This document shows positions 1-64,000 of a stretch of DNA of 64,000 bases, piece after piece. Below the pieces are notes generated by a model. It made no database searches. It saw nothing but the letters and a program-made list of their open reading frames with translations, and was not told where the DNA came from. The translations under genes were made by a program, and so were the position numbers. How positions within the stretch are numbered: position 1 is the first letter of the stretch; every line of letters starts with the position of its first letter. The DNA is from Chitinophagales bacterium. GTDB taxonomy: Bacteria; Bacteroidota; Bacteroidia; Chitinophagales; Chitinophagaceae. The stretch covers positions 2,294,001 through 2,358,000 of the forward strand of contig JAFLBJ010000001.1 in the NCBI GenBank assembly GCA_017303415.1. Reading direction: 5' to 3'.

Positions 1-269
1 TCGGGGTCTTTTTCGGTCAGTTGCAGTTGCATCAAACCGATCACTGCGTAATTGATAATTCCCCGGAATTCGCCAGGGATATCATCGGCTACCTTTTGTT
101 GTTTTTTTTCCTGAATGGTGCGTATCCGTTGCGCTTTGATGAAAATCTGATCAACAATTGAAATGGTACGCAGAACCCGCCAGGCCGTGCCATAGTCACG
201 GGTTTTTTTAATAAAAATATCCTTGCTTTGCCGAATGGCCTCTCCGTATTGCTGATGGGTGTCCGTCAT
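1..269 (-). CDS. DUF1599 domain protein (partial, N-terminal part)
   Basis: The reading frame opens at the ATG complementary to 267-269 and runs off the left edge of the window, giving 89 codons. It begins MTDTHQQYGEAI and contains KTRDYGTAWRVLR, which resembles the DUF1599 (nucleotide modification associated domain 1) family common in Bacteroidota. The biochemical role of the family is not established; the domain name comes from comparative genomics. The gene is divergent from folP, with 48 bases between the two starts, and a promoter-like TACTTTTG lies just upstream. Family assignment is from recognition of the sequence; the C-terminus cannot be seen. Confidence 0.75.
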   Translation of the reverse strand, partial: MTDTHQQYGEAIRQSKDIFIKKTRDYGTAWRVLRTISIVDQIFIKAQRIRTIQEKKQQKVADDIPGEFRGIINYAVIGLMQLQLTEKDP

Positions 270-294
270 TGGTCTTTATTCTATACTTTAGCTT

Positions 295-326
295 CAAAAG
301 TAACAAACTACCCGCGAATGTTCACA
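295..326 (-). promoter_or_regulatory. Candidate promoter for the DUF1599 gene
   Basis: On the minus strand TACTTTTG (complement of 295-302) fits the Bacteroidota -7 box TAnnTTTG exactly. Twenty bases upstream lies TGTG (323-326), one mismatch from the -33 TTTG. The -7 box is about 25 bases from the DUF1599 start. It overlaps the folP start on the other strand. Confidence 0.45.
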
Positions 327-1172
327 TGGAATTGCAAAGGCAGACTGGTGGAATGGGAAGGCCCGTTGGTGATGGGGATATTGAATGTGACCCCTGATTC
401 CTTTTACTCCGGAAGCCGGAAAAACGAGGAAAAAGAATGGATTGATACGGCAGACCGGTTCCGAAAACAGGGTGCTTTTATCGTAGATATTGGGGGGCAA
501 AGTACCCGTCCGGGTGCGGATAAACTTGGTGTGCAGGAAGAGTTGAAGCGTGTGATCCCTGCCATTCAGGCGGTTCACGAGGCCTTTCCCGAACTCCTGA
601 TATCAATTGATACATTTTATGGCGAAGTGGCAAGGCAGGCGGTAAATGCCGGCGCCTCTATTGTCAACGATGTCAGTGCCGGCGCCATTGATCCGGATAT
701 GATTCCGGCGGTTGCCTCCCTGAAAGTGCCGTATGTATTGATGCATATGCCCGGAACGCCCCAGGATATGCAATCAAAAACAACGTATACCCAGATTGAC
801 CTTGACCTGCTTGATTTTTTTACCCAAAAGATAAAAGTCTTAAAGGAACAGGGTATTCATGATATTATACTTGATCCCGGATTTGGTTTTGGGAAAACGC
901 CCGAGCAGAATTTTTCCCTTATCCGGTATTTGCCCGTTTTCCACTCTCTGGGGTATCCCCTTCTATTGGGGGTATCACGCAAATCCACGATATACCGAAC
1001 GCTGGGCATTACAGCCGAGGAAGCGCTGAATGGCACCACCGTGCTACATACTGCCGGATTACTAAACGGAGCAGATATACTCCGTGTGCATGATGTACGG
1101 GAAGCGGTTGAAGCGATCACGCTGGTCAGTCATTTAAAAGAAAAACCTGCCGGTATGGCCGGCAGGTTTTAA
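318..1172 (+). CDS. folP: Dihydropteroate synthase
   Basis: Condenses 6-hydroxymethyl-7,8-dihydropterin pyrophosphate with p-aminobenzoate in cytosolic folate synthesis; target of sulfonamides. The 284 residues match the usual length. Visible landmarks are NVTPDSF near residue 23, DIGGQSTRPGA near 57, a SIDTF strand near 94, NDVSAG, HMPGTP, DPGFGFGKT and the SRKS pterin-binding loop. The start at 318 gives the usual short lead before the first strand; an in-frame start at 228 would overlap the divergent DUF1599 gene and add residues not found in the family. The last codons and the stop lie inside a terminator hairpin shared with the convergent FKBP gene. Confidence 0.95.
   Translation: MFTWNCKGRLVEWEGPLVMGILNVTPDSFYSGSRKNEEKEWIDTADRFRKQGAFIVDIGGQSTRPGADKLGVQEELKRVIPAIQAVHEAFPELLISIDTFYGEVARQAVNAGASIVNDVSAGAIDPDMIPAVASLKVPYVLMHMPGTPQDMQSKTTYTQIDLDLLDFFTQKIKVLKEQGIHDIILDPGFGFGKTPEQNFSLIRYLPVFHSLGYPLLLGVSRKSTIYRTLGITAEEALNGTTVLHTAGLLNGADILRVHDVREAVEAITLVSHLKEKPAGMAGRF
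1141..1170. terminator. Bidirectional terminator overlapping the end of folP
   Basis: Perfect 8-bp GC-rich stem CCTGCCGG (1146-1153) / CCGGCAGG (1159-1166) with a 5-base loop, flanked by A-tract on the left and T-tract on the right, so it can end transcripts from both strands. It lies between folP and the convergent FKBP gene; the folP stop TAA (1170-1172) begins in its T-tract. Confidence 0.85.
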
Positions 1173-1194
1173 TAAATTCTTCGAAGATTTTTGG

Positions 1195-2166
1195 TTATTG
1201 GCCTCCGGGCACGATGTCGGGTTGGGCAATTGGCTCATCCGATACTTCGAGTACCTCGATATCAAAAACAAGGGGTTCAAATGTCTTTCCACCAGGCCCA
1301 GGCTGGCTGCCATAGGCCAGGAATCCAGGTATGAACAATGTGCCTTTGGCACCCTGGTTAAATACCACCAAACCTTCATCCCAGCCATGGATAACGCCTC
1401 CGACACCTACCTGAAGCGGGTAGATATTTGATTCAAAGGTGCTGTCATTGGCCATCAGACGACCCGAATATTTGATCCGGGCATATTTGCCGGCATTCAG
1501 GGCCGGGCCGGTACCGGGATCCTGGATCGTGTAAAACACACCAGATTCGGTTTTCTTGGCATTGGTAATATTCTTCTTTTTCAAATATTCTTCCACTGTT
1601 TGGATGCCGCGGGCAATTTCACCTGATTTTTGCATTTCTTCCAGGTTCTTCTTGCGTGTTTCAGCTACCTGGGTCATCTGTTCTTTCAGACGACGAGGCA
1701 TATCCTTTTTCATTTCACGGGTGTATTCTGCCTGGGCAAGGGAATCAACTGTATACACTTCAATGATCCGGAAGCTGGTAACAAAGCGGTCGCCTTTTTT
1801 TACATTCATATTGATCTGTGCGCCTCTCTTGATGAGTGAATCCACCATCTCGATCGCCACAGCGCTATCCCCTTTTCGCATTAAAGGAAGGAGCTCGAGA
1901 ATGCTGTACTGCGTGTTGGGCGATACCTCTACCCGGGCAAAACCGGGCATTTTGCCATGGCTGTCATACAATACAGAATCATTGAATTTGCGTACATAAT
2001 CAAACTTAACGGCCCACCCGGTTTTCAGCAAAGAATCCTTAGGGTCACCTTTGGCAAACAGTTGGTAAACCAGTCCGCTTTTGGTTTTTTTAAAGGATCC
2101 CTGGTTGCAGGCTGTAAAGGCCAATATCAGGAAAGGAATTAATAAGAGCAGGGGCTTTTTTTGCAT
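1195..2166 (-). CDS. FKBP-type peptidyl-prolyl isomerase lipoprotein
   Basis: 323 residues. The N-terminus is a hydrophobic signal ending FTAC at Cys20, a plausible lipoprotein site, so the protein is likely tethered in the envelope. The C-terminal third (about 205-310) is a recognisable FKBP domain: VIHGWDEGL, the FIPGFLAYG loop and FDIEVLEV. The region after the signal (about 25-140) looks like a second, degenerate FKBP-like domain, and a charged, probably helical linker (about 140-190) joins them. Expected role is proline isomerisation or chaperoning of exported proteins. It follows the DHH phosphoesterase gene by 29 bases on the same strand, so the two are probably cotranscribed. Substrate unknown. 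Confidence 0.9.
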   Translation of the reverse strand: MQKKPLLLLIPFLILAFTACNQGSFKKTKSGLVYQLFAKGDPKDSLLKTGWAVKFDYVRKFNDSVLYDSHGKMPGFARVEVSPNTQYSILELLPLMRKGDSAVAIEMVDSLIKRGAQINMNVKKGDRFVTSFRIIEVYTVDSLAQAEYTREMKKDMPRRLKEQMTQVAETRKKNLEEMQKSGEIARGIQTVEEYLKKKNITNAKKTESGVFYTIQDPGTGPALNAGKYARIKYSGRLMANDSTFESNIYPLQVGVGGVIHGWDEGLVVFNQGAKGTLFIPGFLAYGSQPGPGGKTFEPLVFDIEVLEVSDEPIAQPDIVPGGQ

Positions 2167-2195
2167 GTTTTTGTTTTTACTATTGAGTCAGAGTG

Positions 2196-3203
2196 TTATT
2201 CGAGTAAGTGTTTGTTTTCTTTGAGTGCCTGTTTAAAATCAGCAACAGTTTGCTCAATGCTCTTGGAACTTCTGCCACCGGAGGCGTTGTAGTGACCGCC
2301 GCCTTCAAAATATTTACGGGCAAAGGTATTACAGTCAAATTCCCCTTTGCTGCGGAAGCTCCATTTTCTTTCCTCGTCACGGTCGATCACAATGGCCACC
2401 ATTTTAATGCCCTGGATGGTTTGTGGGAAATTGACCAGCCCTTCCGTGTCGCCCGTCTTGATATGGAACCGCAGAAGATCTGATTTGGGCACGGTAAGCA
2501 GTACGGTATTGTATTCATACATCACTTCCATGCGGTGCAGGAGCACATGGCCGATAAAGCGAAGACGGTTTTCCAGGTAATTATCAAAAAGCTGGTCATG
2601 CACATGCATGTGTTCCAATCCACGTTCCTTCAGATCGGCCACCAGGCGATGCACCCCGGCATGGGTAGAGGAAAACCGGAACGATCCGGTATCAGCAATG
2701 ACACCCGCGTAAATACAATCGGCAATGGAGCTATTGATTTTATCCGCATTCCCGGAGGAGATGATCAGGTCATAGATCATCTCACAGGTGGAGGATTTAG
2801 AGGTATCACTGATGCCGTACTGGAATGTGGCCTCATCGGGTTCGCGGTGGTGATCGATCAGGATCTTGGTACAATCCAGGGCTGCTAATACCGGCGCAAG
2901 ATTTTTGGTCCGGTCGAGATGGTTAAAATCGAGGCAAAACAGCCAGTCGATCCCTTTCAGGGCTTCTTCGGCTGCGGCGCGGTGCCGGTCAAAATCTATC
3001 ACTTCTTTACAACCTGGCATCCAGTTCAGCCAGCCTGCCCAATTGGTTGGGGAAATGACCTTTACCTGGTGCCCCAGTAGCTGGAGAAAGGCAGAAAGGG
3101 CCATAGCGGAACCCATCGCATCCGCATCAGGTTTTTGATGCATGGTGATACCCACCTTTCGGGGGATGTGTAATTCCGGAAATAGATCAGCAAGGGGTTT
3201 CAT
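2196..3203 (-). CDS. DHH/DHHA1 phosphoesterase, NrnA-like oligoribonuclease / pAp phosphatase
   Basis: 335 residues, the usual NrnA length. Motifs in order: HQKPDADAMGS near residue 22 (metal-binding DxD), LDFNHLDR near 92, LIDHHREP near 116 (the DHH signature), and C-terminal GGGHYNASGG of the DHHA1 substrate-binding domain. NrnA-type enzymes degrade 2-5 nt RNA and dephosphorylate 3'-phosphoadenosine 5'-phosphate in the cytosol; whether this one does both is inferred from the family. A TACTTTTG promoter box sits about ten bases from the start codon, which implies a very short leader. It heads the unit with the FKBP lipoprotein and is divergent from ndk. Confidence 0.88.
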   Translation of the reverse strand: MKPLADLFPELHIPRKVGITMHQKPDADAMGSAMALSAFLQLLGHQVKVISPTNWAGWLNWMPGCKEVIDFDRHRAAAEEALKGIDWLFCLDFNHLDRTKNLAPVLAALDCTKILIDHHREPDEATFQYGISDTSKSSTCEMIYDLIISSGNADKINSSIADCIYAGVIADTGSFRFSSTHAGVHRLVADLKERGLEHMHVHDQLFDNYLENRLRFIGHVLLHRMEVMYEYNTVLLTVPKSDLLRFHIKTGDTEGLVNFPQTIQGIKMVAIVIDRDEERKWSFRSKGEFDCNTFARKYFEGGGHYNASGGRSSKSIEQTVADFKQALKENKHLLE

Positions 3204-3213
3204 AAAACGGTGG

Positions 3214-3221
3214 CAAAAGTA
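3214..3221 (-). promoter_or_regulatory. -7 box of the DHH phosphoesterase gene
   Basis: The minus strand reads TACTTTTG here, an exact TAnnTTTG match, ten bases before the start codon at 3203. No -33 TTTG is seen at the normal spacing, so the call rests on one box. Confidence 0.4.
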
Positions 3222-3228
3222 GCTTTAA

Positions 3229-3260
3229 TTTAGGAATTATCGTCGGAGATTCTATCTTTG
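3229..3260 (+). promoter_or_regulatory. Promoter of ndk
   Basis: TATCTTTG at 3253-3260 matches TAnnTTTG exactly; TTTA at 3229-3232, one mismatch from TTTG, lies 20 bases upstream. The ndk start is 20 bases downstream of the -7 box. Confidence 0.6.
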
Positions 3261-3280
3261 CGGCGCAAAACACACACAAT

Positions 3281-3697
3281 ATGAGTAATCGTACACTTAC
3301 CATGATCAAGCCCGATGCCATGAAAAGAGGTTATGCCGGGGCCATCCTGGACATGATGATCCAAGCGGGTTTTAAAGTCATTGCCCTGAAACAAACCAAA
3401 CTGAGCGCGGAAAAAGCGGGTGAGTTTTATGCGGTCCACAAAGAGCGCCCCTTTTATGGAGAATTGGTAGATTTTATGAGCAGCGGACCCATTATCGCAG
3501 CGATCCTGGAAAAAGAAAATGCTGTCGCTGATTTCCGGACCCTGATCGGCGCTACCGATCCGGCCAAAGCCGCAGAAGGAACCATTCGTAAAAAATTTGC
3601 CAGTTCCATCGGCGAAAATGCTGTTCACGGCAGTGACAGCGATGAGAACGCTAAAATAGAAGGTGACTTTTTCTTCTCCGTTCTGGAGCGGATCTGA
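3281..3697 (+). CDS. ndk: Nucleoside diphosphate kinase
   Basis: Transfers the gamma phosphate from ATP to nucleoside diphosphates through a phosphohistidine. 138 residues, the standard length. The ATP-contacting lysine is in TMIKPDA (Lys10) and the phosphoaccepting His116 is in NAVHGSDS. Monocistronic: its own promoter upstream and a strong hairpin terminator immediately downstream, shared with the convergent TraB/GumN gene. Nothing unusual in the sequence. Confidence 0.97.
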
Positions 3698-3718
3698 TCC
3701 CTTTTGCAATGAATAAGT

Positions 3719-3750
3719 AGAACCCGTTCGCCAAAGGCGGACGGGTTTTA
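3719..3750. terminator. Bidirectional terminator between ndk and the TraB/GumN gene
   Basis: AACCCGT (3721-3727) pairs with ACGGGTT (3741-3747); a T.G wobble and CGCC/GGCG extend the stem to 12 pairs with an AAA loop (3733-3735). T-rich on the right. The stem ends exactly where the stop codon of the minus-strand neighbour begins (3748). Confidence 0.85.
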
Positions 3751-4725
3751 TATTTCCTGTACAGGAACTACTTTATACGCTACCTGATTGTTCACAGGCT
3801 CGATCGAATAACCGGCGTCCCGAAGTAACTGGATCAATCCGTTCTTTCCTGGTAAATGCCCCGCTCCTACCGCGATCACAAATGTTTTATCCCGTAACAG
3901 CGTTTTAAGTTTGACCACCCAGTTACGGTTTCGGTTATTCAATAACAGGTCTTCAAAGTTGGCCACACCCATGTCTTCCTGATTGATCAAGGCTTCGAGT
4001 TTTTCAAGGTCCTGTGATTTGTAGGCATTTACCATGGTTTTATAGTCCTCAAGGTCTGTATTCACAGAGGCCGTGTCTGCATCAATATACCGGACCAGCA
4101 GGTCCGCTTGTTGTTTATACGGGATAGAATCAAAAATGCTCATTTGGTAGGCCAGGGTCTCCAGTCCATTGATCTTTTTCTTGTTCTTTTTTGCCTCGTT
4201 CATGATCACCTGCTCCATGGCGATATTTTGGTCGCAGGGAAGATTGTCCTGCATCAGCGTGGATGCGGCAAGGAAGGGTTTGTATTGCTCCAGCATGGAG
4301 AATGGCAATAATCCTCCCTTTTCAGTAAAATAGGCCTTTACTTTCTGATAATTTTCCTTGTCCAGCAGGTCAGCAAGGGTTGTATCATTTTTCATTTTCA
4401 TACCGGTCATGGCCCCCATCATTTCCACCAGGTTATCCATATCTACTTCAAAATAAATACCCTGACTCCTTCGGATAGCCGACCGGAGGCTATCGCTTAA
4501 TAGTGCATCTTCTTTGCATAACACATGGATGGTTCCAAAAAGATAAGAGGGCTGGGTCATCCCGTTTCCGGTAATGCGCCATAGCAGGGTCTTTTCCAGC
4601 GGGGAGTTTTCAGGGGTGGTTACAGTTTTTCTGGACGATCCGCAACCCATATTGACCAAGATCAGGAATAGCGCTATTATCAATTTGTAAACTTGCAGAG
4701 TTTTTAAAAAATTCATTATTTTCAT
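3748..4725 (-). CDS. TraB/GumN family lipoprotein
   Basis: 325 residues with a signal ending NMGC at Cys28, so probably a membrane-anchored lipoprotein. The two hallmark motifs of the TraB/GumN (TIKI-like) fold are present: GTIH at 64-67 and GAGHLPG at 287-293, both containing the histidines proposed to bind metal. Animal TIKI members are metalloproteases; the bacterial role is not established, so protease activity is only a possibility. Convergent with ndk and divergent from the DUF3857 operon, with only 24 bases between the two starts. MKIM at the N-terminus leaves a choice between Met1 and Met4. Confidence 0.85.
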   Translation of the reverse strand: MKIMNFLKTLQVYKLIIALFLILVNMGCGSSRKTVTTPENSPLEKTLLWRITGNGMTQPSYLFGTIHVLCKEDALLSDSLRSAIRRSQGIYFEVDMDNLVEMMGAMTGMKMKNDTTLADLLDKENYQKVKAYFTEKGGLLPFSMLEQYKPFLAASTLMQDNLPCDQNIAMEQVIMNEAKKNKKKINGLETLAYQMSIFDSIPYKQQADLLVRYIDADTASVNTDLEDYKTMVNAYKSQDLEKLEALINQEDMGVANFEDLLLNNRNRNWVVKLKTLLRDKTFVIAVGAGHLPGKNGLIQLLRDAGYSIEPVNNQVAYKVVPVQEI

Positions 4726-4749
4726 TTCTTAATCATTAAATCTTACCAA

Positions 4750-6708
4750 ATGAGAAAAAGCCTTCTTTTTCTTCTCCTGGCTTTCCTGGCCATTCACCTC
4801 AATGCCCAGAAGGTCAAAGATACAGAGATTCCCCCCTTCGGTACCGTTGACAAGTCTGATCTGGAACTGACCCAATGTTACTTTGATCCTGATGCAGAAG
4901 CCATGATCCTGTTGGAGGATGGCGAGCTAGCTTATATTGACGGGATCGGAATCGTGTTGGAAAAACGGATACGGATAAAGATTCTTAAAAAAGAAGGTCT
5001 TGATCGGGCTGATATTCATTTACGATATAATAACAGTGATAAGGACCAGAGTATTCGTGATATCGCAGCCCAAACCTATAATCTGGATCCATCCGGAAAG
5101 GTCGTTATTGCCAAGGTGGATAAGAAACAGATATTTGACAAGAACATCAACAAGCGTGTGGCTGAAAAAGTTTTCACTTTTCCTGAAGTGAAAGTGGGCA
5201 GCATCATTGAATACAAATACAAACACAATGGTATTGGATTGATCAACTGGTATTTCCAGCATAGTATACCGGTGAAGGTGAGCCGCTATGTGCTGGACTT
5301 TCCTGATTATATTCAGATGCGCAATACCCCTTTTTGCTCCAGAAAGTATGAACACAAGGAAGAAAGTAAAGGGGCCCGGGTAGCACAGTCCTATCTGATG
5401 AAAGAGATACCCGGTTTTCGCAATGAAAGTAATGTGATCAATGAAGAGGCTTATATGGATCGGTTGGAAACCACCGTGTCTGCTTATAAAGAAGCCAGTG
5501 GATTGTGGAAAAACAGAAATGTCAATTGGATACAGGTGATCCGTTTTCTGATGGAAGATGAGGATTTTGGGATACAATTGAAAAGGGATATTCCCCGTAC
5601 CTCTGATCTGGATCTGGAATTGGCCCAGGTAAAAGATGATTACAACCGGATGAAAACAATTCATGCTTATGTACGGAAGAACATGACCTGGAATGAGTAC
5701 TATGGCATATGGGCTCTGGATGGCGTGAAAGCGGCCTGGAAGGACAAAAAGGGAACAGCTGGTGAGATCAATCTTATTCTGGTGAATTTACTTCGCAATG
5801 CCGGTCTGGATGCTAAACCCGTTTTGGTGAGTACCCATGATAATGGCCTCGTGAACGCCACTGATGCCGGGACCTATGATTATCCGGGTTTCAACCAGTT
5901 CAATAAAGTTTTAGCGCATGTAACCATCGGAGGAAAGGTATATGTGCTGGATGGTTCTGAAAAGGAGACCCCTACTCATCTCATCCCCAGGGAGGTGTTG
6001 ATGACCGAAGGACTGGTCATTGAAAAAATTGATACAGGTGAATGGGGATGGGTAAATCTGTGGGACCCTGCAGAAACCTATAAGGAAGTTTTTGTACTTA
6101 GTGGGCATGTGGAAGCCGATGGAAAGGTCAGGGTCAAGGAAGATATTACGAGTATTGATTATTCCCGGTTGCGCAAGATAGGATTGGTCAGAAAAGGGGA
6201 AAAGGAATTCAGGGATCGGTTTTTACATGGAGATGATCCCAATATTCAAATTGACAGTTTGACCTTTGAAAATAAGGAATCCGATTCTTTACCGCTGGTA
6301 CAACATATTCAGTTTACAGAATCCCTTAATGGTACAGGAGATTATCTTTTTCTTTCTGTAAATAAATTCACCGGGTTGGAGAAGAATCCCTTCATCGCTG
6401 ATACCCGTCAGGCCGATGTATTTTTTGGGGCTAATCAATCCTACCTGATCACGGGGAATGTATTTCTTCCGGAGGGATATGAATGGGATGCGCTGCCAAA
6501 AAACCTTCGTATGATCATGCCGGATACGAGCATTTCCATTACCCGGATTTCCCAGGTTTCCAATGACCGGCTTTCCATGCGGATCACCATTGATTTCAAG
6601 AAACCCTTCTTTTCCGTTCAGGAGTATGGTGCCTTTCATGAATTTTATAAGCAATTGTTCGACATCCTGAATGAACAATATGTGATCAAGAAAAAAGCCA
6701 GACCATGA
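4750..6708 (+). CDS. Secreted DUF3857 / transglutaminase-fold protein, triad lost (first of three)
   Basis: 652 residues starting with a signal peptide that ends LNAQ. N-terminal DUF3857 region (about 40-230) followed by a transglutaminase-like core (about 290-410) and a C-terminal beta-rich DUF2569/DUF3858-like tail. In the third paralogue of this operon the nucleophile is Cys in YGDCKG; here the aligned stretch is KGTAGE with Ala337, and the catalytic His is replaced by Lys in FNKVLAH, so this copy should not be enzymatically active. Role unknown; probably binding or structural in the periplasm. The stop overlaps the next start by four bases (ATGA), indicating translational coupling. Confidence 0.85.
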   Translation: MRKSLLFLLLAFLAIHLNAQKVKDTEIPPFGTVDKSDLELTQCYFDPDAEAMILLEDGELAYIDGIGIVLEKRIRIKILKKEGLDRADIHLRYNNSDKDQSIRDIAAQTYNLDPSGKVVIAKVDKKQIFDKNINKRVAEKVFTFPEVKVGSIIEYKYKHNGIGLINWYFQHSIPVKVSRYVLDFPDYIQMRNTPFCSRKYEHKEESKGARVAQSYLMKEIPGFRNESNVINEEAYMDRLETTVSAYKEASGLWKNRNVNWIQVIRFLMEDEDFGIQLKRDIPRTSDLDLELAQVKDDYNRMKTIHAYVRKNMTWNEYYGIWALDGVKAAWKDKKGTAGEINLILVNLLRNAGLDAKPVLVSTHDNGLVNATDAGTYDYPGFNQFNKVLAHVTIGGKVYVLDGSEKETPTHLIPREVLMTEGLVIEKIDTGEWGWVNLWDPAETYKEVFVLSGHVEADGKVRVKEDITSIDYSRLRKIGLVRKGEKEFRDRFLHGDDPNIQIDSLTFENKESDSLPLVQHIQFTESLNGTGDYLFLSVNKFTGLEKNPFIADTRQADVFFGANQSYLITGNVFLPEGYEWDALPKNLRMIMPDTSISITRISQVSNDRLSMRITIDFKKPFFSVQEYGAFHEFYKQLFDILNEQYVIKKKARP

Positions 6709-8621
6709 AAGTTGGTTTCCATAAATTCTTCTGGCTTTCAATTTTTATTTTAGGAGCCAGTTCGGTATTTGGTCAGCAAATTGGAGCAGTGGGTGCTTTC
6801 ACACAGGCGGAATGGGATATGAAAGCCTGTTCCTTTGATCCGGAAGCGGCAGCTGTTTATTTAGACTATGAAGCAGTCACAGATTATGATGCGGAATATC
6901 GAATGATCACAAAGTATCATGTGCGTTTGAAGATCCTTAAGGATAAAGGCATTTCAGCCGGCGATGTGATCATCCCATTTTATCACAGGGAGGATTTTGA
7001 AAGTATTACAGATATCGAAGGCGTTTCTATATCTCCAGATCCATCCGGGAATCCGCAAATGAATCACATCGATAAGAAATCCATTTACACCAAACAAGAG
7101 AATGAATTCTATAGTACGATTCGATTGGCCTTTCCTGCCGTTAAAGCCGGAACGATCATTGATTACAAGTTTATCAGCACAAAAAAGAACTATGGAGGAT
7201 TGGAGAATTGGGTGTTCCAACATGAGTATCCGATAATTCGGAGTAAGTATTACCTGGTGATTCTGAGCAATTTCGAGTTTAGTTATTCGGTCATGAAGCA
7301 GGCCCAATACAGAGTCGATGTTAAAAATTATCCGGAAAAAGGGGCTATTTCATTTGAAATGAGAAACCTTCCTGGGTTTTTGGATGAAGCCTACATGGAT
7401 GCCCGTAAGGATTACCTCCACCGGGTAAATTTTCAACTTTCGAGAGACCGCAACGGTAAAAAATACATGCAGGATTGGGATCATGTAGCACAGGAATTTT
7501 GGGCAGATCGGGATTTTGGAAAGCAATTGGATGAGAAAATTCCAGATGCCCGGTCGTTTATTATGGGCTTACAGAAGGATCCTTCCCAGGTTTCAAGAAT
7601 GATTTCCATTTACCATCATCTTCAAAAGAATTTTACCTGGAATGGAATTGAATCAAGGTATTCAATTGAAGGGGTAAGGAAGACCTGGGAAAAAAAGACA
7701 GGAAGTTCGGGTGATCTTAATTTGTTGTTACTAAACCTGCTTCAACAGGCAGGAATTGAGGCTGAACCTCTTTTGGTAAGTCGAAGAAGGCATGGAAAGG
7801 TCTATAAAGAAATACCTTTTGCGGATCAATTTAGTACCGTTTTTGCTTATGTTATCCTGGACGGGAAGAACTATATCCTCGATGCGTCAAACGAACTGGG
7901 TGACCCCTTATTGTATCCAGTATCCGTTCTGAATACAACCGGATTGGTCGTGCGAAAAAAAACAGGTTTATTATTCGATATCAAACCGCAGACATTATAT
8001 TCCACCATGTCCTCCATCAGCTTAAAATTTTCGGGTGACCAGTTTGAAGGAGAAGGATACCTGGCATGTATGGGTTATGCAAAATATGTGCGGCTTAGTG
8101 ACTGGAAGTCATCTCCCGCAGAATACCAAAAGGAATTTACTAAAGGAATTGATGAAATTTCCTTGTATGATTTTAAAGTGACCAATGACGAAGCCGATAC
8201 CCTTGCCCTGGAACATCGATTTAAATTTAAACTACCTGCTACTCAAACCGGAGACTACCTGTTTGTGCCTATGGACCTCTTTTCGGGGCTGGATGCTGCC
8301 AATCCGTTTATCAGTACCAACCGGTTTAGTGATATTAATTTTGGGTTTAATCAACGATTTCTTTTAAACCTGATTATTGATATCCCGGAGGGGTATATGT
8401 TGGAAGGACTGCCAGCTCCAGCGCGTATCACAGATCCCAGTAAGAGTATCGTCTTATACAGGGAAGCTGCTATGCAGGAAACCACCGGAAAAATCATGAT
8501 GCGATTTGAGCTGCAGTTCAACCGAAGTAGTTTTTTTAGTAATGAGTACGATATGGTCAAGGAATTATATAAAAGGATATACAATCTATTGGACGAAAAA
8601 ATAGCCTTTAAAAAGAAATGA
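6705..8621 (+). CDS. Secreted DUF3857 / transglutaminase-fold protein, triad lost (second of three)
   Basis: 638 residues with a signal peptide ending VFGQ. Same layout as its upstream paralogue, and closer to it than to the third copy (for example MKACSFDPEA here against LTQCYFDPDA there, and NFTWNG against NMTWNE). The position of the catalytic Cys is Ser335 in TGSSGD and the His position is Thr in FSTVFAY, so the peptidase or transglutaminase chemistry is probably lost. It starts within the stop of the first gene and ends one base before the start of the third, so all three are one transcript. No function can be assigned. Confidence 0.85.
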   Translation: MKVGFHKFFWLSIFILGASSVFGQQIGAVGAFTQAEWDMKACSFDPEAAAVYLDYEAVTDYDAEYRMITKYHVRLKILKDKGISAGDVIIPFYHREDFESITDIEGVSISPDPSGNPQMNHIDKKSIYTKQENEFYSTIRLAFPAVKAGTIIDYKFISTKKNYGGLENWVFQHEYPIIRSKYYLVILSNFEFSYSVMKQAQYRVDVKNYPEKGAISFEMRNLPGFLDEAYMDARKDYLHRVNFQLSRDRNGKKYMQDWDHVAQEFWADRDFGKQLDEKIPDARSFIMGLQKDPSQVSRMISIYHHLQKNFTWNGIESRYSIEGVRKTWEKKTGSSGDLNLLLLNLLQQAGIEAEPLLVSRRRHGKVYKEIPFADQFSTVFAYVILDGKNYILDASNELGDPLLYPVSVLNTTGLVVRKKTGLLFDIKPQTLYSTMSSISLKFSGDQFEGEGYLACMGYAKYVRLSDWKSSPAEYQKEFTKGIDEISLYDFKVTNDEADTLALEHRFKFKLPATQTGDYLFVPMDLFSGLDAANPFISTNRFSDINFGFNQRFLLNLIIDIPEGYMLEGLPAPARITDPSKSIVLYREAAMQETTGKIMMRFELQFNRSSFFSNEYDMVKELYKRIYNLLDEKIAFKKK

Positions 8622-8622
8622 C

Positions 8623-10503
8623 ATGCACAAATACCTGTTTTTGTCGATATACATATGTGTGGCATTGCTTACCAACGCGCAAACGGTCTCCTATGATCTA
8701 TCCTCTATTCCAGATTCAGTAAAAAAGGATGCCAGCGTGGTCACCCAATATGATCTTCAACGTGTGATCGTGGAAGAACAGGAAAAGGCGACCTATACCC
8801 GAAAACGTATTTTTAGTGTACTTAGTGAACAGGGAAAGGAAGCCCTGATGGTGTATGTTTATTCTACCAAATACGTCAACCTGGATGACCTCGAGCTAAA
8901 GGTCTATGACAAAACGGGGAAACAGATTTCAAAATACAAGAAAAAGGATTTGATGATGGAGGCAACGGGAGAAGGCCTGGTGGAGGATGGAGCTTATTAT
9001 TATGTAAGTGTACCGGCCCCCTCCTATCCCGTTACCTTGGAATTGGACTATGTCATTAAATTCAAGGGAACCCTCAACCTCCCTTCGTTTCAAATTCTAC
9101 GCCCGGGCGAATCAATCGTATCCTCTCTTTTTGAAGCCATCATACCAATGGAGCTTGGTTTAAGATATCGACCTAAAAATATTTCGATCCAACCTACCAT
9201 CCGTGATCTTGGAAAATCAAAGTCCTTTTCCTGGGTTGTAAAGAACCTGCCTCCTTTTGAGTATGAGGAAGGTGCTGTAATTTATGGAGATCGCTACCCC
9301 TCCGTAGATATTGCTTTAAACAAATTCTCACAATATGGTTACCAAGGTGACCTGAGTTCATGGAACCAGTTTGGGCAGTGGATCGGAGGACTTTACAAGG
9401 GACTTGATGCTTTACCGGAAGAAAGAGTTCAGTTTTTTCGTGACCTCGTAAAAAATGCCGGATCTGATAGAGAAAAGGCAAGCATCTTGTATAAGTATAT
9501 GCAAGAAAACTTTCGGTATGTTAGTATTCAATTGGGAATTGGCGGATTAAAACCATTCTCAGCAACCTTTACTGATGAAAAGAAGTATGGAGATTGTAAG
9601 GGACTCAGTAATTATATGAAGGCCGCTTTGGCCTCGGTTGGGATTCGCAGTCACGTGGCTATCATCAATGCAGAATACAATGCACTTCCAGTTGAACCGA
9701 GTTTCCCGGCAAACGATTTTAACCATGTCATCCTCTGTATTCCTCAATCCAAAGATTCAATTTGGTTGGAATGTACCAGCAGTACTGCCGCGTTTGGAGA
9801 ATTAGGAACATTCACAGAAAATCGAAATGCCTTGCTGGTTACTGAGAATGGCGGCGTATTAGTACCTACCCCAAAGAGTAAGGCAGAGGCCAACAGTTTT
9901 CTTATTCATAATAAGATTGATCTTTCGGCCGACGCTTCCGGAATGATCGAGTCCAATTTTCATTCAACGGGGGCATTTAAGGAAATGATCGATTATATCC
10001 TGAAAGAGAAAAAAGATGACCAAAAGGAGTCAATCGTTTTTACACTTGGGTTTAAACAACCAGATGATTTTTTGATGGCCAAAGAGAAGGAGAAGGTCAA
10101 TTTGAAACTCCAGTTCGAAAAAATCCCGGAGTTTACAGCCGGCAATAAAATTTTCCTCGCAACCCACCCGTATAAATTATGGACCCGGGTGATGCCCAAA
10201 AACGATAACCGAAAGCTGGATTATTATTTCCAAAACCCTTTTATTCATCGGGATACCACCCAGATCAAACTACCTGATGGCTTTTTGGTGGATGCCTTGC
10301 CCAAACCACGAGAGTTTAATAATGCGTATGCAGCCTATCGTTCAAATTATTGGTTTGATGAAGCCAGTAAGACCATCCACAGTGTAGTAGAGTTAAAATT
10401 ATTACAGCACCGCATCCCGGCCAGTGATTTCAAACTCGTTAAACAATTCTTTGAAGAAGTGTTAAAGGAGGAGAAGCAGCGGATTGTGGTGAAGAAGTCG
10501 TGA
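8623..10503 (+). CDS. Secreted DUF3857 / transglutaminase-like protein, Cys-His retained (third of three)
   Basis: 626 residues with a signal peptide ending TNAQ. DUF3857 region about 50-220, transglutaminase core about 270-390. Unlike its two upstream paralogues it keeps the nucleophile Cys325 in YGDCKG and His368 in FNHVIL; the third triad position is Glu383 in WLECTS, where Asp is usual. It could therefore be a cysteine peptidase or amide-forming enzyme, although family members have seldom been tested. Last gene of the operon; its TGA stop lies inside a GTGAGGC heptad that forms a small repeat with the end of the convergent ubiD gene. Confidence 0.87.
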   Translation: MHKYLFLSIYICVALLTNAQTVSYDLSSIPDSVKKDASVVTQYDLQRVIVEEQEKATYTRKRIFSVLSEQGKEALMVYVYSTKYVNLDDLELKVYDKTGKQISKYKKKDLMMEATGEGLVEDGAYYYVSVPAPSYPVTLELDYVIKFKGTLNLPSFQILRPGESIVSSLFEAIIPMELGLRYRPKNISIQPTIRDLGKSKSFSWVVKNLPPFEYEEGAVIYGDRYPSVDIALNKFSQYGYQGDLSSWNQFGQWIGGLYKGLDALPEERVQFFRDLVKNAGSDREKASILYKYMQENFRYVSIQLGIGGLKPFSATFTDEKKYGDCKGLSNYMKAALASVGIRSHVAIINAEYNALPVEPSFPANDFNHVILCIPQSKDSIWLECTSSTAAFGELGTFTENRNALLVTENGGVLVPTPKSKAEANSFLIHNKIDLSADASGMIESNFHSTGAFKEMIDYILKEKKDDQKESIVFTLGFKQPDDFLMAKEKEKVNLKLQFEKIPEFTAGNKIFLATHPYKLWTRVMPKNDNRKLDYYFQNPFIHRDTTQIKLPDGFLVDALPKPREFNNAYAAYRSNYWFDEASKTIHSVVELKLLQHRIPASDFKLVKQFFEEVLKEEKQRIVVKKS

Positions 10504-10520
10504 GGCGTCTCACACTTCAC
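10500..10520. repeat. Short heptad array between convergent genes
   Basis: Three phased heptads: GTGAGGC, GTCTCAC, ACTTCAC. The first supplies the TGA stop of the DUF3857 gene (10501-10503); the third, read on the other strand, supplies the TGA stop of ubiD (10517-10519). GTGAG and CTCAC pair into a small hairpin. Same sequence type as the large array at 42268-42457. Confidence 0.6.
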
Positions 10521-12433
10521 GCTACCACCGCCTCTTCCCCATACACCTGATCCTTGAATTGCAGGGAAGGCGATGGAAGGAATTCCCCGAGACCTAACCC
10601 GGCCCATTTCTCATCAACCGAACGAATAGTATCAGGGGCGGCGACAATGATATTGGGCCAATCCCGGTGAAAATCGTCATGTTCCTTTGTCTTTCTTGTT
10701 CCATCAAGGCCCATGCAGGCAAAGAGTTTACCACCAGCGGCTAATTCTCTTTGGTGCAGGAAATGATCTCGTTTTGGATCAAGGTTATTGCAAAAACGCC
10801 AGAGAGCTGTTCCCAAATGACGGGCATTCACGGTATGCTCTACGTAGAGGATCAATTTTATACTTTCCAATTCAGGACGACTACAGAGACGCTCGTGGAG
10901 GTCGGATACATGGCCTTTTCTGTCTTTTTTTATGGATACGATAAGACAGGGTATTTGATTATTGAGCAGTTGGCTGTTCACTGAAATGATCTCGGGGAAG
11001 TTATTCACTACCTCATCTGTCCAACCTTCTCCACAGGATTTCCATTGATAGCGCTCATCGATCTCTTCTTCTGTTTTTTTGGTTCCATCCATGCACATTT
11101 TTCCCCCAAATCCCAGTTTACTGCAACTATGATCCAGAACGTCCATCGGCCCCTGGGAAAAATAGAGATCGGTTGCCGGATTCAGGTTCCGGAATATCTC
11201 TTGTGAAAGTGGCAGATAATCACTGATCGGTGTTTCCCCATCCGCCAGCACCAGTATCTTATTAAACATCATTTGACCCGCACCCCACATGGCATTCATC
11301 ACTTTCTGACCCTGGCCGGCATATTCCTTGTTGATCTTCGTGATGACAAGGTTATGAAATACGCCTTCTACCGGCATATCCATATCCATGATCTCGGGCA
11401 CCATGGTCATTTTGATCGGGGCCAGAAATATCCTTTCAGTGGCTTTTCCCAGCCAGGCATCTTCCTGCGGCGGAATACCTACGATGGTAGCGGGATAGAC
11501 CGCATTTTTTCGGTGTGTAATGGCGGTAATGTGGAACCTGGGGTACCAATCAGGTAATGAATAATAGCCGGTATGGTCACCAAAGGGTCCTTCCCAGATC
11601 AATTCTTCAGCGGGGTCTACATAGCCTTCAATAATGAAATCTGCATCGGCAGGAACTTCGATTTCAGGTTGGGAGATGCATTTTACCAATTCCACTTTCT
11701 TTTTGCGCAGAAAGCCAGCCAACATGTATTCATCAACATTCTCCGGCAGCGGAGCGGTGGCAGAATAGGCATATACCGGATCTCCACCCAATGCCACGGC
11801 AACAGGCATGCGTTCTCCTCTTTTCTTGTATTCATTGAAATGTTTGGCCGAAACCTTGTGTTTATGCCAATGCATGCCGGTTAATTGTGGCCCAAATACC
11901 TGCATCCGGTACATACCCACATTCCGGGTTTGTGTATGGGGATCTTTGGTGTGAATGATGGGAAGTGTGACAAATGGCCCTCCGTCTTTTGGCCAACAGG
12001 TAATTACCGGAAGTTTGGTGATATCGGGATCCATGATCACCACTTCCTGACATTCCCCCCTCCCTTTTATTACTTTAGGCATCCAGGAAGCAAACTGCCC
12101 GAGCTTTGGGAGAACTTTTAGTTTGTCGAGGATACCTTCCTTTGGAGCGGACAATAATTTAAACAAGGATTCGATTTCTCTGGCCACATCATCGAGGTGT
12201 TGCACACCCAATGCCAGGCACATCCGTTTTTCACTACCATAGGCATTCATCAGAACCGGAAAATCGTAACCGGTGTTTTCAAATAGAAGGGCTTTCCCGC
12301 CACCGGGTGTCTTGCTGATTCGGTCGGTTACCTCAGCGATCTCGAGTTTGGGGTCTACATAGGTCTTGATCCTTACCAATTCGCCTGCCTGTTCGAGTAC
12401 CTGAATAAAATGCTGCTGGTTCTTGTATGCCAT
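10517..12433 (-). CDS. UbiD family decarboxylase
   Basis: 638 residues from the ATG at 12433; a start 13 codons further upstream is possible but adds residues unlike the family. UbiD enzymes use prenylated FMN to decarboxylate aromatic or alpha,beta-unsaturated acids. The family signature is visible in EGPFGDHTGYYS near residue 280 and in the conserved LPVITCWPKDGG segment. In Bacteroidota without ubiquinone, such long UbiD proteins are usually assigned to menaquinone synthesis; the exact substrate is inference. No UbiX partner lies in the window. The final stop codon is part of a heptad repeat. Confidence 0.88.
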   Translation of the reverse strand: MAYKNQQHFIQVLEQAGELVRIKTYVDPKLEIAEVTDRISKTPGGGKALLFENTGYDFPVLMNAYGSEKRMCLALGVQHLDDVAREIESLFKLLSAPKEGILDKLKVLPKLGQFASWMPKVIKGRGECQEVVIMDPDITKLPVITCWPKDGGPFVTLPIIHTKDPHTQTRNVGMYRMQVFGPQLTGMHWHKHKVSAKHFNEYKKRGERMPVAVALGGDPVYAYSATAPLPENVDEYMLAGFLRKKKVELVKCISQPEIEVPADADFIIEGYVDPAEELIWEGPFGDHTGYYSLPDWYPRFHITAITHRKNAVYPATIVGIPPQEDAWLGKATERIFLAPIKMTMVPEIMDMDMPVEGVFHNLVITKINKEYAGQGQKVMNAMWGAGQMMFNKILVLADGETPISDYLPLSQEIFRNLNPATDLYFSQGPMDVLDHSCSKLGFGGKMCMDGTKKTEEEIDERYQWKSCGEGWTDEVVNNFPEIISVNSQLLNNQIPCLIVSIKKDRKGHVSDLHERLCSRPELESIKLILYVEHTVNARHLGTALWRFCNNLDPKRDHFLHQRELAAGGKLFACMGLDGTRKTKEHDDFHRDWPNIIVAAPDTIRSVDEKWAGLGLGEFLPSPSLQFKDQVYGEEAVVA

Positions 12434-12496
12434 TGTCAATTGTATATTACAAAAGTAAATTACAATCGGCACTTATTAATGTTTAACCTGGAGGGG

Positions 12497-12536
12497 TAAG
12501 ATGACAGATGACGGATGATAGTCATCTGTCATCTTA
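12497..12536. terminator. Perfect 16-bp hairpin made of heptads
   Basis: The arm 12497-12512 and the arm 12521-12536 are perfect reverse complements, loop 12513-12520. The left arm and loop read GATGACA, GATGACG, GATGATA in phase; the right arm is GTCATCT twice. It lies downstream of the DUF6089 gene and upstream of ubiD on the minus strand, so a terminator role is likely, although no clean T-tract follows. Confidence 0.65.
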
Positions 12537-12556
12537 TTCTCTGTGGTCAAGAAAGC

Positions 12557-13426
12557 TTAAAGAGGAACTGTCGGACAGGCATTACGGTTTCTTCTTCCCG
12601 GCCGGTAGCGACCATCATCTCCGGTCGTTTTTTTACCGATACGGAAGCTGACATTCAGGCCAGTGAAGTAATAGATATCCTTGTATTTCTCTCCACCACG
12701 CTGGGCACCTTTGGCGGGAATATTGGGGTCACCGCCGGGTAATTCATCTCCCCGGTAGGCCAGGGAGGCTGCCAAAGGACCGCGGGCATTGATCAGGTCA
12801 TTCGGGTCGGCATAATTGGTGCTGACATCATCCAGGTAATCGGTCCAGGTCTTTCGAAGACCTACCTCCAACCCCACCCGGATGTCATCGGTGATGGCAT
12901 ATTTGAAACCTCCTCCAAACGGAAGGGAGAGTTGCAGCCTTGAATAGGGTTCTTTATTGTATCCGGCCAATCCCTGCCCTTCGGTTCCCAACGGCTGAAG
13001 AAAGCGTTTGGTGCCGGAAGAATCCAGGGTAAATGGATTGAAATGAAAAAGGGCCACCCCGCCAAAAAGATAGGGAGACCACCGTTTGTAATAGAGGTTA
13101 TTAAAATAGAATTCACCCACCAGACTTAATTCGGTAATAGAGGTTTTGGCAGACAGGTTACGCGCTACCAACACATCCTTTTCCTGGTATTTATCATTTC
13201 CCTGAATACGCGCGTGTGTCAACCCGCCACGTAATATGATCTGGTCAAAAAGTTCATAACTCAGGGTAATTCCAATATGGCCATTGGTTTGGCGGAAGTC
13301 ATAATACTTGTCTACCAGGTCGCCCTGATAGTTTGAGAGGCCTGTGGCCAGCCCCACATGCAAGTCCTGTGCCCTTGATGAAATGGCAAGGAATAAGAAA
13401 AATGGTATTGTCCAGAAAGTCTTCAT
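12557..13426 (-). CDS. DUF6089 family outer-membrane beta-barrel protein
   Basis: 289 residues with a signal peptide ending SSRAQ, then glycine- and aromatic-rich alternating strands (DLHVGLATGLSNYQGDL near the N-terminus, SPYLFGGVALFHFNP, LQLSLPFGGGFKYAI, GLNVSFRIG) typical of an OmpA-like barrel of the Bacteroidota DUF6089 family. Expected in the outer membrane; function unknown. The C-terminus has a polar basic extension (about 24 residues, RYRPGRRNRNAC) beyond the last strand. Probably monocistronic: a heptad hairpin lies downstream and 153 bases separate it from the epimerase gene upstream. Confidence 0.8.
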   Translation of the reverse strand: MKTFWTIPFFLFLAISSRAQDLHVGLATGLSNYQGDLVDKYYDFRQTNGHIGITLSYELFDQIILRGGLTHARIQGNDKYQEKDVLVARNLSAKTSITELSLVGEFYFNNLYYKRWSPYLFGGVALFHFNPFTLDSSGTKRFLQPLGTEGQGLAGYNKEPYSRLQLSLPFGGGFKYAITDDIRVGLEVGLRKTWTDYLDDVSTNYADPNDLINARGPLAASLAYRGDELPGGDPNIPAKGAQRGGEKYKDIYYFTGLNVSFRIGKKTTGDDGRYRPGRRNRNACPTVPL

Positions 13427-13579
13427 AGCTCAGTTTTGGGTTAACTAACAAAAATGAGGCCTGATTCACCGTCCAATCACTCAACGTATTTAGTAACCGT
13501 TTGGTGCCGACTTGTATGTTAGTAAAACCTTAAAAAAATGGGGTATCAGATCCGAAATAGGTCTATACAAGGTAGGAAA

Positions 13580-14599
13580 TTAAAACGGTTCGGTCAAGCT
13601 AATACCCAACCCGGCTTCCACGGGGAGTGTATACGAACCATTTTGGTAGGAAAGCCCTGTGGCCAGGTCTTCCGCCAGAAGTAAAGGTCCATCCATATCG
13701 AGGAAATCGACCAGCGGAGCCAGATGGGCCATGGCAGCAGAACCGATGCTGCTTTCATTCATACAACCGATCATAATCTTCAGACCTTGTTCGCGGGCCT
13801 GGGTGATCATGCGGCGGGCTGGCGTAATGCCGCTGCACTTGGTCAGTTTGATATTGATGCCATGAAAATGACCAGTACATTTTTTTACATCTTCTTCGCC
13901 CACACAACTTTCATCGGCGATCAGTGGCAAAGGCGACCAGGCGTATAATTTTTTCATGCCCTCCCAATCGTCCTTGTGCAGAGGTTGTTCCACCAGTTCA
14001 ACTCCAAGATCTTTGAGTTTGGGGATCCGGTCCATGGCCTGATCCAGGGTCCAACCCGAATTGGCATCAACCCGAAGTATCGAATCGCTATGGCGGCGCA
14101 GGGCTTCCACCATCTCCAGATCATTGTCTGTTCCTACTTTCACTTTGTAGATGGGCCAGGGTTTTTCTTCCATTTTGGCCACCATATTCTCTACGGTATC
14201 GATGCCGATGGTATAGTCGGTCAACGGTTGATTGGATGTATCGATCTGCCAGAGTTGATGGAGGGGTTTTCCTTTCCATTTGCCAAAAAGGTCCCAGGCG
14301 GCAATATCCAGTGCACAAACGAGAAATGGATTTTGCGGAAGGAGATGATGCAGGTAATGCCAATATCTTTCCGGATCGGTAAAGGCAAATTTTTCAACAA
14401 ATATCTTTTTCCTTTCCAGGTCTTCGATCATTTTCTCCACCGGGATATTGTAGTAGGTAATGGCCGGGGCCTCGCCATATCCACGTACACCAAAATGCTC
14501 CAATTCCACTATGAGAGTGGGTTGATGCGTTTTTGTTCCCCTCGAAATGGTAAAGGGGTACCGGAAAGGGAGATCATATCGTTTGTAGCGTACTTTCAA
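13580..14599 (-). CDS. Dipeptide epimerase (enolase superfamily, L-Ala-D/L-Glu type)
   Basis: 339 residues. Enolase-superfamily catalytic features of the muconate-lactonizing subgroup: KVKVGTD (second Lys of the KxK pair), metal ligands in DANSGWT, VEQPL and ADESC, and IKLTKCSG carrying the opposite-face Lys. These enzymes invert the alpha carbon of dipeptides such as L-Ala-D-Glu during murein peptide recycling; specificity cannot be fixed from sequence. The start is TTG directly after the malQ stop (TAATTG), with no other start codon that keeps the first strand, so translation is probably coupled to malQ. Confidence 0.88.
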   Translation of the reverse strand: MKVRYKRYDLPFRYPFTISRGTKTHQPTLIVELEHFGVRGYGEAPAITYYNIPVEKMIEDLERKKIFVEKFAFTDPERYWHYLHHLLPQNPFLVCALDIAAWDLFGKWKGKPLHQLWQIDTSNQPLTDYTIGIDTVENMVAKMEEKPWPIYKVKVGTDNDLEMVEALRRHSDSILRVDANSGWTLDQAMDRIPKLKDLGVELVEQPLHKDDWEGMKKLYAWSPLPLIADESCVGEEDVKKCTGHFHGINIKLTKCSGITPARRMITQAREQGLKIMIGCMNESSIGSAAMAHLAPLVDFLDMDGPLLLAEDLATGLSYQNGSYTLPVEAGLGISLTEPF

Positions 14600-17299
14600 T
14601 TATGCGTTGTTCCTTCCTGAATGATGTATATAATCGGCCAGTTCGCGGTTAAAGTCTTTTTCTTTGATCAAATCCTCAAGGGTCAGATGCATGCGGTAAC
14701 GCCAGTAATGTTTAGGGTTGGCCGGAATATTGATCCTTTCCTCATGTGGGTTCTCTCTTCTTATCAATTCATTCATGCCCAGGATATCCTGTAATTGGAA
14801 GATACTCCACATGGCGGGTGAATATAAGTGTTGTAATACAATGGCTCGGTTGATCCAGGCTTCGCAGTAATAAGGGGCGTCTCCACCCTGCCCCAGCTCC
14901 TGATTGAAGAATCGTTGGATCCGGGTCTTATCTTCTTCCCACCAACCCCGAATGGTACTCATGTCATGGGTGGAAGGGGTCACAACGGATAGATAAGGTG
15001 CAGAGGCCGGGTTAAAGAAATCTGTCTTGGAATCTTTGGGCATTCGTTGTATCTCGAGACTCAGGATTCCCAATTGCTTCATCACATCGGGTACACAGGA
15101 AGGCACCATACCCAGGTCTTCTCCGCAGATCAGCATATTGGTGGCACGCTTCAAATAAGGAAGCTTGTGCATCGCTTCTGTTTTCCAAAACTCATCCTGC
15201 CGTTCGAAGAAATAATTGACATAAAGATCCTTGAGCTTCTGTTGTGTCCCGGCTTCCAGGTACCGGAAGGAAATGGTCCTGTCCATCGCGATCCGGAAAT
15301 GATAGTTTTCCGGCCGGTCAGGGTCTTCAAACAACAATACATTGGAGATGAGGTCAAACAACACAAACTTGATCCGGCGATTGGATTCGGTTTGTTCAAG
15401 CCCGGCAAAGTGGGCCTCCACTTTTTTCTGTGTATCGAATTCGGGACGGAGGGCATAGCTTCCCCATCCATTACCTGATAAATAATTTGATTTTACTTCT
15501 TCAAAAAGATCACCGGCGAGTTCACCCAGCACATCATCTGTGATAAACGGTTTAGTATATCGCTGCTGATCAAACCAGATCCCTCGTTCTCCAAATTCCT
15601 GAATGGAAACCGGGATCGCAGGTACAAAATGACCCATGATTCCCTCACGCGCATGTTCAGGAATGGCCCAGATGCGAAAGAAACCAAGAATATGATCGAT
15701 ACGGAAGGCGTCGAAATAATTGCTCATTTGCTCAAAGCGCTTTCGCCACCAATCAAAGTGGCCTTCCTGCATCTTTTTCCAATTGTATGTGGGAAAACCC
15801 CAGTTCTGTCCCTTGATGGCAAAATCATCTGGAGGAGCTCCGGCCTGGTTGTTCATTTCATAGAGCTCAGGAGCCATCCAGGCATCACAACCATAACGAT
15901 AGATACCAATGGGGATATCTCCTTTAACGATGATGCCGTGTTTATGCGCATAGGCGGTGGCCTCTTTTAGCTGGCAATGCAGGTGGTATTGAATAAAGTA
16001 TTGGAGACGGATGGTTTCCCGGGCAGCAGATCCTGCCTGGTCCAGTTTCCTGATCTCTTCCGGGTCATAAGTGGAGTGTGTTTCCCATTCATCAAAATGA
16101 GCCGTTCCATATTTATCGCGCAGAAAACAAAAAGCAGCGTATGGTACAAGCCAATGCGCATTGGCCGAATAGAATTCCTTATAGTCTTCATCCTTAAAGA
16201 TCCGGTCACCATCCTCTTCGTACAGTTCTTTCAGAATACCCAATTTGAATTTCATCACGGTTTCATAATCGACCCCATCGAATTCATTCAATTGTTTTTG
16301 CTTTTTTCGGAGCAACTTGATCTTCTCTTCCTGTTTTTTGCCGGCTACGGTTTCCAGGTTAATAAATAAAGGATGCAGGGCAAAAGCGGAAATAGCCGCG
16401 TAGGGATAGGAATCCTCCCAGGTATGCGTGGCGGTAGTGTCATTAACGGGCAGGATCTGCACCAGTTTCATCCCTACCTGACGGGCCCAGTCAACCAATA
16501 ATTGGATATCGGTAAATTCCCCCACACCAAAGCTCTTTTTACTGCGCAGACTGAATACGGGTATGGCCACCCCCGCCCCTTTCCAGGTATCATTGGGAAG
16601 GTGAATAAATCCGTCGTGGATATAGGTCAGGCGCTCTGTTCCGGCCGTTGTATGCAGGATGCGGTTATCCCCGGTTTCATACCGCACAAACTTCTCCTCC
16701 TTCGTATTGTAAACGCCATATTTGTAGGCAATAGGAAAGGTTTCCGCATTCAGGTCAAGCCTGGCTACCTGCCAGTGACCATCCCGGCCCATGAGGATGG
16801 GGTTTTCTGTGTCCCAGTCCCTCAACTTCTCCCCACTTCCCACCAAACAGACCACTTCGTCCTTTTGAACCAAGGGGGCTTTGACGCGAAAAACATGGGA
16901 AAAGACCTTATCCTGTCCACTCCCGGATTTTTTGCCCTGTTTTTTAAGCAAAACCTCAGTGAAAGGCGCGGTAAAAAAGCAGTTTTCATACTCCCCGGCA
17001 TGATTCCAGGTATCCACCAGCACGATCTCCCCTATCCCCTTTTTAGGGATATCGATCACCCGGTCAGTACCCCATTCGGGAATGATCTCTCCGTCTTCCC
17101 TTTTTAATATGTATTTGTAATGGTAGGTCCCCGAGCCGGGTTCCGCTATCTCAAGCGTAGCAGTCCAGAATTCATCATTTAAGTAGGTCATGGCAATGGC
17201 CTCCGAATCCAGGTCGGTTTCAGGAGAAATGCCATTGTCACTGATCCATAGCGTTTGCCCAAACGATGTATGAAATCGCAGGTAAAACTGTATTTTCAT
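14600..17299 (-). CDS. malQ: 4-alpha-glucanotransferase with two CBM20 domains (DPE2-like)
   Basis: 899 residues. Two starch-binding CBM20 modules (about 1-110 and 125-230) precede a GH77 catalytic domain from about 240. Catalytic residues: Asp535 in RIDHILG, Glu727 in CGEDLG and the Asp of STHDMST. Between the nucleophile and the acid/base there are 192 residues, against about 50 in ordinary amylomaltases; this insertion plus tandem CBM20 is the layout of plant cytosolic DPE2. The enzyme should move glucosyl units from maltose to glucan acceptors. A weak promoter (GAAATTTG at 17325-17332 on the minus strand) lies just upstream; the dipeptide epimerase gene follows without a gap. Confidence 0.93.
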   Translation of the reverse strand: MKIQFYLRFHTSFGQTLWISDNGISPETDLDSEAIAMTYLNDEFWTATLEIAEPGSGTYHYKYILKREDGEIIPEWGTDRVIDIPKKGIGEIVLVDTWNHAGEYENCFFTAPFTEVLLKKQGKKSGSGQDKVFSHVFRVKAPLVQKDEVVCLVGSGEKLRDWDTENPILMGRDGHWQVARLDLNAETFPIAYKYGVYNTKEEKFVRYETGDNRILHTTAGTERLTYIHDGFIHLPNDTWKGAGVAIPVFSLRSKKSFGVGEFTDIQLLVDWARQVGMKLVQILPVNDTTATHTWEDSYPYAAISAFALHPLFINLETVAGKKQEEKIKLLRKKQKQLNEFDGVDYETVMKFKLGILKELYEEDGDRIFKDEDYKEFYSANAHWLVPYAAFCFLRDKYGTAHFDEWETHSTYDPEEIRKLDQAGSAARETIRLQYFIQYHLHCQLKEATAYAHKHGIIVKGDIPIGIYRYGCDAWMAPELYEMNNQAGAPPDDFAIKGQNWGFPTYNWKKMQEGHFDWWRKRFEQMSNYFDAFRIDHILGFFRIWAIPEHAREGIMGHFVPAIPVSIQEFGERGIWFDQQRYTKPFITDDVLGELAGDLFEEVKSNYLSGNGWGSYALRPEFDTQKKVEAHFAGLEQTESNRRIKFVLFDLISNVLLFEDPDRPENYHFRIAMDRTISFRYLEAGTQQKLKDLYVNYFFERQDEFWKTEAMHKLPYLKRATNMLICGEDLGMVPSCVPDVMKQLGILSLEIQRMPKDSKTDFFNPASAPYLSVVTPSTHDMSTIRGWWEEDKTRIQRFFNQELGQGGDAPYYCEAWINRAIVLQHLYSPAMWSIFQLQDILGMNELIRRENPHEERINIPANPKHYWRYRMHLTLEDLIKEKDFNRELADYIHHSGRNNA

Positions 17300-17430
17300 G
17301 CCAGTTGGTTGGTAGTAAGGGGGGCAAATTTCGAGGAAGCAAGCAATCTATCCAACTCCATCTGTCCCGTTGAACAAAACTTTTATCTGTGTACTTAGTA
17401 CACATTGTAAAATAACGAAAAAAGTTTCTG

Positions 17431-17455
17431 AAAATCCCTGATGAGCCAGGATTTT
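17431..17455. other. Hairpin in the malQ / small-gene divergent region
   Basis: AAAATC, a one-base bulge and CTG (17431-17440) pair with CAGGATTTT (17447-17455). It lies in the 280-base gap between malQ and the 49-residue gene, which otherwise holds A/T-rich sequence, an 8-base quasi-repeat near 17490 (GGATTAAA, GGATTTAG) and a promoter. Role unknown; too far from any gene end to be an obvious terminator. Confidence 0.35.
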
Positions 17456-17531
17456 TGAGAAAAATATGTTTTCAGGGCTTGTTTTGGGATTAAAGGATTT
17501 AGGGGATTGATTATTGGGGTTTTATTTTCAA

Positions 17532-17562
17532 TTTTCAAATTGGCAAATAGCCTATATATTTG
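17532..17562 (+). promoter_or_regulatory. Promoter of the 49-residue membrane protein gene
   Basis: TATATTTG at 17555-17562 is an exact TAnnTTTG box. TTTT at 17532-17535, one mismatch from TTTG, lies 19 bases upstream. The start codon follows 17 bases after the -7 box. Confidence 0.55.
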
Positions 17563-17579
17563 CGCAAACTTTTTACCGC

Positions 17580-17729
17580 ATGGAAAGAAAATCCACCCTC
17601 CTACCCTGGCTTGGTTTTTTTGTATCAACCGCAGCGCTTGTTTTTGCGATCTATAGCCATTGGGAATGGTTGACCCTGATTCTTCCTTTTGTGACTACTT
17701 TTTTTGTAAAGGCCATGCGTATCATGTAA
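17580..17729 (+). CDS. Small two-helix membrane protein, unknown function
   Basis: 49 residues starting MERKSTLLPWLG. Two hydrophobic stretches (about 8-23 and 29-40) are separated by SHWEW, suggesting a hairpin in the inner membrane with a short basic tail (KAMRIM). I do not recognise a family. Support for a real gene: an exact -7 box at the right distance upstream, a strong terminator 22 bases after the stop, and a location between two genes on the other strand with nothing else to explain it. The frame is open further upstream to 17514, but that would place the promoter inside the gene. Confidence 0.6.
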   Translation: MERKSTLLPWLGFFVSTAALVFAIYSHWEWLTLILPFVTTFFVKAMRIM

Positions 17730-17751
17730 GCAACCAAAATCGCTATATAGG

Positions 17752-17785
17752 AAAGGGGAGCCCGGATAACGGACTCCCCTTTTTC
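17752..17785. terminator. Terminator after the 49-residue gene
   Basis: AAAGGGGAG (17752-17760) pairs with CTCCCCTTT (17774-17782), 13-base loop, followed by a T-tract; the A-tract on the left also allows termination of the minus-strand VWA transcript. Confidence 0.8.
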
Positions 17786-17804
17786 TTTGTTTCATAAGTT
17801 AAGG

Positions 17805-19268
17805 TCAGTTTCCTTTCTTGCCCCTTATTTTGTAGTTGGTGGAACGGCTTGATTTCTGCATGTACTTGACAGAATCGGCACTCATGGTTTCCACTTCCTT
17901 TAGCTGATTGGAATAGGATTCATTGACCGATTTCATTTTCTGGATCTCCACGGATTTACTGGCATAACCACTATTTACGATCAGGAATTCCTCGTTATCT
18001 TTTACCAGCTTTCTGGCCTGGTCATAGTTTCCTTTATCTGCTTCCAGCATGGCGATCTCCATTTTTTCGTTGGTTACAAAAAGTACGATCTGCTGCATGA
18101 CCGGTTCATTGAAATAGGTCAGGTACAGTTCGCGGTCGTTGGAGGGGTTTAGTCTGTTCCGGTTTTCCATGGTCATTCTTTCCCGGGTGCTGACATCGTC
18201 ATAAGAAAGCCGGCAGGTGAAATCCAGGGCTACATTGGCATAATCGTCGATGCTAAAGCGCATCAGGAAACCGCGGGTTTCTTCAGAAAAGAGATCCCGA
18301 AGTTGAATGACCAGTTCCTGGTTCACCTGTTCATATTTAAAGGCAAATGCTTTGTCCACTTTTATACCACGGGGTAAACGGATACGCAGTTCTGCATTTT
18401 GGGCCGCTACGCTCATCAGGCCATTTAACTCTTTTTCAAAGATCCCGGCCATGTTTTCGGGGTTATCAATGAAGTAATAGTTGCCGGAACCTGCTTCAGC
18501 CATATCGGTCATCAGCAGTTCATTGTAATCCAACCCTACCCCAAATGTGGAAACGGTAATACCGTCTCTGTCTTTGAATTCCTGCACTTTGCGGCGGATC
18601 TCGTACATAGATGTAAGTCCTACATTGGCCAGCCCATCACTGATCAGCAAGACCCGATTTACATAATTTTTCTTGTAGGTTTCTTTGACCTGGTGGTAAC
18701 CCATTTCGGTCCCTCCCCACAAATTGGTGGAGCCGCCCGTTTCGATCCGGTTAATCTTGGTGAGAATGGATTCTTTATCGAGTACACGGGTAGAGGATTG
18801 GAGTAATTTGACATTGTCATCGTACACCACAATGCTTACAAAGTCATCTTCCGACAATTTATGGATGATATCACGGGCTGCTTTTTTGGCGTAGGCCAGT
18901 TTATCTCCACTCATTGATCCGCTGCGATCGATCACAATGGAGAGGTTGAGCGGTGTCTTTGCCCCATTTTCATTGATGAATTTATCCAGTTTGGTTTCGA
19001 GGTAGAGGTATCCTGTTCGCTTGATGGTATCGATCTGATAATAATCATTATGCAGACCGGAACTAAAGTGGATCACTCCTTTTTGGGAGGTTATGATCTT
19101 CCCTTTATGGTCTTTAGCGATACCCAGGTCGGGTATGGTGGTATCTGCGGCGGAAGGGGGGAAATTTCGACCAATGGTCTTTTGTTTCTGCCGTATACTT
19201 CCAAAGCCAACGATAAAGCTGCCCAGCAGGACCAGCCCTGTAGAAAGGAAAAGGGATCTTTGCGTCAT
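17805..19268 (-). CDS. VWA domain protein (YfbK-like), membrane-anchored or secreted
   Basis: 487 residues. An N-terminal hydrophobic segment (about 5-24) acts as a signal or anchor. The von Willebrand factor A domain carries an intact metal-ion-dependent adhesion site: DRSGS from Asp114, the threonine in ETGGSTN and the LLISDG motif. The layout (short N-terminal region, VWA, C-terminal beta-rich region) resembles the YfbK/DUF3520 group, proteins of unknown role thought to bind protein partners in the envelope. It has its own transcription unit: terminators lie upstream (19370-19396) and downstream (17752-17785). Confidence 0.85.
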   Translation of the reverse strand: MTQRSLFLSTGLVLLGSFIVGFGSIRQKQKTIGRNFPPSAADTTIPDLGIAKDHKGKIITSQKGVIHFSSGLHNDYYQIDTIKRTGYLYLETKLDKFINENGAKTPLNLSIVIDRSGSMSGDKLAYAKKAARDIIHKLSEDDFVSIVVYDDNVKLLQSSTRVLDKESILTKINRIETGGSTNLWGGTEMGYHQVKETYKKNYVNRVLLISDGLANVGLTSMYEIRRKVQEFKDRDGITVSTFGVGLDYNELLMTDMAEAGSGNYYFIDNPENMAGIFEKELNGLMSVAAQNAELRIRLPRGIKVDKAFAFKYEQVNQELVIQLRDLFSEETRGFLMRFSIDDYANVALDFTCRLSYDDVSTRERMTMENRNRLNPSNDRELYLTYFNEPVMQQIVLFVTNEKMEIAMLEADKGNYDQARKLVKDNEEFLIVNSGYASKSVEIQKMKSVNESYSNQLKEVETMSADSVKYMQKSSRSTNYKIRGKKGN

Positions 19269-19369
19269 GGTTGATAGGTTTTTATACCGGATGCAACCAC
19301 ACCCCTCTTTGCATATCGCTTCCCCTGAATTTTTTTAACCAGAGAAGTGCTTTAACGCTTTACTAACAA

Positions 19370-19396
19370 AAACGTCCCGCTGTTGGCGGGACGTTT
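19370..19396 (-). terminator. Terminator of the 68-residue protein gene
   Basis: AAACGTCCCGC (19370-19380) and GCGGGACGTTT (19386-19396) are perfect 11-bp arms with a 5-base loop; on the minus strand the hairpin is followed by a T-tract (TTTTTGTT). It is ten bases from the stop of the 68-residue gene. Confidence 0.88.
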
Positions 19397-19405
19397 GTCT
19401 TAAAA

Positions 19406-19612
19406 TTAGTTCAGGTTCCATTTGCGGATCATCGCGCTGGCCGAACGGGCTTTGCGGTGACGATTCCACATTTCTGCGGCCGTGAAACTTCTTTTTTTGT
19501 GGTTTACGTTGGCTTCAATTTCATTCGCCAATGTTTCCTTTACTTCTTGTGCCAGTTGTTGTTTGGTTTCTTCGTTCAACTGCACAGTTGATTGCATGAC
19601 AATGCTCTTCAT
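19406..19612 (-). CDS. Small basic hypothetical protein (68 residues)
   Basis: Sequence has an acidic, helical N-terminal half (about 10-38, LNEETKQQLAQEVKETL) and a basic C-terminal half with FTAAEMWNRHRKARS. The FTAAEMWN/RHRK pattern recalls short proteins seen in other Bacteroidota, but I cannot name a function. Unusually for this window there is a GGAG element seven bases before the ATG at 19612; Met6 is an alternative start. It is preceded by a textbook promoter and a 145-base leader containing a terminator-like hairpin, and followed by a strong terminator, which suggests a regulated, possibly abundant product. Confidence 0.7.
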   Translation of the reverse strand: MKSIVMQSTVQLNEETKQQLAQEVKETLANEIEANVNHKKRSFTAAEMWNRHRKARSASAMIRKWNLN

Positions 19613-19666
19613 AAAAACTCCTTTTTTTGATCTGTCGTTAATTAATCGTCTGAGCGAAACGGAAGT

Positions 19667-19755
19667 AAAAAAACCAGGGGCAAGCTGTGTAGGACTGGTT
19701 TAGGTTACGGTTCTGCGTTCTTCTTGAAGTTGATATCTAACTTGCTCAGCTTATT
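19667..19755 (-). ncRNA. Candidate leader RNA / attenuator upstream of the 68-residue gene
   Basis: Transcription from the promoter at 19762-19793 would start near 19755. About 55 bases downstream the RNA can form AAACCAG/CTGGTTT (19695-19701 with 19671-19677, loop 17) followed by a run of U, which is a terminator layout. The RNA could end as an 85-90 nt product or read into the 68-residue gene. A 14-codon stretch (SKLDINFKK) is open in the leader, but has no ATG, GTG or TTG start. Confidence 0.35.
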
Positions 19756-19761
19756 GCGCTG

Positions 19762-19793
19762 CAAATATACGACACCTGGGTTGTTTTTGCAAA
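19762..19793 (-). promoter_or_regulatory. Strong promoter upstream of the 68-residue gene
   Basis: Minus strand TTTG (19790-19793), 20 bases, TATATTTG (19762-19769). Both boxes match the Bacteroidota consensus without mismatch, the best match I found in the window. Confidence 0.8.
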
Positions 19794-19842
19794 TGATGAG
19801 GCAATGAAAATGTTAAGAACCTGTAAAAATGGGTTAAAAAAT

Positions 19843-19873
19843 AAAAGCCAACAGCTATAAGCTATTGGCTTTT
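19843..19873 (-). terminator. Terminator of dnaK, with heptad structure
   Basis: AAAAGCCAA (19843-19851) pairs with TTGGCTTTT (19865-19873); AGCT/AGCT continues the stem after one mismatch, loop ATA. On the minus strand a T-tract follows. The middle reads AACAGCT, ATAAGCT, ATTGGCT in 7-base phase, the same heptads seen at 33180-33207. Confidence 0.85.
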
Positions 19874-19893
19874 AAGATTTAATCACGTGTGTT

Positions 19894-21801
19894 TTATTTT
19901 ACTTCTTCAAATTCGGCGTCTGTTACATTTTCACCGGCGGTATTTCCGCCTGCCTGTTGTTGTTCTCCTCCGGCATTGGCACCAGGTTGTGCGCCTGCCT
20001 GCTGCGCTTTGTAAAGTTCTTCGCTGGCGGCAGTCCAGGCGGTGTTCAATTCATTGGTGGCAGTTTCAATTGCACCAAGATCTTGCGCCTTATGGGCATC
20101 GCGGAGTTTAGCGGCGGCGGTTTCAATGGCGCCTTTCTTATCTGCAGGGATCTTATCGCCGTATTCTTTGAGTTGTTTTTCGGTAGAGAATACCAGGGCA
20201 TCAGCGGCATTCAGTTTTTCCACCCTTTCTTTTTCGGCTTTGTCTGTGGCTTCATTGGCTCTTGCTTCGGCTTTCATCTTCTCGATCTCTTCTTTGGTCA
20301 AACCACTACCTGCTTCGATGCGGATCTTTTGTTCTTTGCCGGTTCCTTTGTCTTTTGCAGTTACATGCAGAATACCATTGGCATCAATATCAAAGATCAC
20401 TTCGATCTGCGGAACTCCTCTTGGAGCCGGTGGGATGCCATCGAGATTGAATATACCCAGGCTTTTATTGTCTTTGGCCATACCTCTTTCTCCTTGAATC
20501 ACGTGGATCTGTACGCCTGGTTGGTTATCTGAGGCGGTAGAGAATACTTCTGATTTTTTAGTCGGGATGGTGGTGTTGGATGGAATGAGCGGGGTCATTA
20601 CTCCACCCAGTGTTTCGATACCCAGGCTCAGCGGGGTGACATCGAGCAATAACACATCTTTTACCTCACCTGTTAAAACGGCACCTTGAATAGCGGCCCC
20701 TACGGCTACCACTTCATCGGGGTTAACCCCTCTGTTGGGTTTCTTGCCAAAGAATTTTTCAACGATCTCCTGCACCTTGGGGATACGGGTGGAACCACCA
20801 ACCAGAATAACTTCGTCGATCTGGGAGGCATTCAATCCGGCATCTTTCAGGGCTGCTTCGCAGGGTTTCAGGCAACGTTCAAATAAATTATCCGCTAACT
20901 GTTCGAATTTGCTGCGACTCAGTTTTTTGACGAGGTGTTTAGGTACTCCGTCGATGGCGGTGATATAGGGCAGGTTGATCTCTGTTTCCGAAGAGGAACT
21001 GAGTTCAACTTTTGCTTTTTCTGATGCTTCTTTCAGGCGCTGGAGGGCCATGGGGTCTTTGCGCAGGTCGACTGCTTCTTCTTTTTTGAATTCATCGGCC
21101 AGCCAGTCCATGACTACTTTGTCAAAATCGTCACCTCCCAGGTGGGTATCACCGTTGGTGGATTTTACCTCAAATACTCCGTCGCCCAATTCTAGTACGG
21201 AAATATCAAAAGTACCTCCTCCCAGGTCGAACACGGCCACATAATGGTCTTTTCCGCCTTTATCCAGGCCATAGGCCAGGGCGGCAGCTGTAGGCTCGTT
21301 TACAATACGGCGCACATTCAGACCGGCGATCTCACCCGCCTCTTTGGTGGCCTGGCGCTGGGCATCATTAAAGTAAGCCGGAACCGTGATAACGGCTTCG
21401 GTCACTTCCTGGCCCAGGTAGTCTTCAGCGGTTTTCTTCATTTTTTGAAGCACCATGGCGCTGATTTCCTGTGGCGTGTACAATCTGCCATCTATGTCAA
21501 TACGAACGGTATTATTGTCACCTTTTGCCACTTTATAGCTCCAATGGCTGATCTCCTCTGTCACCTCATCAAAGCGGCGACCCATGAAGCGTTTAACGCT
21601 CATGATGGTGTTTTGGGGGTTGGTGATAGCCTGGCGTTTGGCCGGGTCACCCACTTTACGCTCCCCATTCTTCAGGAAGGCCACGACGGAGGGAGTGGTA
21701 CGGCGTCCTTCTTCATTGGCGATCACTACCGGCTCATTGCCTTCCATAACGGCAACGCAACTGTTTGTTGTTCCCAGGTCTATTCCAATAATCTTTCCCA
21801 T
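19894..21801 (-). CDS. dnaK: Hsp70 chaperone DnaK
   Basis: 635 residues beginning [18 protein letters not shown], the phosphate-1 loop of the actin-like ATPase domain. Other landmarks: [10 protein letters not shown], the [10 protein letters not shown] loop, the linker [15 protein letters not shown], a substrate-binding beta domain, a helical lid and the C-terminal DAEFEEVK. The tail before it is Gln/Gly/Ala-rich as in other DnaK proteins. It folds nascent and stress-damaged proteins in the cytosol with DnaJ and GrpE, neither of which is in this window. A candidate promoter with a short leader lies upstream and a hairpin terminator downstream; monocistronic. Confidence 0.98.
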
Positions 21802-21834
21802 ATAGTTCTTCTTTTATGATTCAATTTAACTTCT

Positions 21835-21866
21835 CAATGATAGTGCCACGGGCCGGGAAGGTGAAA
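21835..21866 (-). promoter_or_regulatory. Candidate dnaK promoter
   Basis: Minus strand TTTC (21863-21866), 20 bases, TATCATTG (21835-21842); each box is one mismatch from TTTG / TAnnTTTG. The start of dnaK is 33 bases downstream. No CIRCE-like inverted repeat is seen. Confidence 0.45.
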
Positions 21867-21899
21867 AAATGTCATATCTTCATTACCCAATCGACGGAT

Positions 21900-22370
21900 A
21901 TGGAATGGTTATGGATCATCCTTGGCATCTTACTGATTCTTACGGGTATAGCCGGTAGCCTGCTCCCCCTTCTTCCCGGACCACCCATTGCATTTGCGGG
22001 GCTTTTGGTCCAGCAATTCCGCGATCCTGACCCTTTTTCCACCCGATTTTTGGTGATATGGGCTGTGGTGGTGGTTATCACCCTGGTACTGGATTATGTG
22101 ATCCCGATCTGGGGAACCAAAAAATTTGGCGGCAGTTCATATGGGGTCTGGGGCTGCACCCTCGGGTTTTTGGCCGCATTCTGGATTGGACCCTGGGGAG
22201 TTATCATTGGACCTTTTGCCGGGGCCTTTATCGGGGAAATGATCGCTAAAAATGACTCCAAGCATGCTCTCAGGGCAGCCTGGGGTTCATTTGTTGGGTT
22301 CCTGTTTGGTTCCCTTTTGAAATTGGTGGCCTGTTTTGTGATGTTGTACTATTTGCTGGTTAGCTTGTAG
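21900..22370 (+). CDS. DUF456 family membrane protein
   Basis: 156 residues starting MEWLWIILGILL. Glycine-rich hydrophobic segments (about 3-40, 50-70, 82-118 and 128-155) with the LLPLLPGPPIAFAGLL motif and the GPFAGAFIGE repeat are typical of DUF456, a family of small inner-membrane proteins of unknown role. A longer frame reaching back to 21816 would put 28 polar residues in front of the first helix and run into the dnaK promoter region, so the start at 21900 is preferred. It lies in tandem with the DUF4403 gene. Confidence 0.85.
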   Translation: MEWLWIILGILLILTGIAGSLLPLLPGPPIAFAGLLVQQFRDPDPFSTRFLVIWAVVVVITLVLDYVIPIWGTKKFGGSSYGVWGCTLGFLAAFWIGPWGVIIGPFAGAFIGEMIAKNDSKHALRAAWGSFVGFLFGSLLKLVACFVMLYYLLVSL

Positions 22371-22403
22371 AAAGAGCTTTTAGTGATTGGCTAATAGTTC
22401 TTC

Positions 22404-22431
22404 ATAATTTATAATCAATAATCAATAATTT
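22404..22431. repeat. AT-rich heptad array before the DUF4403 gene
   Basis: Four phased heptads ATAATTT, ATAATCA, ATAATCA, ATAATTT end four bases before the GTG start of the DUF4403 gene and lie 33 bases after the DUF456 stop. The two outer units are identical. Each contains TAA. Confidence 0.55.
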
Positions 22432-22435
22432 TTCA

Positions 22436-23863
22436 GTGAACCCGATACGCACCCTACTCTTACTTCTTTCCTTGTTCATACTGGCCACTACCCATGCGCA
22501 AAAGATTATTCCGGATAAACCGCTTTTGTCGCAAACGGATTTCAAATTGGATTCCTTACCCTACTCCGAGATCAATTTACCCATTCAGATCGACCTGAAA
22601 CCCATTTACCTGATGGCCGAAAAGAATGTGGATACCCTCTTTTCCTCCCCCAACTGGCCGGATGGCTGGGTGGAAAGTGGTTGTGATACCCGATATAAAT
22701 ACCAGTTTCGGCGGGGGCCCCTTCGGTTAAAAGGGAGCAGCAACCAGCTTGACCTTGATTTTACAGGATACTATAAAATTATTGGGTCTACACGTCTTTG
22801 TGTTGGTGGGGCGGTTCTTTCACCCTGGACCAGTCCCTGTAGATGTGGATTTGCCGAAGGTGACCGTCGGGTGGAAGTAGGCTTTACAAGTAAATTGGCC
22901 ATCCAGTCCAATTATAAATTACTTAATTCAGTGATCCGGAAGGAACCTGTAGCCGTGGATAAATGCACGGTTTGTTTTTGGGGTCAGGATATCACCGACC
23001 AGGTCATGAAGGGAATGGCGAGTGAACTTGATCTTTCCAAGAAAGCCATCACCGATTCATTTGGAGTGGTTGACCTTAAACCACAGGTACAGCAGTTTTG
23101 GAACCAGCTATCAGCCTCCTATAACCTGAACGGATTAGGGTGGTTAAAAATGAACCCCCAATCCCTGCGGCTGAACCGGTTTGTGATCCGTAATGATTCG
23201 TTGAACCTGGCGCTTGGATTGGTTGCCCGGCCGGTTATCTCTTTTGAAAAACCGGAAGACCTGCCTACCCTGGTACCCAACCTTTCTGCAGCTTCAGTAA
23301 AAGGCGGATTTAATATCTTCCTGGATGCGGTGCTAAATTATGACTCCCTTAGTCAGTTGCTCAATCAACAGATGATCGGGAAGACCTTTGATCTCAATAA
23401 AGGGTTGATCAAAAAAAAGATCACCATTAAAGAGTCCAGGATCTATGGAATCGGAAATGAAAAGGTCATCATCAAGGTTACTTTTAGTGGATCCAACTCA
23501 GGAACCGTGTATTTAACCGGTAAGCCATTTTTTGATTCGGCCAGTCGTAAACTCGCCATCAGCGAGGTGGATTTTGACATCAAGACGCGGGCATTCTTAC
23601 TCAAAAGCGCGGAATGGTTGTTTAGTAAAAAGATCATTCAATCCATTGAAGAGAATTCACGGTTTGACCTGGGTAGCTATATCGATTCGGCTATGGCAAT
23701 GGCTAATCAGCAGATCAACCGTGAATGGGTAAAGGGTATTTCCAGTTATGGGCAATTGGACAGACTGACGATGGTAGGAATCTATCCGTTGTCCGATAAA
23801 TTGGTGATCCGCAGTAACCTGGGTGGACAACTGGCCGTGAAAGTAGGGACTATTGAGTTTTAG
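22436..23863 (+). CDS. DUF4403 family secreted protein
   Basis: 475 residues from a GTG start; signal peptide ending THAQ. The segment YSEINLPIQIDLKPI near residue 50 and the repeated GxNIFLDAxL/LAISEVDFDI strands fit DUF4403, a family of long beta-rich envelope proteins without known activity; two similar lipid-binding-like halves are usual. A pair of cysteines (SGCDTRYKY and the CRCGF segment) may form disulfides. The 3' end overlaps the convergent GtrA gene by 14 bases, so the two transcripts must overlap. Confidence 0.8.
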   Translation: MNPIRTLLLLLSLFILATTHAQKIIPDKPLLSQTDFKLDSLPYSEINLPIQIDLKPIYLMAEKNVDTLFSSPNWPDGWVESGCDTRYKYQFRRGPLRLKGSSNQLDLDFTGYYKIIGSTRLCVGGAVLSPWTSPCRCGFAEGDRRVEVGFTSKLAIQSNYKLLNSVIRKEPVAVDKCTVCFWGQDITDQVMKGMASELDLSKKAITDSFGVVDLKPQVQQFWNQLSASYNLNGLGWLKMNPQSLRLNRFVIRNDSLNLALGLVARPVISFEKPEDLPTLVPNLSAASVKGGFNIFLDAVLNYDSLSQLLNQQMIGKTFDLNKGLIKKKITIKESRIYGIGNEKVIIKVTFSGSNSGTVYLTGKPFFDSASRKLAISEVDFDIKTRAFLLKSAEWLFSKKIIQSIEENSRFDLGSYIDSAMAMANQQINREWVKGISSYGQLDRLTMVGIYPLSDKLVIRSNLGGQLAVKVGTIEF

Positions 23864-24362
23864 CCTCGACCTTATTGACCCGAAACGTAAAGAATCGTTG
23901 TATCACATAGCTGGTCAGAATCACTACTATGGTGGTGATGACCTGGGAAAGCATGACAAAGATGTGTAGCTTTTCCACCAGGAATTTCAACATAATATAG
24001 TTCAGGGTAAGGGTAAAAAGGAAAGAAAAAAGATATCTGAACAATTGGCTTCTGCCCCGAACATTGGAGTCGCTAAAGACCACATATTTCATCAGAAAAA
24101 AACCAACGGGAAAACTGACACAGAAAGAAAAGAAAAGAGCAGCCGTATAGGCGGTAAAAGCATAAAAACCCAGATCGAGCATTTGCTCACGTAGAATGAA
24201 TTTGAAGAAGACATAATACACTAACAAACCAAGTACAGTATTCCCTCCCCCACAGGCGGCATATCGAAAGGTTTGAATATCCATCCATCTCCTAAAAGGC
24301 GGATAAAAAAAATCGATCACGGGGATCAATAGTTCACGAGCGGAATGGATGTGCCGGTGCAT
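23850..24362 (-). CDS. GtrA family membrane protein
   Basis: 170 residues with four hydrophobic helices (about 40-58, 67-95, 107-125, 135-160), the GtrA/DPMS layout, including FRYAACGGGNTVLGLLVYY. GtrA-like proteins are proposed flippases or partners for lipid-linked sugars such as undecaprenyl-phosphate glucose. The glycosyltransferase usually found beside it is absent here, so the substrate is unknown. Divergent from argS across a 179-base region that is largely mirrored heptad repeats. Confidence 0.85.
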   Translation of the reverse strand: MHRHIHSARELLIPVIDFFYPPFRRWMDIQTFRYAACGGGNTVLGLLVYYVFFKFILREQMLDLGFYAFTAYTAALFFSFCVSFPVGFFLMKYVVFSDSNVRGRSQLFRYLFSFLFTLTLNYIMLKFLVEKLHIFVMLSQVITTIVVILTSYVIQRFFTFRVNKVEAKTQ

Positions 24363-24373
24363 TGGGCAAAAAT

Positions 24374-24394
24374 AATCAAGAATTAAGAATTAAG
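24374..24394. repeat. Three AT-rich heptads upstream of the GtrA gene
   Basis: AATCAAG, AATTAAG, AATTAAG in phase (24374-24394), 12 bases from the GtrA start. Adjoins the larger palindromic array at 24414. Confidence 0.45.
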
Positions 24395-24413
24395 GAAGAA
24401 ACGAAGGATTTTG

Positions 24414-24504
24414 GTCGTAAGACGTGAGTCGTGAACCGTGAGACGTTGGCCAAAACTCACGTCTCACGATTCACGACTCTCGTCTCATGCCTCACTATTC
24501 ACTT
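24414..24504. repeat. Thirteen phased heptads forming an imperfect palindrome
   Basis: The left arm reads GTCGTAA, GACGTGA, GTCGTGA, ACCGTGA, GACGTTG; the spacer is GCCAAAA; the right arm reads CTCACGT, CTCACGA, TTCACGA, CTCTCGT, CTCATGC, CTCACTA, TTCACTT. The arms are reverse complements at about 25 of 29 positions around the spacer, and variants are mirrored (GTCGTGA on the left faces TTCACGA/CTC on the right). It lies between the divergent starts of gtrA and argS. Confidence 0.8.
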
Positions 24505-24541
24505 AAAAACATTGCTTATTTTCGCAAAAAAACTGGCTTTC

Positions 24542-26320
24542 ATGGCTTTAGTTCATCAAATAAGAAAAATTTGTGCCGCGACGATTGGGGATCTGTATGG
24601 TATACAGGTAAAGGAATCCGAGGTTGCTATCAATGAAACCAAGCCAGAATTTGACGGGGATTATACCCTGGTATTATTTGGATTTGTCAAATCACTGAAA
24701 AAATCTCCTGAGCAATTAGGTAATGAAATAGGCCAGGCATTGCTGGAAAAGAATAGTGAATTGTTTTCCTCCTTTCAATTAATTAAAGGATTCTTGAACC
24801 TGTCCGTAAGAGACAATTTCTGGATACAGTCTCTTGAGTCAAACTATGGGGTGGCAGATTTTGGCAGCAAGTCCTCCCTGGGCCGCCGGATCATGGTGGA
24901 ATATTCTTCGCCCAATACCAACAAGCCCTTACATCTTGGCCATCTGCGAAATAATTTCCTGGGTTGGAGCATTGCTGAGATCTATAAGGCCACTGGGTTT
25001 ACCACTTTTAAAACCTGTATTTCCAATGACCGGGGTATTCATATTTGCAAGAGCATGGTGGCCTGGCAATTGTTTGCCAATGGGGCTACCCCTGCCAGTA
25101 CCGGCACCAAAGGAGATCATTTTGTAGGTGATTATTATGTCCGTTTTGGACATGAACACAAGCAACAAGTTGCCGAACTGATCGAAAAAGGGTTGACCAA
25201 AGAAGAAGCAGAAAAGCAGGCGCCGATCATGCAGGCCGCTCAGCAAATGCTGGTGGATTGGGAAGCAGGAAAACCCGATGTAGTTGCGCTATGGAAAGAA
25301 ATGAACAGTTGGGTATATTGGGGATTTGATGTGACCTATAAACGGATTGGTTCAGATTTTGACAAAACCTATTTTGAAAGTGACACCTATCTGCTGGGAA
25401 AGAAAGCAGTGGAAGACGGACTCGCCAAAGGTGTATTTTATAAAAAAGAAGACGGCAGTGTCTGGATCGACCTGACTGCCGACGGGTTGGATGAAAAAGT
25501 GGTTCAGCGCCGGGATGGAACTGCGGTTTATATCACCCAGGATATTGGGTTGGCGGAACAGAAGCAGGCCGAGTTTGATTGTGAGCAAAGTATCTATGTG
25601 GTGGGTGACGAACAGAATTACCATTTTAAAGTCCTGAAACTTATTTGTGAAAAATTGGGAATACCTGGAGCGGCCGGTATCTACCATTTAAGTTATGGTA
25701 TGGTAGAACTTCCGTCGGGCCGGATGAAGACACGCGAAGGCACCGTAGTGGATGCGGATGATATTGTTGATGAAATGGTAAAGGTGGCCAGGGCCAAAAC
25801 AGAGGAGTTGGGCAAGGTGAAGGATTTTACACCCGAGGAGTTGGACTCTTTGCATGAAATGATCGGTCTGGGGGCGCTTAAATTTTTTATACTCCGTGTT
25901 GACCCGAAGAAGCGAATGATCTTTAACCCGGAAGAATCCATCGATTTTCATGGGTTTACCGGGCCTTTTGTACAATACACCCATGCCCGGATACGATCCA
26001 TGTTGCGCAAAGCACCCATAAATAAAAGCGTTCCAACGGGTGAAGGTGAACTTTTCAAATTAGAGCGTGAATTAATCCGCAAACTGGAGCAATATCCGGT
26101 GATCCTGGATCAGGCTGCCCTGGAACATAACCCTTCCCTATTGGCTATTTATGCGTTTGAAGTGGCCAAACAATTCAATACATTTTACACCGAACATTCC
26201 GTATTGAATGCAGAGACGGATGAGAAAAAGCAATTGCGTTTGAAAATTTGTGCGTTGACGGCAGAGGTGATCAAGAATTCAATGGGGCTGTTGGGGATTG
26301 GCGTGCCGGAAAGGATGTAA
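24542..26320 (+). CDS. argS: Arginyl-tRNA synthetase
   Basis: 592 residues from the ATG at 24542. Class I synthetase: HIGH-type motif HLGH within NKPLHLGHLRN, the anticodon-binding C-terminal DALR domain (about 470-592) and RMKTREG, the KMSKS equivalent in arginyl-tRNA synthetases. The N-terminal 110 residues form the tRNA D-loop-binding Add-1 domain. The reading frame stays open upstream to 24431, but that stretch is heptad repeat translated by chance and is not part of the protein. Divergent from gtrA; convergent with the TPR protein gene with 15 bases between stops. Confidence 0.96.
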   Translation: MALVHQIRKICAATIGDLYGIQVKESEVAINETKPEFDGDYTLVLFGFVKSLKKSPEQLGNEIGQALLEKNSELFSSFQLIKGFLNLSVRDNFWIQSLESNYGVADFGSKSSLGRRIMVEYSSPNTNKPLHLGHLRNNFLGWSIAEIYKATGFTTFKTCISNDRGIHICKSMVAWQLFANGATPASTGTKGDHFVGDYYVRFGHEHKQQVAELIEKGLTKEEAEKQAPIMQAAQQMLVDWEAGKPDVVALWKEMNSWVYWGFDVTYKRIGSDFDKTYFESDTYLLGKKAVEDGLAKGVFYKKEDGSVWIDLTADGLDEKVVQRRDGTAVYITQDIGLAEQKQAEFDCEQSIYVVGDEQNYHFKVLKLICEKLGIPGAAGIYHLSYGMVELPSGRMKTREGTVVDADDIVDEMVKVARAKTEELGKVKDFTPEELDSLHEMIGLGALKFFILRVDPKKRMIFNPEESIDFHGFTGPFVQYTHARIRSMLRKAPINKSVPTGEGELFKLERELIRKLEQYPVILDQAALEHNPSLLAIYAFEVAKQFNTFYTEHSVLNAETDEKKQLRLKICALTAEVIKNSMGLLGIGVPERM

Positions 26321-26335
26321 TTATTTTAATGGCAT

Positions 26336-27361
26336 TTACATACCCATCATTTGTTTCTTCTGCTTCAGATTCGCCAGTGAAGGATCCATTTCGATGGCTT
26401 TATCGCATAGCATAGTTCCCTTGTCCTTTTCTCCTTTCTTTTGATAACACATTCCGATCATGTAAAGGGCGGAAGCGTTCTTTTTATCGTATTCCAACAT
26501 TTTATCCCAGTACTCCATGGCCAGGTCAAATTTGCCGGCATAGTAATAGGATTCAGCTACGAGGTTGAGAATATTGAGGTCGCTGGGTCTTTTCTTTAGT
26601 AGTTCATTGAAGATCTTCAACCCTTCATCCAGATTGCCTGTATTGAGATAGGCGATACCCAGATTGTAGTGGTAGTCGTTTGATTTTTTATACCCCTTCT
26701 CTCCTGCCTGTAGCAGATATACCAGGGCATTCTTGTTATCGCCCAAAGCATAGTGGATCATCCCCAATTCATAGATCCATTCCGGGCGCGAAGGGGTCAA
26801 TTCAATGGCTTTGATATAATGCGGGATTGCGTATTTATAATTGAACATATCGGCATAGCTTCTGCCGATGAGATAGGGAATCTCTCCGTTCCCGGGTTCT
26901 TCCTTCTGTGCTTGTTCCAGGTAGCGAATCCCATCGCCATAGTTTTCCTGGTTGTAATAGGTTTTACCCAACATATAACTCACTTTGGCAGTTGCGTCTT
27001 TCTCTTTTAATAGCTGGGCATAGCGGATGACATCGTCATGATGTTTCAGGTTGTAGGAGATCTGAAGTAAAAGTTGGTAATGGGTGGCTGAGTTCTCCCC
27101 CATTTTTTCCAGTTTCTGCATCATTTCCTTGGCCTGGGCATATTTTCGAAGGTCAAATAAAATGGAGGCTAATTCAGAAACGATCTGTTTATTGTTGGAG
27201 TCGTAATGATAGGCTTTGTCGAGGTGTTTCCACACTTCCAGTTTACGCCCTGCCTTTTTTTCAGCTAAACCTTTTTCCAGAAAGAATTGAGCACTATCGG
27301 ATTGTGCCAAAAGGGACCCCGAGAGGAGGAGTAATAGAAATATCTGGTAGTAGCGGTTCAT
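26336..27361 (-). CDS. Secreted TPR-repeat protein
   Basis: 341 residues with a signal peptide ending LLAQ. The rest is about nine tetratricopeptide repeats (for example ALYMIGMCYQKKGEKDKG and PYLIGRSYADMFNYKYAI), forming a helical scaffold for protein contacts in the periplasm. No enzymatic domain. Partner unknown. Convergent with argS. Confidence 0.85.
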   Translation of the reverse strand: MNRYYQIFLLLLLSGSLLAQSDSAQFFLEKGLAEKKAGRKLEVWKHLDKAYHYDSNNKQIVSELASILFDLRKYAQAKEMMQKLEKMGENSATHYQLLLQISYNLKHHDDVIRYAQLLKEKDATAKVSYMLGKTYYNQENYGDGIRYLEQAQKEEPGNGEIPYLIGRSYADMFNYKYAIPHYIKAIELTPSRPEWIYELGMIHYALGDNKNALVYLLQAGEKGYKKSNDYHYNLGIAYLNTGNLDEGLKIFNELLKKRPSDLNILNLVAESYYYAGKFDLAMEYWDKMLEYDKKNASALYMIGMCYQKKGEKDKGTMLCDKAIEMDPSLANLKQKKQMMGM

Positions 27362-27495
27362 AGGAAAATTGTTTTGGTCGATTCAGCCGGGTATTAAATG
27401 TAAACCATCCGTCCGAAAAGTCCTAATCTCAGACGGTAGAATCGTCTAAAAATTGTGCTGGAAGGGCGAAAATTATGGGAATAGTGGGATTCCCT

Positions 27496-27523
27496 TAGTA
27501 ATTAGTAATCAATAATTAACCAT
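27496..27523. repeat. AT-rich heptads at the end of glgB
   Basis: TAGTAAT, TAGTAAT, CAATAAT, TAACCAT in phase, ending two bases before the glgB stop on the minus strand. Each contains TAG or TAA. Confidence 0.5.
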
Positions 27524-27524
27524 T

Positions 27525-29495
27525 CTACTTTAACACGATCCCTGCCAGAGGGGGAAGGTGTAGGGTGAGTTTGTAAACCATGTTCTCCTCGTCGACCAGT
27601 TCGGAGCGGATCTCGGGGTTAAACGTATCCCCTGTTCCCCAGTATTTCCGGTCGTCGCTGTTGAAGATTTCGGTGGTATAGGTATGTCCGTGGACATAAA
27701 TTTCCCAATCCCGGCGAACCACGGGGGTCATATTCAAAATAACAAGTACATCATCGGTCTTCTTTTTGCCTTTTCGGCGATAGGCTATAACCGATTCGGC
27801 CCGGCGATTCAGGTCAACCCATTCAAAACCATACATGGTGAACTGGTTCTTGTAAAGGGCGGGCTCTCCCCGAAGGAGTTTATTCAGGTCGGCCACACAA
27901 TCTTTCATGCGTTTGTGGCAGTCGTGTTCCAATAGGCCCCAATCCAATTCGGATTTATAATTCCATTCAGAGGTTTGCCCGAATTCACAACCCATGAACA
28001 GCAGTTTTCCACCTGGATGCGTCCACATATAGGTGTATAGCAGCCGAAGGTTTGCAAATTTCTGCCATTCATCGCCCGGCATTTTATAGATCATGGGGCT
28101 TTTGCCATGGACCACTTCATCATGGCTATAGGGAAGCATGAAGTTCTCATCATAATAGTACATCATGCTAAACGAGAATTTATCCTGGTGAAATTGCCTG
28201 AACATGGGATCGATCTTGAAATAATCCAATGAGTCGTGCATCCAGCCCATCATCCATTTCATTCCAAAACCCAATCCGTCTTCAAAGGTGGGCCTGGAAA
28301 CACCAGGCCAATCGGTGGCTTCTTCGGCAATGGTTTGGACATCCGGAAAATCCCGGAAGATGGTTTCGTTCAGGTCTTTGATAAATGCGATAGCTTCCAG
28401 GTTCCCATCACCACCATATTCATTCGGTTCCCATTGGCCATGTTTTCGGGAATAGTTTAGTTTGAGCATGGAACTGACGGCATCCACCCGGATACCATCA
28501 ATATGAAAAAGATCAAACCAATACCGGGCACTGCTGATGAGAAAGGATTTTACCTCTCCCCTTTTGTAGTTGAAGATATAGCTGTTCCAGTCCGGATGAA
28601 ATCCTTTGCGCATATCGGCATATTCATAGGTATGGGTACCATCAAACATGAATAGCCCGTGTGCATCATAAGGAAAATGGGAAGGTACCCAGTCAAGGAT
28701 CACACCTATCCCCGCTTCATGACAGGCGTCAATCATACGCATAAATCCCTGGGGGTCGCCAAAACGGGAAGTGGCAGCAAAGAATCCGGTGCATTGGTAT
28801 CCCCAGCTTCCATCAAAGGGATGCTCCATTACGGGCATGAATTCTACATGGGTGAATCCCATTTCCTGTAAATAAGGCACCAATCTTTCCGTGATCTGTT
28901 CATATGTGTTATATACCTCCTCATTGTTTTTATCCGGCCGCATCCAACTGGCCAGGTGCATTTCGTACACACTCCAGGGTGCTTCGAGGGAATTGTGCTT
29001 TTTTCTTTTTTTCATCCATTCCTTATCCGCCCAGTCATACGATGTGTCCCAGGTGATCGAGGCTGTATTCGGCCGTTTCTCCCAGAAACGGGCAAAGGGA
29101 TCGCCTTTATCTGTTTCAATCCCTTTAAATCCGACGATATGGTATTTGTACACCTCTCCCAGGTTAAATCCTGGAATAAAACCTTCCCATACTCCACTTT
29201 TGTCCCAACGGGGATTGAGTTCATATTCATGATTTTTCCAATCATTGAAATTTCCTTTCACAGAAACCGAGGTGGCATTTGGGGCCCAGACACAGAAATA
29301 CATCCCCCATTGGTCGTTTACCTGGATGGAATGGGAGCCAAATTTTTCATATAACCGATAATGGGTGCCTTGCTGGAAATTTCGGATATCGTCTTCAGTT
29401 AGGAGGGAGTAATTCCAAACTGGTTTTGATGTGTCCACATATTCCACTTCTTCATAGCGTTTGGATTTTGCTGTTTTCTTTTTGGAGGAAGCCAT
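27525..29495 (-). CDS. glgB: 1,4-alpha-glucan branching enzyme (GH13)
   Basis: 656 residues. A Lys-rich start, then a CBM48 module (about 50-150, VCVWAPNATSVSVKGNFN-like) and a GH13 barrel. Catalytic residues: nucleophile Asp338 in RVDAVSS, acid/base Glu391 in AEEATDWPG and the Asp in YSHDEVVHGK. The C-terminal all-beta domain follows from about 550. It forms the alpha-1,6 branches of glycogen and so belongs with glgA and glgC, which lie 9 kb downstream on the same strand. At 656 residues it lacks the extra N-terminal module of the E. coli enzyme (728). Confidence 0.94.
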   Translation of the reverse strand: MASSKKKTAKSKRYEEVEYVDTSKPVWNYSLLTEDDIRNFQQGTHYRLYEKFGSHSIQVNDQWGMYFCVWAPNATSVSVKGNFNDWKNHEYELNPRWDKSGVWEGFIPGFNLGEVYKYHIVGFKGIETDKGDPFARFWEKRPNTASITWDTSYDWADKEWMKKRKKHNSLEAPWSVYEMHLASWMRPDKNNEEVYNTYEQITERLVPYLQEMGFTHVEFMPVMEHPFDGSWGYQCTGFFAATSRFGDPQGFMRMIDACHEAGIGVILDWVPSHFPYDAHGLFMFDGTHTYEYADMRKGFHPDWNSYIFNYKRGEVKSFLISSARYWFDLFHIDGIRVDAVSSMLKLNYSRKHGQWEPNEYGGDGNLEAIAFIKDLNETIFRDFPDVQTIAEEATDWPGVSRPTFEDGLGFGMKWMMGWMHDSLDYFKIDPMFRQFHQDKFSFSMMYYYDENFMLPYSHDEVVHGKSPMIYKMPGDEWQKFANLRLLYTYMWTHPGGKLLFMGCEFGQTSEWNYKSELDWGLLEHDCHKRMKDCVADLNKLLRGEPALYKNQFTMYGFEWVDLNRRAESVIAYRRKGKKKTDDVLVILNMTPVVRRDWEIYVHGHTYTTEIFNSDDRKYWGTGDTFNPEIRSELVDEENMVYKLTLHLPPLAGIVLK

Positions 29496-29651
29496 GTATG
29501 TGGTTTTAGCAGAAATGGAAGAATGGTAGTTGAAATCCCGGAATAAACCCGGTTTAACGTAAAATTAAGGATTAGTGGTTTTGAATCCGTATGGAATTAA
29601 TGGAATTTAGCATCTTCGAATTTTTCGCAAAACCACCCGTAAAGCAATTGC

Positions 29652-32429
29652 ATGAGATACCGTCTGCCGGCCTTCTGTATAGGCCTCCTTTTTTCCTTTT
29701 CTGCCTTCTCTCAAAAATCACAGTTATCCGGAGTCATTTTGGACAGTTTTGAAAAGAAAAACCTGGGTGATGCCGTCGTTTCCCTTGTCAACAAGAAGGA
29801 TTCCACGCTTTACCGGTTTGTACGAACCAAAACCGATGGTTCTTTTTCCTTTCAAAGTTTGGATACAGGTAATTTCTACCTATATATTCATTATCCGAAA
29901 TATGTTGATCATGTGGAGGATATCCGTCTTGGAGCTGGCGAAATGCTCAATTTAGGGTCCATTCCCGTCATTCCAGCCAGTAAATTACTTGAGGAGGTGA
30001 TCGTGAAGCAAAACCGGGCGATCCGAATGCGTGGGGACACCATTGAATACACGGCTGACAGTTTCAAGGTTAGAGACGGGGCATCGGTAAAAGACCTTCT
30101 CCGGGTGATGCCGGGACTACAGGTAGATAATAAAGGCCAGGTAACGGCTCAGGGTCAGAAAGTAGAGAAAGTGCTGGTGGATGGGGAAGAATTCTTTGGG
30201 GATGACCCGGCTGTGGTAATAGAGAACCTGCGGGCCGATGCCATTGATAAGGTTCAATCCTTTGATAAAAAAAGTGAGCAGGCGGAATTTACAGGTGTCG
30301 ATGACGGAAGTCGGTCAAAAACACTTAACCTGGTGCTGAAAGAAGATAAGAAAAAGGGCTATTTCGGCAAGGTGGTTATTGGGGGTGGAACCGAGGAACG
30401 ATATTCTGAAGAGGCCATGCTGAACTTTTTTAAGGGGAAAAAGAAATTTTCCGTGTATGGAATCGCTTCCAATACGGGTAAGACCGGTTTGGGCTGGCAG
30501 GACAGGAACAAGTTTGGCGAAGGAGATGATTTTGGCGATGCGACCGTGGAAATGGGTGCCGGTTTCATCATGATCAGCAGTGACGGGGATGATGATTTTG
30601 GGGATTGGTCAAATCGGTATTATGATGAAGGGATTCCCCGTACATTCAAAGCAGGAGCACACTATTCGAACAAGTGGCTGAAAGACCAGCAGAATATGAA
30701 CCTGAACTATACAATTCGGGATATTAAGAACGAGGCCATTGGAAATTCGCTGACAAAATACATTCTACCTGATTCCGCCTATTATTCCCGCGAAAACCAC
30801 AAAAGTGGTTCTCAGGAAACCAGGCAACTCGCCAGTGGGTTATATGATATCAAGATCGATTCTTTGGCTTCCATTCGGTTCAAGCTGAATGCCAAAAAGG
30901 AAAGAAAAACAGGGGCTACCCTTTCAAATACATTATCACAGGATGAAGACCTGAACCTGGTCAATGATAACAAAATTGATAACTCATCCGAGTCGACCAA
31001 CGAAGCCTACCTGGCCAGTTTACTATGGAGGCAGAAGTTTACCAAAAAAGGGAGGACACTTTCCCTTTCGCTTTCACATAAGTACAATGAAGGAAATTCG
31101 ACCGGGTTCCTTTTTTCCACAACGGATTTTTATAGTGGCTCTGCCAATCCCTATCTCCGTGATACCGTGGACCAGTTCAAATCGAATTTTTCCAAAACCC
31201 TTACCACCAATTCCAAATTGGTGTACACCGAACCTGCCGGAAAGAAAGCACTGGTTGAATTCAACTACGCGTTTAGCCGTATCGGCAGTGATGCCGACCG
31301 CCGGAGTTTTGATAAAGTAAACGGGAAATATACTGGGCTCAATCAGGAATTCAGCAATAAATACAGCCTGAATTATCATTCCAACAGCGCCGGGTTCAAG
31401 TATCAGTATAACGGGAAGAAACTCGTAGCGAATATTGGAACCAATTTGGGTCTGGCCCGATATGAGCAATTTGATTCTTTGGGAAAAAAGGTAAATGACC
31501 TGAAATATACCAACCTCTTCCCTACCAGCCGGATAACCTATAAGATGGCGGCCCAGCGCAGCCTGAACCTGACCTACTCTGGTTCTCCTCAACCACCCAG
31601 TTTGGACCAGGTCAACCCCATTCGTGAGAATACCAATTCCTTGTTCATTCAGGAAGGGAACCCCGATCTGGAACAGGCCTTCCGGCATAGTGTGTCTCTG
31701 TTCTTTAGTGATTTTAAGCTGTTGACCGGTAGAAATATCTGGATCAATGGTTCCTTTAGTTCTACCAATAATGCCATTGTTAGCAGTCAGGTTACGGTCA
31801 ACGGTGTTACCACACAGAAGTACATTAACACCAATGGCAATTTTGATTATTATTTTTACAGCTCCTATGGTTTCAAATTGAAGAAGACAGAATTGAACCT
31901 GGGTGTTAACCTGCAAACAAATGGGGGCCGGTTTGTGAATTTTGTGAATGGTATTTCAAATACCAGTAATAACAATACAACCGGGCTGTCTTTTAGTGTT
32001 TATACATATAAGGAAGACAAATATGATTTCAATGCCAATGTGGGATATAATTTAAATACATCCCAGTCAAGCATTAATCCAAACAAACTCAGCTTCTGGA
32101 GTCAGGACCATAATGCAAGTGTCAACGTTTATATTACGAAAAGACTGAGGATCGGCTCTGATGTGAATTTCTATCTCCGTGAAAAAACGGATGCTTTTGA
32201 CGGGAATAATAACTTCACTGTTTGGGGAGCCACTTTGAATTATCAGGTATTTAAGAAGAAGAACGGCGAGTTCCGACTGGAAATGAATGATATCCTGAAT
32301 CAGCGTCGTGGTTTTGAGAGGGAGTTCACCCTGAACCGAGTATATGAAAGGAACTTCAATCAATTGGGACGATATGGCATGCTGAGCTTTGTATGGAATT
32401 TTACTAAACAACCTGGAACAACAAAATAA
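29652..32429 (+). CDS. Outer-membrane beta-barrel receptor (TonB-receptor-like, OMP_b-brl_3)
   Basis: 925 residues with a signal peptide ending FSQK. A carboxypeptidase-regulatory-like beta domain (about 22-100, SGVILDSFEKKNLGDAVV) is followed by a plug-like region (about 110-220, VKDLLRVMPGLQVDNKG, KVLVDGEEFFGDDP) and a large outer-membrane barrel. I see no TonB box and no SusC signature, and no SusD gene follows, so this is not a Sus-type nutrient porin. Ligand unknown. One base separates its stop from the GLPGLI gene, a pairing often seen in Bacteroidota, so they likely act together. Confidence 0.88.
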   Translation: MRYRLPAFCIGLLFSFSAFSQKSQLSGVILDSFEKKNLGDAVVSLVNKKDSTLYRFVRTKTDGSFSFQSLDTGNFYLYIHYPKYVDHVEDIRLGAGEMLNLGSIPVIPASKLLEEVIVKQNRAIRMRGDTIEYTADSFKVRDGASVKDLLRVMPGLQVDNKGQVTAQGQKVEKVLVDGEEFFGDDPAVVIENLRADAIDKVQSFDKKSEQAEFTGVDDGSRSKTLNLVLKEDKKKGYFGKVVIGGGTEERYSEEAMLNFFKGKKKFSVYGIASNTGKTGLGWQDRNKFGEGDDFGDATVEMGAGFIMISSDGDDDFGDWSNRYYDEGIPRTFKAGAHYSNKWLKDQQNMNLNYTIRDIKNEAIGNSLTKYILPDSAYYSRENHKSGSQETRQLASGLYDIKIDSLASIRFKLNAKKERKTGATLSNTLSQDEDLNLVNDNKIDNSSESTNEAYLASLLWRQKFTKKGRTLSLSLSHKYNEGNSTGFLFSTTDFYSGSANPYLRDTVDQFKSNFSKTLTTNSKLVYTEPAGKKALVEFNYAFSRIGSDADRRSFDKVNGKYTGLNQEFSNKYSLNYHSNSAGFKYQYNGKKLVANIGTNLGLARYEQFDSLGKKVNDLKYTNLFPTSRITYKMAAQRSLNLTYSGSPQPPSLDQVNPIRENTNSLFIQEGNPDLEQAFRHSVSLFFSDFKLLTGRNIWINGSFSSTNNAIVSSQVTVNGVTTQKYINTNGNFDYYFYSSYGFKLKKTELNLGVNLQTNGGRFVNFVNGISNTSNNNTTGLSFSVYTYKEDKYDFNANVGYNLNTSQSSINPNKLSFWSQDHNASVNVYITKRLRIGSDVNFYLREKTDAFDGNNNFTVWGATLNYQVFKKKNGEFRLEMNDILNQRRGFEREFTLNRVYERNFNQLGRYGMLSFVWNFTKQPGTTK

Positions 32430-32430
32430 T

Positions 32431-33177
32431 ATGAGAACAAGGATCCTCCTCATTCTATTTCTGGCTTTCTCCCTGGAGGGAATGGCACAGACCAATTTTA
32501 TCCGCAAGGCCAAGATCGAGTTTGAACGAAAAACAAATACACATCGTTTGTATTTCTCAGGGGAAACCGATTCCTGGGCTGATGAGTTCAAGAAATTAAT
32601 ACCTCAATTCCGGACAGATTATTTTGATCTCCTGATCGATGAGGGCAAGTCCATCTATCGCCCCGGTCGTGAAGTGGAACAAAAGAATTCGGGATTCTTT
32701 GAAAGTCCTGCCATTACCAATACCGTTTACACCGATCTGTCCAAAGGAGCTTCCACCAGCCAGAAACAGGTATTTGAAACACTTTTTCTCCTTCAGGACT
32801 CCTTAAAAAAATACACCTGGAAACTGGAGCCTGAAACGAGGACCATTGCAGGCTATGAATGTCGTAAAGCGATCACCCGTATCTGTGATTCGGTGGTAGT
32901 GGTAGCTTTTTACTCAGATGAGATCGTTCCTTCTGCCGGACCTGAATCCTTTAATGGGTTACCGGGTGCCATCCTGGGTCTGGCTGTTCCCCGGCTGTAC
33001 ACCACCTGGTTTGCCACGAAAGTGGAAGTGTTATCCGATAAGGATGAGAAATCAATTCTTCCTCCCAGTAAGGGAAAGAAAGCCGATGATAAGGTCATGG
33101 TCGCGACGGTTGATGCGGCCATTAAAAACTGGGGCGATAAGTACCATGACCGGTCGATCTGGTTCATTACCTTATAG
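32431..33177 (+). CDS. GLPGLI family secreted protein
   Basis: 248 residues with signal peptide ending GMAQ. The diagnostic motif GLPGAILGL is near residue 190. GLPGLI proteins are exported, Bacteroidota-specific, of unknown role, and commonly encoded after an outer-membrane receptor, as here. The start at 32431 is one base beyond the receptor stop; a start 14 codons earlier would lie inside the receptor gene. The two genes probably share one transcript ending in the palindrome at 33180-33203. Confidence 0.88.
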   Translation: MRTRILLILFLAFSLEGMAQTNFIRKAKIEFERKTNTHRLYFSGETDSWADEFKKLIPQFRTDYFDLLIDEGKSIYRPGREVEQKNSGFFESPAITNTVYTDLSKGASTSQKQVFETLFLLQDSLKKYTWKLEPETRTIAGYECRKAITRICDSVVVVAFYSDEIVPSAGPESFNGLPGAILGLAVPRLYTTWFATKVEVLSDKDEKSILPPSKGKKADDKVMVATVDAAIKNWGDKYHDRSIWFITL

Positions 33178-33179
33178 GA

Positions 33180-33207
33180 TATAGCTATTAGCTAATAGCT
33201 ATAAGCT
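33180..33207. repeat. Heptad array / 24-bp perfect palindrome between convergent genes
   Basis: Heptads TATAGCT, ATTAGCT, AATAGCT, ATAAGCT in phase. The stretch 33180-33203 is a perfect 24-base palindrome. It lies between the GLPGLI stop (33177) and the amylase stop (33207), and shares ATAAGCT with the dnaK terminator. Confidence 0.65.
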
Positions 33208-35075
33208 TATTTAAGTAATTCAAATACGACACCTTCTTTCGCCGGAATGGAATACCCTTCCAGGTTAAGTATCTCGCCTGTTTGAATATTTCTCATTTTG
33301 GTAAAACCTTTCACGCGCTCCTGATAGATACTCCAATCAGGTGTGTAGGCACTATTGCCTGTATTGGTAAGCACCATTACGGTTTGTTTCTCGTCATATC
33401 TGAAGTAAACATAGGTGGCATTCCGGACCACATATTGCATGGTCTTTCCGGAGGTGATAGCCGAGGAATTTTTTCGGAAATGAAGAAGTTTGCTCACATA
33501 ATTGAAAGAGGTATTCTCCATATCTGTCCTACCTGCGCTGGTAAACTTATTTTTTGGATCATTGGCCCAACCACCCGGGAAATCATATCGCACTTCCGCA
33601 TCGGTCGGGTTCTTAAAATTCTTCATCAGGATCTCCGTGCCATAATACAATTGCGGGATTCCACGCATAGTGAGTAACCAGTTGAGCCCCCATTTCATTT
33701 TATTCCAATCCTCCCCTATTACGGAATATATCCTGTCCATGTCATGGTTATCGAGAAAGATGCAATTGTTCATGGGGTTTTTATACACGATATCCTGCGA
33801 CAGGGTCATATAGAGCCTGTTTACGCCTTCCGTCCAGCCAAAGGGCTGGTTCATGCCTGCATGCATGGCAAAACAAAGAGAGAAGTCGATGGCGCCAGGG
33901 GCATTGTGTTTGAATTCAGTATTGATCTTATTTTGGACGAAGTAGGCATTGGCAACTACGGTATTGGCCCAGGCTTCCACAAAGGTGGTCAGTTTGGGAA
34001 ATTCTTTGGCAAGGGCCGCATTCAGTTTATTGACAAAAGGTTCTTCACAATACTTGTAGGTATCGATCCGGAATCCGTCAAACCCGAATTCTTCGGTCAG
34101 CCAAATGGCATTTTGGATCAGGTAATTGGCTACATAGGGATTGTCCAGGTTCACATCGGGTAAATGAGGGGTAAACCAGCCTTTCGCCATATTATTTTTG
34201 TCAAATGCAGAGCCATAAGGATCAAACATGGATTCTTCGCGGTGATTAGGGCCTGTAAAACTTGGCCAGCGATTGATCCAATTTTCTTCCGGAGCGTCTT
34301 TATTCATCCAATGCCAAAGTCCTACGTGGTTGTAGATCGCATCCTGTATGATCTTCAGCCCTTTCGCATGTGCAGCGTTTACCAGGGCCTTGTATTCTTC
34401 ATTGGTGCCAAAACGTGGATCGATCCTGTAGTGGTCGGTGAACCAATAGCCATGGTATCCGGCCATATCATTATTGCCTTCATGTTCTTTAGGCATATCA
34501 TTTTCCAGTACCGGGGTGAACCAAAGAGCGGTGATCCCGAGATCGTTAAAATAATCCAGATGGTCCTGAACCCCTTTGATATCTCCGCCGTGACGTGCGT
34601 ATTTATTGTTCCTGTCACTGCCATTGTCTCTCAGGTTTGGAAACGCATCGTTGGACGGATCGCCATTGGCAAAGCGGTCGGGCATGAGCAAATAGGAAAC
34701 ATCTTTGGATGTGACTCCCATAACCCTTGTCTTTCCATTTTGGGTACTCCGTGCTTTCAATTCATAATTGATTATAGTTTTCCCCGGGGTAATGCCAAAG
34801 AATTCAAATCGGAATTTCTGCGGCCTGGCGGTTTTTGAAATTTCCAGGTCAACGGCGAGGTACTTTGCGTTTGTGAAATGGTGAACCTTTATAACTTTTA
34901 CATCCGCCGAAGTGGATCGAAATACAAGTTTATTCTTCGGGATTTCTTTTTCTGCTTTTATAAGCACCTGCAGTTTATTGTTTTGCATCCCTGCCCACCA
35001 ATGCGAAGGATAAATGGTTTGGGAAAACAAAGTGCCAGTTAACAGCAACAGGAAAAGAAAACATAATTTTTTCAT
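33207..35075 (-). CDS. Alpha-amylase / neopullulanase-type GH13 enzyme (SusA-like)
   Basis: 622 residues from the ATG at 35075; signal peptide ending LFSQ, so periplasmic. An N-terminal beta module (about 20-125) precedes a GH13 barrel with Asp338 (RIDTYKY), Glu367 (VEAWANT) and Asp445 (NHDMDR). The layout matches neopullulanase/cyclomaltodextrinase and SusA. It should cut maltodextrins to smaller sugars before uptake. The MFS transporter gene ends seven bases upstream on the same strand, giving a hydrolase plus importer pair; no susC/susD/susR is present in the window. Confidence 0.9.
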   Translation of the reverse strand: MKKLCFLFLLLLTGTLFSQTIYPSHWWAGMQNNKLQVLIKAEKEIPKNKLVFRSTSADVKVIKVHHFTNAKYLAVDLEISKTARPQKFRFEFFGITPGKTIINYELKARSTQNGKTRVMGVTSKDVSYLLMPDRFANGDPSNDAFPNLRDNGSDRNNKYARHGGDIKGVQDHLDYFNDLGITALWFTPVLENDMPKEHEGNNDMAGYHGYWFTDHYRIDPRFGTNEEYKALVNAAHAKGLKIIQDAIYNHVGLWHWMNKDAPEENWINRWPSFTGPNHREESMFDPYGSAFDKNNMAKGWFTPHLPDVNLDNPYVANYLIQNAIWLTEEFGFDGFRIDTYKYCEEPFVNKLNAALAKEFPKLTTFVEAWANTVVANAYFVQNKINTEFKHNAPGAIDFSLCFAMHAGMNQPFGWTEGVNRLYMTLSQDIVYKNPMNNCIFLDNHDMDRIYSVIGEDWNKMKWGLNWLLTMRGIPQLYYGTEILMKNFKNPTDAEVRYDFPGGWANDPKNKFTSAGRTDMENTSFNYVSKLLHFRKNSSAITSGKTMQYVVRNATYVYFRYDEKQTVMVLTNTGNSAYTPDWSIYQERVKGFTKMRNIQTGEILNLEGYSIPAKEGVVFELLK

Positions 35076-35082
35076 ACAATTA

Positions 35083-36594
35083 CTATTTGTCTTTGATACG
35101 AAGCGTAAGCAGTCCACCCAGGATCATGGAACATCCACCCACCACAATGGTCATGATGGCATTTCCGTCAAAGAGGTGCCTTGTCAAAAATCCAAGTAAG
35201 GTGGCAGCAAGAATCTGGGGTATGACGATAAAGAAGTTGAATATGCCCATGTAGACGCCCATCTTTTTAGCAGGAAGGGCTTTTGTCAACATAGAATAAG
35301 GCATGGCAAGAATACTGCACCAGGCGAGGCCAATACCGGCCATACTGATGATCAGCAATTGCTCATCCTTGAAGAAATAATAGGAAATCAACCCTAGTCC
35401 TCCGCCCACCAGGGCAATAAGGTGTGTTACAGGACGCGAAAACTTCTTCGCCATCACAGGAAGGAGAAAAGCGAACAGGGCAGCAAATCCATTATAGCAG
35501 GCAAAAAGTACACCCACCCAATTACTGATCTTATTGTAATCCGCCGATGTTGTATCCGTGGTATTATAGAGATGCTGCGCCAATGCCGGAGAGGAATAGA
35601 TCCACATGGAAAAGAGCGCAAACCACGAAAAGAACTGAACAACAGCCAGTTTTTGCATAGTGGGCGGAAGAAAGTTCAGGTCATCCATCACTTCGACAAA
35701 ACCATTTTCTTTTTTCGCTCTGGCAAAGAAGGAAGCGACAATTTGTAAAATTCCAAAGACCAGAATACCTCCGGTCAGTACATAGAGTTCTTTTTCCAGG
35801 TTTTCGGAGGGGCGGGAATTATAGAAATATAAACCACCTGTAAGCAAGGCTCCGATAAAACTCCAAATGATTCCTTTCTGCAGAAAACGATCAGCCGGTG
35901 TTTTGATCTGAACATGGTTGTCTTCCTCTTTAATATCTCCAAAGGCCTTCATTTCCTCCGGCGAGTACTCGCGGGTGGTAAATACAGTATAGGCGATCGC
36001 TGCAAGAAATACAACGGCTCCAATGATAAATGAGATCTTTACTGAATCCGGGATCATTCCGGCAGCGGCTTCGTTCTGCACGCCAAAGGCCGTTAAGACG
36101 TAAGGCAAAATAGAGGAAACCACGGCACCAATCCCAATGAAGAAACTTTGCATGGCAAAACCAGTGGTCCGTTGTGAATCAGGAAGCATATCTCCCACAA
36201 AGGCCCGAAAGGGTTCCATGGATACATTAATGGACGCATCCAATAACCACAACATCACCGCAGCCATCCAAAGTGCACTTACATTGGGGAAAATAAAAAG
36301 GGCAAGGGATGCACAAATGGCGCCGGCCATAAAGAAGGGGCGTCTCCTACCCCATTTGCCTAACCAGGTTTTATCACTAAAATGGCCAATGATCGGTTGA
36401 ATGATCAATCCCGTCAACGGTGCCGCGATCCACAAAATGGGGATCTCCTCGATCTTGGCTCCCAGAGTCTGAAAGATCCGGCTGACATTGGCATTTTGTA
36501 AACCAAAGGCAAACTGGATCCCAAAGAACCCCACACTCATGTTGATGATTTGCCCAAGACTTAGCCTGGGTTTGACGGAAGGAAGAAGCGACAT
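35083..36594 (-). CDS. MFS transporter, maltose/disaccharide type (SLC45/GPH-like)
   Basis: 503 residues with about twelve hydrophobic segments. The loop LGKWGRRRPFFMAG between helices 2 and 3 is the RxGRR motif of sucrose/maltose proton symporters, and the neighbouring SFFIGIGAVVSS is similar to that group. An extended loop (about 215-240) sits before the second half. Role inferred from context: import of maltose or maltodextrin released by the SusA-like enzyme encoded directly downstream. The gene follows glgC after 151 bases that contain a 9-bp repeat array. Confidence 0.85.
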   Translation of the reverse strand: MSLLPSVKPRLSLGQIINMSVGFFGIQFAFGLQNANVSRIFQTLGAKIEEIPILWIAAPLTGLIIQPIIGHFSDKTWLGKWGRRRPFFMAGAICASLALFIFPNVSALWMAAVMLWLLDASINVSMEPFRAFVGDMLPDSQRTTGFAMQSFFIGIGAVVSSILPYVLTAFGVQNEAAAGMIPDSVKISFIIGAVVFLAAIAYTVFTTREYSPEEMKAFGDIKEEDNHVQIKTPADRFLQKGIIWSFIGALLTGGLYFYNSRPSENLEKELYVLTGGILVFGILQIVASFFARAKKENGFVEVMDDLNFLPPTMQKLAVVQFFSWFALFSMWIYSSPALAQHLYNTTDTTSADYNKISNWVGVLFACYNGFAALFAFLLPVMAKKFSRPVTHLIALVGGGLGLISYYFFKDEQLLIISMAGIGLAWCSILAMPYSMLTKALPAKKMGVYMGIFNFFIVIPQILAATLLGFLTRHLFDGNAIMTIVVGGCSMILGGLLTLRIKDK

Positions 36595-36692
36595 GGCAAT
36601 CGTTATTTAAATAAAGGTAAGCCCTATTTTAATTAATATGTAAAAAAGACACATTAAAAATTACCCCCTCAATCCCACTCTGGTATTCCATA

Positions 36693-36748
36693 CAATTCGT
36701 GAAATCCAATCAAACCAGAAATTCGTCTAATTCGTCAATTCGTGTCTA
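36693..36748. repeat. Nonamer array at the end of glgC
   Basis: 9-base units CAATTCGTG, AAATCCAAT, CAAACCAGA, AATTCGTCT, AATTCGTCA, ATTCGTGTC in phase (36693-36746). The last base belongs to the TAG stop of glgC on the minus strand. The best conserved core is AATTCGT. Confidence 0.5.
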
Positions 36749-38038
36749 GATAACGAAACCATTTGGGATAACCGCCGCTTTTTTAATCACCACGATCCCA
36801 TCTTTAACTGTGTAAAGCGGTTGGTCAGTATTTTCCAGGTGTGGCCCTCCATTGATCCGGACATCATCGCCTATGCGGCAATTCTTATCCAGGATTGCAT
36901 TTTTGATATAGCATCGGTTACCGATACCCAGCAGGGGGACCCCATGGGAACGGTCACTCTGCATGTCTTCGAGTGTTTCATAATAATCATTCCCCATCAG
37001 GTAGGAATTGACTACGGTTGACCCGTTACCAATGCGGGAGCGGATGCCGACTACGGAGCTTTCCACCCGGGAGGCATTGATGATACAGCCTTCGGAAACA
37101 ACTGTTTTTTCGAGTGTGGTACCGCTAACTTTAGCTGGAGGCAGCATGCGCGCGCGGGTATAGATGGTTTGGTCGGAGTCAAACAGATTGAACAGCGGCA
37201 GGTCTTTTGTCAGATCGAGATTGGCTTCAAAAAATGAATAGATATTTCCGATATCCGTCCAATAACCTTCATACTGATAGCTGGCTACCTTGTATTTCTC
37301 GATTGATTGGGGAATGATCTCTTTACCAAAATCGGTGGCGTCTTTGTATTCGGTCTGCAACAGGTCGAATAATAATTTTCGGTTGAAAATGTAAATACCC
37401 ATGGAGGCGAGATAGACCCTGCCGGTTTTTTTCATTTCTGCGCCGGTGTCGCTGACCCAATCTGCGAGGACCTCTTTTTTGGGTTTCTCTACAAAGGAGG
37501 TGATGAGTCCGTCCTTTGATTTCAGGATACCGAATTCTGGTGCTTCCCGGTCGGCCACCGGAATGGTGGCAATGGAGATATCGGCTCCCAGGGCTTTATG
37601 GTTCTCCAGCATTTCTGCGAAATCCATCTGATAGAGTTGGTCACCCGAAAGGATAAGAACATAATCGCTTTCAAACGGTGCGATATGACGCAATCCTTGT
37701 CTTACCGCATCGGCGGTACCCTGGTACCAGGTAGGGTTATCCGGTGTTTGTTCGGCGGCGAGGATATCTACAAAGGCCCGGCTAAAGGGGCTGAAATGGT
37801 AGGTATTCTTGATATGCCGGTTGAGGGAGGCCGAGTTGAACTGAGTAAGGACGAACATACGTCCGATCCCATTATTCAGGCAATTCGAAATAGGAATATC
37901 CACTAACCGGTATTTGCCCGCAATCGGTACGGCGGGTTTGGAACGGCTGGCGGTAAGTGGGTAAAGGCGGCTGCCTGCCCCTCCCCCTAAAATGACGGAT
38001 AATATTTCTGTGGAGTGTGTGATCGTTCTGATAGCCAT
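36746..38038 (-). CDS. glgC: Glucose-1-phosphate adenylyltransferase
   Basis: 430 residues. Makes ADP-glucose from glucose 1-phosphate and ATP, the committed step of glycogen synthesis. N-terminal nucleotidyltransferase domain with the signature LGGGAGSRLYPLT near residue 18 and KPAVPIAGKYRLVDIPISN near 35; C-terminal left-handed beta-helix (about 300-420). It follows glgA by 12 bases and is clearly cotranscribed with it. Allosteric control by sugar phosphates is usual for the family. Confidence 0.96.
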   Translation of the reverse strand: MAIRTITHSTEILSVILGGGAGSRLYPLTASRSKPAVPIAGKYRLVDIPISNCLNNGIGRMFVLTQFNSASLNRHIKNTYHFSPFSRAFVDILAAEQTPDNPTWYQGTADAVRQGLRHIAPFESDYVLILSGDQLYQMDFAEMLENHKALGADISIATIPVADREAPEFGILKSKDGLITSFVEKPKKEVLADWVSDTGAEMKKTGRVYLASMGIYIFNRKLLFDLLQTEYKDATDFGKEIIPQSIEKYKVASYQYEGYWTDIGNIYSFFEANLDLTKDLPLFNLFDSDQTIYTRARMLPPAKVSGTTLEKTVVSEGCIINASRVESSVVGIRSRIGNGSTVVNSYLMGNDYYETLEDMQSDRSHGVPLLGIGNRCYIKNAILDKNCRIGDDVRINGGPHLENTDQPLYTVKDGIVVIKKAAVIPNGFVI

Positions 38039-38050
38039 AACCGTTAGATT

Positions 38051-39469
38051 TTATTTGAGTGACTCATATAGCGATAAATAAGTGTTGGCGGAAGAATCCC
38101 AGGAATGATCCAGGTTCATCATGTGGTGGCGCATCCAGTTGTACAATTCTTTTTTGTGTGAATACAGATCTATGGCCCGGCCGACAGAATAGGTGATATC
38201 GCCGACATCGGCATTATTGAACCGGATTCCGAAACCCTGGTAGTCACCAAAATCGGTCACCGTATCTTTTAAACCCCCGGTACTTCTTACCAGCGGAACT
38301 GTTCCATACCGAAGGGCATACATCTGGTTCAATCCACAAGGCTCTACCCTGCTTGGCATGAGCAGGAAATCGGCACCGGCATACATCAGATGGCTGAGTG
38401 GCTCACTGTATCCGATATAGGTATTTACATACCCTTTGAACTGGCTTTTTATATGTTCGAGGTTTTGCTCTACCTGTGGTTCACCCGAGCCCAGCACCAG
38501 AAAGTTGGCATTGCCATGATGCTGGTAAATGGAACTGGTGATGGCATCGGGCAAAAGATCGGCCGCCTTCTCTCCAACCAATCGGCCAATGAAAACAAAT
38601 AGCGGTTTATCTACATCCAGACCAAACTGGCCACAGAGTTCGAGTTTATTTTTTTTCTTGCCCTTATTCACTTCTTCGGGATCATAGTTGGTCGCGATCA
38701 GGCTATCCCGGGTTGGATCCCACACATCATTGTCGATCCCATTGAGGATACCCACGCTTTTCCCTTTTTCATATTCAAAAAGGTTTTCCAACCCGTTCGA
38801 CATGTATTTCAATTCATCGAGGTAACTATTGCTAACCGTAGTGACCTTCCAGGCATTCTTTACTGCAGCGGCAAGGGGATTGATCGTATTGTTCCATTCA
38901 ATAAGTCCGGCCTTCCAATTGTCCCATGGCGGAATATAGTGGCTTTTGTCCCATCCCATCCAGCCCTGATACTGGGCATTATGTACAGTGAAAACGGTAG
39001 GAATATCGGCCAGGCGGTTGAAGCCATAACAATATTTCAGCATGAAAGGGATCATGCCGGTATGGTGATCGTGGCAATGGATGATATCCGGTTTATGTTC
39101 CCATCGGGAGAGCCAGTCACAGAAGGCGATCTGAAACGACATGAATCGCTCGGTGTCATCATCATAACCATAGATCTTTTCCCGGTCAAGCAGGCCATTG
39201 ATATCAATAAGATAAAGGTCGAATCCGAGTTTATTGGTTCGTTCTTTTATGACACTATAATGAAAATGCTGACCACCGAGTGCCTGTCCGCCTTCATGAA
39301 CGAGATCCCAGTCATTTTTATAAAGAAAAGGTGTGCGGTACATGGGCATGACCACTTTTGCAACATGACCGGCTTTTGTCTGGTATTTGGGAAGGGCTCC
39401 CACCACATCACCCAGTCCCCCGGCTTTGGCGACCGGGTAACATTCGGCAGAAACGTGAATGATTTCCAT
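38051..39469 (-). CDS. glgA: Glycogen synthase (GT5)
   Basis: 472 residues. Uses ADP-glucose to extend alpha-1,4 chains. N-terminal KAGGLGDVVGALP (the KxGGL nucleotide-binding motif) from Lys16; C-terminal VEPCGLNQMYALRYGTVPLVRSTGGL, the second GT5 signature, from about residue 378. GT-B fold, cytosolic. First gene of the glgA-glgC unit; divergent from the FHS sugar transporter with 110 bases between starts. Confidence 0.96.
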   Translation of the reverse strand: MEIIHVSAECYPVAKAGGLGDVVGALPKYQTKAGHVAKVVMPMYRTPFLYKNDWDLVHEGGQALGGQHFHYSVIKERTNKLGFDLYLIDINGLLDREKIYGYDDDTERFMSFQIAFCDWLSRWEHKPDIIHCHDHHTGMIPFMLKYCYGFNRLADIPTVFTVHNAQYQGWMGWDKSHYIPPWDNWKAGLIEWNNTINPLAAAVKNAWKVTTVSNSYLDELKYMSNGLENLFEYEKGKSVGILNGIDNDVWDPTRDSLIATNYDPEEVNKGKKKNKLELCGQFGLDVDKPLFVFIGRLVGEKAADLLPDAITSSIYQHHGNANFLVLGSGEPQVEQNLEHIKSQFKGYVNTYIGYSEPLSHLMYAGADFLLMPSRVEPCGLNQMYALRYGTVPLVRSTGGLKDTVTDFGDYQGFGIRFNNADVGDITYSVGRAIDLYSHKKELYNWMRHHMMNLDHSWDSSANTYLSLYESLK

Positions 39470-39579
39470 AACTACCTCAAATTAAGTGGTTTTTTGATAG
39501 GATGATTATTTGGTTTAAAAATTTTTCGATAAGGTTTTTCCTTACCTTTCGTTTTAAATCAAAAATTAATTCTTGCTGT

Positions 39580-41211
39580 ATGAATCAGGAAACAAAATGG
39601 TCCCAGTTTGGTACCTTAATCACCGTCTTTTTCTTCTGGGGATTCGTAGCTGCCAGCAACAGTATTTTTATTCCCTTTTGTAAGAAATTCTTCAATCTGG
39701 ATCAATTGCAATCGCAGTTGATAGGTTCTGCTTTTTACGGGGCCTATTTTTATGGTTCCCTGATTCTATATGTGCTCTCCGCCCTTGTTGGATTTGACCT
39801 GCTTAATAAGATCGGGTATAAGAAGGGGATCATATACGGACTTCTCATTTCGGTGGTTGGCGCCCTGGCGCTGGCACTTATCAGTACCTCCGCCCATCCT
39901 ACTTTTGGAATGGTGCTTGTTGCATTTTTTATCATTGCCCTTGGGTTTTCGCTGCAACAGACATCCGCTCAGCCATTTGCCATTGCCCTTGGTTCGCCCG
40001 AAACAGGTGCTCACCGGTTGAATATGGCCGGTGGAGTCAATTCCTTTGGTACCCTTTTGGGACCTCTGGCCGTATCCTTTATGCTTTTTGGCTCGGCTAC
40101 CTCCACAAAGGAGGCGACTATCGGCAATATAGAAACGGTTTATTTCTTTTTAGCCGGGTTGTTTACCCTGGCTGCCATCATATTTGCCGTGGCTAAATTG
40201 CCCAAAGTAACGAGTGATGAACATTTGGAGAAAAGTCCAAAGGCCATGCGTGTCTTGTTGATTATTGGTTTGGTATTCCTGCCGGTTCTTTTTGCCGACG
40301 CCATTCGTGAGCAGACCGGTATACCTAAATCCTATGTGATCTATGCCTCTTTACTGGTCATCCTTTCCATTCTGTTCGGATCAATGTTTACGGCCGCTAA
40401 GAACAAATCCGGCTGGGGCGCCATGCAATACCCACAGTTGGTACTTGGCATGATCGCCATCTTTGTATATGTTGGTGTAGAAGTGACCATTGACAATAAT
40501 TTCGGAGCCTTTTTAAAGCGCCCTGAGTTTGGCGGGTATGATGAAAAACACAATTCCCACCTCATTGCCCTTTACTGGGGAAGTTTAATGATCGGCAGGT
40601 GGACCGGAGCCGTGAGTGTATTCAATTTAAGCAAACGGACCAAACAGTGGTTGGTTGGACTTGTCCCCTTCCTTGCCTTTGGTATCATTTGTCTGGCCAA
40701 TTATCTGAAAGGGAACGATATTTCGGATTATAAATATTATCCGATCATGATCCTCTTACTGGTAGGTGCGAATTTATATTCACAGGAGAAACCCGTGAAA
40801 TTGCTGACCACGGTTTCCATTATGGCCGCTGCCTTTATCCTGATCTCTCTCTTTACAAACGGGATGGTGGCTAACTATTTGATCATTGCCTGTGGTCTTT
40901 GCTGTTCTGTTATGTGGCCCTGTATCTTCTCACTGGCCGTTGCCGGTATTGGCAAATACACCAGCCAGGGTTCCTCTTTCCTTATCATGATGATCCTTGG
41001 TGGGGCTATCATCCCACCTGCACAGGGAGCGTTGATCGACCTGGATCTTGGTACTGAGGTAAACGGTATCACCACCGGTCCGTGGACACATATGTCTTAT
41101 ATTGTTCCCCTTGTTTGTTTTGCCTATCTCGCCTGGCATGCCATGAAGAGTAAAGCAGAATTGAAAAAGCAGGGTATTGATTTTGACCAGCAAGTATCTG
41201 CGGGTCATTAA
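39580..41211 (+). CDS. FHS-type sugar:proton symporter (MFS)
   Basis: 543 residues with about twelve to fourteen hydrophobic segments. Features of the FucP/GlcP/NagP group: FFFWGFVAASNSIFIPF in helix 1, SAQPFAIALG, and GGVNSFGTLLGPL in helix 5. These import monosaccharides such as glucose, galactose or fucose with protons. Its position next to a ROK kinase suggests glucose uptake followed by phosphorylation. The start at 39580 (MNQETKWSQFG) fits the family; an upstream start at 39502 would add a non-homologous 26 residues. A terminator separates it from the kinase gene. Confidence 0.9.
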   Translation: MNQETKWSQFGTLITVFFFWGFVAASNSIFIPFCKKFFNLDQLQSQLIGSAFYGAYFYGSLILYVLSALVGFDLLNKIGYKKGIIYGLLISVVGALALALISTSAHPTFGMVLVAFFIIALGFSLQQTSAQPFAIALGSPETGAHRLNMAGGVNSFGTLLGPLAVSFMLFGSATSTKEATIGNIETVYFFLAGLFTLAAIIFAVAKLPKVTSDEHLEKSPKAMRVLLIIGLVFLPVLFADAIREQTGIPKSYVIYASLLVILSILFGSMFTAAKNKSGWGAMQYPQLVLGMIAIFVYVGVEVTIDNNFGAFLKRPEFGGYDEKHNSHLIALYWGSLMIGRWTGAVSVFNLSKRTKQWLVGLVPFLAFGIICLANYLKGNDISDYKYYPIMILLLVGANLYSQEKPVKLLTTVSIMAAAFILISLFTNGMVANYLIIACGLCCSVMWPCIFSLAVAGIGKYTSQGSSFLIMMILGGAIIPPAQGALIDLDLGTEVNGITTGPWTHMSYIVPLVCFAYLAWHAMKSKAELKKQGIDFDQQVSAGH

Positions 41212-41240
41212 CCAAATAAAAATGAATTTGTATCTTTCCC

Positions 41241-41268
41241 GTCCCGTTAGTTTTAACGGGACTTTTTT
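41241..41268 (+). terminator. Terminator after the FHS transporter gene
   Basis: GTCCCGTTA (41241-41249) and TAACGGGAC (41254-41262) form a perfect 9-bp stem with a four-base loop, followed by six T. It ends 20 bases before the ROK kinase start, so the kinase either has a promoter downstream of it or depends on read-through. Confidence 0.88.
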
Positions 41269-41288
41269 ATTCAAAAACCACAAGGACT

Positions 41289-42266
41289 ATGGCAAAGAAA
41301 ATGATCAATGAGCAGTTGGCGATCGGTATTGATATTGGCGGAACCGGAACCAAGTTTGGTATCGTGGACAGAAATGGAAATGTACTTTTCTCCAGTGAAC
41401 TGGCTACCCGGAACCATGCCGACATCGATAGTTTTATCAGTGAGCTTCATGAGCGATTGATGGAATTAGTGGAAAAGGCCGGTGGTGTAGGAAAATTCAA
41501 AGGCATTGGTGTAGGTGCACCGAATGGAAATTTTTATACCGGCACCATTGAATATGCCCCCAACCTGCCCTGGAAAGGGATCATCCCGCTGGCCAAAAAG
41601 GTCCAGGATAAATTTCATCTGCCGGTTACCGTAACCAATGATGCCAATGCGGCTGCCATCGGCGAAATGATGTATGGCGCTGCCAAAGGCATGAAGGATT
41701 TTGTGATGATCACCCTCGGTACCGGTGTGGGTAGCGGATTTGTGGCCAACGGCCAATTGATCTATGGACATGATGGTTTTGCCGGAGAACTCGGTCACAA
41801 TATCATCATCCCCGATGGTCGCCTGCATGAAGGCACAGGTAAACGGGGTTCACTGGAAAGTTATGCTTCTGCTACTGGGGTTACCCTTACCGCCCTTGAG
41901 GTATTGTCAAAAAGTACTGAGGATAGTCTGTTACGCCAGGTGCCAGCGGAAGAAATGAGTTCCAAAAAAGTATATGAAGCCGCTATCCAGGGAGATAAAT
42001 TGGCCAAGGAGATTTTTGAATATACAGGCCGGATCCTTGGTATTGCCCTGGCGAATACGGTGATGAATTTCAGCCCCGAAGCCATTATTCTGTTTGGCGG
42101 ACTCACCAAAGCTGGTGACCTTATTCTAAAACCCACCAAAGAACATATGGAAGCCAATGTGATCGAGGTATTCCATAATAAAGTAAAAATATTGATCAGT
42201 CACCTGAAAGAAAGTGATGCGGCTATTCTTGGCGCAAGTGCGTTGGTGTGGGATGGAACGAAGTAG
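41289..42266 (+). CDS. ROK family sugar kinase, probable glucokinase
   Basis: 325 residues. Phosphate loop IGIDIGGTGTKFGI near residue 11, VTNDANAAAIGE (catalytic Asp), ITLGTGVGSGFV and the GELGH histidine. The usual ROK zinc site CxCGxxGCxE is replaced by LHEGTGKRGSLES from about residue 179: no cysteine remains. This zinc-less form occurs in Bacteroidota. Expected to phosphorylate glucose taken up by the upstream FHS transporter or released from maltodextrin. The TAG stop is followed after one base by a 13-unit heptad array. Confidence 0.9.
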   Translation: MAKKMINEQLAIGIDIGGTGTKFGIVDRNGNVLFSSELATRNHADIDSFISELHERLMELVEKAGGVGKFKGIGVGAPNGNFYTGTIEYAPNLPWKGIIPLAKKVQDKFHLPVTVTNDANAAAIGEMMYGAAKGMKDFVMITLGTGVGSGFVANGQLIYGHDGFAGELGHNIIIPDGRLHEGTGKRGSLESYASATGVTLTALEVLSKSTEDSLLRQVPAEEMSSKKVYEAAIQGDKLAKEIFEYTGRILGIALANTVMNFSPEAIILFGGLTKAGDLILKPTKEHMEANVIEVFHNKVKILISHLKESDAAILGASALVWDGTK

Positions 42267-42267
42267 A

Positions 42268-42358
42268 GAGACGTGAGACGTGAAGCGTGAGACGTGAGAC
42301 GTGAGACGTGAGACGTGAGACGTGAGACGTGAGACGTGAGACGTGAGACGTGAGACGT
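42268..42358. repeat. Thirteen tandem GAGACGT heptads
   Basis: Exact 7-base period, twelve units GAGACGT and one variant GAAGCGT (42282-42288). Begins one base after the ROK kinase stop. On the plus strand each GTGA junction contains TGA, so all three frames are closed within 21 bases. Confidence 0.95.
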
Positions 42359-42394
42359 GAAAAATATTTTGGGGTTGTAAGATATGGGTTTTAA

Positions 42395-42457
42395 GTTTCA
42401 CTATTCACTATTCACTATTCACTTTTAACCACTCACGCCTCACGTCTCACGTCTCAC
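42395..42457. repeat. Second heptad array, complementary to the first
   Basis: Nine phased heptads: GTTTCAC, TATTCAC three times, TTTTAAC, CACTCAC, GCCTCAC, GTCTCAC, GTCTCAC. The last four are complementary to the GAGACGT array, so the pair can fold into a hairpin in several registers. The array runs into the phosphodiester glycosidase gene and encodes its last five residues and TGA stop on the minus strand. Confidence 0.9.
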
Positions 42458-43402
42458 GATCAAAAACACCCCCGGCACGGCCCGCTGTCCTTCCTTATCT
42501 GAAGGTTTGATCGTTTCTTTTCCGTTTATCAAAAGGCAACTACTTCCTCCCCCATCCAGGTTCATGGCTTCTATGCAACCGATTTCTTTGAGCATTTGGG
42601 CAAGTTGGGTAAGGCTGGCTCCTTCGGCCAATCCGGGCATTCGTCCCTGCACGACCAACAACACTAATTTTCCATCGGCCGTATAACCCATTGCGGAGCG
42701 TGGATGTTTGTCGTCTATGGCTTTTCCGGCAAATTTCCCTTCTTCATTATTGGTGATCATAATTTCCCCATTCTGGACCAAAACAGGACCCCCTCCTACT
42801 GCCGCGATTGGTTTCCATTTACGCCACCCGGTATAGGTGCCGGCAAAAAATGAAAAATCTGTATCCTTGATCGAATCCCTGATCAGGGAGGGTACAGGGT
42901 TTTGAAGCGCCAAAACTTTTCGGCTGCCCGAATCAGTCCAGGTCCAGGCTATATCCGCAGTTCTGTTTTTAAAAATACCGATGGCGCTTCCCAAGGGGTG
43001 ACGCCAGGTCAACGTATCCTTGCCTCTTCCGGGCAGCGAGTGGATATTATAGGCAACCAGTTTTTTGTCTTTGATGATCAGGTTAAGGTTTTGATGGGTT
43101 TGAAAGGAAAAGAAGGTCGTATTGATCACCGCCAGGGCTTTTTCATTTTTTTGATAAAATTCTCCGGGGGTGAGTCGGCGCTTGTAGGTGGTGTCCGTTT
43201 TGAATTGAAGTTGTTTATCTTTTAGATCAGCGATCAGGTAATAGGCGATATTAGGTTTGCCATCTACCAATGATTCCGTTTTATATACCTGAACGGAGTT
43301 TGGTAACGGATTATATTGGTCGGTGACGTTTTGCCATTGTAACTGGGCATTGGAATGAATGGACAGAATGGAAAATGGTAATAGCAGCAACAGGAGTTTC
43401 AT
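42440..43402 (-). CDS. Secreted phosphodiester glycosidase family protein (NAGPA domain)
   Basis: 320 residues; signal peptide ending SNAQ. Typical NAGPA/DUF2233 motifs: AAVGGGPVLVQNG, RSAMGYTADGKLVLLVVQGR, and MNLDGGGSSCL near the C-terminus. The mammalian member removes GlcNAc from a phosphodiester; in bacteria the domain occurs in exopolysaccharide and cell-wall proteins, with substrate unknown. It is the last gene of a unit with the beta-barrel protein, lipA and the lectin gene. The final VRRET and stop come from heptad repeats, so the original C-terminus may have been altered by repeat expansion. Confidence 0.87.
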   Translation of the reverse strand: MKLLLLLLPFSILSIHSNAQLQWQNVTDQYNPLPNSVQVYKTESLVDGKPNIAYYLIADLKDKQLQFKTDTTYKRRLTPGEFYQKNEKALAVINTTFFSFQTHQNLNLIIKDKKLVAYNIHSLPGRGKDTLTWRHPLGSAIGIFKNRTADIAWTWTDSGSRKVLALQNPVPSLIRDSIKDTDFSFFAGTYTGWRKWKPIAAVGGGPVLVQNGEIMITNNEEGKFAGKAIDDKHPRSAMGYTADGKLVLLVVQGRMPGLAEGASLTQLAQMLKEIGCIEAMNLDGGGSSCLLINGKETIKPSDKEGQRAVPGVFLIVRRET

Positions 43403-43454
43403 ACAACGAAATTAAACAATTTACCGGGAGGGCAAGAGCGACGGAAAGGCTCTG

Positions 43455-45380
43455 TTAGCGAATGAGGGTGAAGATACCTTTCATCTCATATTTCTGGCCA
43501 ACGGCATCAACAGCTTTAAGAATCCACACATAGGTGCCAACGGGTTGCGGCAGGCCTTTTAAACGGCCATCCCAGCCTTCGCCGATCTGTTTGGTGGAAT
43601 ATACCTGTTCTCCCCATCGATTATAGATCGTAAAGAAATCAACCTGGGCGATACCGATAAAACGTGGACGCAGAAGATCATTTAACCCGTCACCATTGGG
43701 AGTGAATCCGGTAGGAACATAAATAGCGGAGCCTTTGAATACGGTGATATAGATCGAGTCTTTATCAACACATCCTTCGGGGGTAGTTACGGTCAATTCA
43801 TATTCCTGGTCATTCTGGAGTGTTACAACCGGGTTGGAAATACCAGGGTTACTTAATCCGATCGGTGGACTCCAGGCATAGGTCGATCCACCTGTAGCGT
43901 GGAGCATGGCGGGTACATCCTTTAGGAGGATCGTGTCGTTTCCGGCAAAGGCTTTAGCTTCCAGTATACGCAGGGTATTGACTACTGTATCCGACAGGCA
44001 TCCCTGATCAGATAAAGCCCATGTCTTTAAGGTAAATGTTCCAGGCCTGGTGTATGTATGGTTGGGCGATTGAACATTGGCGGTAGTGCCATCACCCAGG
44101 TTCCAATTCCATTGGGTGATATTGGCGGCCATTTCAGTACGTGTGGCCGAAAGTGATACAAGTTCATTCAAACAAGCATCCGGAGTAAGCGTGGTGAATG
44201 CCGGAACGGGATGAAGCAGGGCATTTTTTCGGATGGTATCAGACTCGCACCCGTATACCGAGCGTACCACCAACGCCAGTTCCGGATTTCCGGCAGGGAG
44301 ATCGAAGAACTGTGGTTGCTGTACTCCGGAAACCGCGGAGCCATTTAACAGCCATGTCCATTGGTTGATGGCACCAACTGAATTGGAGGAAAGATCGGTG
44401 ATGCGAGGTGGATCACCTGCGCATGTATCTTCTACATTGAAATCGGCCACAGGTTTGGAACCGATCACGATCGTTTTGCGTAACGTATCGCTGACACAGC
44501 CATCCAATCCTGTGATCACCAGTTTGGTTTCATAGATTCCGGGCTGGCTATAGATTTTTGGCGGTGGGTTCTGTTGGGTACTGCTGGTGCCATCTCCAAA
44601 GTTCCAGTAATAGGATTGAATGGGGCCAAAGGATTGTGACTGGCTGGTGAAAAGGATCGGATCCAGGTCACAACTGGTGTTTGTAGTTCCGAGACTGGTA
44701 GAGAAAACGGGGTTTAGTGCTGTACAAAACTGTTGCAGGTTATTGGAACCACCGGTAGCCGCACTAAATCCCCAATACACCATCGGGTCATTATTGAAAA
44801 TTGTAGCCACAAGGTCAGTTCTGGTTTCCACTCTTAACTCCCCATCAAAATAGGAACGGAGATACTGGGAAACGGGATCCCAGGATATACGTAAAACGTG
44901 CCACTGGCAGTCTTCAATATTACCGTTGACCGAAGAAGCTTGTACCGGCCCTGCGAGATCGGCACCATGTCCTATGACACCATTGGCCTGAATGCTGATG
45001 TGATCAAATACCGGGTCATTGTCTTCTGTATTCTGCCAGGTATCGAGCAGGATACCCACGGAAGGTACTACGCCGGCAAAGCCGAGTCCGCCTCCGGAGG
45101 CGCCGAGGCTGGTACTAATGGGTTGAAGCATGAAGACGATCCCATCGGCTCCATCTGCATCTTTACAACCCAGATAAACATTGAACCAAAAATCAAAGGG
45201 TTGACGAAGATCGATCTTATTGGCATTCCATACACTACCACTCTGGGTATTCACTGCATTGGTTAGTGTATAGCAATTACAGGAATTTCGGATCGCATTA
45301 CCATTGAGGATATACTGTGCCTTTAAGTCCAAAAAGGCCAGCAACAGGCAACCTATCGTGATGATCGTGAATTTCCTCAT
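43455..45380 (-). CDS. Type IX secreted lectin/PKD protein with gliding-motility C-terminal domain
   Basis: 641 residues from the ATG at 45380; signal peptide ending LKAQ. An L-type (legume-like) lectin domain (about 20-225, DGIVFMLQP, GLGFAGV) is followed by PKD-type beta domains (YYWNFGDGTSS, a middle Cys-containing repeat, WNWNLGDGTTA) and a C-terminal domain with FTPNGDGLND, YNRWGEQVY and GTYVWIL, the type B sorting domain (CHU_C, TIGR04131) recognised by the type IX secretion system. It is therefore expected at the cell surface or outside, binding a glycan. The T9SS itself is not in the window. Confidence 0.92.
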   Translation of the reverse strand: MRKFTIITIGCLLLAFLDLKAQYILNGNAIRNSCNCYTLTNAVNTQSGSVWNANKIDLRQPFDFWFNVYLGCKDADGADGIVFMLQPISTSLGASGGGLGFAGVVPSVGILLDTWQNTEDNDPVFDHISIQANGVIGHGADLAGPVQASSVNGNIEDCQWHVLRISWDPVSQYLRSYFDGELRVETRTDLVATIFNNDPMVYWGFSAATGGSNNLQQFCTALNPVFSTSLGTTNTSCDLDPILFTSQSQSFGPIQSYYWNFGDGTSSTQQNPPPKIYSQPGIYETKLVITGLDGCVSDTLRKTIVIGSKPVADFNVEDTCAGDPPRITDLSSNSVGAINQWTWLLNGSAVSGVQQPQFFDLPAGNPELALVVRSVYGCESDTIRKNALLHPVPAFTTLTPDACLNELVSLSATRTEMAANITQWNWNLGDGTTANVQSPNHTYTRPGTFTLKTWALSDQGCLSDTVVNTLRILEAKAFAGNDTILLKDVPAMLHATGGSTYAWSPPIGLSNPGISNPVVTLQNDQEYELTVTTPEGCVDKDSIYITVFKGSAIYVPTGFTPNGDGLNDLLRPRFIGIAQVDFFTIYNRWGEQVYSTKQIGEGWDGRLKGLPQPVGTYVWILKAVDAVGQKYEMKGIFTLIR

Positions 45381-45403
45381 TTTCTTAAGCCTCAAAAAAT
45401 CGT

Positions 45404-46324
45404 TTAAAGCCGGCCTGCTTCCCATTCCCGGCGGCCGATCTCTGGGAACACGTGTTTTTCACTGTGATAGGAGGATCTTACAAGGGGACCGCTTTCTACA
45501 TAGTCCAGGCCCATTTCATAGCCCAGATCGCGGTATTCGGCAAATTCATCGGGATGTACAAAACGATCTACCGGCAAATGTCGGCTGGTAGGTTGGAGGT
45601 ATTGACCAATGGTGACCACATCACATCCATTATCCCGCAGGTCGCGGAGTGTTTGGATGACCTCTTCTTTTTTCTCACCCAATCCGAGCATAATGCCACT
45701 CTTGGTGCGGATACCGGCCTCTTTCAGGGTCTTGATCACTTCCATGCTTCGCCAGTATTTAGCCTGTATACGCACCTGACGGGTGAGTCTTTCCACGGTT
45801 TCAATATTATGGCTGATCACTTCAGGTGCCGCTTCTGCTACCCGGAGGATATTCTCTTTTTGTCCTTTAAAATCAGGGATCAGTGTTTCGAGGGTGGTAT
45901 CCGGGTTGAGTGTCTTAACCGCTTTGATCGTGTTGTACCAGATGATGGAGCCACCATCGGGTATCTCGTCCCGGTCGACCGAGGTGATCACCGCGTGTTT
46001 GACCTTCATGAGGTGAATGGCTTCTGCGACCCGCTGGGGTTCATCCCAGTCCACAGGTTCAGGGCGGCCTGTTGCAACGGCACAGAATCCGCAGCTGCGG
46101 GTACAGATATTTCCAAGGATCATGAAGGTAGCGGTTCCGGCACCCCAGCATTCGCCCATATTGGGGCAATTGCCGCTTTCACAAATGGTGTGTAGTTTAT
46201 GATGGTCCACCAGCCCCCGAACATGCTTGTAATTATCTCCCAGAGGTAGTTTCACCCGAAGCCAGTCCGGTTTCTTTACCCTAGGTTTCGCCGGGGTGGC
46301 GGATGATACGGGTAGTTCTGTCAT
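45404..46324 (-). CDS. lipA: Lipoyl synthase
   Basis: 306 residues from the ATG at 46324. Inserts two sulfurs into protein-bound octanoate using radical SAM chemistry. Both iron-sulfur sites are present: auxiliary cluster [12 protein letters not shown] near residue 50 and radical [11 protein letters not shown] near 76; the C-terminal RSSYH supplies the serine ligand. A start 16 codons upstream is open but lacks homology. It lies 20 bases after a beta-barrel protein gene and 23 before the lectin gene, an odd company for a cofactor enzyme. Confidence 0.97.
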
Positions 46325-46343
46325 GAAGGCAAAAATAGCACGA

Positions 46344-47123
46344 TTACTTGCGACGACCAAACAGGATAGCAAGGTGGCCCTGGAAGAAAAACTGGTTCTC
46401 CTTTTGAAACAGCATCAGGGGCACTTTTCCGGCATAGAATTCAGCGCTAATCCCTGCTTCCAGCCCGGATACCGTTTCGTTGAAACGGCCCCAGTCAAAC
46501 CGGATGGCGGCTTTGGCAAAGGCCCCGGGTTTGATTTTCATTTCGCCCCAGCCTTTTCCGATGCCCGCCGCGCCATCAATTGGGCCATCTACAAACTTGG
46601 CGCTATCGGCAGGTGAATATTTGATGGTTTCAATAAAGCCCCCGTTATTGTATCGGATATAATAGGGTCGAAGAAGACCAACGGATAAACCGCCGGAATA
46701 AACACCCATAACTGCAATCCCATTCTTATTTCCTTTTTGGCCAAGTACACGCTGCTGGCCTACGCCAAGTTTAAGGTTGTAAAAATTATTGATCTTGCCG
46801 TAGATGTATGGATTACCAAAAAAGACAAATTTCTTGTCTTCTTTTTGGTGTTTGGTTTCATTGAACTCAATACTGTATAACATCGAAACATTTGGCGTCT
46901 TGCTCCGACCGAGCTCATAAAATCCGCCAAAACCGTTTGATCTTAACTGTATGGCAAATATGTTCTGCTTGTGGTAAACAAGAACGCCTTCCTCCTCCTG
47001 TTTCACCATTTCGTTGATTTTATTGCGGCGGGACTCGCGTTTACTATCGCGGGTAGATTTTTCCTGTGCAACAGCGGGTACCCAGGCAATCAGAATAAGA
47101 ATTGGCAAAAGGAGTTTCTTCAC
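46344..47123 (-). CDS. Predicted outer-membrane beta-barrel protein, unknown function
   Basis: 259 residues with a signal peptide ending AVAQ, a charged segment (about 20-45, Lys/Arg/Glu-rich), then alternating strands with aromatic residues ([56 protein letters not shown]). Ends in a strand with a basic tail rather than the terminal Phe of classical porins. Similar unnamed proteins are common in Chitinophagaceae; function unknown. First gene of the unit with lipA, 20 bases upstream of it. Confidence 0.75.
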
Positions 47124-47173
47124 GGGGATTCGTTTTATTTCTTAGTAACGTAAATTTAGGGCAAATTCCTAAA

Positions 47174-47587
47174 ATGACAGCTACGGTTCTTTATGAAGGT
47201 GAATTGCGTACGGTTTGTACCCATTTAAAAAGCGGAAGCCAGTTTGAAACAGATGCCCCAACGGATAACCAGGGCAAAGGGGAACGCTTCTCTCCCACCG
47301 ACCTGGTGGCCACCAGTTTGGGTGCTTGTATGGTCTCTATCATGGGGATAAAGTCCCGCGCGATGGGGTTTGACCTCAATGGCATCAGCATAGATGTAGA
47401 GAAGATCATGTATGCGGATCCCCGGCGGATCGGCGAGTTAAATTTAACATTTCATATACCTGAAAATCTGGTTTCATTGGACACCAAATCCAAAACGATC
47501 CTGCGAAATGCGGCGGAAACCTGTCCGGTCTTTAAATCCATTCACCCGGATATCAAGATCCGTGTGGATTGGGGGGCCTGGTCCTGA
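47174..47587 (+). CDS. OsmC family peroxiredoxin-like protein
   Basis: 137 residues. OsmC/Ohr fold with the two redox cysteines: Cys52 in LGACMVS and Cys117 in AETCPVF. OsmC-like enzymes reduce organic hydroperoxides; which subgroup this belongs to cannot be settled. The ATG at 47174 is preferred over an in-frame start at 47102 that would overlap the divergent gene. The 3' end overlaps the convergent DUF2851 gene by 46 bases, with both frames conserved to the end. Confidence 0.9.
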   Translation: MTATVLYEGELRTVCTHLKSGSQFETDAPTDNQGKGERFSPTDLVATSLGACMVSIMGIKSRAMGFDLNGISIDVEKIMYADPRRIGELNLTFHIPENLVSLDTKSKTILRNAAETCPVFKSIHPDIKIRVDWGAWS

Positions 47588-48840
47588 TTTTCCTTTAGCA
47601 GGTAATGACCGATCATACAATCCAGACAACGTAGCTGGGTGCAATAATGGTTATGCAGTTCGGTCAATGCCTGGGCATCAAAGGCATTGGCTCCCTGAAT
47701 ACCCAGCAAGCCAAACCCCCTGCAAATCCGGTGTTGTTCTGCCGGCAATGCAGAAAGCCAGTCCAATGCTTTTTCCTGGAAGCGAAATTCGTTTTTGCAC
47801 TTCCCAAACGTGTATAAAAGCGGACAGACCGTATTGATCAGGATATTTTCAATCATGGATTGGCCCAGATTTTTTGCACAGGGAACCGTTGTGTCTTCAA
47901 AGCGATAATGATCATGCCAATAGTTCCCAGCTGTTACAGACAACCATTCCCGGATCTCCTCTATCTGATCAGCCGTCTGAAACCGGGCGAAGAAATGTTG
48001 GTAACGACTTATCAGTATAGCCAATTGGGCCAGCCGAATGGTGGGAAAATTTCCGGGTCGCATCCGGGAGAACTTGATGGGTTCGTGAATTGACTTTAGC
48101 CCGTATTTTTTTCGCAGGAATCGGAATTCCTTCTGTAATAAGCGGGGATAGGTTTCATGAAAATGTTGTTCAAGCAAACCCGCTTGTCCCAAAAGAAGGG
48201 CTTCTATCTGATACGGTTGATTTTGGTGACGGTTCAGCAGGGACAGTGGGGTCGCTTGAGCCAGTGCCTGAAAGGCCGATCCATTCACTTTCCCTCCAAA
48301 GTTTCCAGCCAGCATCCACCAACAGGTTTCCTCCCAATGAAAATGATTCTCTTCCAGCTTGAGAAGGATCGGTTTTGATTTGTGTTCCATGCGTTCTACC
48401 ATCAATCGCTCCTTCCATTTTAACCAAACCTCTTCACTGACCCGGGAAATTGACCTTTCACAAGGAATGAACTGACCAACCTGAAGAAGTTGCTTGTATC
48501 TCTCCAGGAGAATAAAGGGAACACGTCCGGAGAGTTCCAGAACAGGTATATCGTTTACCGGTTGATCATGTTCCCACACAACATGAAGGATTACATTTTT
48601 GTAGTGTGGGTCTGATCCATGACCATGTTTTGTCCAGTCACTCGTGCGGAGATGCATTTCAACATGACCGGCCCATAGTTGATCGCCGATACGGATGCGG
48701 GCATTGGAAAAATCAGGACCTTGATCGTGATTCAAGATGCCCGGATGGACCACTTGAATGACCCCTCCTGTGGTAGTTTGGAGTTGGGCATGATCGTAAT
48801 ACTGGAAACGCCAGATATACTGGATGAGCTTTTCGTTCAT
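47542..48840 (-). CDS. DUF2851 family protein
   Basis: 432 residues, starting MNEKLIQYIWRFQYYDHAQLQT. The HVEMHLRTSDWTKHGH segment near residue 78 and VILHVVWEHD near 103 are typical of DUF2851, a conserved Bacteroidota family of cytosolic proteins without known function. A cysteine pair near the C-terminus (CTQLRCLDC) may bind metal. Convergent with OsmC, sharing 46 bases at the ends. Confidence 0.82.
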   Translation of the reverse strand: MNEKLIQYIWRFQYYDHAQLQTTTGGVIQVVHPGILNHDQGPDFSNARIRIGDQLWAGHVEMHLRTSDWTKHGHGSDPHYKNVILHVVWEHDQPVNDIPVLELSGRVPFILLERYKQLLQVGQFIPCERSISRVSEEVWLKWKERLMVERMEHKSKPILLKLEENHFHWEETCWWMLAGNFGGKVNGSAFQALAQATPLSLLNRHQNQPYQIEALLLGQAGLLEQHFHETYPRLLQKEFRFLRKKYGLKSIHEPIKFSRMRPGNFPTIRLAQLAILISRYQHFFARFQTADQIEEIREWLSVTAGNYWHDHYRFEDTTVPCAKNLGQSMIENILINTVCPLLYTFGKCKNEFRFQEKALDWLSALPAEQHRICRGFGLLGIQGANAFDAQALTELHNHYCTQLRCLDCMIGHYLLKENQDQAPQSTRILISG

Positions 48841-48953
48841 AAGGTAAGGTTGGCCGTAAAGGTACAGCGAGAGACTTGGGTAAATAAGGGCATTACTGCG
48901 AAACAGAAAGGATGTTTCCGCGGTAGAAATTCATGGATAAACCCGACCAATAA

Positions 48954-49520
48954 TTATACGGCGAATTCTGCCAGCGCTTTTACCACGCGGCTAACTGGTA
49001 AGCCCATTACATTGTAGAAATCACCCTTTACCGATTTTATACCCACGACCCCGATCCATTCCTGAATGGCATAGGAACCGGCTTTGTCGTACGGCTTATA
49101 CTTATCGACATAGTATTCGATCTCGGAGATGGTCAGGGAATGGAATTCAACTTCAGTGATATCGGCAAAGGCGATTTCTGATTCGCCTTTGCGCAGTACA
49201 ACACCTGTTACCACCTGGTGTTGTGAACCGGACAGTGCCAGGAGCATACTCACCGCATCTTCGCGATGAACGGGCTTGCCCAACATCGCTTCACCTAAAA
49301 AAACAATGGTATCAGCCGCGATCACAATTTTATCCTCATCCACCCGGGGTTGAACTGCCAGGGCTTTATTACGGGCTATATGGATGGCGATATCGGCAGG
49401 GGCCAGTCCGGGTGGATAGGTTTCATCTGTTTCTGAAACCACCACTTCAAAGGGTATTTCCGCCCATTCCAACAATTGACGTCGCCTGGGCGATTGGGAA
49501 GCGAGTATGACAGGGTTCAT
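48954..49520 (-). CDS. maf: Maf-like nucleoside triphosphate pyrophosphatase
   Basis: 188 residues. Hydrolyses non-canonical or dTTP/UTP-type nucleotides to the monophosphate. Motifs: SQSPRRRQLL near residue 8, ETDETYP near 31, AADTIVFLG near 68, and YDKAGSYAIQEW near 147. It overlaps the upstream prenyltransferase gene by four bases (ATGA type), so translation is coupled. Confidence 0.93.
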   Translation of the reverse strand: MNPVILASQSPRRRQLLEWAEIPFEVVVSETDETYPPGLAPADIAIHIARNKALAVQPRVDEDKIVIAADTIVFLGEAMLGKPVHREDAVSMLLALSGSQHQVVTGVVLRKGESEIAFADITEVEFHSLTISEIEYYVDKYKPYDKAGSYAIQEWIGVVGIKSVKGDFYNVMGLPVSRVVKALAEFAV

Positions 49521-50452
49521 AAATAAAAATAAAAAAAGATCATGGAGAGAGTTCCGGTAAGCATTACTGCCTTGGTCAGGGAGCTTATTTTTCCATAGTC
49601 TTTGGGTTCTTTGGCCTGAAACAATCGATACAGGATCAAGGCCAGTGGTACGATCACCAGCACCAGATTATATATGGCCGGCCACCACCAGCGAAAGGGA
49701 AGTACATAGATCTCAAGAATCGAAAGCCCTGCGAGCAACACGATCACCCAAACGGTGACGTATACCCGCGTCGAGTTCATACCCCATACCACCGGCATCG
49801 TCTTACACCCATACCTACTATCACCCGGGAGGTCTTCCATATCCTTGATGGCTTCGCGGACAAGGGAAATGATAAAAGCAAAGGCTGCATACAGAAAGGT
49901 GAGCCGGAAGAACTTTGGATCGATCATCAACACCCCGTTATCATATACATAGCCCAGGGGAAATTTGGAGAAAAAGATGATCAGGATGGTCCAGGCAGTC
50001 AGCAGGGAAATAACAATATTGCCAATGGCCAGTGTTTTTTTATAATTGGTGGAATAAAACCAGAGCAGGATCACACAAAATACATTGGCCATGACAAGAT
50101 GTGGAAACTGAAAAAAGGGCAATGCGATTATTGTAAGTCCGATACCGGTTACGCTTAACATGAAATGCCAGGCGATGGCCCAGCGACGGCTGATGATCTT
50201 GTCGACCACTACCCTTTCGGGCTTGTTGACCTCATCGATATTAATGTCAAAATAATCATTGATGATATATCCGGCAGCGGCGATCAGCAGGGAGGCCAAA
50301 ACAATGAGAATGAAACGAAGGGTATCATTCCCGGGTACATTATCTCCATAAATCGGAAGGTAGATACAGTACTGAAACAGGACCTGAGTAAGCGCAATGA
50401 AAAGGAGGTTAGGCAGGCGGACCAATTTAAAAAAGGCGGCGATTAACCTCAT
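49517..50452 (-). CDS. UbiA-family prenyltransferase
   Basis: 311 residues with about eight to nine hydrophobic helices. Both Asp-rich motifs are present: NDYFDINIDEVNKP near residue 65 and DMEDLPGDSRYG near 205, which bind the Mg-prenyl diphosphate. In Bacteroidota the close relatives next to maf are annotated as geranylgeranylglycerol-phosphate geranylgeranyltransferase-like; the real acceptor is not certain. Inner membrane. Confidence 0.88.
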   Translation of the reverse strand: MRLIAAFFKLVRLPNLLFIALTQVLFQYCIYLPIYGDNVPGNDTLRFILIVLASLLIAAAGYIINDYFDINIDEVNKPERVVVDKIISRRWAIAWHFMLSVTGIGLTIIALPFFQFPHLVMANVFCVILLWFYSTNYKKTLAIGNIVISLLTAWTILIIFFSKFPLGYVYDNGVLMIDPKFFRLTFLYAAFAFIISLVREAIKDMEDLPGDSRYGCKTMPVVWGMNSTRVYVTVWVIVLLAGLSILEIYVLPFRWWWPAIYNLVLVIVPLALILYRLFQAKEPKDYGKISSLTKAVMLTGTLSMIFFYFYL

Positions 50453-50483
50453 AATTTGATTTTGGGATAGGACCCGAAATTAG

Positions 50484-50726
50484 TTATTTCTGGTTATCTC
50501 TCCATTCATATACCCAGGAGCTTTGAATCATTTCCAGATGGCCTTCATTCGACTCTTCCCTTTTACCTACAAAATTCGGAAGGGTAAGCACCCATTCCAA
50601 CAGGTCGGTAAAGCGGACCCGGTAGATCTTGGATTCGGTAAACTCATCGCCGAACTTCTCATAGAGTTTGAGGGCAATATCTTCGTAGTCATTCCAATGG
50701 ATCGGGGGTTCGTAAGCCTGCGACAT
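50484..50726 (-). CDS. iscX: IscX-like iron-sulfur assembly adaptor
   Basis: 80 residues. Matches the IscX (YfhJ) pattern: WNDYEDIALKLYEKF, the VRFTDLLEWV core, SNEGHLEMIQ and a final W. In E. coli IscX binds iron and IscS and modulates cluster assembly. It lies 30 bases after a 2Fe-2S ferredoxin gene, the same pair as the end of the proteobacterial isc operon, but here without iscSUA or hscBA. Slightly longer at the N-terminus than the E. coli protein (66 residues). Confidence 0.88.
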   Translation of the reverse strand: MSQAYEPPIHWNDYEDIALKLYEKFGDEFTESKIYRVRFTDLLEWVLTLPNFVGKREESNEGHLEMIQSSWVYEWRDNQK

Positions 50727-50756
50727 TATTTGTATTTTAAAATAGCTAAAGGTGTT

Positions 50757-51092
50757 TTATTCGCCCAGGAATTGAGTCTGGTCAGGAAGGGTCACTTCGA
50801 TCTCCCCTTCTCCATCCAGTAATACACATTGGCAACCCAACCTGGAGTGCAGTCGTGGGTTTACAGCCCGGTCAATGAAATCCTCTTCCCGGTCACTGAG
50901 TTCTTCCACAAATTGTTCTCCTTTTTCCAGGTACAGGTGACAGGTACTACAGGCACAGACACCGCCACAATTATGGTGCAACTCGATATTATTATCCAGT
51001 GCGATCTCGAGCAGGCTTTGCCCGGGTTCGATCCCTTGCAGGGTGACCGGTTCCAATCCTTTTTGTTCAAACTTGATTTTTAGTGTATACAT
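50757..51092 (-). CDS. fdx: 2Fe-2S ferredoxin (adrenodoxin type)
   Basis: 111 residues. Cluster ligands are in CGGVCACSTC near residue 42-51 and a fourth cysteine in GCQCVLL near 86, the adrenodoxin/Isc ferredoxin arrangement. It would donate electrons for iron-sulfur or sulfur metabolism. Promoter box TAAATTTG lies 24 bases upstream. Cotranscribed with iscX. Confidence 0.92.
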   Translation of the reverse strand: MYTLKIKFEQKGLEPVTLQGIEPGQSLLEIALDNNIELHHNCGGVCACSTCHLYLEKGEQFVEELSDREEDFIDRAVNPRLHSRLGCQCVLLDGEGEIEVTLPDQTQFLGE

Positions 51093-51115
51093 CGCTTCCT
51101 TTCCTTTTCGGGGGG

Positions 51116-51123
51116 CAAATTTA
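51116..51123 (-). promoter_or_regulatory. -7 box of fdx
   Basis: Minus strand TAAATTTG, an exact TAnnTTTG match, 23 bases before the fdx start. No -33 box at normal spacing. Confidence 0.4.
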
Positions 51124-51178
51124 CCGTAAAAACAAGGAAAGGGTTTACTTGTTTGGGAAAAACTGAAAATTGGTCCGA

Positions 51179-51946
51179 TCAGGCCTCTCCCCGCTTTATT
51201 TGAAGGGAAAAGAAAGTGTAAACCTCTTTCAGCTGGGGATGGTTATCCAGCAGGGCAAGGTGTTTTTGGATGGTTTCTTCATCTCCCCGAATAGCGGGAC
51301 CCGTTTGGGATTTTGAAGGGGAAATTTCCTTTACCCGGGTGGCTGTTTCTTCGATCAGGGGCCATAGCAGGCGGAAGTCCAGGTTTTCTTTCCGGCAATA
51401 TTCTTCTGCCAATTGGTAAAGATGATTGGTAAAATTATTAACCACCACGGCTGCCACATGCAGGCGGATCCGTTCATCCAATGTTGAAGGTCGTGTTTCT
51501 TCGCCCGCAATACTGGCCGCCAATTCCTGCAGAACCTGTCTGGCTTTTGGGGTCGCCCCTTCTGTAAAAACAGGAATTTCCGGTAAGAATATCATTTCTT
51601 TTCGCAGGCTTTGCAGGGGGTAAAAAACACCATGATGAGGGCTTACATCCTTTAATACATCCATATTGACAGATGCAGCGGTATGCGCAATTACTTTATC
51701 CGGCAGAAGAAGATCTTTGGCCAATTCGGCTATGGCGTGGTCACTAACCGCCATCACATATACATCTCCGTGTTGTGAAATCAGGCTGAGATAATTGGCC
51801 GATTCCGTATCCCATTCGTAGGCCAGTCGGGAAGCTTCCATTGAATTTCGGCTAAGCACCTGAATAATGGTATGTCCGGCAGCACGGAATTTTCTTCCCA
51901 AAACGGCCGCTACATTTCCCGAACCAATGATCACGATCTTTTTCAT
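51179..51946 (-). CDS. Rossmann-fold / DUF2520 oxidoreductase
   Basis: 255 residues from the ATG at 51946. N-terminal NAD(P)-binding fold with GSGNVAAVLG near residue 8; C-terminal helical DUF2520 domain (about 120-245) with HGVFYPLQSL at the junction and VVVNNFTNHLY. The family is related to pyrroline-5-carboxylate reductase-like dehydrogenases, but its reaction is unknown. A start 30 codons upstream overlaps the divergent hydrolase promoter and is unlikely. Confidence 0.88.
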   Translation of the reverse strand: MKKIVIIGSGNVAAVLGRKFRAAGHTIIQVLSRNSMEASRLAYEWDTESANYLSLISQHGDVYVMAVSDHAIAELAKDLLLPDKVIAHTAASVNMDVLKDVSPHHGVFYPLQSLRKEMIFLPEIPVFTEGATPKARQVLQELAASIAGEETRPSTLDERIRLHVAAVVVNNFTNHLYQLAEEYCRKENLDFRLLWPLIEETATRVKEISPSKSQTGPAIRGDEETIQKHLALLDNHPQLKEVYTFFSLQIKRGEA

Positions 51947-51972
51947 GAAATTTTTTCTCCCAAATGGGGACT

Positions 51973-51980
51973 TACCTTTG
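51973..51980 (+). promoter_or_regulatory. -7 box of the alpha/beta hydrolase gene
   Basis: TACCTTTG, an exact TAnnTTTG match, 43 bases before the start at 52024. No clear -33 box. Confidence 0.4.
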
Positions 51981-52023
51981 CCTCTCCGATCCGGGATTAG
52001 ACATAAAGGTAATTGTTCCTCCA

Positions 52024-52866
52024 ATGAAACTGGCACAAAGATTAGCCCTCGGTTATGTCCGGGGAAAACTGAAGCTTCTTTCGAAGGTCTCCAAGCGTAA
52101 AGCAGCGGAGAAGGCGTTCGAACTATTTTGCACCCCTCAATCGAGGAACCTCAAAAGAAGGCCACCCATTTTCAAAGAGGCAGAACTGATCCAGGAAAAC
52201 TTTCAGGATTACAAACTGGTGGGCTATCGATGGAATAAAGGGGGGCAGCGAAGGGTGTTGATCATTCATGGATTCGAATCTTCAGTGGTAAATTTTGACC
52301 ACTATATCAAACCCCTGATCCGAAAAGGGTACGAGGTACTGGCCTTTGATGCTCCGGCGCATGGCCGAAGTTCAGGCAAACAGATCAATGCATTAATTTT
52401 TCGCGATTTTATACTTCATATAAATAAACAATTTGGGCCCATTCATTCTTTTATGGCGCATTCCTTTGGCGGAATGGCATTGGGGCTGGCGCTGGAGATG
52501 ATACCCCATGATGATGCATACCGGGTAGTGTTGATTGCTCCTTTAACGGAAACCACTACCTCTATGGGTACATTCTTTGATCTTTTGCGTATCGATCCGG
52601 CCACACAGGCAGAATTTTCTGCCCTGATCACACGGATGGCGGGAAAGGATCCCGCCTGGTATTCGCTACGGCGGGTCATGCCAAACCTGAAGGCCAGGGT
52701 ACTCTGGTTTCATGATGAGGATGACGCGCTTACCCCCTTGCGGGATGCGGAAAGAGTAATGGCTGACGGTCACCCGCATGTTGAATTTGTGATCTCAAAA
52801 GGCCTTGGTCATCGAAGGATATACCGGGATAATCAGGTGAAGAAACGAATAGTGTCCTTTTTATAA
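52024..52866 (+). CDS. Alpha/beta hydrolase
   Basis: 280 residues. Alpha/beta hydrolase core from about residue 70: oxyanion segment IIHGFES, nucleophile Ser in AHSFGGMA, acid Asp in HDEDDALTP and His in GLGHRRI. No lid insertion or signal peptide; cytosolic. The N-terminal 60 residues are basic and not part of the fold. Substrate unknown. Followed after nine bases by another hydrolase gene of a different fold, so the two are one unit. Confidence 0.88.
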   Translation: MKLAQRLALGYVRGKLKLLSKVSKRKAAEKAFELFCTPQSRNLKRRPPIFKEAELIQENFQDYKLVGYRWNKGGQRRVLIIHGFESSVVNFDHYIKPLIRKGYEVLAFDAPAHGRSSGKQINALIFRDFILHINKQFGPIHSFMAHSFGGMALGLALEMIPHDDAYRVVLIAPLTETTTSMGTFFDLLRIDPATQAEFSALITRMAGKDPAWYSLRRVMPNLKARVLWFHDEDDALTPLRDAERVMADGHPHVEFVISKGLGHRRIYRDNQVKKRIVSFL

Positions 52867-52875
52867 AATAGTAAT

Positions 52876-53484
52876 ATGACAAATCAACGCTATACCCTGT
52901 TATGCCTGGGAGATTCTTATACGATCGGGGAATCAGTGATGATTCACGAGAGTTTTCCCTACCAGGTGGTGCAGGCTTTACGGGAAAAGGGCATCGAATT
53001 CATCGGCCCGGAGATCCTGGCCAAAACGGGTTGGACCACCGATGAGTTGTTGTCCGCTATAAATGGATACCGGTTTTTAAAGGGGTATGACTGGGTGACC
53101 TTGCTGATCGGTGTCAATAATCAATACCGGGGAAGGGATAGTAGTAACTACCGATCTGAATTGGAGGTATTGATGAAAAAAGCCATTCAGCTCGCCGGTG
53201 GGCATTCAAACCATGTGATCGTTCTTTCGATTCCGGATTGGGGGGTAACCCCCTTTGCCGACGGGCGTGACCGGGCCCGGATCAGCCGGGAAATAGACCA
53301 GTTTAATGAGGTAAAAAGGGAAATGGCCGGGACTTTGAGGGTACATTATATAGATATTACCCCGGGAACACGGGAGGCTGTGGAAGGCTCGCCCTGGATC
53401 GCCGCTGATGGTTTACACCCTTCATCACGGGAATATACACGTTGGGCGGTTGCTGTATCGGGCTTGATTGACAGTCATTTATAA
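52876..53484 (+). CDS. SGNH/GDSL hydrolase
   Basis: 202 residues. Block I GDSYTIG with Ser, a glycine in the GVNNQY block (block III) and the ADGLHPS block V with Asp and His, which make an SGNH esterase. No signal peptide. Substrate unknown; such proteins are often acetyl- or acyl-esterases. Cotranscribed with the alpha/beta hydrolase. Confidence 0.87.
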   Translation: MTNQRYTLLCLGDSYTIGESVMIHESFPYQVVQALREKGIEFIGPEILAKTGWTTDELLSAINGYRFLKGYDWVTLLIGVNNQYRGRDSSNYRSELEVLMKKAIQLAGGHSNHVIVLSIPDWGVTPFADGRDRARISREIDQFNEVKREMAGTLRVHYIDITPGTREAVEGSPWIAADGLHPSSREYTRWAVAVSGLIDSHL

Positions 53485-53612
53485 TGAAAATTTGTTGCAT
53501 TTACCATATCCTTCATCTTAACATAAAATGAAAATTTGCGATTTCTATACTATTATTGCAAGATTCAGGGCGGTGTGGAACCCTTTGAAAGACTAAAACC
53601 CATTTTGAATTC

Positions 53613-56213
53613 ATGGCGAAAAACCTGTTAATAGTCGAGTCCCCTGCGAAAGCAAAAACCATAGAAAAGATCCTCGGAAAGGATTTTGAAGTGAAGAGTT
53701 GCTATGGACATATTCGCGACCTGGAAAAGGCCGAAATGGGTATCGATATTGAGAATGATTACAAACCTCGCTATATCATTCCGGCAGATAAAGAAAAGGT
53801 TGTCAAAGACTTAAAGAGTTTAGCGAAAAAATCAGATGAAGTATGGCTGGCAACGGATGAGGACCGTGAAGGAGAAGCCATCAGCTGGCATTTGTGTGAA
53901 GTTCTGGGTCTGAATCCAAAAACCACCAAACGGATCGTATTTCATGAGATCACCAAACCCGCTATTCAGGCAGCGGTAAAGAATCCACGATTTCTGGATA
54001 TGAACCTGGTGAATGCCCAGCAGGCCCGTCGGATCCTTGACCGCATTGTAGGTTTTGAATTAAGCCCTGTGCTCTGGAGAAAGGTGAGTATGCGGAATAA
54101 CCTGAGTGCCGGACGGGTACAGAGTGTAGCTGTTCGCCTGATAGCCGAGCGGGAAAGAGAGATCAATGCTTTTGCCTCAAACAGTACCTTCAAAATTGAG
54201 GCCCAATTCAGTTCACAAGATACCACCGGTAAATCGGTAAACTTTATAGCCGAAGGCAAGAAACAGGATTCGGTTTCCGATGCGGAAGCTTTTCTGCAAA
54301 GCTGTACCGGTGCCACGTATACCGTAAGGGATATTCAGGTAAAACCGGGAAAGCGCTCCCCTGCTCCACCCTTTACAACTTCTACTCTGCAACAGGAAGC
54401 CAGCCGCAAGCTGGGGTATGGCGTTTCGCGTACCATGCTGCTTGCGCAGAAACTGTATGAGAACGGGCATATCACTTATATGCGTACGGATAGTGTGAAC
54501 CTGAGTGATACTGCGTTGGGCGATATTACCAATACTGTGAAGGGGATGTATGGTGACAAGTATCATCAGTTCAGGCGGTTCAAAAATAAGAATGAGAGCG
54601 CGCAGGAGGCCCACGAAGCCATTCGCCCTACCTATATGAATAATACACAGGTAGGTGATCCGGATACCCAGCGTTTATACGAGCTGATCTGGAAACGCAC
54701 CATGGCCAGTCAAATGGCTGATGCCGAATTAGAAAAGACCATTGCGAAGATCGATATATCCACAAATAAAGAAGAGTTGACCGCCAGCGGCGAAGTATTG
54801 AAGTTTGATGGTTTTCTCAAAGTTTATCGGGAAGACCGGGATGACGATGACCTGGCGGAAGAAGAAAAAGAAGGTATGTTGCCACCCTTAACGGTTGGGC
54901 AAATACTTCCGCTTCGCGAGATGACCGCTACTGAAAGATTCAGCCGCCCATCTCCGCGCTTTACAGAAGCATCGCTGGTTAAAAAACTCGAAGAACTTGG
55001 TATCGGCCGACCTTCCACCTATGCCCCTACCATTTCCACGATTTTAAAAAGAGGGTATGTGGAGAAGCGTGATAAGGAAGGTGTGAAAAGAGATTTCCGG
55101 GTGTTATCCCTGAAAAAAGACAAGATCACGACGAGGGTCGATCAGGAAAACACTGGCGCCGAGAAATCAAAACTCTTCCCTACCGACCTTGGATTGGTAG
55201 TGACTGACTTTTTGAAACAGTACTTCGATGATATCATGGATTACAGTTTCACAGCCCGGATCGAAAGTGAGTTTGATGAAGTGGCGGAAGGAAAGATCAA
55301 GTGGAGTGAAATGATCAATGATTTCTATAACCCTTTTAAAAAGGATGTAGAAAAGACCATTGAAACGGCTGAGCGTGTGAAAGGAGAAAGAGAATTGGGT
55401 ACCGATCCTGAATCAGGTAAGCGCATTGTGGCCCGGATGGGACGTTATGGCCCCATGGTACAGATCGGGGAAGCTGATGCAGAGGAGAAACCACGTTTTG
55501 CCGCCTTGCGCAAAGACCAAAGCATTGAAACCATCACGCTTGATCAGGCGTTTGAACTCTTTCAATTACCCAGGACACTGGGAGAATATCAGGGACAGGA
55601 GGTCGTGGTGAATATAGGCCGGTTTGGCCCCTACGTACGGTTGGGTGATCAGTTCATTTCCATTCCCAAAGGAGAAGATCCGCTGGAGGTTTCGCTTGAC
55701 CGGGCCGTAGAATTGATTGCTGAAAAGCAAAAAGCAGATGCCCCCGTAGCCTTTTATAATGAAAAGCCGGTGACCAAAGGAAAGGGCCGTTTTGGTCCGT
55801 ATATCAAATGGGATGATATGTTTATCAATGTCCCCCGGCGGTATGATTTTGAAAAACTCTCCAAAGCAGATATCGATGAATTGATCGAAGCCAAAGTGGA
55901 GAAAGAAGCCAATCGGTTTATTCAGCGTTGGCCGGAGGAAAAAATATCGGTGGAGAATGCCCGATGGGGTCCCATTATCAAATTTGGGAAGAAGATCATT
56001 CGGTTACCCAAAAAGGCGGATGACACAAAATATACCGCGGATGACCTGGCAACCGTGAGCCTCGATGAGGTAAAGAAAATGATCGAGGTGGTGGATCCAA
56101 AAGCCTTTGCCAAAAAATCAGGCGGCCGTGTGGCAGCGAAGAAAGCGGCTAAGAAAAGCCCCGCTCCCAGGAAGAAAGCGGCTGTAAAGAAAAAGGCAGC
56201 GAAGAAAAAATAA
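53613..56213 (+). CDS. topA: DNA topoisomerase I
   Basis: 866 residues. Relaxes negative supercoils. N-terminal TOPRIM domain (LIVESPAKAKTIEKIL from residue 5, DEDREGEAI near 87), catalytic Tyr289 in YMRTDSV. The C-terminal third has no zinc-finger cysteines but four related units around RYGPMVQIG, RFGPYVRLG, RFGPYIKWD and RWGPIIKFG, the Toprim_Crpt repeats seen in many bacteria. It ends with a Lys/Ala-rich tail of about 30 residues, resembling histone H1 tails, probably for DNA binding. Confidence 0.97.
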   Translation: MAKNLLIVESPAKAKTIEKILGKDFEVKSCYGHIRDLEKAEMGIDIENDYKPRYIIPADKEKVVKDLKSLAKKSDEVWLATDEDREGEAISWHLCEVLGLNPKTTKRIVFHEITKPAIQAAVKNPRFLDMNLVNAQQARRILDRIVGFELSPVLWRKVSMRNNLSAGRVQSVAVRLIAEREREINAFASNSTFKIEAQFSSQDTTGKSVNFIAEGKKQDSVSDAEAFLQSCTGATYTVRDIQVKPGKRSPAPPFTTSTLQQEASRKLGYGVSRTMLLAQKLYENGHITYMRTDSVNLSDTALGDITNTVKGMYGDKYHQFRRFKNKNESAQEAHEAIRPTYMNNTQVGDPDTQRLYELIWKRTMASQMADAELEKTIAKIDISTNKEELTASGEVLKFDGFLKVYREDRDDDDLAEEEKEGMLPPLTVGQILPLREMTATERFSRPSPRFTEASLVKKLEELGIGRPSTYAPTISTILKRGYVEKRDKEGVKRDFRVLSLKKDKITTRVDQENTGAEKSKLFPTDLGLVVTDFLKQYFDDIMDYSFTARIESEFDEVAEGKIKWSEMINDFYNPFKKDVEKTIETAERVKGERELGTDPESGKRIVARMGRYGPMVQIGEADAEEKPRFAALRKDQSIETITLDQAFELFQLPRTLGEYQGQEVVVNIGRFGPYVRLGDQFISIPKGEDPLEVSLDRAVELIAEKQKADAPVAFYNEKPVTKGKGRFGPYIKWDDMFINVPRRYDFEKLSKADIDELIEAKVEKEANRFIQRWPEEKISVENARWGPIIKFGKKIIRLPKKADDTKYTADDLATVSLDEVKKMIEVVDPKAFAKKSGGRVAAKKAAKKSPAPRKKAAVKKKAAKKK

Positions 56214-56241
56214 TTCGATTTCTCGCCTCGCCCGCAGAGGT

Positions 56242-56259
56242 TCGTTGCGAGTGCAACGA
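56242..56259 (+). other. Hairpin after topA
   Basis: TCGTTGC (56242-56248) pairs with GCAACGA (56253-56259), loop GAGT. There is no T-tract, so an intrinsic terminator is uncertain; it lies between topA and the GH53 gene. Confidence 0.4.
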
Positions 56260-56295
56260 GAAACCGATCATACGAGTACCTTAATATTAATAGGA

Positions 56296-57444
56296 ATGAA
56301 AAAGTATGGTTTTGTGCTTTTGATGCTCTCCTTTTTCTCCTGCAAAGACAAAAAGAAAACCGATCCGGTAGAAACACCCGTTTACCACAATTGGAATTCA
56401 TTCAGCATGGGTGCGGATCTCTCCTTTGTCAATAATATTCAGGCACACGGCGGACAATACCGCGTTAACGGTGTTCAACAAGATCCTTTTCAGATACTCA
56501 AAGACAAAGGCGCCAATACAGTTCGTGTCCGTTTATGGCATAACCCTCTATGGGTAGCAAATCTCAATGCGGGCACCTATTATCATGATCTATATGATGT
56601 TGAAAAGACCATCAAAAGGGCTAAAGACCTGGGGATGGCCGTAAACCTTGATTTTCATTATTCCGATACCTGGGCAGATCCAGGTCACCAGGAAACGCCA
56701 GCCGCCTGGGCAGGACTTACTCTTCCTGTTTTAAAAGATTCCCTTTACAATTATACCCTTGCGGTTCTCAATTATTTAAAATCAAAGAACCTGACACCTG
56801 AAATGGTACAGGTAGGAAATGAAGTGAACGGTGGCATGTGCTGGCCAGTGGGAAAAGTAGATGCGGGGAACTATGATAATTTTTCTGAGTTATTGAAATC
56901 CGGGATCAAAGCGGTTCGGGATTTTTCTCTCACTTCCACCATCAAACCTAAGATCATCCTGCATCAGGCCCAACTCCATTCAGCTCATTGGTGGTTACAG
57001 GGAATTACGGCAAAAGGGGTTACTGATTTTGATATCGTAGGCCTTTCCCATTACAGTAAATGGGCGACCGTCAATAGCATGCAGGCGATCACAGACACCT
57101 TAAAGGCGTTAAAGACACGATTTGGAAAACAGGTGATGATCGTTGAAACAGCCTATCCCTGGGCTGCCGGAGGAAGTGACAGCTATGGAAATATTTTTTC
57201 CGCTACGGATACAGCTCCCGGTTATGGACTTTCCAAAGATGAACAATACCGTTATCTGAAAGACCTTGCATTGGCTGTATACAAGGGAGGTGGTATTGGT
57301 GTCCAATACTGGGAACCTGCCTGGATCAGTTCATCGATGAATGATGGATATGGCATCGGTTCTTCCTGGGAGAATTGCGCACTCTTTGATTTTTCCGGGA
57401 ACATCATGTCGAGCGCGGAGTATATGACGATTAAATTAGAATGA
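56296..57444 (+). CDS. Arabinogalactan endo-beta-1,4-galactanase lipoprotein (GH53)
   Basis: 382 residues from the ATG at 56296. Signal ending FFSC at Cys16, so a lipoprotein, likely on the outer membrane. GH53 barrel: GANTVRVRLWHNP near residue 75, acid/base Glu176 in GNEVNGG and nucleophile Glu284 in VETAYPW. It would cut beta-1,4-galactan side chains of pectin. No SusC/SusD or other galactan enzymes are nearby, so this looks like an isolated enzyme rather than part of a utilisation locus. An upstream start at 56245 is less likely because it would hide the signal peptide. Confidence 0.92.
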   Translation: MKKYGFVLLMLSFFSCKDKKKTDPVETPVYHNWNSFSMGADLSFVNNIQAHGGQYRVNGVQQDPFQILKDKGANTVRVRLWHNPLWVANLNAGTYYHDLYDVEKTIKRAKDLGMAVNLDFHYSDTWADPGHQETPAAWAGLTLPVLKDSLYNYTLAVLNYLKSKNLTPEMVQVGNEVNGGMCWPVGKVDAGNYDNFSELLKSGIKAVRDFSLTSTIKPKIILHQAQLHSAHWWLQGITAKGVTDFDIVGLSHYSKWATVNSMQAITDTLKALKTRFGKQVMIVETAYPWAAGGSDSYGNIFSATDTAPGYGLSKDEQYRYLKDLALAVYKGGGIGVQYWEPAWISSSMNDGYGIGSSWENCALFDFSGNIMSSAEYMTIKLE

Positions 57445-57450
57445 TAACCA

Positions 57451-57513
57451 GGATTATTGGAATACCCGGATTCCACAGAATCTGCGAAATCAGCGCAATC
57501 TGAATAATCAAGG
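57451..57513. repeat. Nonamer array between convergent genes
   Basis: 9-base units GGATTATTG, GAATACCCG, GATTCCACA, GAATCTGCG, AAATCAGCG, CAATCTGAA, TAATCAAGG in phase, with AAT or ATT at positions 2-4. It fills the gap between the GH53 stop (57444) and the oxidoreductase stop (57516). Confidence 0.5.
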
Positions 57514-57515
57514 TA

Positions 57516-58949
57516 TCAATCCACCTTCAAATCCCCCCACCCTGCTCTATAGGTTCTCTTCACAAACTGATTTGCCGCTTCAAAGTTGGTGATCTTCATA
57601 TTCTCTCCATCCCACATCAATTGCTTGCGACCGTTGAATTTCTTATTGCCTTTGGTGTCGGTTTCGTAATGATTATAACTCAACACCGCGAGGTTACCCA
57701 TCAACACGGTTTCAGTCAGAGGTCCCGATTGGGAGAATGGAGAACTGGTATAAGCTCCATAGCCTTGTTTACAAGCTTTCACCCATTGGTTCTGGTGACC
57801 TTCCGACCCGCCTTCAACAAAGGGGAATTTTGATTTTGGCAGTTTGGCTGTCTTCATCAATTTGGTTGGCAGAAGCGTGGCATTGCGTCCAAACAGACCT
57901 GCCATGATTTTTCCTTTGGTTCCTTCAAAGAGGATACCACCATCCCATTCGGCAAAATTTTCGTCAGGAAGTAATTCCTTCGGACGTTGGGGTTTGATCC
58001 CTCCATCATACCAGATCAATTCCACCGGAACCATTTTATCCCGGCGTGGGAACTGGATATGTATCTTGGCTGAAGGAGGAAAACTTCCTTCATAGAAGCT
58101 TTGCTGGAAGAAACCGGTATAAACAGATGTAACACTACATTCTACAGAGGTTGGATATTTGAGTTTAAGCGCGCGGTAAGGCACATCCATGAAATGGCAT
58201 CCCATATCGCCCAGGGAGCCTGTGCCAAAGTCCTGCCAACCTCTCCAGATGGCTGGATGATAAGCGGGGTTGTACGCTCTTTGAGGAGCGGTTCCCAGCC
58301 AGAGATCCCAGGAGAGTTCTTTGGGTACCTCAAAATTTCCAGTGGGCATAGATACGCCCGATGGCCAGGTGGGGCGGTTGGTCCACACGTGAACCGTATG
58401 AACATCTCCGATCACACCCGCCTGAATCCAGGTTTCCACCATCCGGGTATCATCCCCACTGCTCCCCTGGTTTCCCATTTGTGTCACCACCCGGTATTTC
58501 TTTTCGGCCAGGGTGAGCATGCGCGCCTCATAAATATCATGGGTGAGAGGTTTTTCCACATAAACATGTTTGCCCAATTCCATGGCTGCCATGGCCTGAA
58601 TGGCATGCATATGGTCGGGAGTGGTAATGATCACCGCGTCGATGTTTTTATGTTCCTTTTCGAGCATTTCCCTGTAATCGCGGTAAAATGGGGCATTGGG
58701 CCATTTCTTCCGTCCATTTACGGCTTGTCTTTCATCCACATCACAAAGTGCGGTTATATTCTCTGCACCATTGTTCCAGGCATAGGGAAGGTTTACCTCC
58801 GCTTTACCTCCCACACCGATACCGGCAATATTGAGTTTATCACTGGGAGGAATATACCCTTTTCCCAAAACATGGCGGGGTACGATAAAAAAACCAGCGG
58901 CAGCCAGGGAGGTATTCTTCAGGAATTTACGGCGGGAATTGACAGGCAT
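57516..58949 (-). CDS. Exported Gfo/Idh/MocA family oxidoreductase
   Basis: 477 residues. The N-terminus SRRKFLKNTSLAAAGF is a twin-arginine type signal, so folded protein with bound cofactor is exported. Rossmann fold with GIGVGGKAEVN near residue 42 and the EKPLTHD signature near 136; C-terminal GFO_IDH_MocA domain. Members act on sugars or their derivatives with bound NAD(P). Substrate unknown. Faces the GH53 gene 3' end to 3' end; no direct link in function is shown. Confidence 0.9.
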   Translation of the reverse strand: MPVNSRRKFLKNTSLAAAGFFIVPRHVLGKGYIPPSDKLNIAGIGVGGKAEVNLPYAWNNGAENITALCDVDERQAVNGRKKWPNAPFYRDYREMLEKEHKNIDAVIITTPDHMHAIQAMAAMELGKHVYVEKPLTHDIYEARMLTLAEKKYRVVTQMGNQGSSGDDTRMVETWIQAGVIGDVHTVHVWTNRPTWPSGVSMPTGNFEVPKELSWDLWLGTAPQRAYNPAYHPAIWRGWQDFGTGSLGDMGCHFMDVPYRALKLKYPTSVECSVTSVYTGFFQQSFYEGSFPPSAKIHIQFPRRDKMVPVELIWYDGGIKPQRPKELLPDENFAEWDGGILFEGTKGKIMAGLFGRNATLLPTKLMKTAKLPKSKFPFVEGGSEGHQNQWVKACKQGYGAYTSSPFSQSGPLTETVLMGNLAVLSYNHYETDTKGNKKFNGRKQLMWDGENMKITNFEAANQFVKRTYRAGWGDLKVD

Positions 58950-59088
58950 AGCAGACGTTTTGGCTAAAATAAGAAATTAGCGGAAGAAATGGACAAATAA
59001 AGGGGATGTACAACTCAATCCACAACTGGGGAAAATTATATGGAGAGATATTCGTTATGAAGAATGAATTTTATATTAATTAATAAGC

Positions 59089-59955
59089 ATGGAACCCAAC
59101 AACGAGCTATCCGCGTTATTTACCTTGATCGATGATCCTGATGAGGAAGTATTTGGTCTGGTATCGGAAAAGATCATTGATTATGGGAAACCTGTGATCC
59201 CCAACCTGGAACATTTATGGGAAACAACGCCTGATACAGGCATACAGGAGCGGATCGAATTGCTGATTCACCGGCTTCATTTTCGTGACCTCAAAGAAGA
59301 TTTTCGTCAATGGAATATTGCAGGGCATCACGATCTTTTGCTGGGCGCCATGTTGGTGAGCAAATTTCAATATCCCGATCTTACCACTGCTCCTATCCTG
59401 CTTGAAGTAGAAAAGATTCGGCGGAATATCTGGCTTGAACTCAATAACTATCTGACCCCGTTGGAACAGATCCGGATCGTGACAAGTATCCTGTACAGCT
59501 ATTATGGATTGAAAGGGACTGAGATCAATTACCAGGAACCCAACGAATTTCTTATTCACAAAACGATCGAGGCCAAAAGAGGTAATCAGTTGAGCAATGG
59601 GATATTATACCTGGTGTTGAGTGAATTATTGGACCTTCCTGTCAAAGCGGTCGGTCTTCCCAAGCAATTTGTGCTGGCTTATTTCAAACCGGGTTATTCG
59701 GATGAAAAGCTGGACGATCATCGGGAAAAGATCGAATTTTACATTGACCCGACCTCCGGACTGGTTTTTACCCATCAGGATGCGGAGAATTATTTCCGGC
59801 GGTTGGCTGTTCATCCCGTTCCGGCTTTTTTCAAACCGTTGAGCAACCGAATGATCATTCAGTACCTGCTTACCGAAATGGGTAAATGTTTCAGTTCGGA
59901 AAAGGACCTGTATAAACAAACCGAACTCCAGGAGCTTTCGGATCTGCTGGATTAG
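59089..59955 (+). CDS. Transglutaminase-like family protein (SirB1-like)
   Basis: 288 residues. A helical N-terminal half (HEAT-like, VIPNLEHLWETT) is followed by a Transglut_core2 region: RGNQLSNGILYLVLSELLDLPVKAVGLPKQFVLAYF (here split for length; about 165-205). The position where SirB1-type proteins often have Cys is Ser in GNQLSNG, so enzymatic activity is doubtful. Function unknown. Ends nine bases before ogt, so probably cotranscribed with it. Confidence 0.78.
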   Translation: MEPNNELSALFTLIDDPDEEVFGLVSEKIIDYGKPVIPNLEHLWETTPDTGIQERIELLIHRLHFRDLKEDFRQWNIAGHHDLLLGAMLVSKFQYPDLTTAPILLEVEKIRRNIWLELNNYLTPLEQIRIVTSILYSYYGLKGTEINYQEPNEFLIHKTIEAKRGNQLSNGILYLVLSELLDLPVKAVGLPKQFVLAYFKPGYSDEKLDDHREKIEFYIDPTSGLVFTHQDAENYFRRLAVHPVPAFFKPLSNRMIIQYLLTEMGKCFSSEKDLYKQTELQELSDLLD

Positions 59956-59964
59956 GCGATCCAT

Positions 59965-60462
59965 ATGGACGATTCAGTTTCCACATATTATCACTCCCCT
60001 GTTGGCCTGTTGAAGATCAGCAGTAACGAAACCTATATTCAGGAAGTAAGTTTTTATGACAAAACAGAGGTGCATGAACCTCGTCATCGTCATTTACCGG
60101 AGGTAATGGTACATTGCGTGGAACAATTGATACAGTACTTCAATGGGGCCCTTCGGCAATTTGATCTTCCGATCAAACAGGAGGGTACAGCTTTTCAACA
60201 GGATGTCTGGAATCAATTGATGACGATCCCTTATGGGAAAACGATCTCCTATCTTCAACTGGCGCGTCAATTAGGTGATGCAAAGGCCATTCGCGCCGCT
60301 GCCAGTGCCAATGGCAAGAACCAGATCGCGATCATTGTTCCCTGTCACCGGGTTATAGGCTCCAATCGAAGTTTGGTGGGATATGCCGGAGGATTGTGGC
60401 GCAAGAAATGGTTATTGGAACATGAGGCGAAGTATGCGTATGGGATCCAAACGCTTTTCTAG
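59965..60462 (+). CDS. ogt: Methylated-DNA-protein cysteine methyltransferase
   Basis: 165 residues. Suicide repair of O6-methylguanine: alkyl acceptor Cys127 in IVPCHRVIG; DNA-binding YLQLARQLGDAKAIRAAASANG before it; a degenerate N-terminal domain as in Ogt. The stop is followed immediately by the heptad array at 60463. Confidence 0.95.
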   Translation: MDDSVSTYYHSPVGLLKISSNETYIQEVSFYDKTEVHEPRHRHLPEVMVHCVEQLIQYFNGALRQFDLPIKQEGTAFQQDVWNQLMTIPYGKTISYLQLARQLGDAKAIRAAASANGKNQIAIIVPCHRVIGSNRSLVGYAGGLWRKKWLLEHEAKYAYGIQTLF

Positions 60463-60539
60463 AAATAAGAAATCAGAAATAATAAATAAGGAATAAGGAA
60501 GGCGACCCACCTCCTTATTCCTTATTTCTTTTTCTTTAT
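60463..60539. repeat. Eleven phased heptads with a perfect 16-bp hairpin, running into cdd
   Basis: AAATAAG, AAATCAG, AAATAAT, AAATAAG, GAATAAG, GAAGGCG, ACCCACC, TCCTTAT, TCCTTAT, TTCTTTT, TCTTTAT. The arms 60484-60499 and 60512-60527 are perfect complements, loop 12 bases. It starts directly after the ogt stop, and the right arm encodes the last residues and TAA stop of cdd. A bidirectional terminator function is likely. Confidence 0.85.
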
Positions 60540-61016
60540 CTCCTGTCCTGTAAATGCCATGGGCAGCAATTCCATGGCACTTGACAATATAATCACTGGT
60601 CCTGTTTTTCCTCCCAGTATCAAGCGGATGGGTTTACCACTTCTTAATTCATATTCAGCAAGGGATTGTCTGCAAATACCACAGGGACTGATGGGGTGGT
60701 CACTGGTACCCTGTTCAGTGTCGTAGGTGATGGCCATGGATTCGATGGTGGCATCAGGATGCATGGAACTGATGGCGGAGAGCAACACACGTTCGGCGCA
60801 GATACCTGCAGGAAAAGAGGCGTTCTCCTGGTTGGTGCCGGTTAATACCTTTCCGTTGTGCAATTTTGCAGCCGCTGCTACATGGAAGTGTGAGTAAGGT
60901 GCATAGGAGGCGGAAGTGGCCTCATGTGCTTTTTCCAGCAGGTCACGGTCAGCTTTCTCCAATTCTGCTGCCGACGCAAATTCCTGGTATTCCGTTGTCA
61001 ATTGACGAGGCTTCAT
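60522..61016 (-). CDS. cdd: Cytidine deaminase
   Basis: 164 residues. Zinc site formed by CAERVLL (Cys and catalytic Glu) near residue 92 and PCGICRQ near 131. Converts cytidine and deoxycytidine to uridine forms in nucleoside salvage. The final IKKKK and the TAA stop are encoded by heptad repeats that continue into the intergenic array, so the Lys tail may be a by-product of the repeat. It lies 29 bases after lepB and is probably cotranscribed. Confidence 0.93.
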   Translation of the reverse strand: MKPRQLTTEYQEFASAAELEKADRDLLEKAHEATSASYAPYSHFHVAAAAKLHNGKVLTGTNQENASFPAGICAERVLLSAISSMHPDATIESMAITYDTEQGTSDHPISPCGICRQSLAEYELRSGKPIRLILGGKTGPVIILSSAMELLPMAFTGQEIKKKK

Positions 61017-61045
61017 ACCGGTCTGTTTTTAGGTGAAAAAATCCC

Positions 61046-62593
61046 CTACCTGACCATTTTGAAGAACCGGTTCCACCGGGGGCCCTTGCCCTTTTCAAAG
61101 CTGAACCAGATCATCCAGGCCTTTCCTACCACATGGTCTTCGGGAACAAATCCCCAGTAGCGACTGTCCTGCGAGCCCATGCGGTTATCTCCCATCATCC
61201 AGTAATAATCCATTTTAAAGGTGTACTGGCTGGTGGCAGTTCCGTTGATATAAAATGTATTTCCTTCCCGGCGAAGGTCATTGTGTTCATAGTGTCCAAT
61301 AACCCTTTCATACACTGCATAATTTTCAGGTGTAAGGGTAATGGTTGCATTTTTTTTCGGGATCCAGATCGGACCGAAATTATCCCGTGAATAATGATGG
61401 AGGGTGTCGTACGGAAATGTAGGTTCATCTCCTCCGGAATAATCCAGTTTGATGTCCTGGATCAATCCCGCCTGTGTCATTTTCTGCCGGGCCTTTTCGG
61501 TCAGCAGCATATGGTAAACATTGGGGGCGCTTACCAGTCGGTAATCATATTTCTCCGCATCGAGGTTATATTCCTCTTTCATGATGTCGGGATCAAGGTA
61601 GGAATTGCCTTTGATCGTAACGATATAATTCATTTGGGCATCGGGGGCGAGTTCCTGTTTTTGACCATTGATGTATACCAGTCCATCCCTGATGGATAAG
61701 GTGTCACCAGGAATACCAACACAACGTTTGATATAATTATCTGTTTTATCTACGGGATGCACGGCAATGGGAAAAGTTTCCGGATCATTAAAAACCATTT
61801 GAGCAAATGACTTTTGTTCCGGACTTCCATTGACCATCCAGCGCTTCAATTCATAATATGGTCGGGCAGATTGAAAGTCTTTGTGGTTGATGACGGTATC
61901 CCCTGCCGGGAAGTTGAATACCACGGCATCGCCTCGTTTTACGGGAGCGGCAAACCACCGGATATAGGGGATTTTGATCCACTCCAGATAGGATTTTCGT
62001 TTAGAAGCCGGGAGATAGTTGTGGATAAAAGGAACTGATAAAGGCGTATTGGGTACCCGGGGTCCATAACTCAGTTTGCTGACAAACAGAAAATCATTTA
62101 CCAGCAGTGATTTCTCCATCGAGGGAGTTGGAATGGTATAGGCTTCAAAAACAAAAAGCCGAATAAGGGTGGCCGCTACAATGGCGAAAATGGCTGCATC
62201 CACCCATTCACGCCACCCAGCTTTTTTATAATTTCTCACCGCTTCGGGTCCGGAAAAACGCAGGTTTTTTTCTGCAGCCAGAACGGGAAAATAGATCGGC
62301 GCAAACAGGGAGGCCATGGTATGCTGGCCAAAACTGAATTTACCAAAGAGTTTGACAAACTCGATGAATATTCCCATACTGATAAACCAGCCCGCTACAG
62401 GTATGAATTGCCAGAAGACCCAGTGTTTGGGTCGTTGGGCGATTTCCTGCATGATCCAGGTATTGTAAAAAGGTATATAGGCTTTCCAGGCAGGGACACC
62501 GGCTTTTTGAAAAAGTCGGGCCAGACCAAATGAAGGAAGGAAGACGAGTAAAGTGCCGATGAGGTAAATGACCAATAAATGCTGAAAAGGCAT
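61046..62593 (-). CDS. lepB: Signal peptidase I
   Basis: 515 residues. Ser-Lys dyad: Ser159 in PTPSMEKSLL and Lys289 in NYIKRCVGIPGD; the MMGDNRMGSQDSRYWGFVP block completes the S26 signature. Cleaves signal peptides of exported proteins at the periplasmic face. The N-terminal 125 residues hold three extra hydrophobic segments, unlike the one or two of model enzymes, and a long insertion (about 290-430) separates the Lys from the last motif. Promoter box TAAATTTG is upstream; cdd follows. Confidence 0.94.
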   Translation of the reverse strand: MPFQHLLVIYLIGTLLVFLPSFGLARLFQKAGVPAWKAYIPFYNTWIMQEIAQRPKHWVFWQFIPVAGWFISMGIFIEFVKLFGKFSFGQHTMASLFAPIYFPVLAAEKNLRFSGPEAVRNYKKAGWREWVDAAIFAIVAATLIRLFVFEAYTIPTPSMEKSLLVNDFLFVSKLSYGPRVPNTPLSVPFIHNYLPASKRKSYLEWIKIPYIRWFAAPVKRGDAVVFNFPAGDTVINHKDFQSARPYYELKRWMVNGSPEQKSFAQMVFNDPETFPIAVHPVDKTDNYIKRCVGIPGDTLSIRDGLVYINGQKQELAPDAQMNYIVTIKGNSYLDPDIMKEEYNLDAEKYDYRLVSAPNVYHMLLTEKARQKMTQAGLIQDIKLDYSGGDEPTFPYDTLHHYSRDNFGPIWIPKKNATITLTPENYAVYERVIGHYEHNDLRREGNTFYINGTATSQYTFKMDYYWMMGDNRMGSQDSRYWGFVPEDHVVGKAWMIWFSFEKGKGPRWNRFFKMVR

Positions 62594-62613
62594 TGGTGAT
62601 TGTTTAAAGTCAA

Positions 62614-62621
62614 CAAATTTA
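62614..62621 (-). promoter_or_regulatory. -7 box of lepB
   Basis: Minus strand TAAATTTG, exact TAnnTTTG match, 20 bases before the lepB start. ATTG occurs 17 bases upstream, shorter than the normal 19-21 spacing. Confidence 0.4.
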
Positions 62622-62721
62622 TTACAATAATCCTAAAGCAATCAGGTTCTTTATTCCTGCATATAAGTCGGCCGATCGCCCTGTTTGTAACAGCGACAAT
62701 CAGAATATTTTGTTAAGGAAC

Positions 62722-63888
62722 TTAATGATGCTTGGGGGTCACATAATTCCTGACATCTTCAGCTGTGATCTCTTTGCCCGAAAGGATGACCAGCCGTTCT
62801 ACCACATTTCGTAGTTCGCGGATATTTCCCGACCAGTTATAGTCCTGGAGGCTACGGATAGCATCGGGATGGATCAATTTTTTGGCTATACCGTATTCTG
62901 TACAGATATCTGTCAGGAAATGGTCGGTCAACAGGGGTATATCGTCTTTCCGGTCGTTCAGGGATGGTACATGAATGAGGATGACGCTCAACCGATGGTA
63001 TAGGTCGAGGCGAAAATGTTTGTCTTCCACCTCCCGAAGCAGATCTTTATTGGTAGCGGCGATCACACGCACATCCACGTTGATTTCTTTATCACCCCCT
63101 ACCCGGGTGATCTTGCCTTCCTGCAGGGCGCGGAGTACCTTGGCCTGGGCGCTTGCACTCATGTCGCCTATTTCATCCAGGAAAAGGGTGCCACCATTGG
63201 CCTGTTCAAATTTTCCGATCCGTTGTTTGATGGCAGACGTAAAGGAACCTTTTTCGTGTCCAAACAGTTCACTTTCGATCAATTCACTCGGGATGGCTGC
63301 GCAGTTCACTTCCACCAGTGGTGCCCCGGCCCGGTTGCTTTTTTCATGGATCCAACGGGCCACAAGTTCCTTACCCGACCCGTTCTCACCGGTGATCAAT
63401 ACCCGGGCATCTGTGGGGGCCACTTTTTCAATGGTTTCCTTGATCCGCAGAATAGGGTCAGACTGTCCTACCATATCCTGAACCTTACTGACCTTACGTT
63501 TAAGGACACGTGTTTCGGTGGCCAGGTTGCGCCGGTCCATCGCATTCCGTATCGTAATGAGCAGGCGGTTTAGATCAGGTGGCTTGGCGAGATAATCGTA
63601 AGCCCCCCCTTTTACGGCCTCTACAGCGGTTTCAATATTGCCATGGCCGGAGATCATGATGATTGGTACATCCGGGTTAGCTTCACCTGCTTTTTGAAGG
63701 AATTCGATGCCATCCAATTTGGGCATCTTAATATCACAGAGGACCACATCAAAACTCTTTTCCCTGAATTTCTTCAATCCCTCCTCCCCATCAGAGGCTT
63801 CCTCTATCTTATATCCCTCAAAGGATAGGATCTCGCTCAATGTCTTACGGATCGCTTTTTCATCATCAATGATCAATACGTCTGCCAT
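62722..63888 (-). CDS. NtrC-type response regulator without DNA-binding domain
   Basis: 388 residues. Receiver domain with phosphoacceptor Asp52 (VVLCDIKMP) and an AAA+ domain: Walker A GENGSGKE at 167-174, Walker B TLFLDEIGD at 234-242. The sigma-54 contact loop, normally GAFTGA, reads GSFTSA (214-219). The protein ends soon after the AAA+ lid (NIRELRNVVERL, then NYVTPKHH), so the usual Fis-type helix-turn-helix is missing. No histidine kinase gene lies beside it in the window. It may act without sequence-specific DNA binding, or not through sigma-54. Confidence 0.9.
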   Translation of the reverse strand: MADVLIIDDEKAIRKTLSEILSFEGYKIEEASDGEEGLKKFREKSFDVVLCDIKMPKLDGIEFLQKAGEANPDVPIIMISGHGNIETAVEAVKGGAYDYLAKPPDLNRLLITIRNAMDRRNLATETRVLKRKVSKVQDMVGQSDPILRIKETIEKVAPTDARVLITGENGSGKELVARWIHEKSNRAGAPLVEVNCAAIPSELIESELFGHEKGSFTSAIKQRIGKFEQANGGTLFLDEIGDMSASAQAKVLRALQEGKITRVGGDKEINVDVRVIAATNKDLLREVEDKHFRLDLYHRLSVILIHVPSLNDRKDDIPLLTDHFLTDICTEYGIAKKLIHPDAIRSLQDYNWSGNIRELRNVVERLVILSGKEITAEDVRNYVTPKHH

Positions 63889-63960
63889 GCTGGGTATTTA
63901 AGGCGGTAAAATTAAGGCAAAAGAGGTAAGCCCGGGAAAAGGAAGGATATGCGTGGGCTA

Positions 63961-63994
63961 TAAAAAAATAGAGGCTGGATAGAAATCCGGCCTC
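63961..63994 (-). terminator. Terminator for a minus-strand gene beyond the right edge
   Basis: GAGGCTGGAT (63971-63980) pairs with ATCCGGCCTC (63985-63994), one T.G pair, loop AGAA. On the minus strand it is followed by a T-tract (complement of 63962-63968), so a gene to the right probably ends here. This separates it from the NtrC-type regulator. Confidence 0.7.
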
Positions 63995-64000
63995 GTTGTA

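Follow-up and report, generated by a model that had tools for sequence, protein, structure and literature searches.

What has set two long arrays of 7-base units face to face between the genes of a ROK-family kinase and a phosphodiester glycosidase in a member of the Chitinophagales, and is the arrangement peculiar to this locus? We analysed a stretch of 64 kb around it (the window), together with samples from the rest of the genome and from relatives. We place the bacterium in the Chitinophagaceae from the named relatives of its glycosidase and from the kinship that the genome search indicated.

Anatomy of the locus and the end of the glycosidase gene

The ROK kinase gene (ORF 41289..42266, plus strand; PF00480, E = 4.6e-56) and the gene of the phosphodiester glycosidase of the NAGPA family (ORF 42440..43402, minus strand; PF09992, E = 3.2e-33) are convergent, with the heptad pair between them. 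The TAG stop of the kinase ends at 42266, directly before the left arm (42268..42363, plus strand), which by direct reading of the sequence and by TRF consists of 13 heptads, among them ten consecutive GTGAGAC, one GTGAAGC and, innermost, GTGAAAA. Read in the phase GAGACGT, 12 of the 13 units are exact and the remaining one is GAAGCGT; for 42268-42360 TRF gives 13.3 copies with 95% match and no indels. The strand is purine-rich and contains TGA in each frame. An AT-rich core of 31 bases, ATATTTTGGGGTTGTAAGATATGGGTTTTAA (42364..42394), separates this arm from the right arm (42395..42457, minus strand), which by the same two methods comprises nine heptads, on the minus strand GTGAGAC twice, GTGAGGC, GTGAGTG, GTTAAAA, GTGAATA three times and GTGAAAC, on the plus strand TTTCAC, three TATTCAC, TTTTAAC (a degenerate unit), CACTCAC, GCCTCAC and two GTCTCAC. 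Direct reading thus bears out the 13 near-perfect units after the kinase and the nine YTCAC-type units that a first, sequence-only reading had described; its spacer of 36 bases matches the TRF limits, the GTGA phase giving 31 bases, and unit-like sequence resumes at 42395-42397.

That reading had also taken the last four units of the right arm to be complementary to the left array. The final two are its exact complement, the two before them nearly so, and pairing between the arms, likewise claimed, agrees with a predicted RNA fold of −85.5 kcal/mol (z = −7.5 versus dinucleotide shuffles). Chance is excluded as the source of the pattern: an exact 21-base pattern has 58 matches in the genome and its reversed control 0, and windows of four GTGARNN units number 757 versus 0 in the control.

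The right arm, in its outer units, contains the last codons of the glycosidase gene (42440..42457, minus strand), GTG AGA CGT GAG ACG TGA, encoding VRRET and the stop, just as had been proposed. The PF09992 match stops at residue 315 of 320, before VRRET, and comparison across relatives found VRRET in none of them, the conserved domain ending upstream of it. Tails of the form RRET, RET or REA recur on unrelated proteins at gene ends overlapped by arrays. The absence from relatives, the earlier end of the domain and the shared tails support the view that VRRET and the stop of the glycosidase are repeat-derived.

Inward heptad pairs in the genome and in the family

From the genome (3.72 Mb) we sampled 1.264 Mb, made up of the window and 60 stretches of 20 kb each. 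A scan blind to the unit found 185 period-7 segments in 1.26 Mb, a density biased upwards because pattern hits guided the choice of many early stretches and of some later ones, versus 0 after a Markov shuffle. Periods 14, 21 and 28 appeared as multiples of 7 and all others within 4-30 gave 0-7 segments; period 7 is the sole abundant tandem period in the sampled genome. The units belong to the families GTGARNN, GATGWYR and GCTAAWA, plus rarer ones, and at least three families occur mainly as inverted repeats. The ROK/glycosidase locus is one among dozens. Called the largest heptad locus by the sequence-only reading, it keeps that rank inside the 64-kb window and loses it in the genome, where arms of 19, 17, 16, 15 and 15 units are found elsewhere. 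That reading, supported in part, had missed both this genome-wide class of inward pairs and the mutual dependence of their arms.

Within the window a second GTGA-type inward pair (24424..24502) adjoins an ORF start, and a pair of another family, AGAAATA units followed by TCCTTAT units, lies at 60461-60544, its first part containing the stop codon of ORF 59965-60462. At 33181-33207 a GCTA-type heptad palindrome, ATAGCTATAAGCTA, stands between ORFs and probably belongs to the GCTAAWA family.

Polarity and arm comparisons are independent of how the stretches were picked. Inward pairs make up 55 of the 68 loci of the GTGA family, outward pairs none, and all 70 GTGA or GATG loci with two arms have the purine-rich arm first (left); the opposite polarity was scored for the single AATT-type locus with two arms, whose units contain almost as many purines as pyrimidines. 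With nhmmer, some ten loci of the genome showed cores similar to ATATTTTGGGGTTGTAAGATATGGGTTTTAA, partly by construction since the model was built from those cores. A conserved mobile core between the arms was rejected, most loci having other spacers or none and no core being found without arms.

The arrays lie close to genes: in the GTGA and GATG families a median of 5.5-9 bp separates the edge of a locus from that of an ORF. Among gaps of 40-600 bases, 33 of the 98 between convergent genes contain heptads, as do 60 of the 348 tandem gaps and 11 of the 108 divergent gaps (convergent versus divergent, p = 7e-5), gaps at 5′ ends being understated because each ORF start was set to the first possible codon. 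Arrays also occur in divergent gaps and just before start codons. In the sampled stretches 41 ORFs stop inside an array, 34 of them (83%) with TGA, as compared with 30% elsewhere. Of 100 GTGA arms, 97 carry stops in every frame of the inward strand and 92 are free of start codons on the outward strand; the orientation therefore provides stop-rich sequence downstream and start-free sequence upstream. The rule on stops holds less well for GATG arms (46 of 78). Genes of the sampled stretches whose stop is followed by an array at a distance of at most 15 bp over-use TAG (23 of 53 versus 19% elsewhere), which may be a remnant of older GTGAATAG units.

Many relatives have kept the convergent ROK/glycosidase pair. 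Period-7 segments are present in its gap in 5 of 15 genomes (the source genome included); in randomly chosen stretches of relatives 1 convergent gap of 27 had them. The units differ from genome to genome: GTGAGAC in the source genome, NTGAGCT, AAAGTCA, TTAATTA with TATTCAC, and GTGAAAG in the others. The corresponding gap at L041 shows by eye a short mirrored TTGAAAA-like pair, below threshold. At L010 and in genome G009 the glycosidase stop lies in or beside the local array, with different tails. A three-unit pattern searched in 147 family genomes was inward in 10 and outward in 0. Most relatives are without such arrays. GTGA arrays are absent from G001, the sole congener compared, and the GATG family is abundant in the source genome only, among 59 relatives. 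Few period-7 segments came from 20-kb samples taken at random from relatives, one of them masked. Genome G004 is array-rich (117 four-unit windows) and has 0 GTGA inverted pairs, unlike the other heptad-rich genomes; its ROK/glycosidase gap holds an inverted AAAGTCA pair instead.

Origin of the pairs

The two arms of a locus are alike in the order of their units. Mirror order reached z = 6.7 when compared with shuffled unit order and z = 6.5 when arms were re-paired between loci; re-pairing in the GATG family gave z = 3.7. Arm lengths within loci correlate (rho 0.34 and 0.44), and unit runs are shared between arms, seven consecutive units in one pair and four different units in another. Within arrays identical units are adjacent more often than in shuffles of the same array (z = 8.3 and 6.0), which lends indirect support to the slippage that the sequence-only reading had thought likely at the locus. 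Mirror order together with clustered identical neighbours is what slippage within arms and hairpin copying between arms would give; the mirror order could equally stem from selection for pairing.

We regard, with moderate confidence, slippage in 7-nt steps combined with hairpin-templated copying of arms, filtered by tolerance at gene ends, as the best explanation. The strands would slip in whole 7-base steps inside one arm, by which the left arm would have expanded to its ten identical GTGAGAC. A single strand would fold into a hairpin, so that one arm could be copied onto the other, keeping unit content and order alike. The arrays would grow outward until they reach the edges of the flanking genes, where the inward-reading strand would replace an unconstrained C-terminal tail and its stop codon, harmlessly because this strand has TGA in all frames. 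They would persist mostly at the 3′ ends of genes, chiefly between convergent ones, because promoters and conserved coding sequence should be intolerant of arrays. The arrays would bring no selected benefit. The different units at the orthologous gap, judged from sequence comparison, count in favour of slippage and copying. If slippage acted alone, each of the seven positions should drift; instead, four of them are nearly invariant over hundreds of dispersed GTGA and GATG units and only three vary, which hints at selection or at a sequence-specific generator; copying alone leaves the common inward polarity of unrelated unit families unexplained.

The SbcCD nuclease cleaves DNA hairpins. Its subunit SbcD was not detected above the cut-off in the source genome and is missing at this cut-off from 32 of the 36 family members searched (source genome counted), a loss with a possible bearing on the stability of palindromes. 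All family genomes with GTGA inverted pairs are without SbcD above the cut-off, as are most heptad-free genomes, and heptad genomes possessing it have few inverted pairs; for the 17 heptad-bearing genomes the one-sided hypergeometric probability, calculated by hand, is about 0.05, a value confounded by kinship. As support for hairpin copying the link is weak: G004 is array-rich and lacks SbcD, yet has no GTGA inverted pair. Loss of SbcCD as the cause was rejected, most heptad-free family genomes lacking SbcD too.

The pairs might instead be selected 3′-end elements that end or stabilise transcripts from both sides, a purine-first, pyrimidine-second repeat folding into a long RNA hairpin at a time when the polymerase holds a weak pyrimidine-RNA:purine-DNA hybrid; this we consider possible but doubtful. 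It would account for the strong fold, the fixed inward polarity, the mirrored arms, the enrichment in convergent and depletion in divergent gaps, and for an orthologous gap with other heptads, which suggests that the arrangement is kept and the sequence is not. Like intrinsic (Rho-independent) terminators the pairs are hairpins 3′ of stop codons and frequent between convergent genes; in contrast to them the stem is very long, a T-run does not follow and arm lengths vary greatly between loci. At the ROK/glycosidase locus the hairpin itself is strong, a GC-rich hairpin followed by a T-run is absent and no terminator-like site was found in the gap. Since the transcript is predicted to fold strongly and the gap is without an ordinary terminator, termination by the hairpin is possible there, and a side effect as a bidirectional 3′-end RNA hairpin is plausible. 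Conventional terminators, however, are not rarer in convergent gaps with heptads (52%) than in those without (42%), so that arrays as substitutes for ordinary terminators are unsupported there; the occurrence of arrays in divergent gaps and before start codons, and the many relatives that do without them, also speak against a selected 3′-end function. Because terminators are as common in heptad gaps, we treat this function as a rival rather than as the main reading.

It is rather unlikely that a dedicated generator or binding protein, working in 7-base steps or recognising heptads, spreads and maintains the arrays. The exclusive period of 7 across several unit families in one genome, the four fixed and three variable positions of the unit and the patchy distribution between genera would fit such a protein, but no candidate gene was found. 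One known system, REP/REPIN elements with GTAG/CGTC repeats and their RAYT transposases (PMC3733652), has dispersed extragenic palindromes in common with the heptads, which differ in the missing GTAG tag, in tandem units instead of a fixed stem and in showing no association with Y1 transposases. Heptads were absent from the Y1 flanks inspected (the best of the four copies in the source genome and four in relatives), and heptad-rich G009 has no RAYT/Y1 gene; since presence of the gene does not track the arrays, RAYT/Y1 was rejected as generator. A RAYT-like Y1 gene of the source genome (L118, G000:C1:260625-263969) is flanked by its own GTGCTCCGTAGGAGCAC-type palindromes, a REP-like family unrelated to the heptads.

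That the number of units acts as a phase-variation switch, tuning the expression or the C-terminus of glycosidase or kinase, is very improbable: a long uniform array does sit at a gene end, but the repeat-encoded tail of the glycosidase is not part of the conserved domain, it stays short at any unit number because all frames contain TGA, and arrays border many unrelated genes. G-quadruplexes, proposed for heptads of the same architecture in Xanthomonas and Nostoc, can practically be dismissed, since GTGAGAC, GTGAATA, GATGACG and GCTAAAA are without runs of three G and quadruplexes of this kind cannot form.

Relation to other bacterial heptads and implications

For Xanthomonas (GGGAATC, (GGGANTN)n) and Nostoc (GGGGA(T/C)T), heptads have been discussed as quadruplexes, with 70 and 75 pairs in convergent orientation in two Xanthomonas, few arrays between divergent ORFs and varying length at shared sites (Rehm et al., 2015; PMC4692102). 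Common to both systems are the 7-base unit, its fixed and variable positions and the many dispersed intergenic arrays; in our genome, too, intergenic tandem heptads are genome-wide, convergent pairs lie near ORF edges and fewer arrays lie in divergent gaps. The unit tables, however, list no units with tracts of at least three G. Four further features seem not to be reported for those heptads: several unrelated families combined in one genome, arms mirrored in unit order, arrays supplying stop codons and different units at orthologous gaps.

TAACTGA heptads are known from Beggiatoaceae, some Cyanobacteria and five Bacteroidetes (MacGregor, 2015; PMC4679880). They too are intergenic direct repeats, patchy across phyla and with long arrays in some Bacteroidetes; in the Beggiatoaceae genome they have a single sequence, lie mostly upstream of start codons and are almost never inverted. 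The arrays described here have neither this unit nor the upstream, direct arrangement. A partial search of the literature found no published description of the unit strings of the source genome.

We would suggest, as a speculation with little probability so far, that a sequence-tolerant, hairpin-acting process with a 7-base step makes inward arrays, several of them unrelated in sequence, at the ends of genes in distant phyla. If so, arrangement and period would be inherited and the sequence would not, in Bacteroidota here and in Xanthomonas and Nostoc in the literature. The constants of bacterial heptads are the 7-base period, the inward purine-first pairing and the position at gene edges, the variables the G-tracts and the particular sequence, which removes quadruplexes as a general explanation. 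The excess of 7-base repeats reported for bacteria becomes testable in one genome with several families, in which repeats rewrite the C-termini and stop codons of ordinary proteins.
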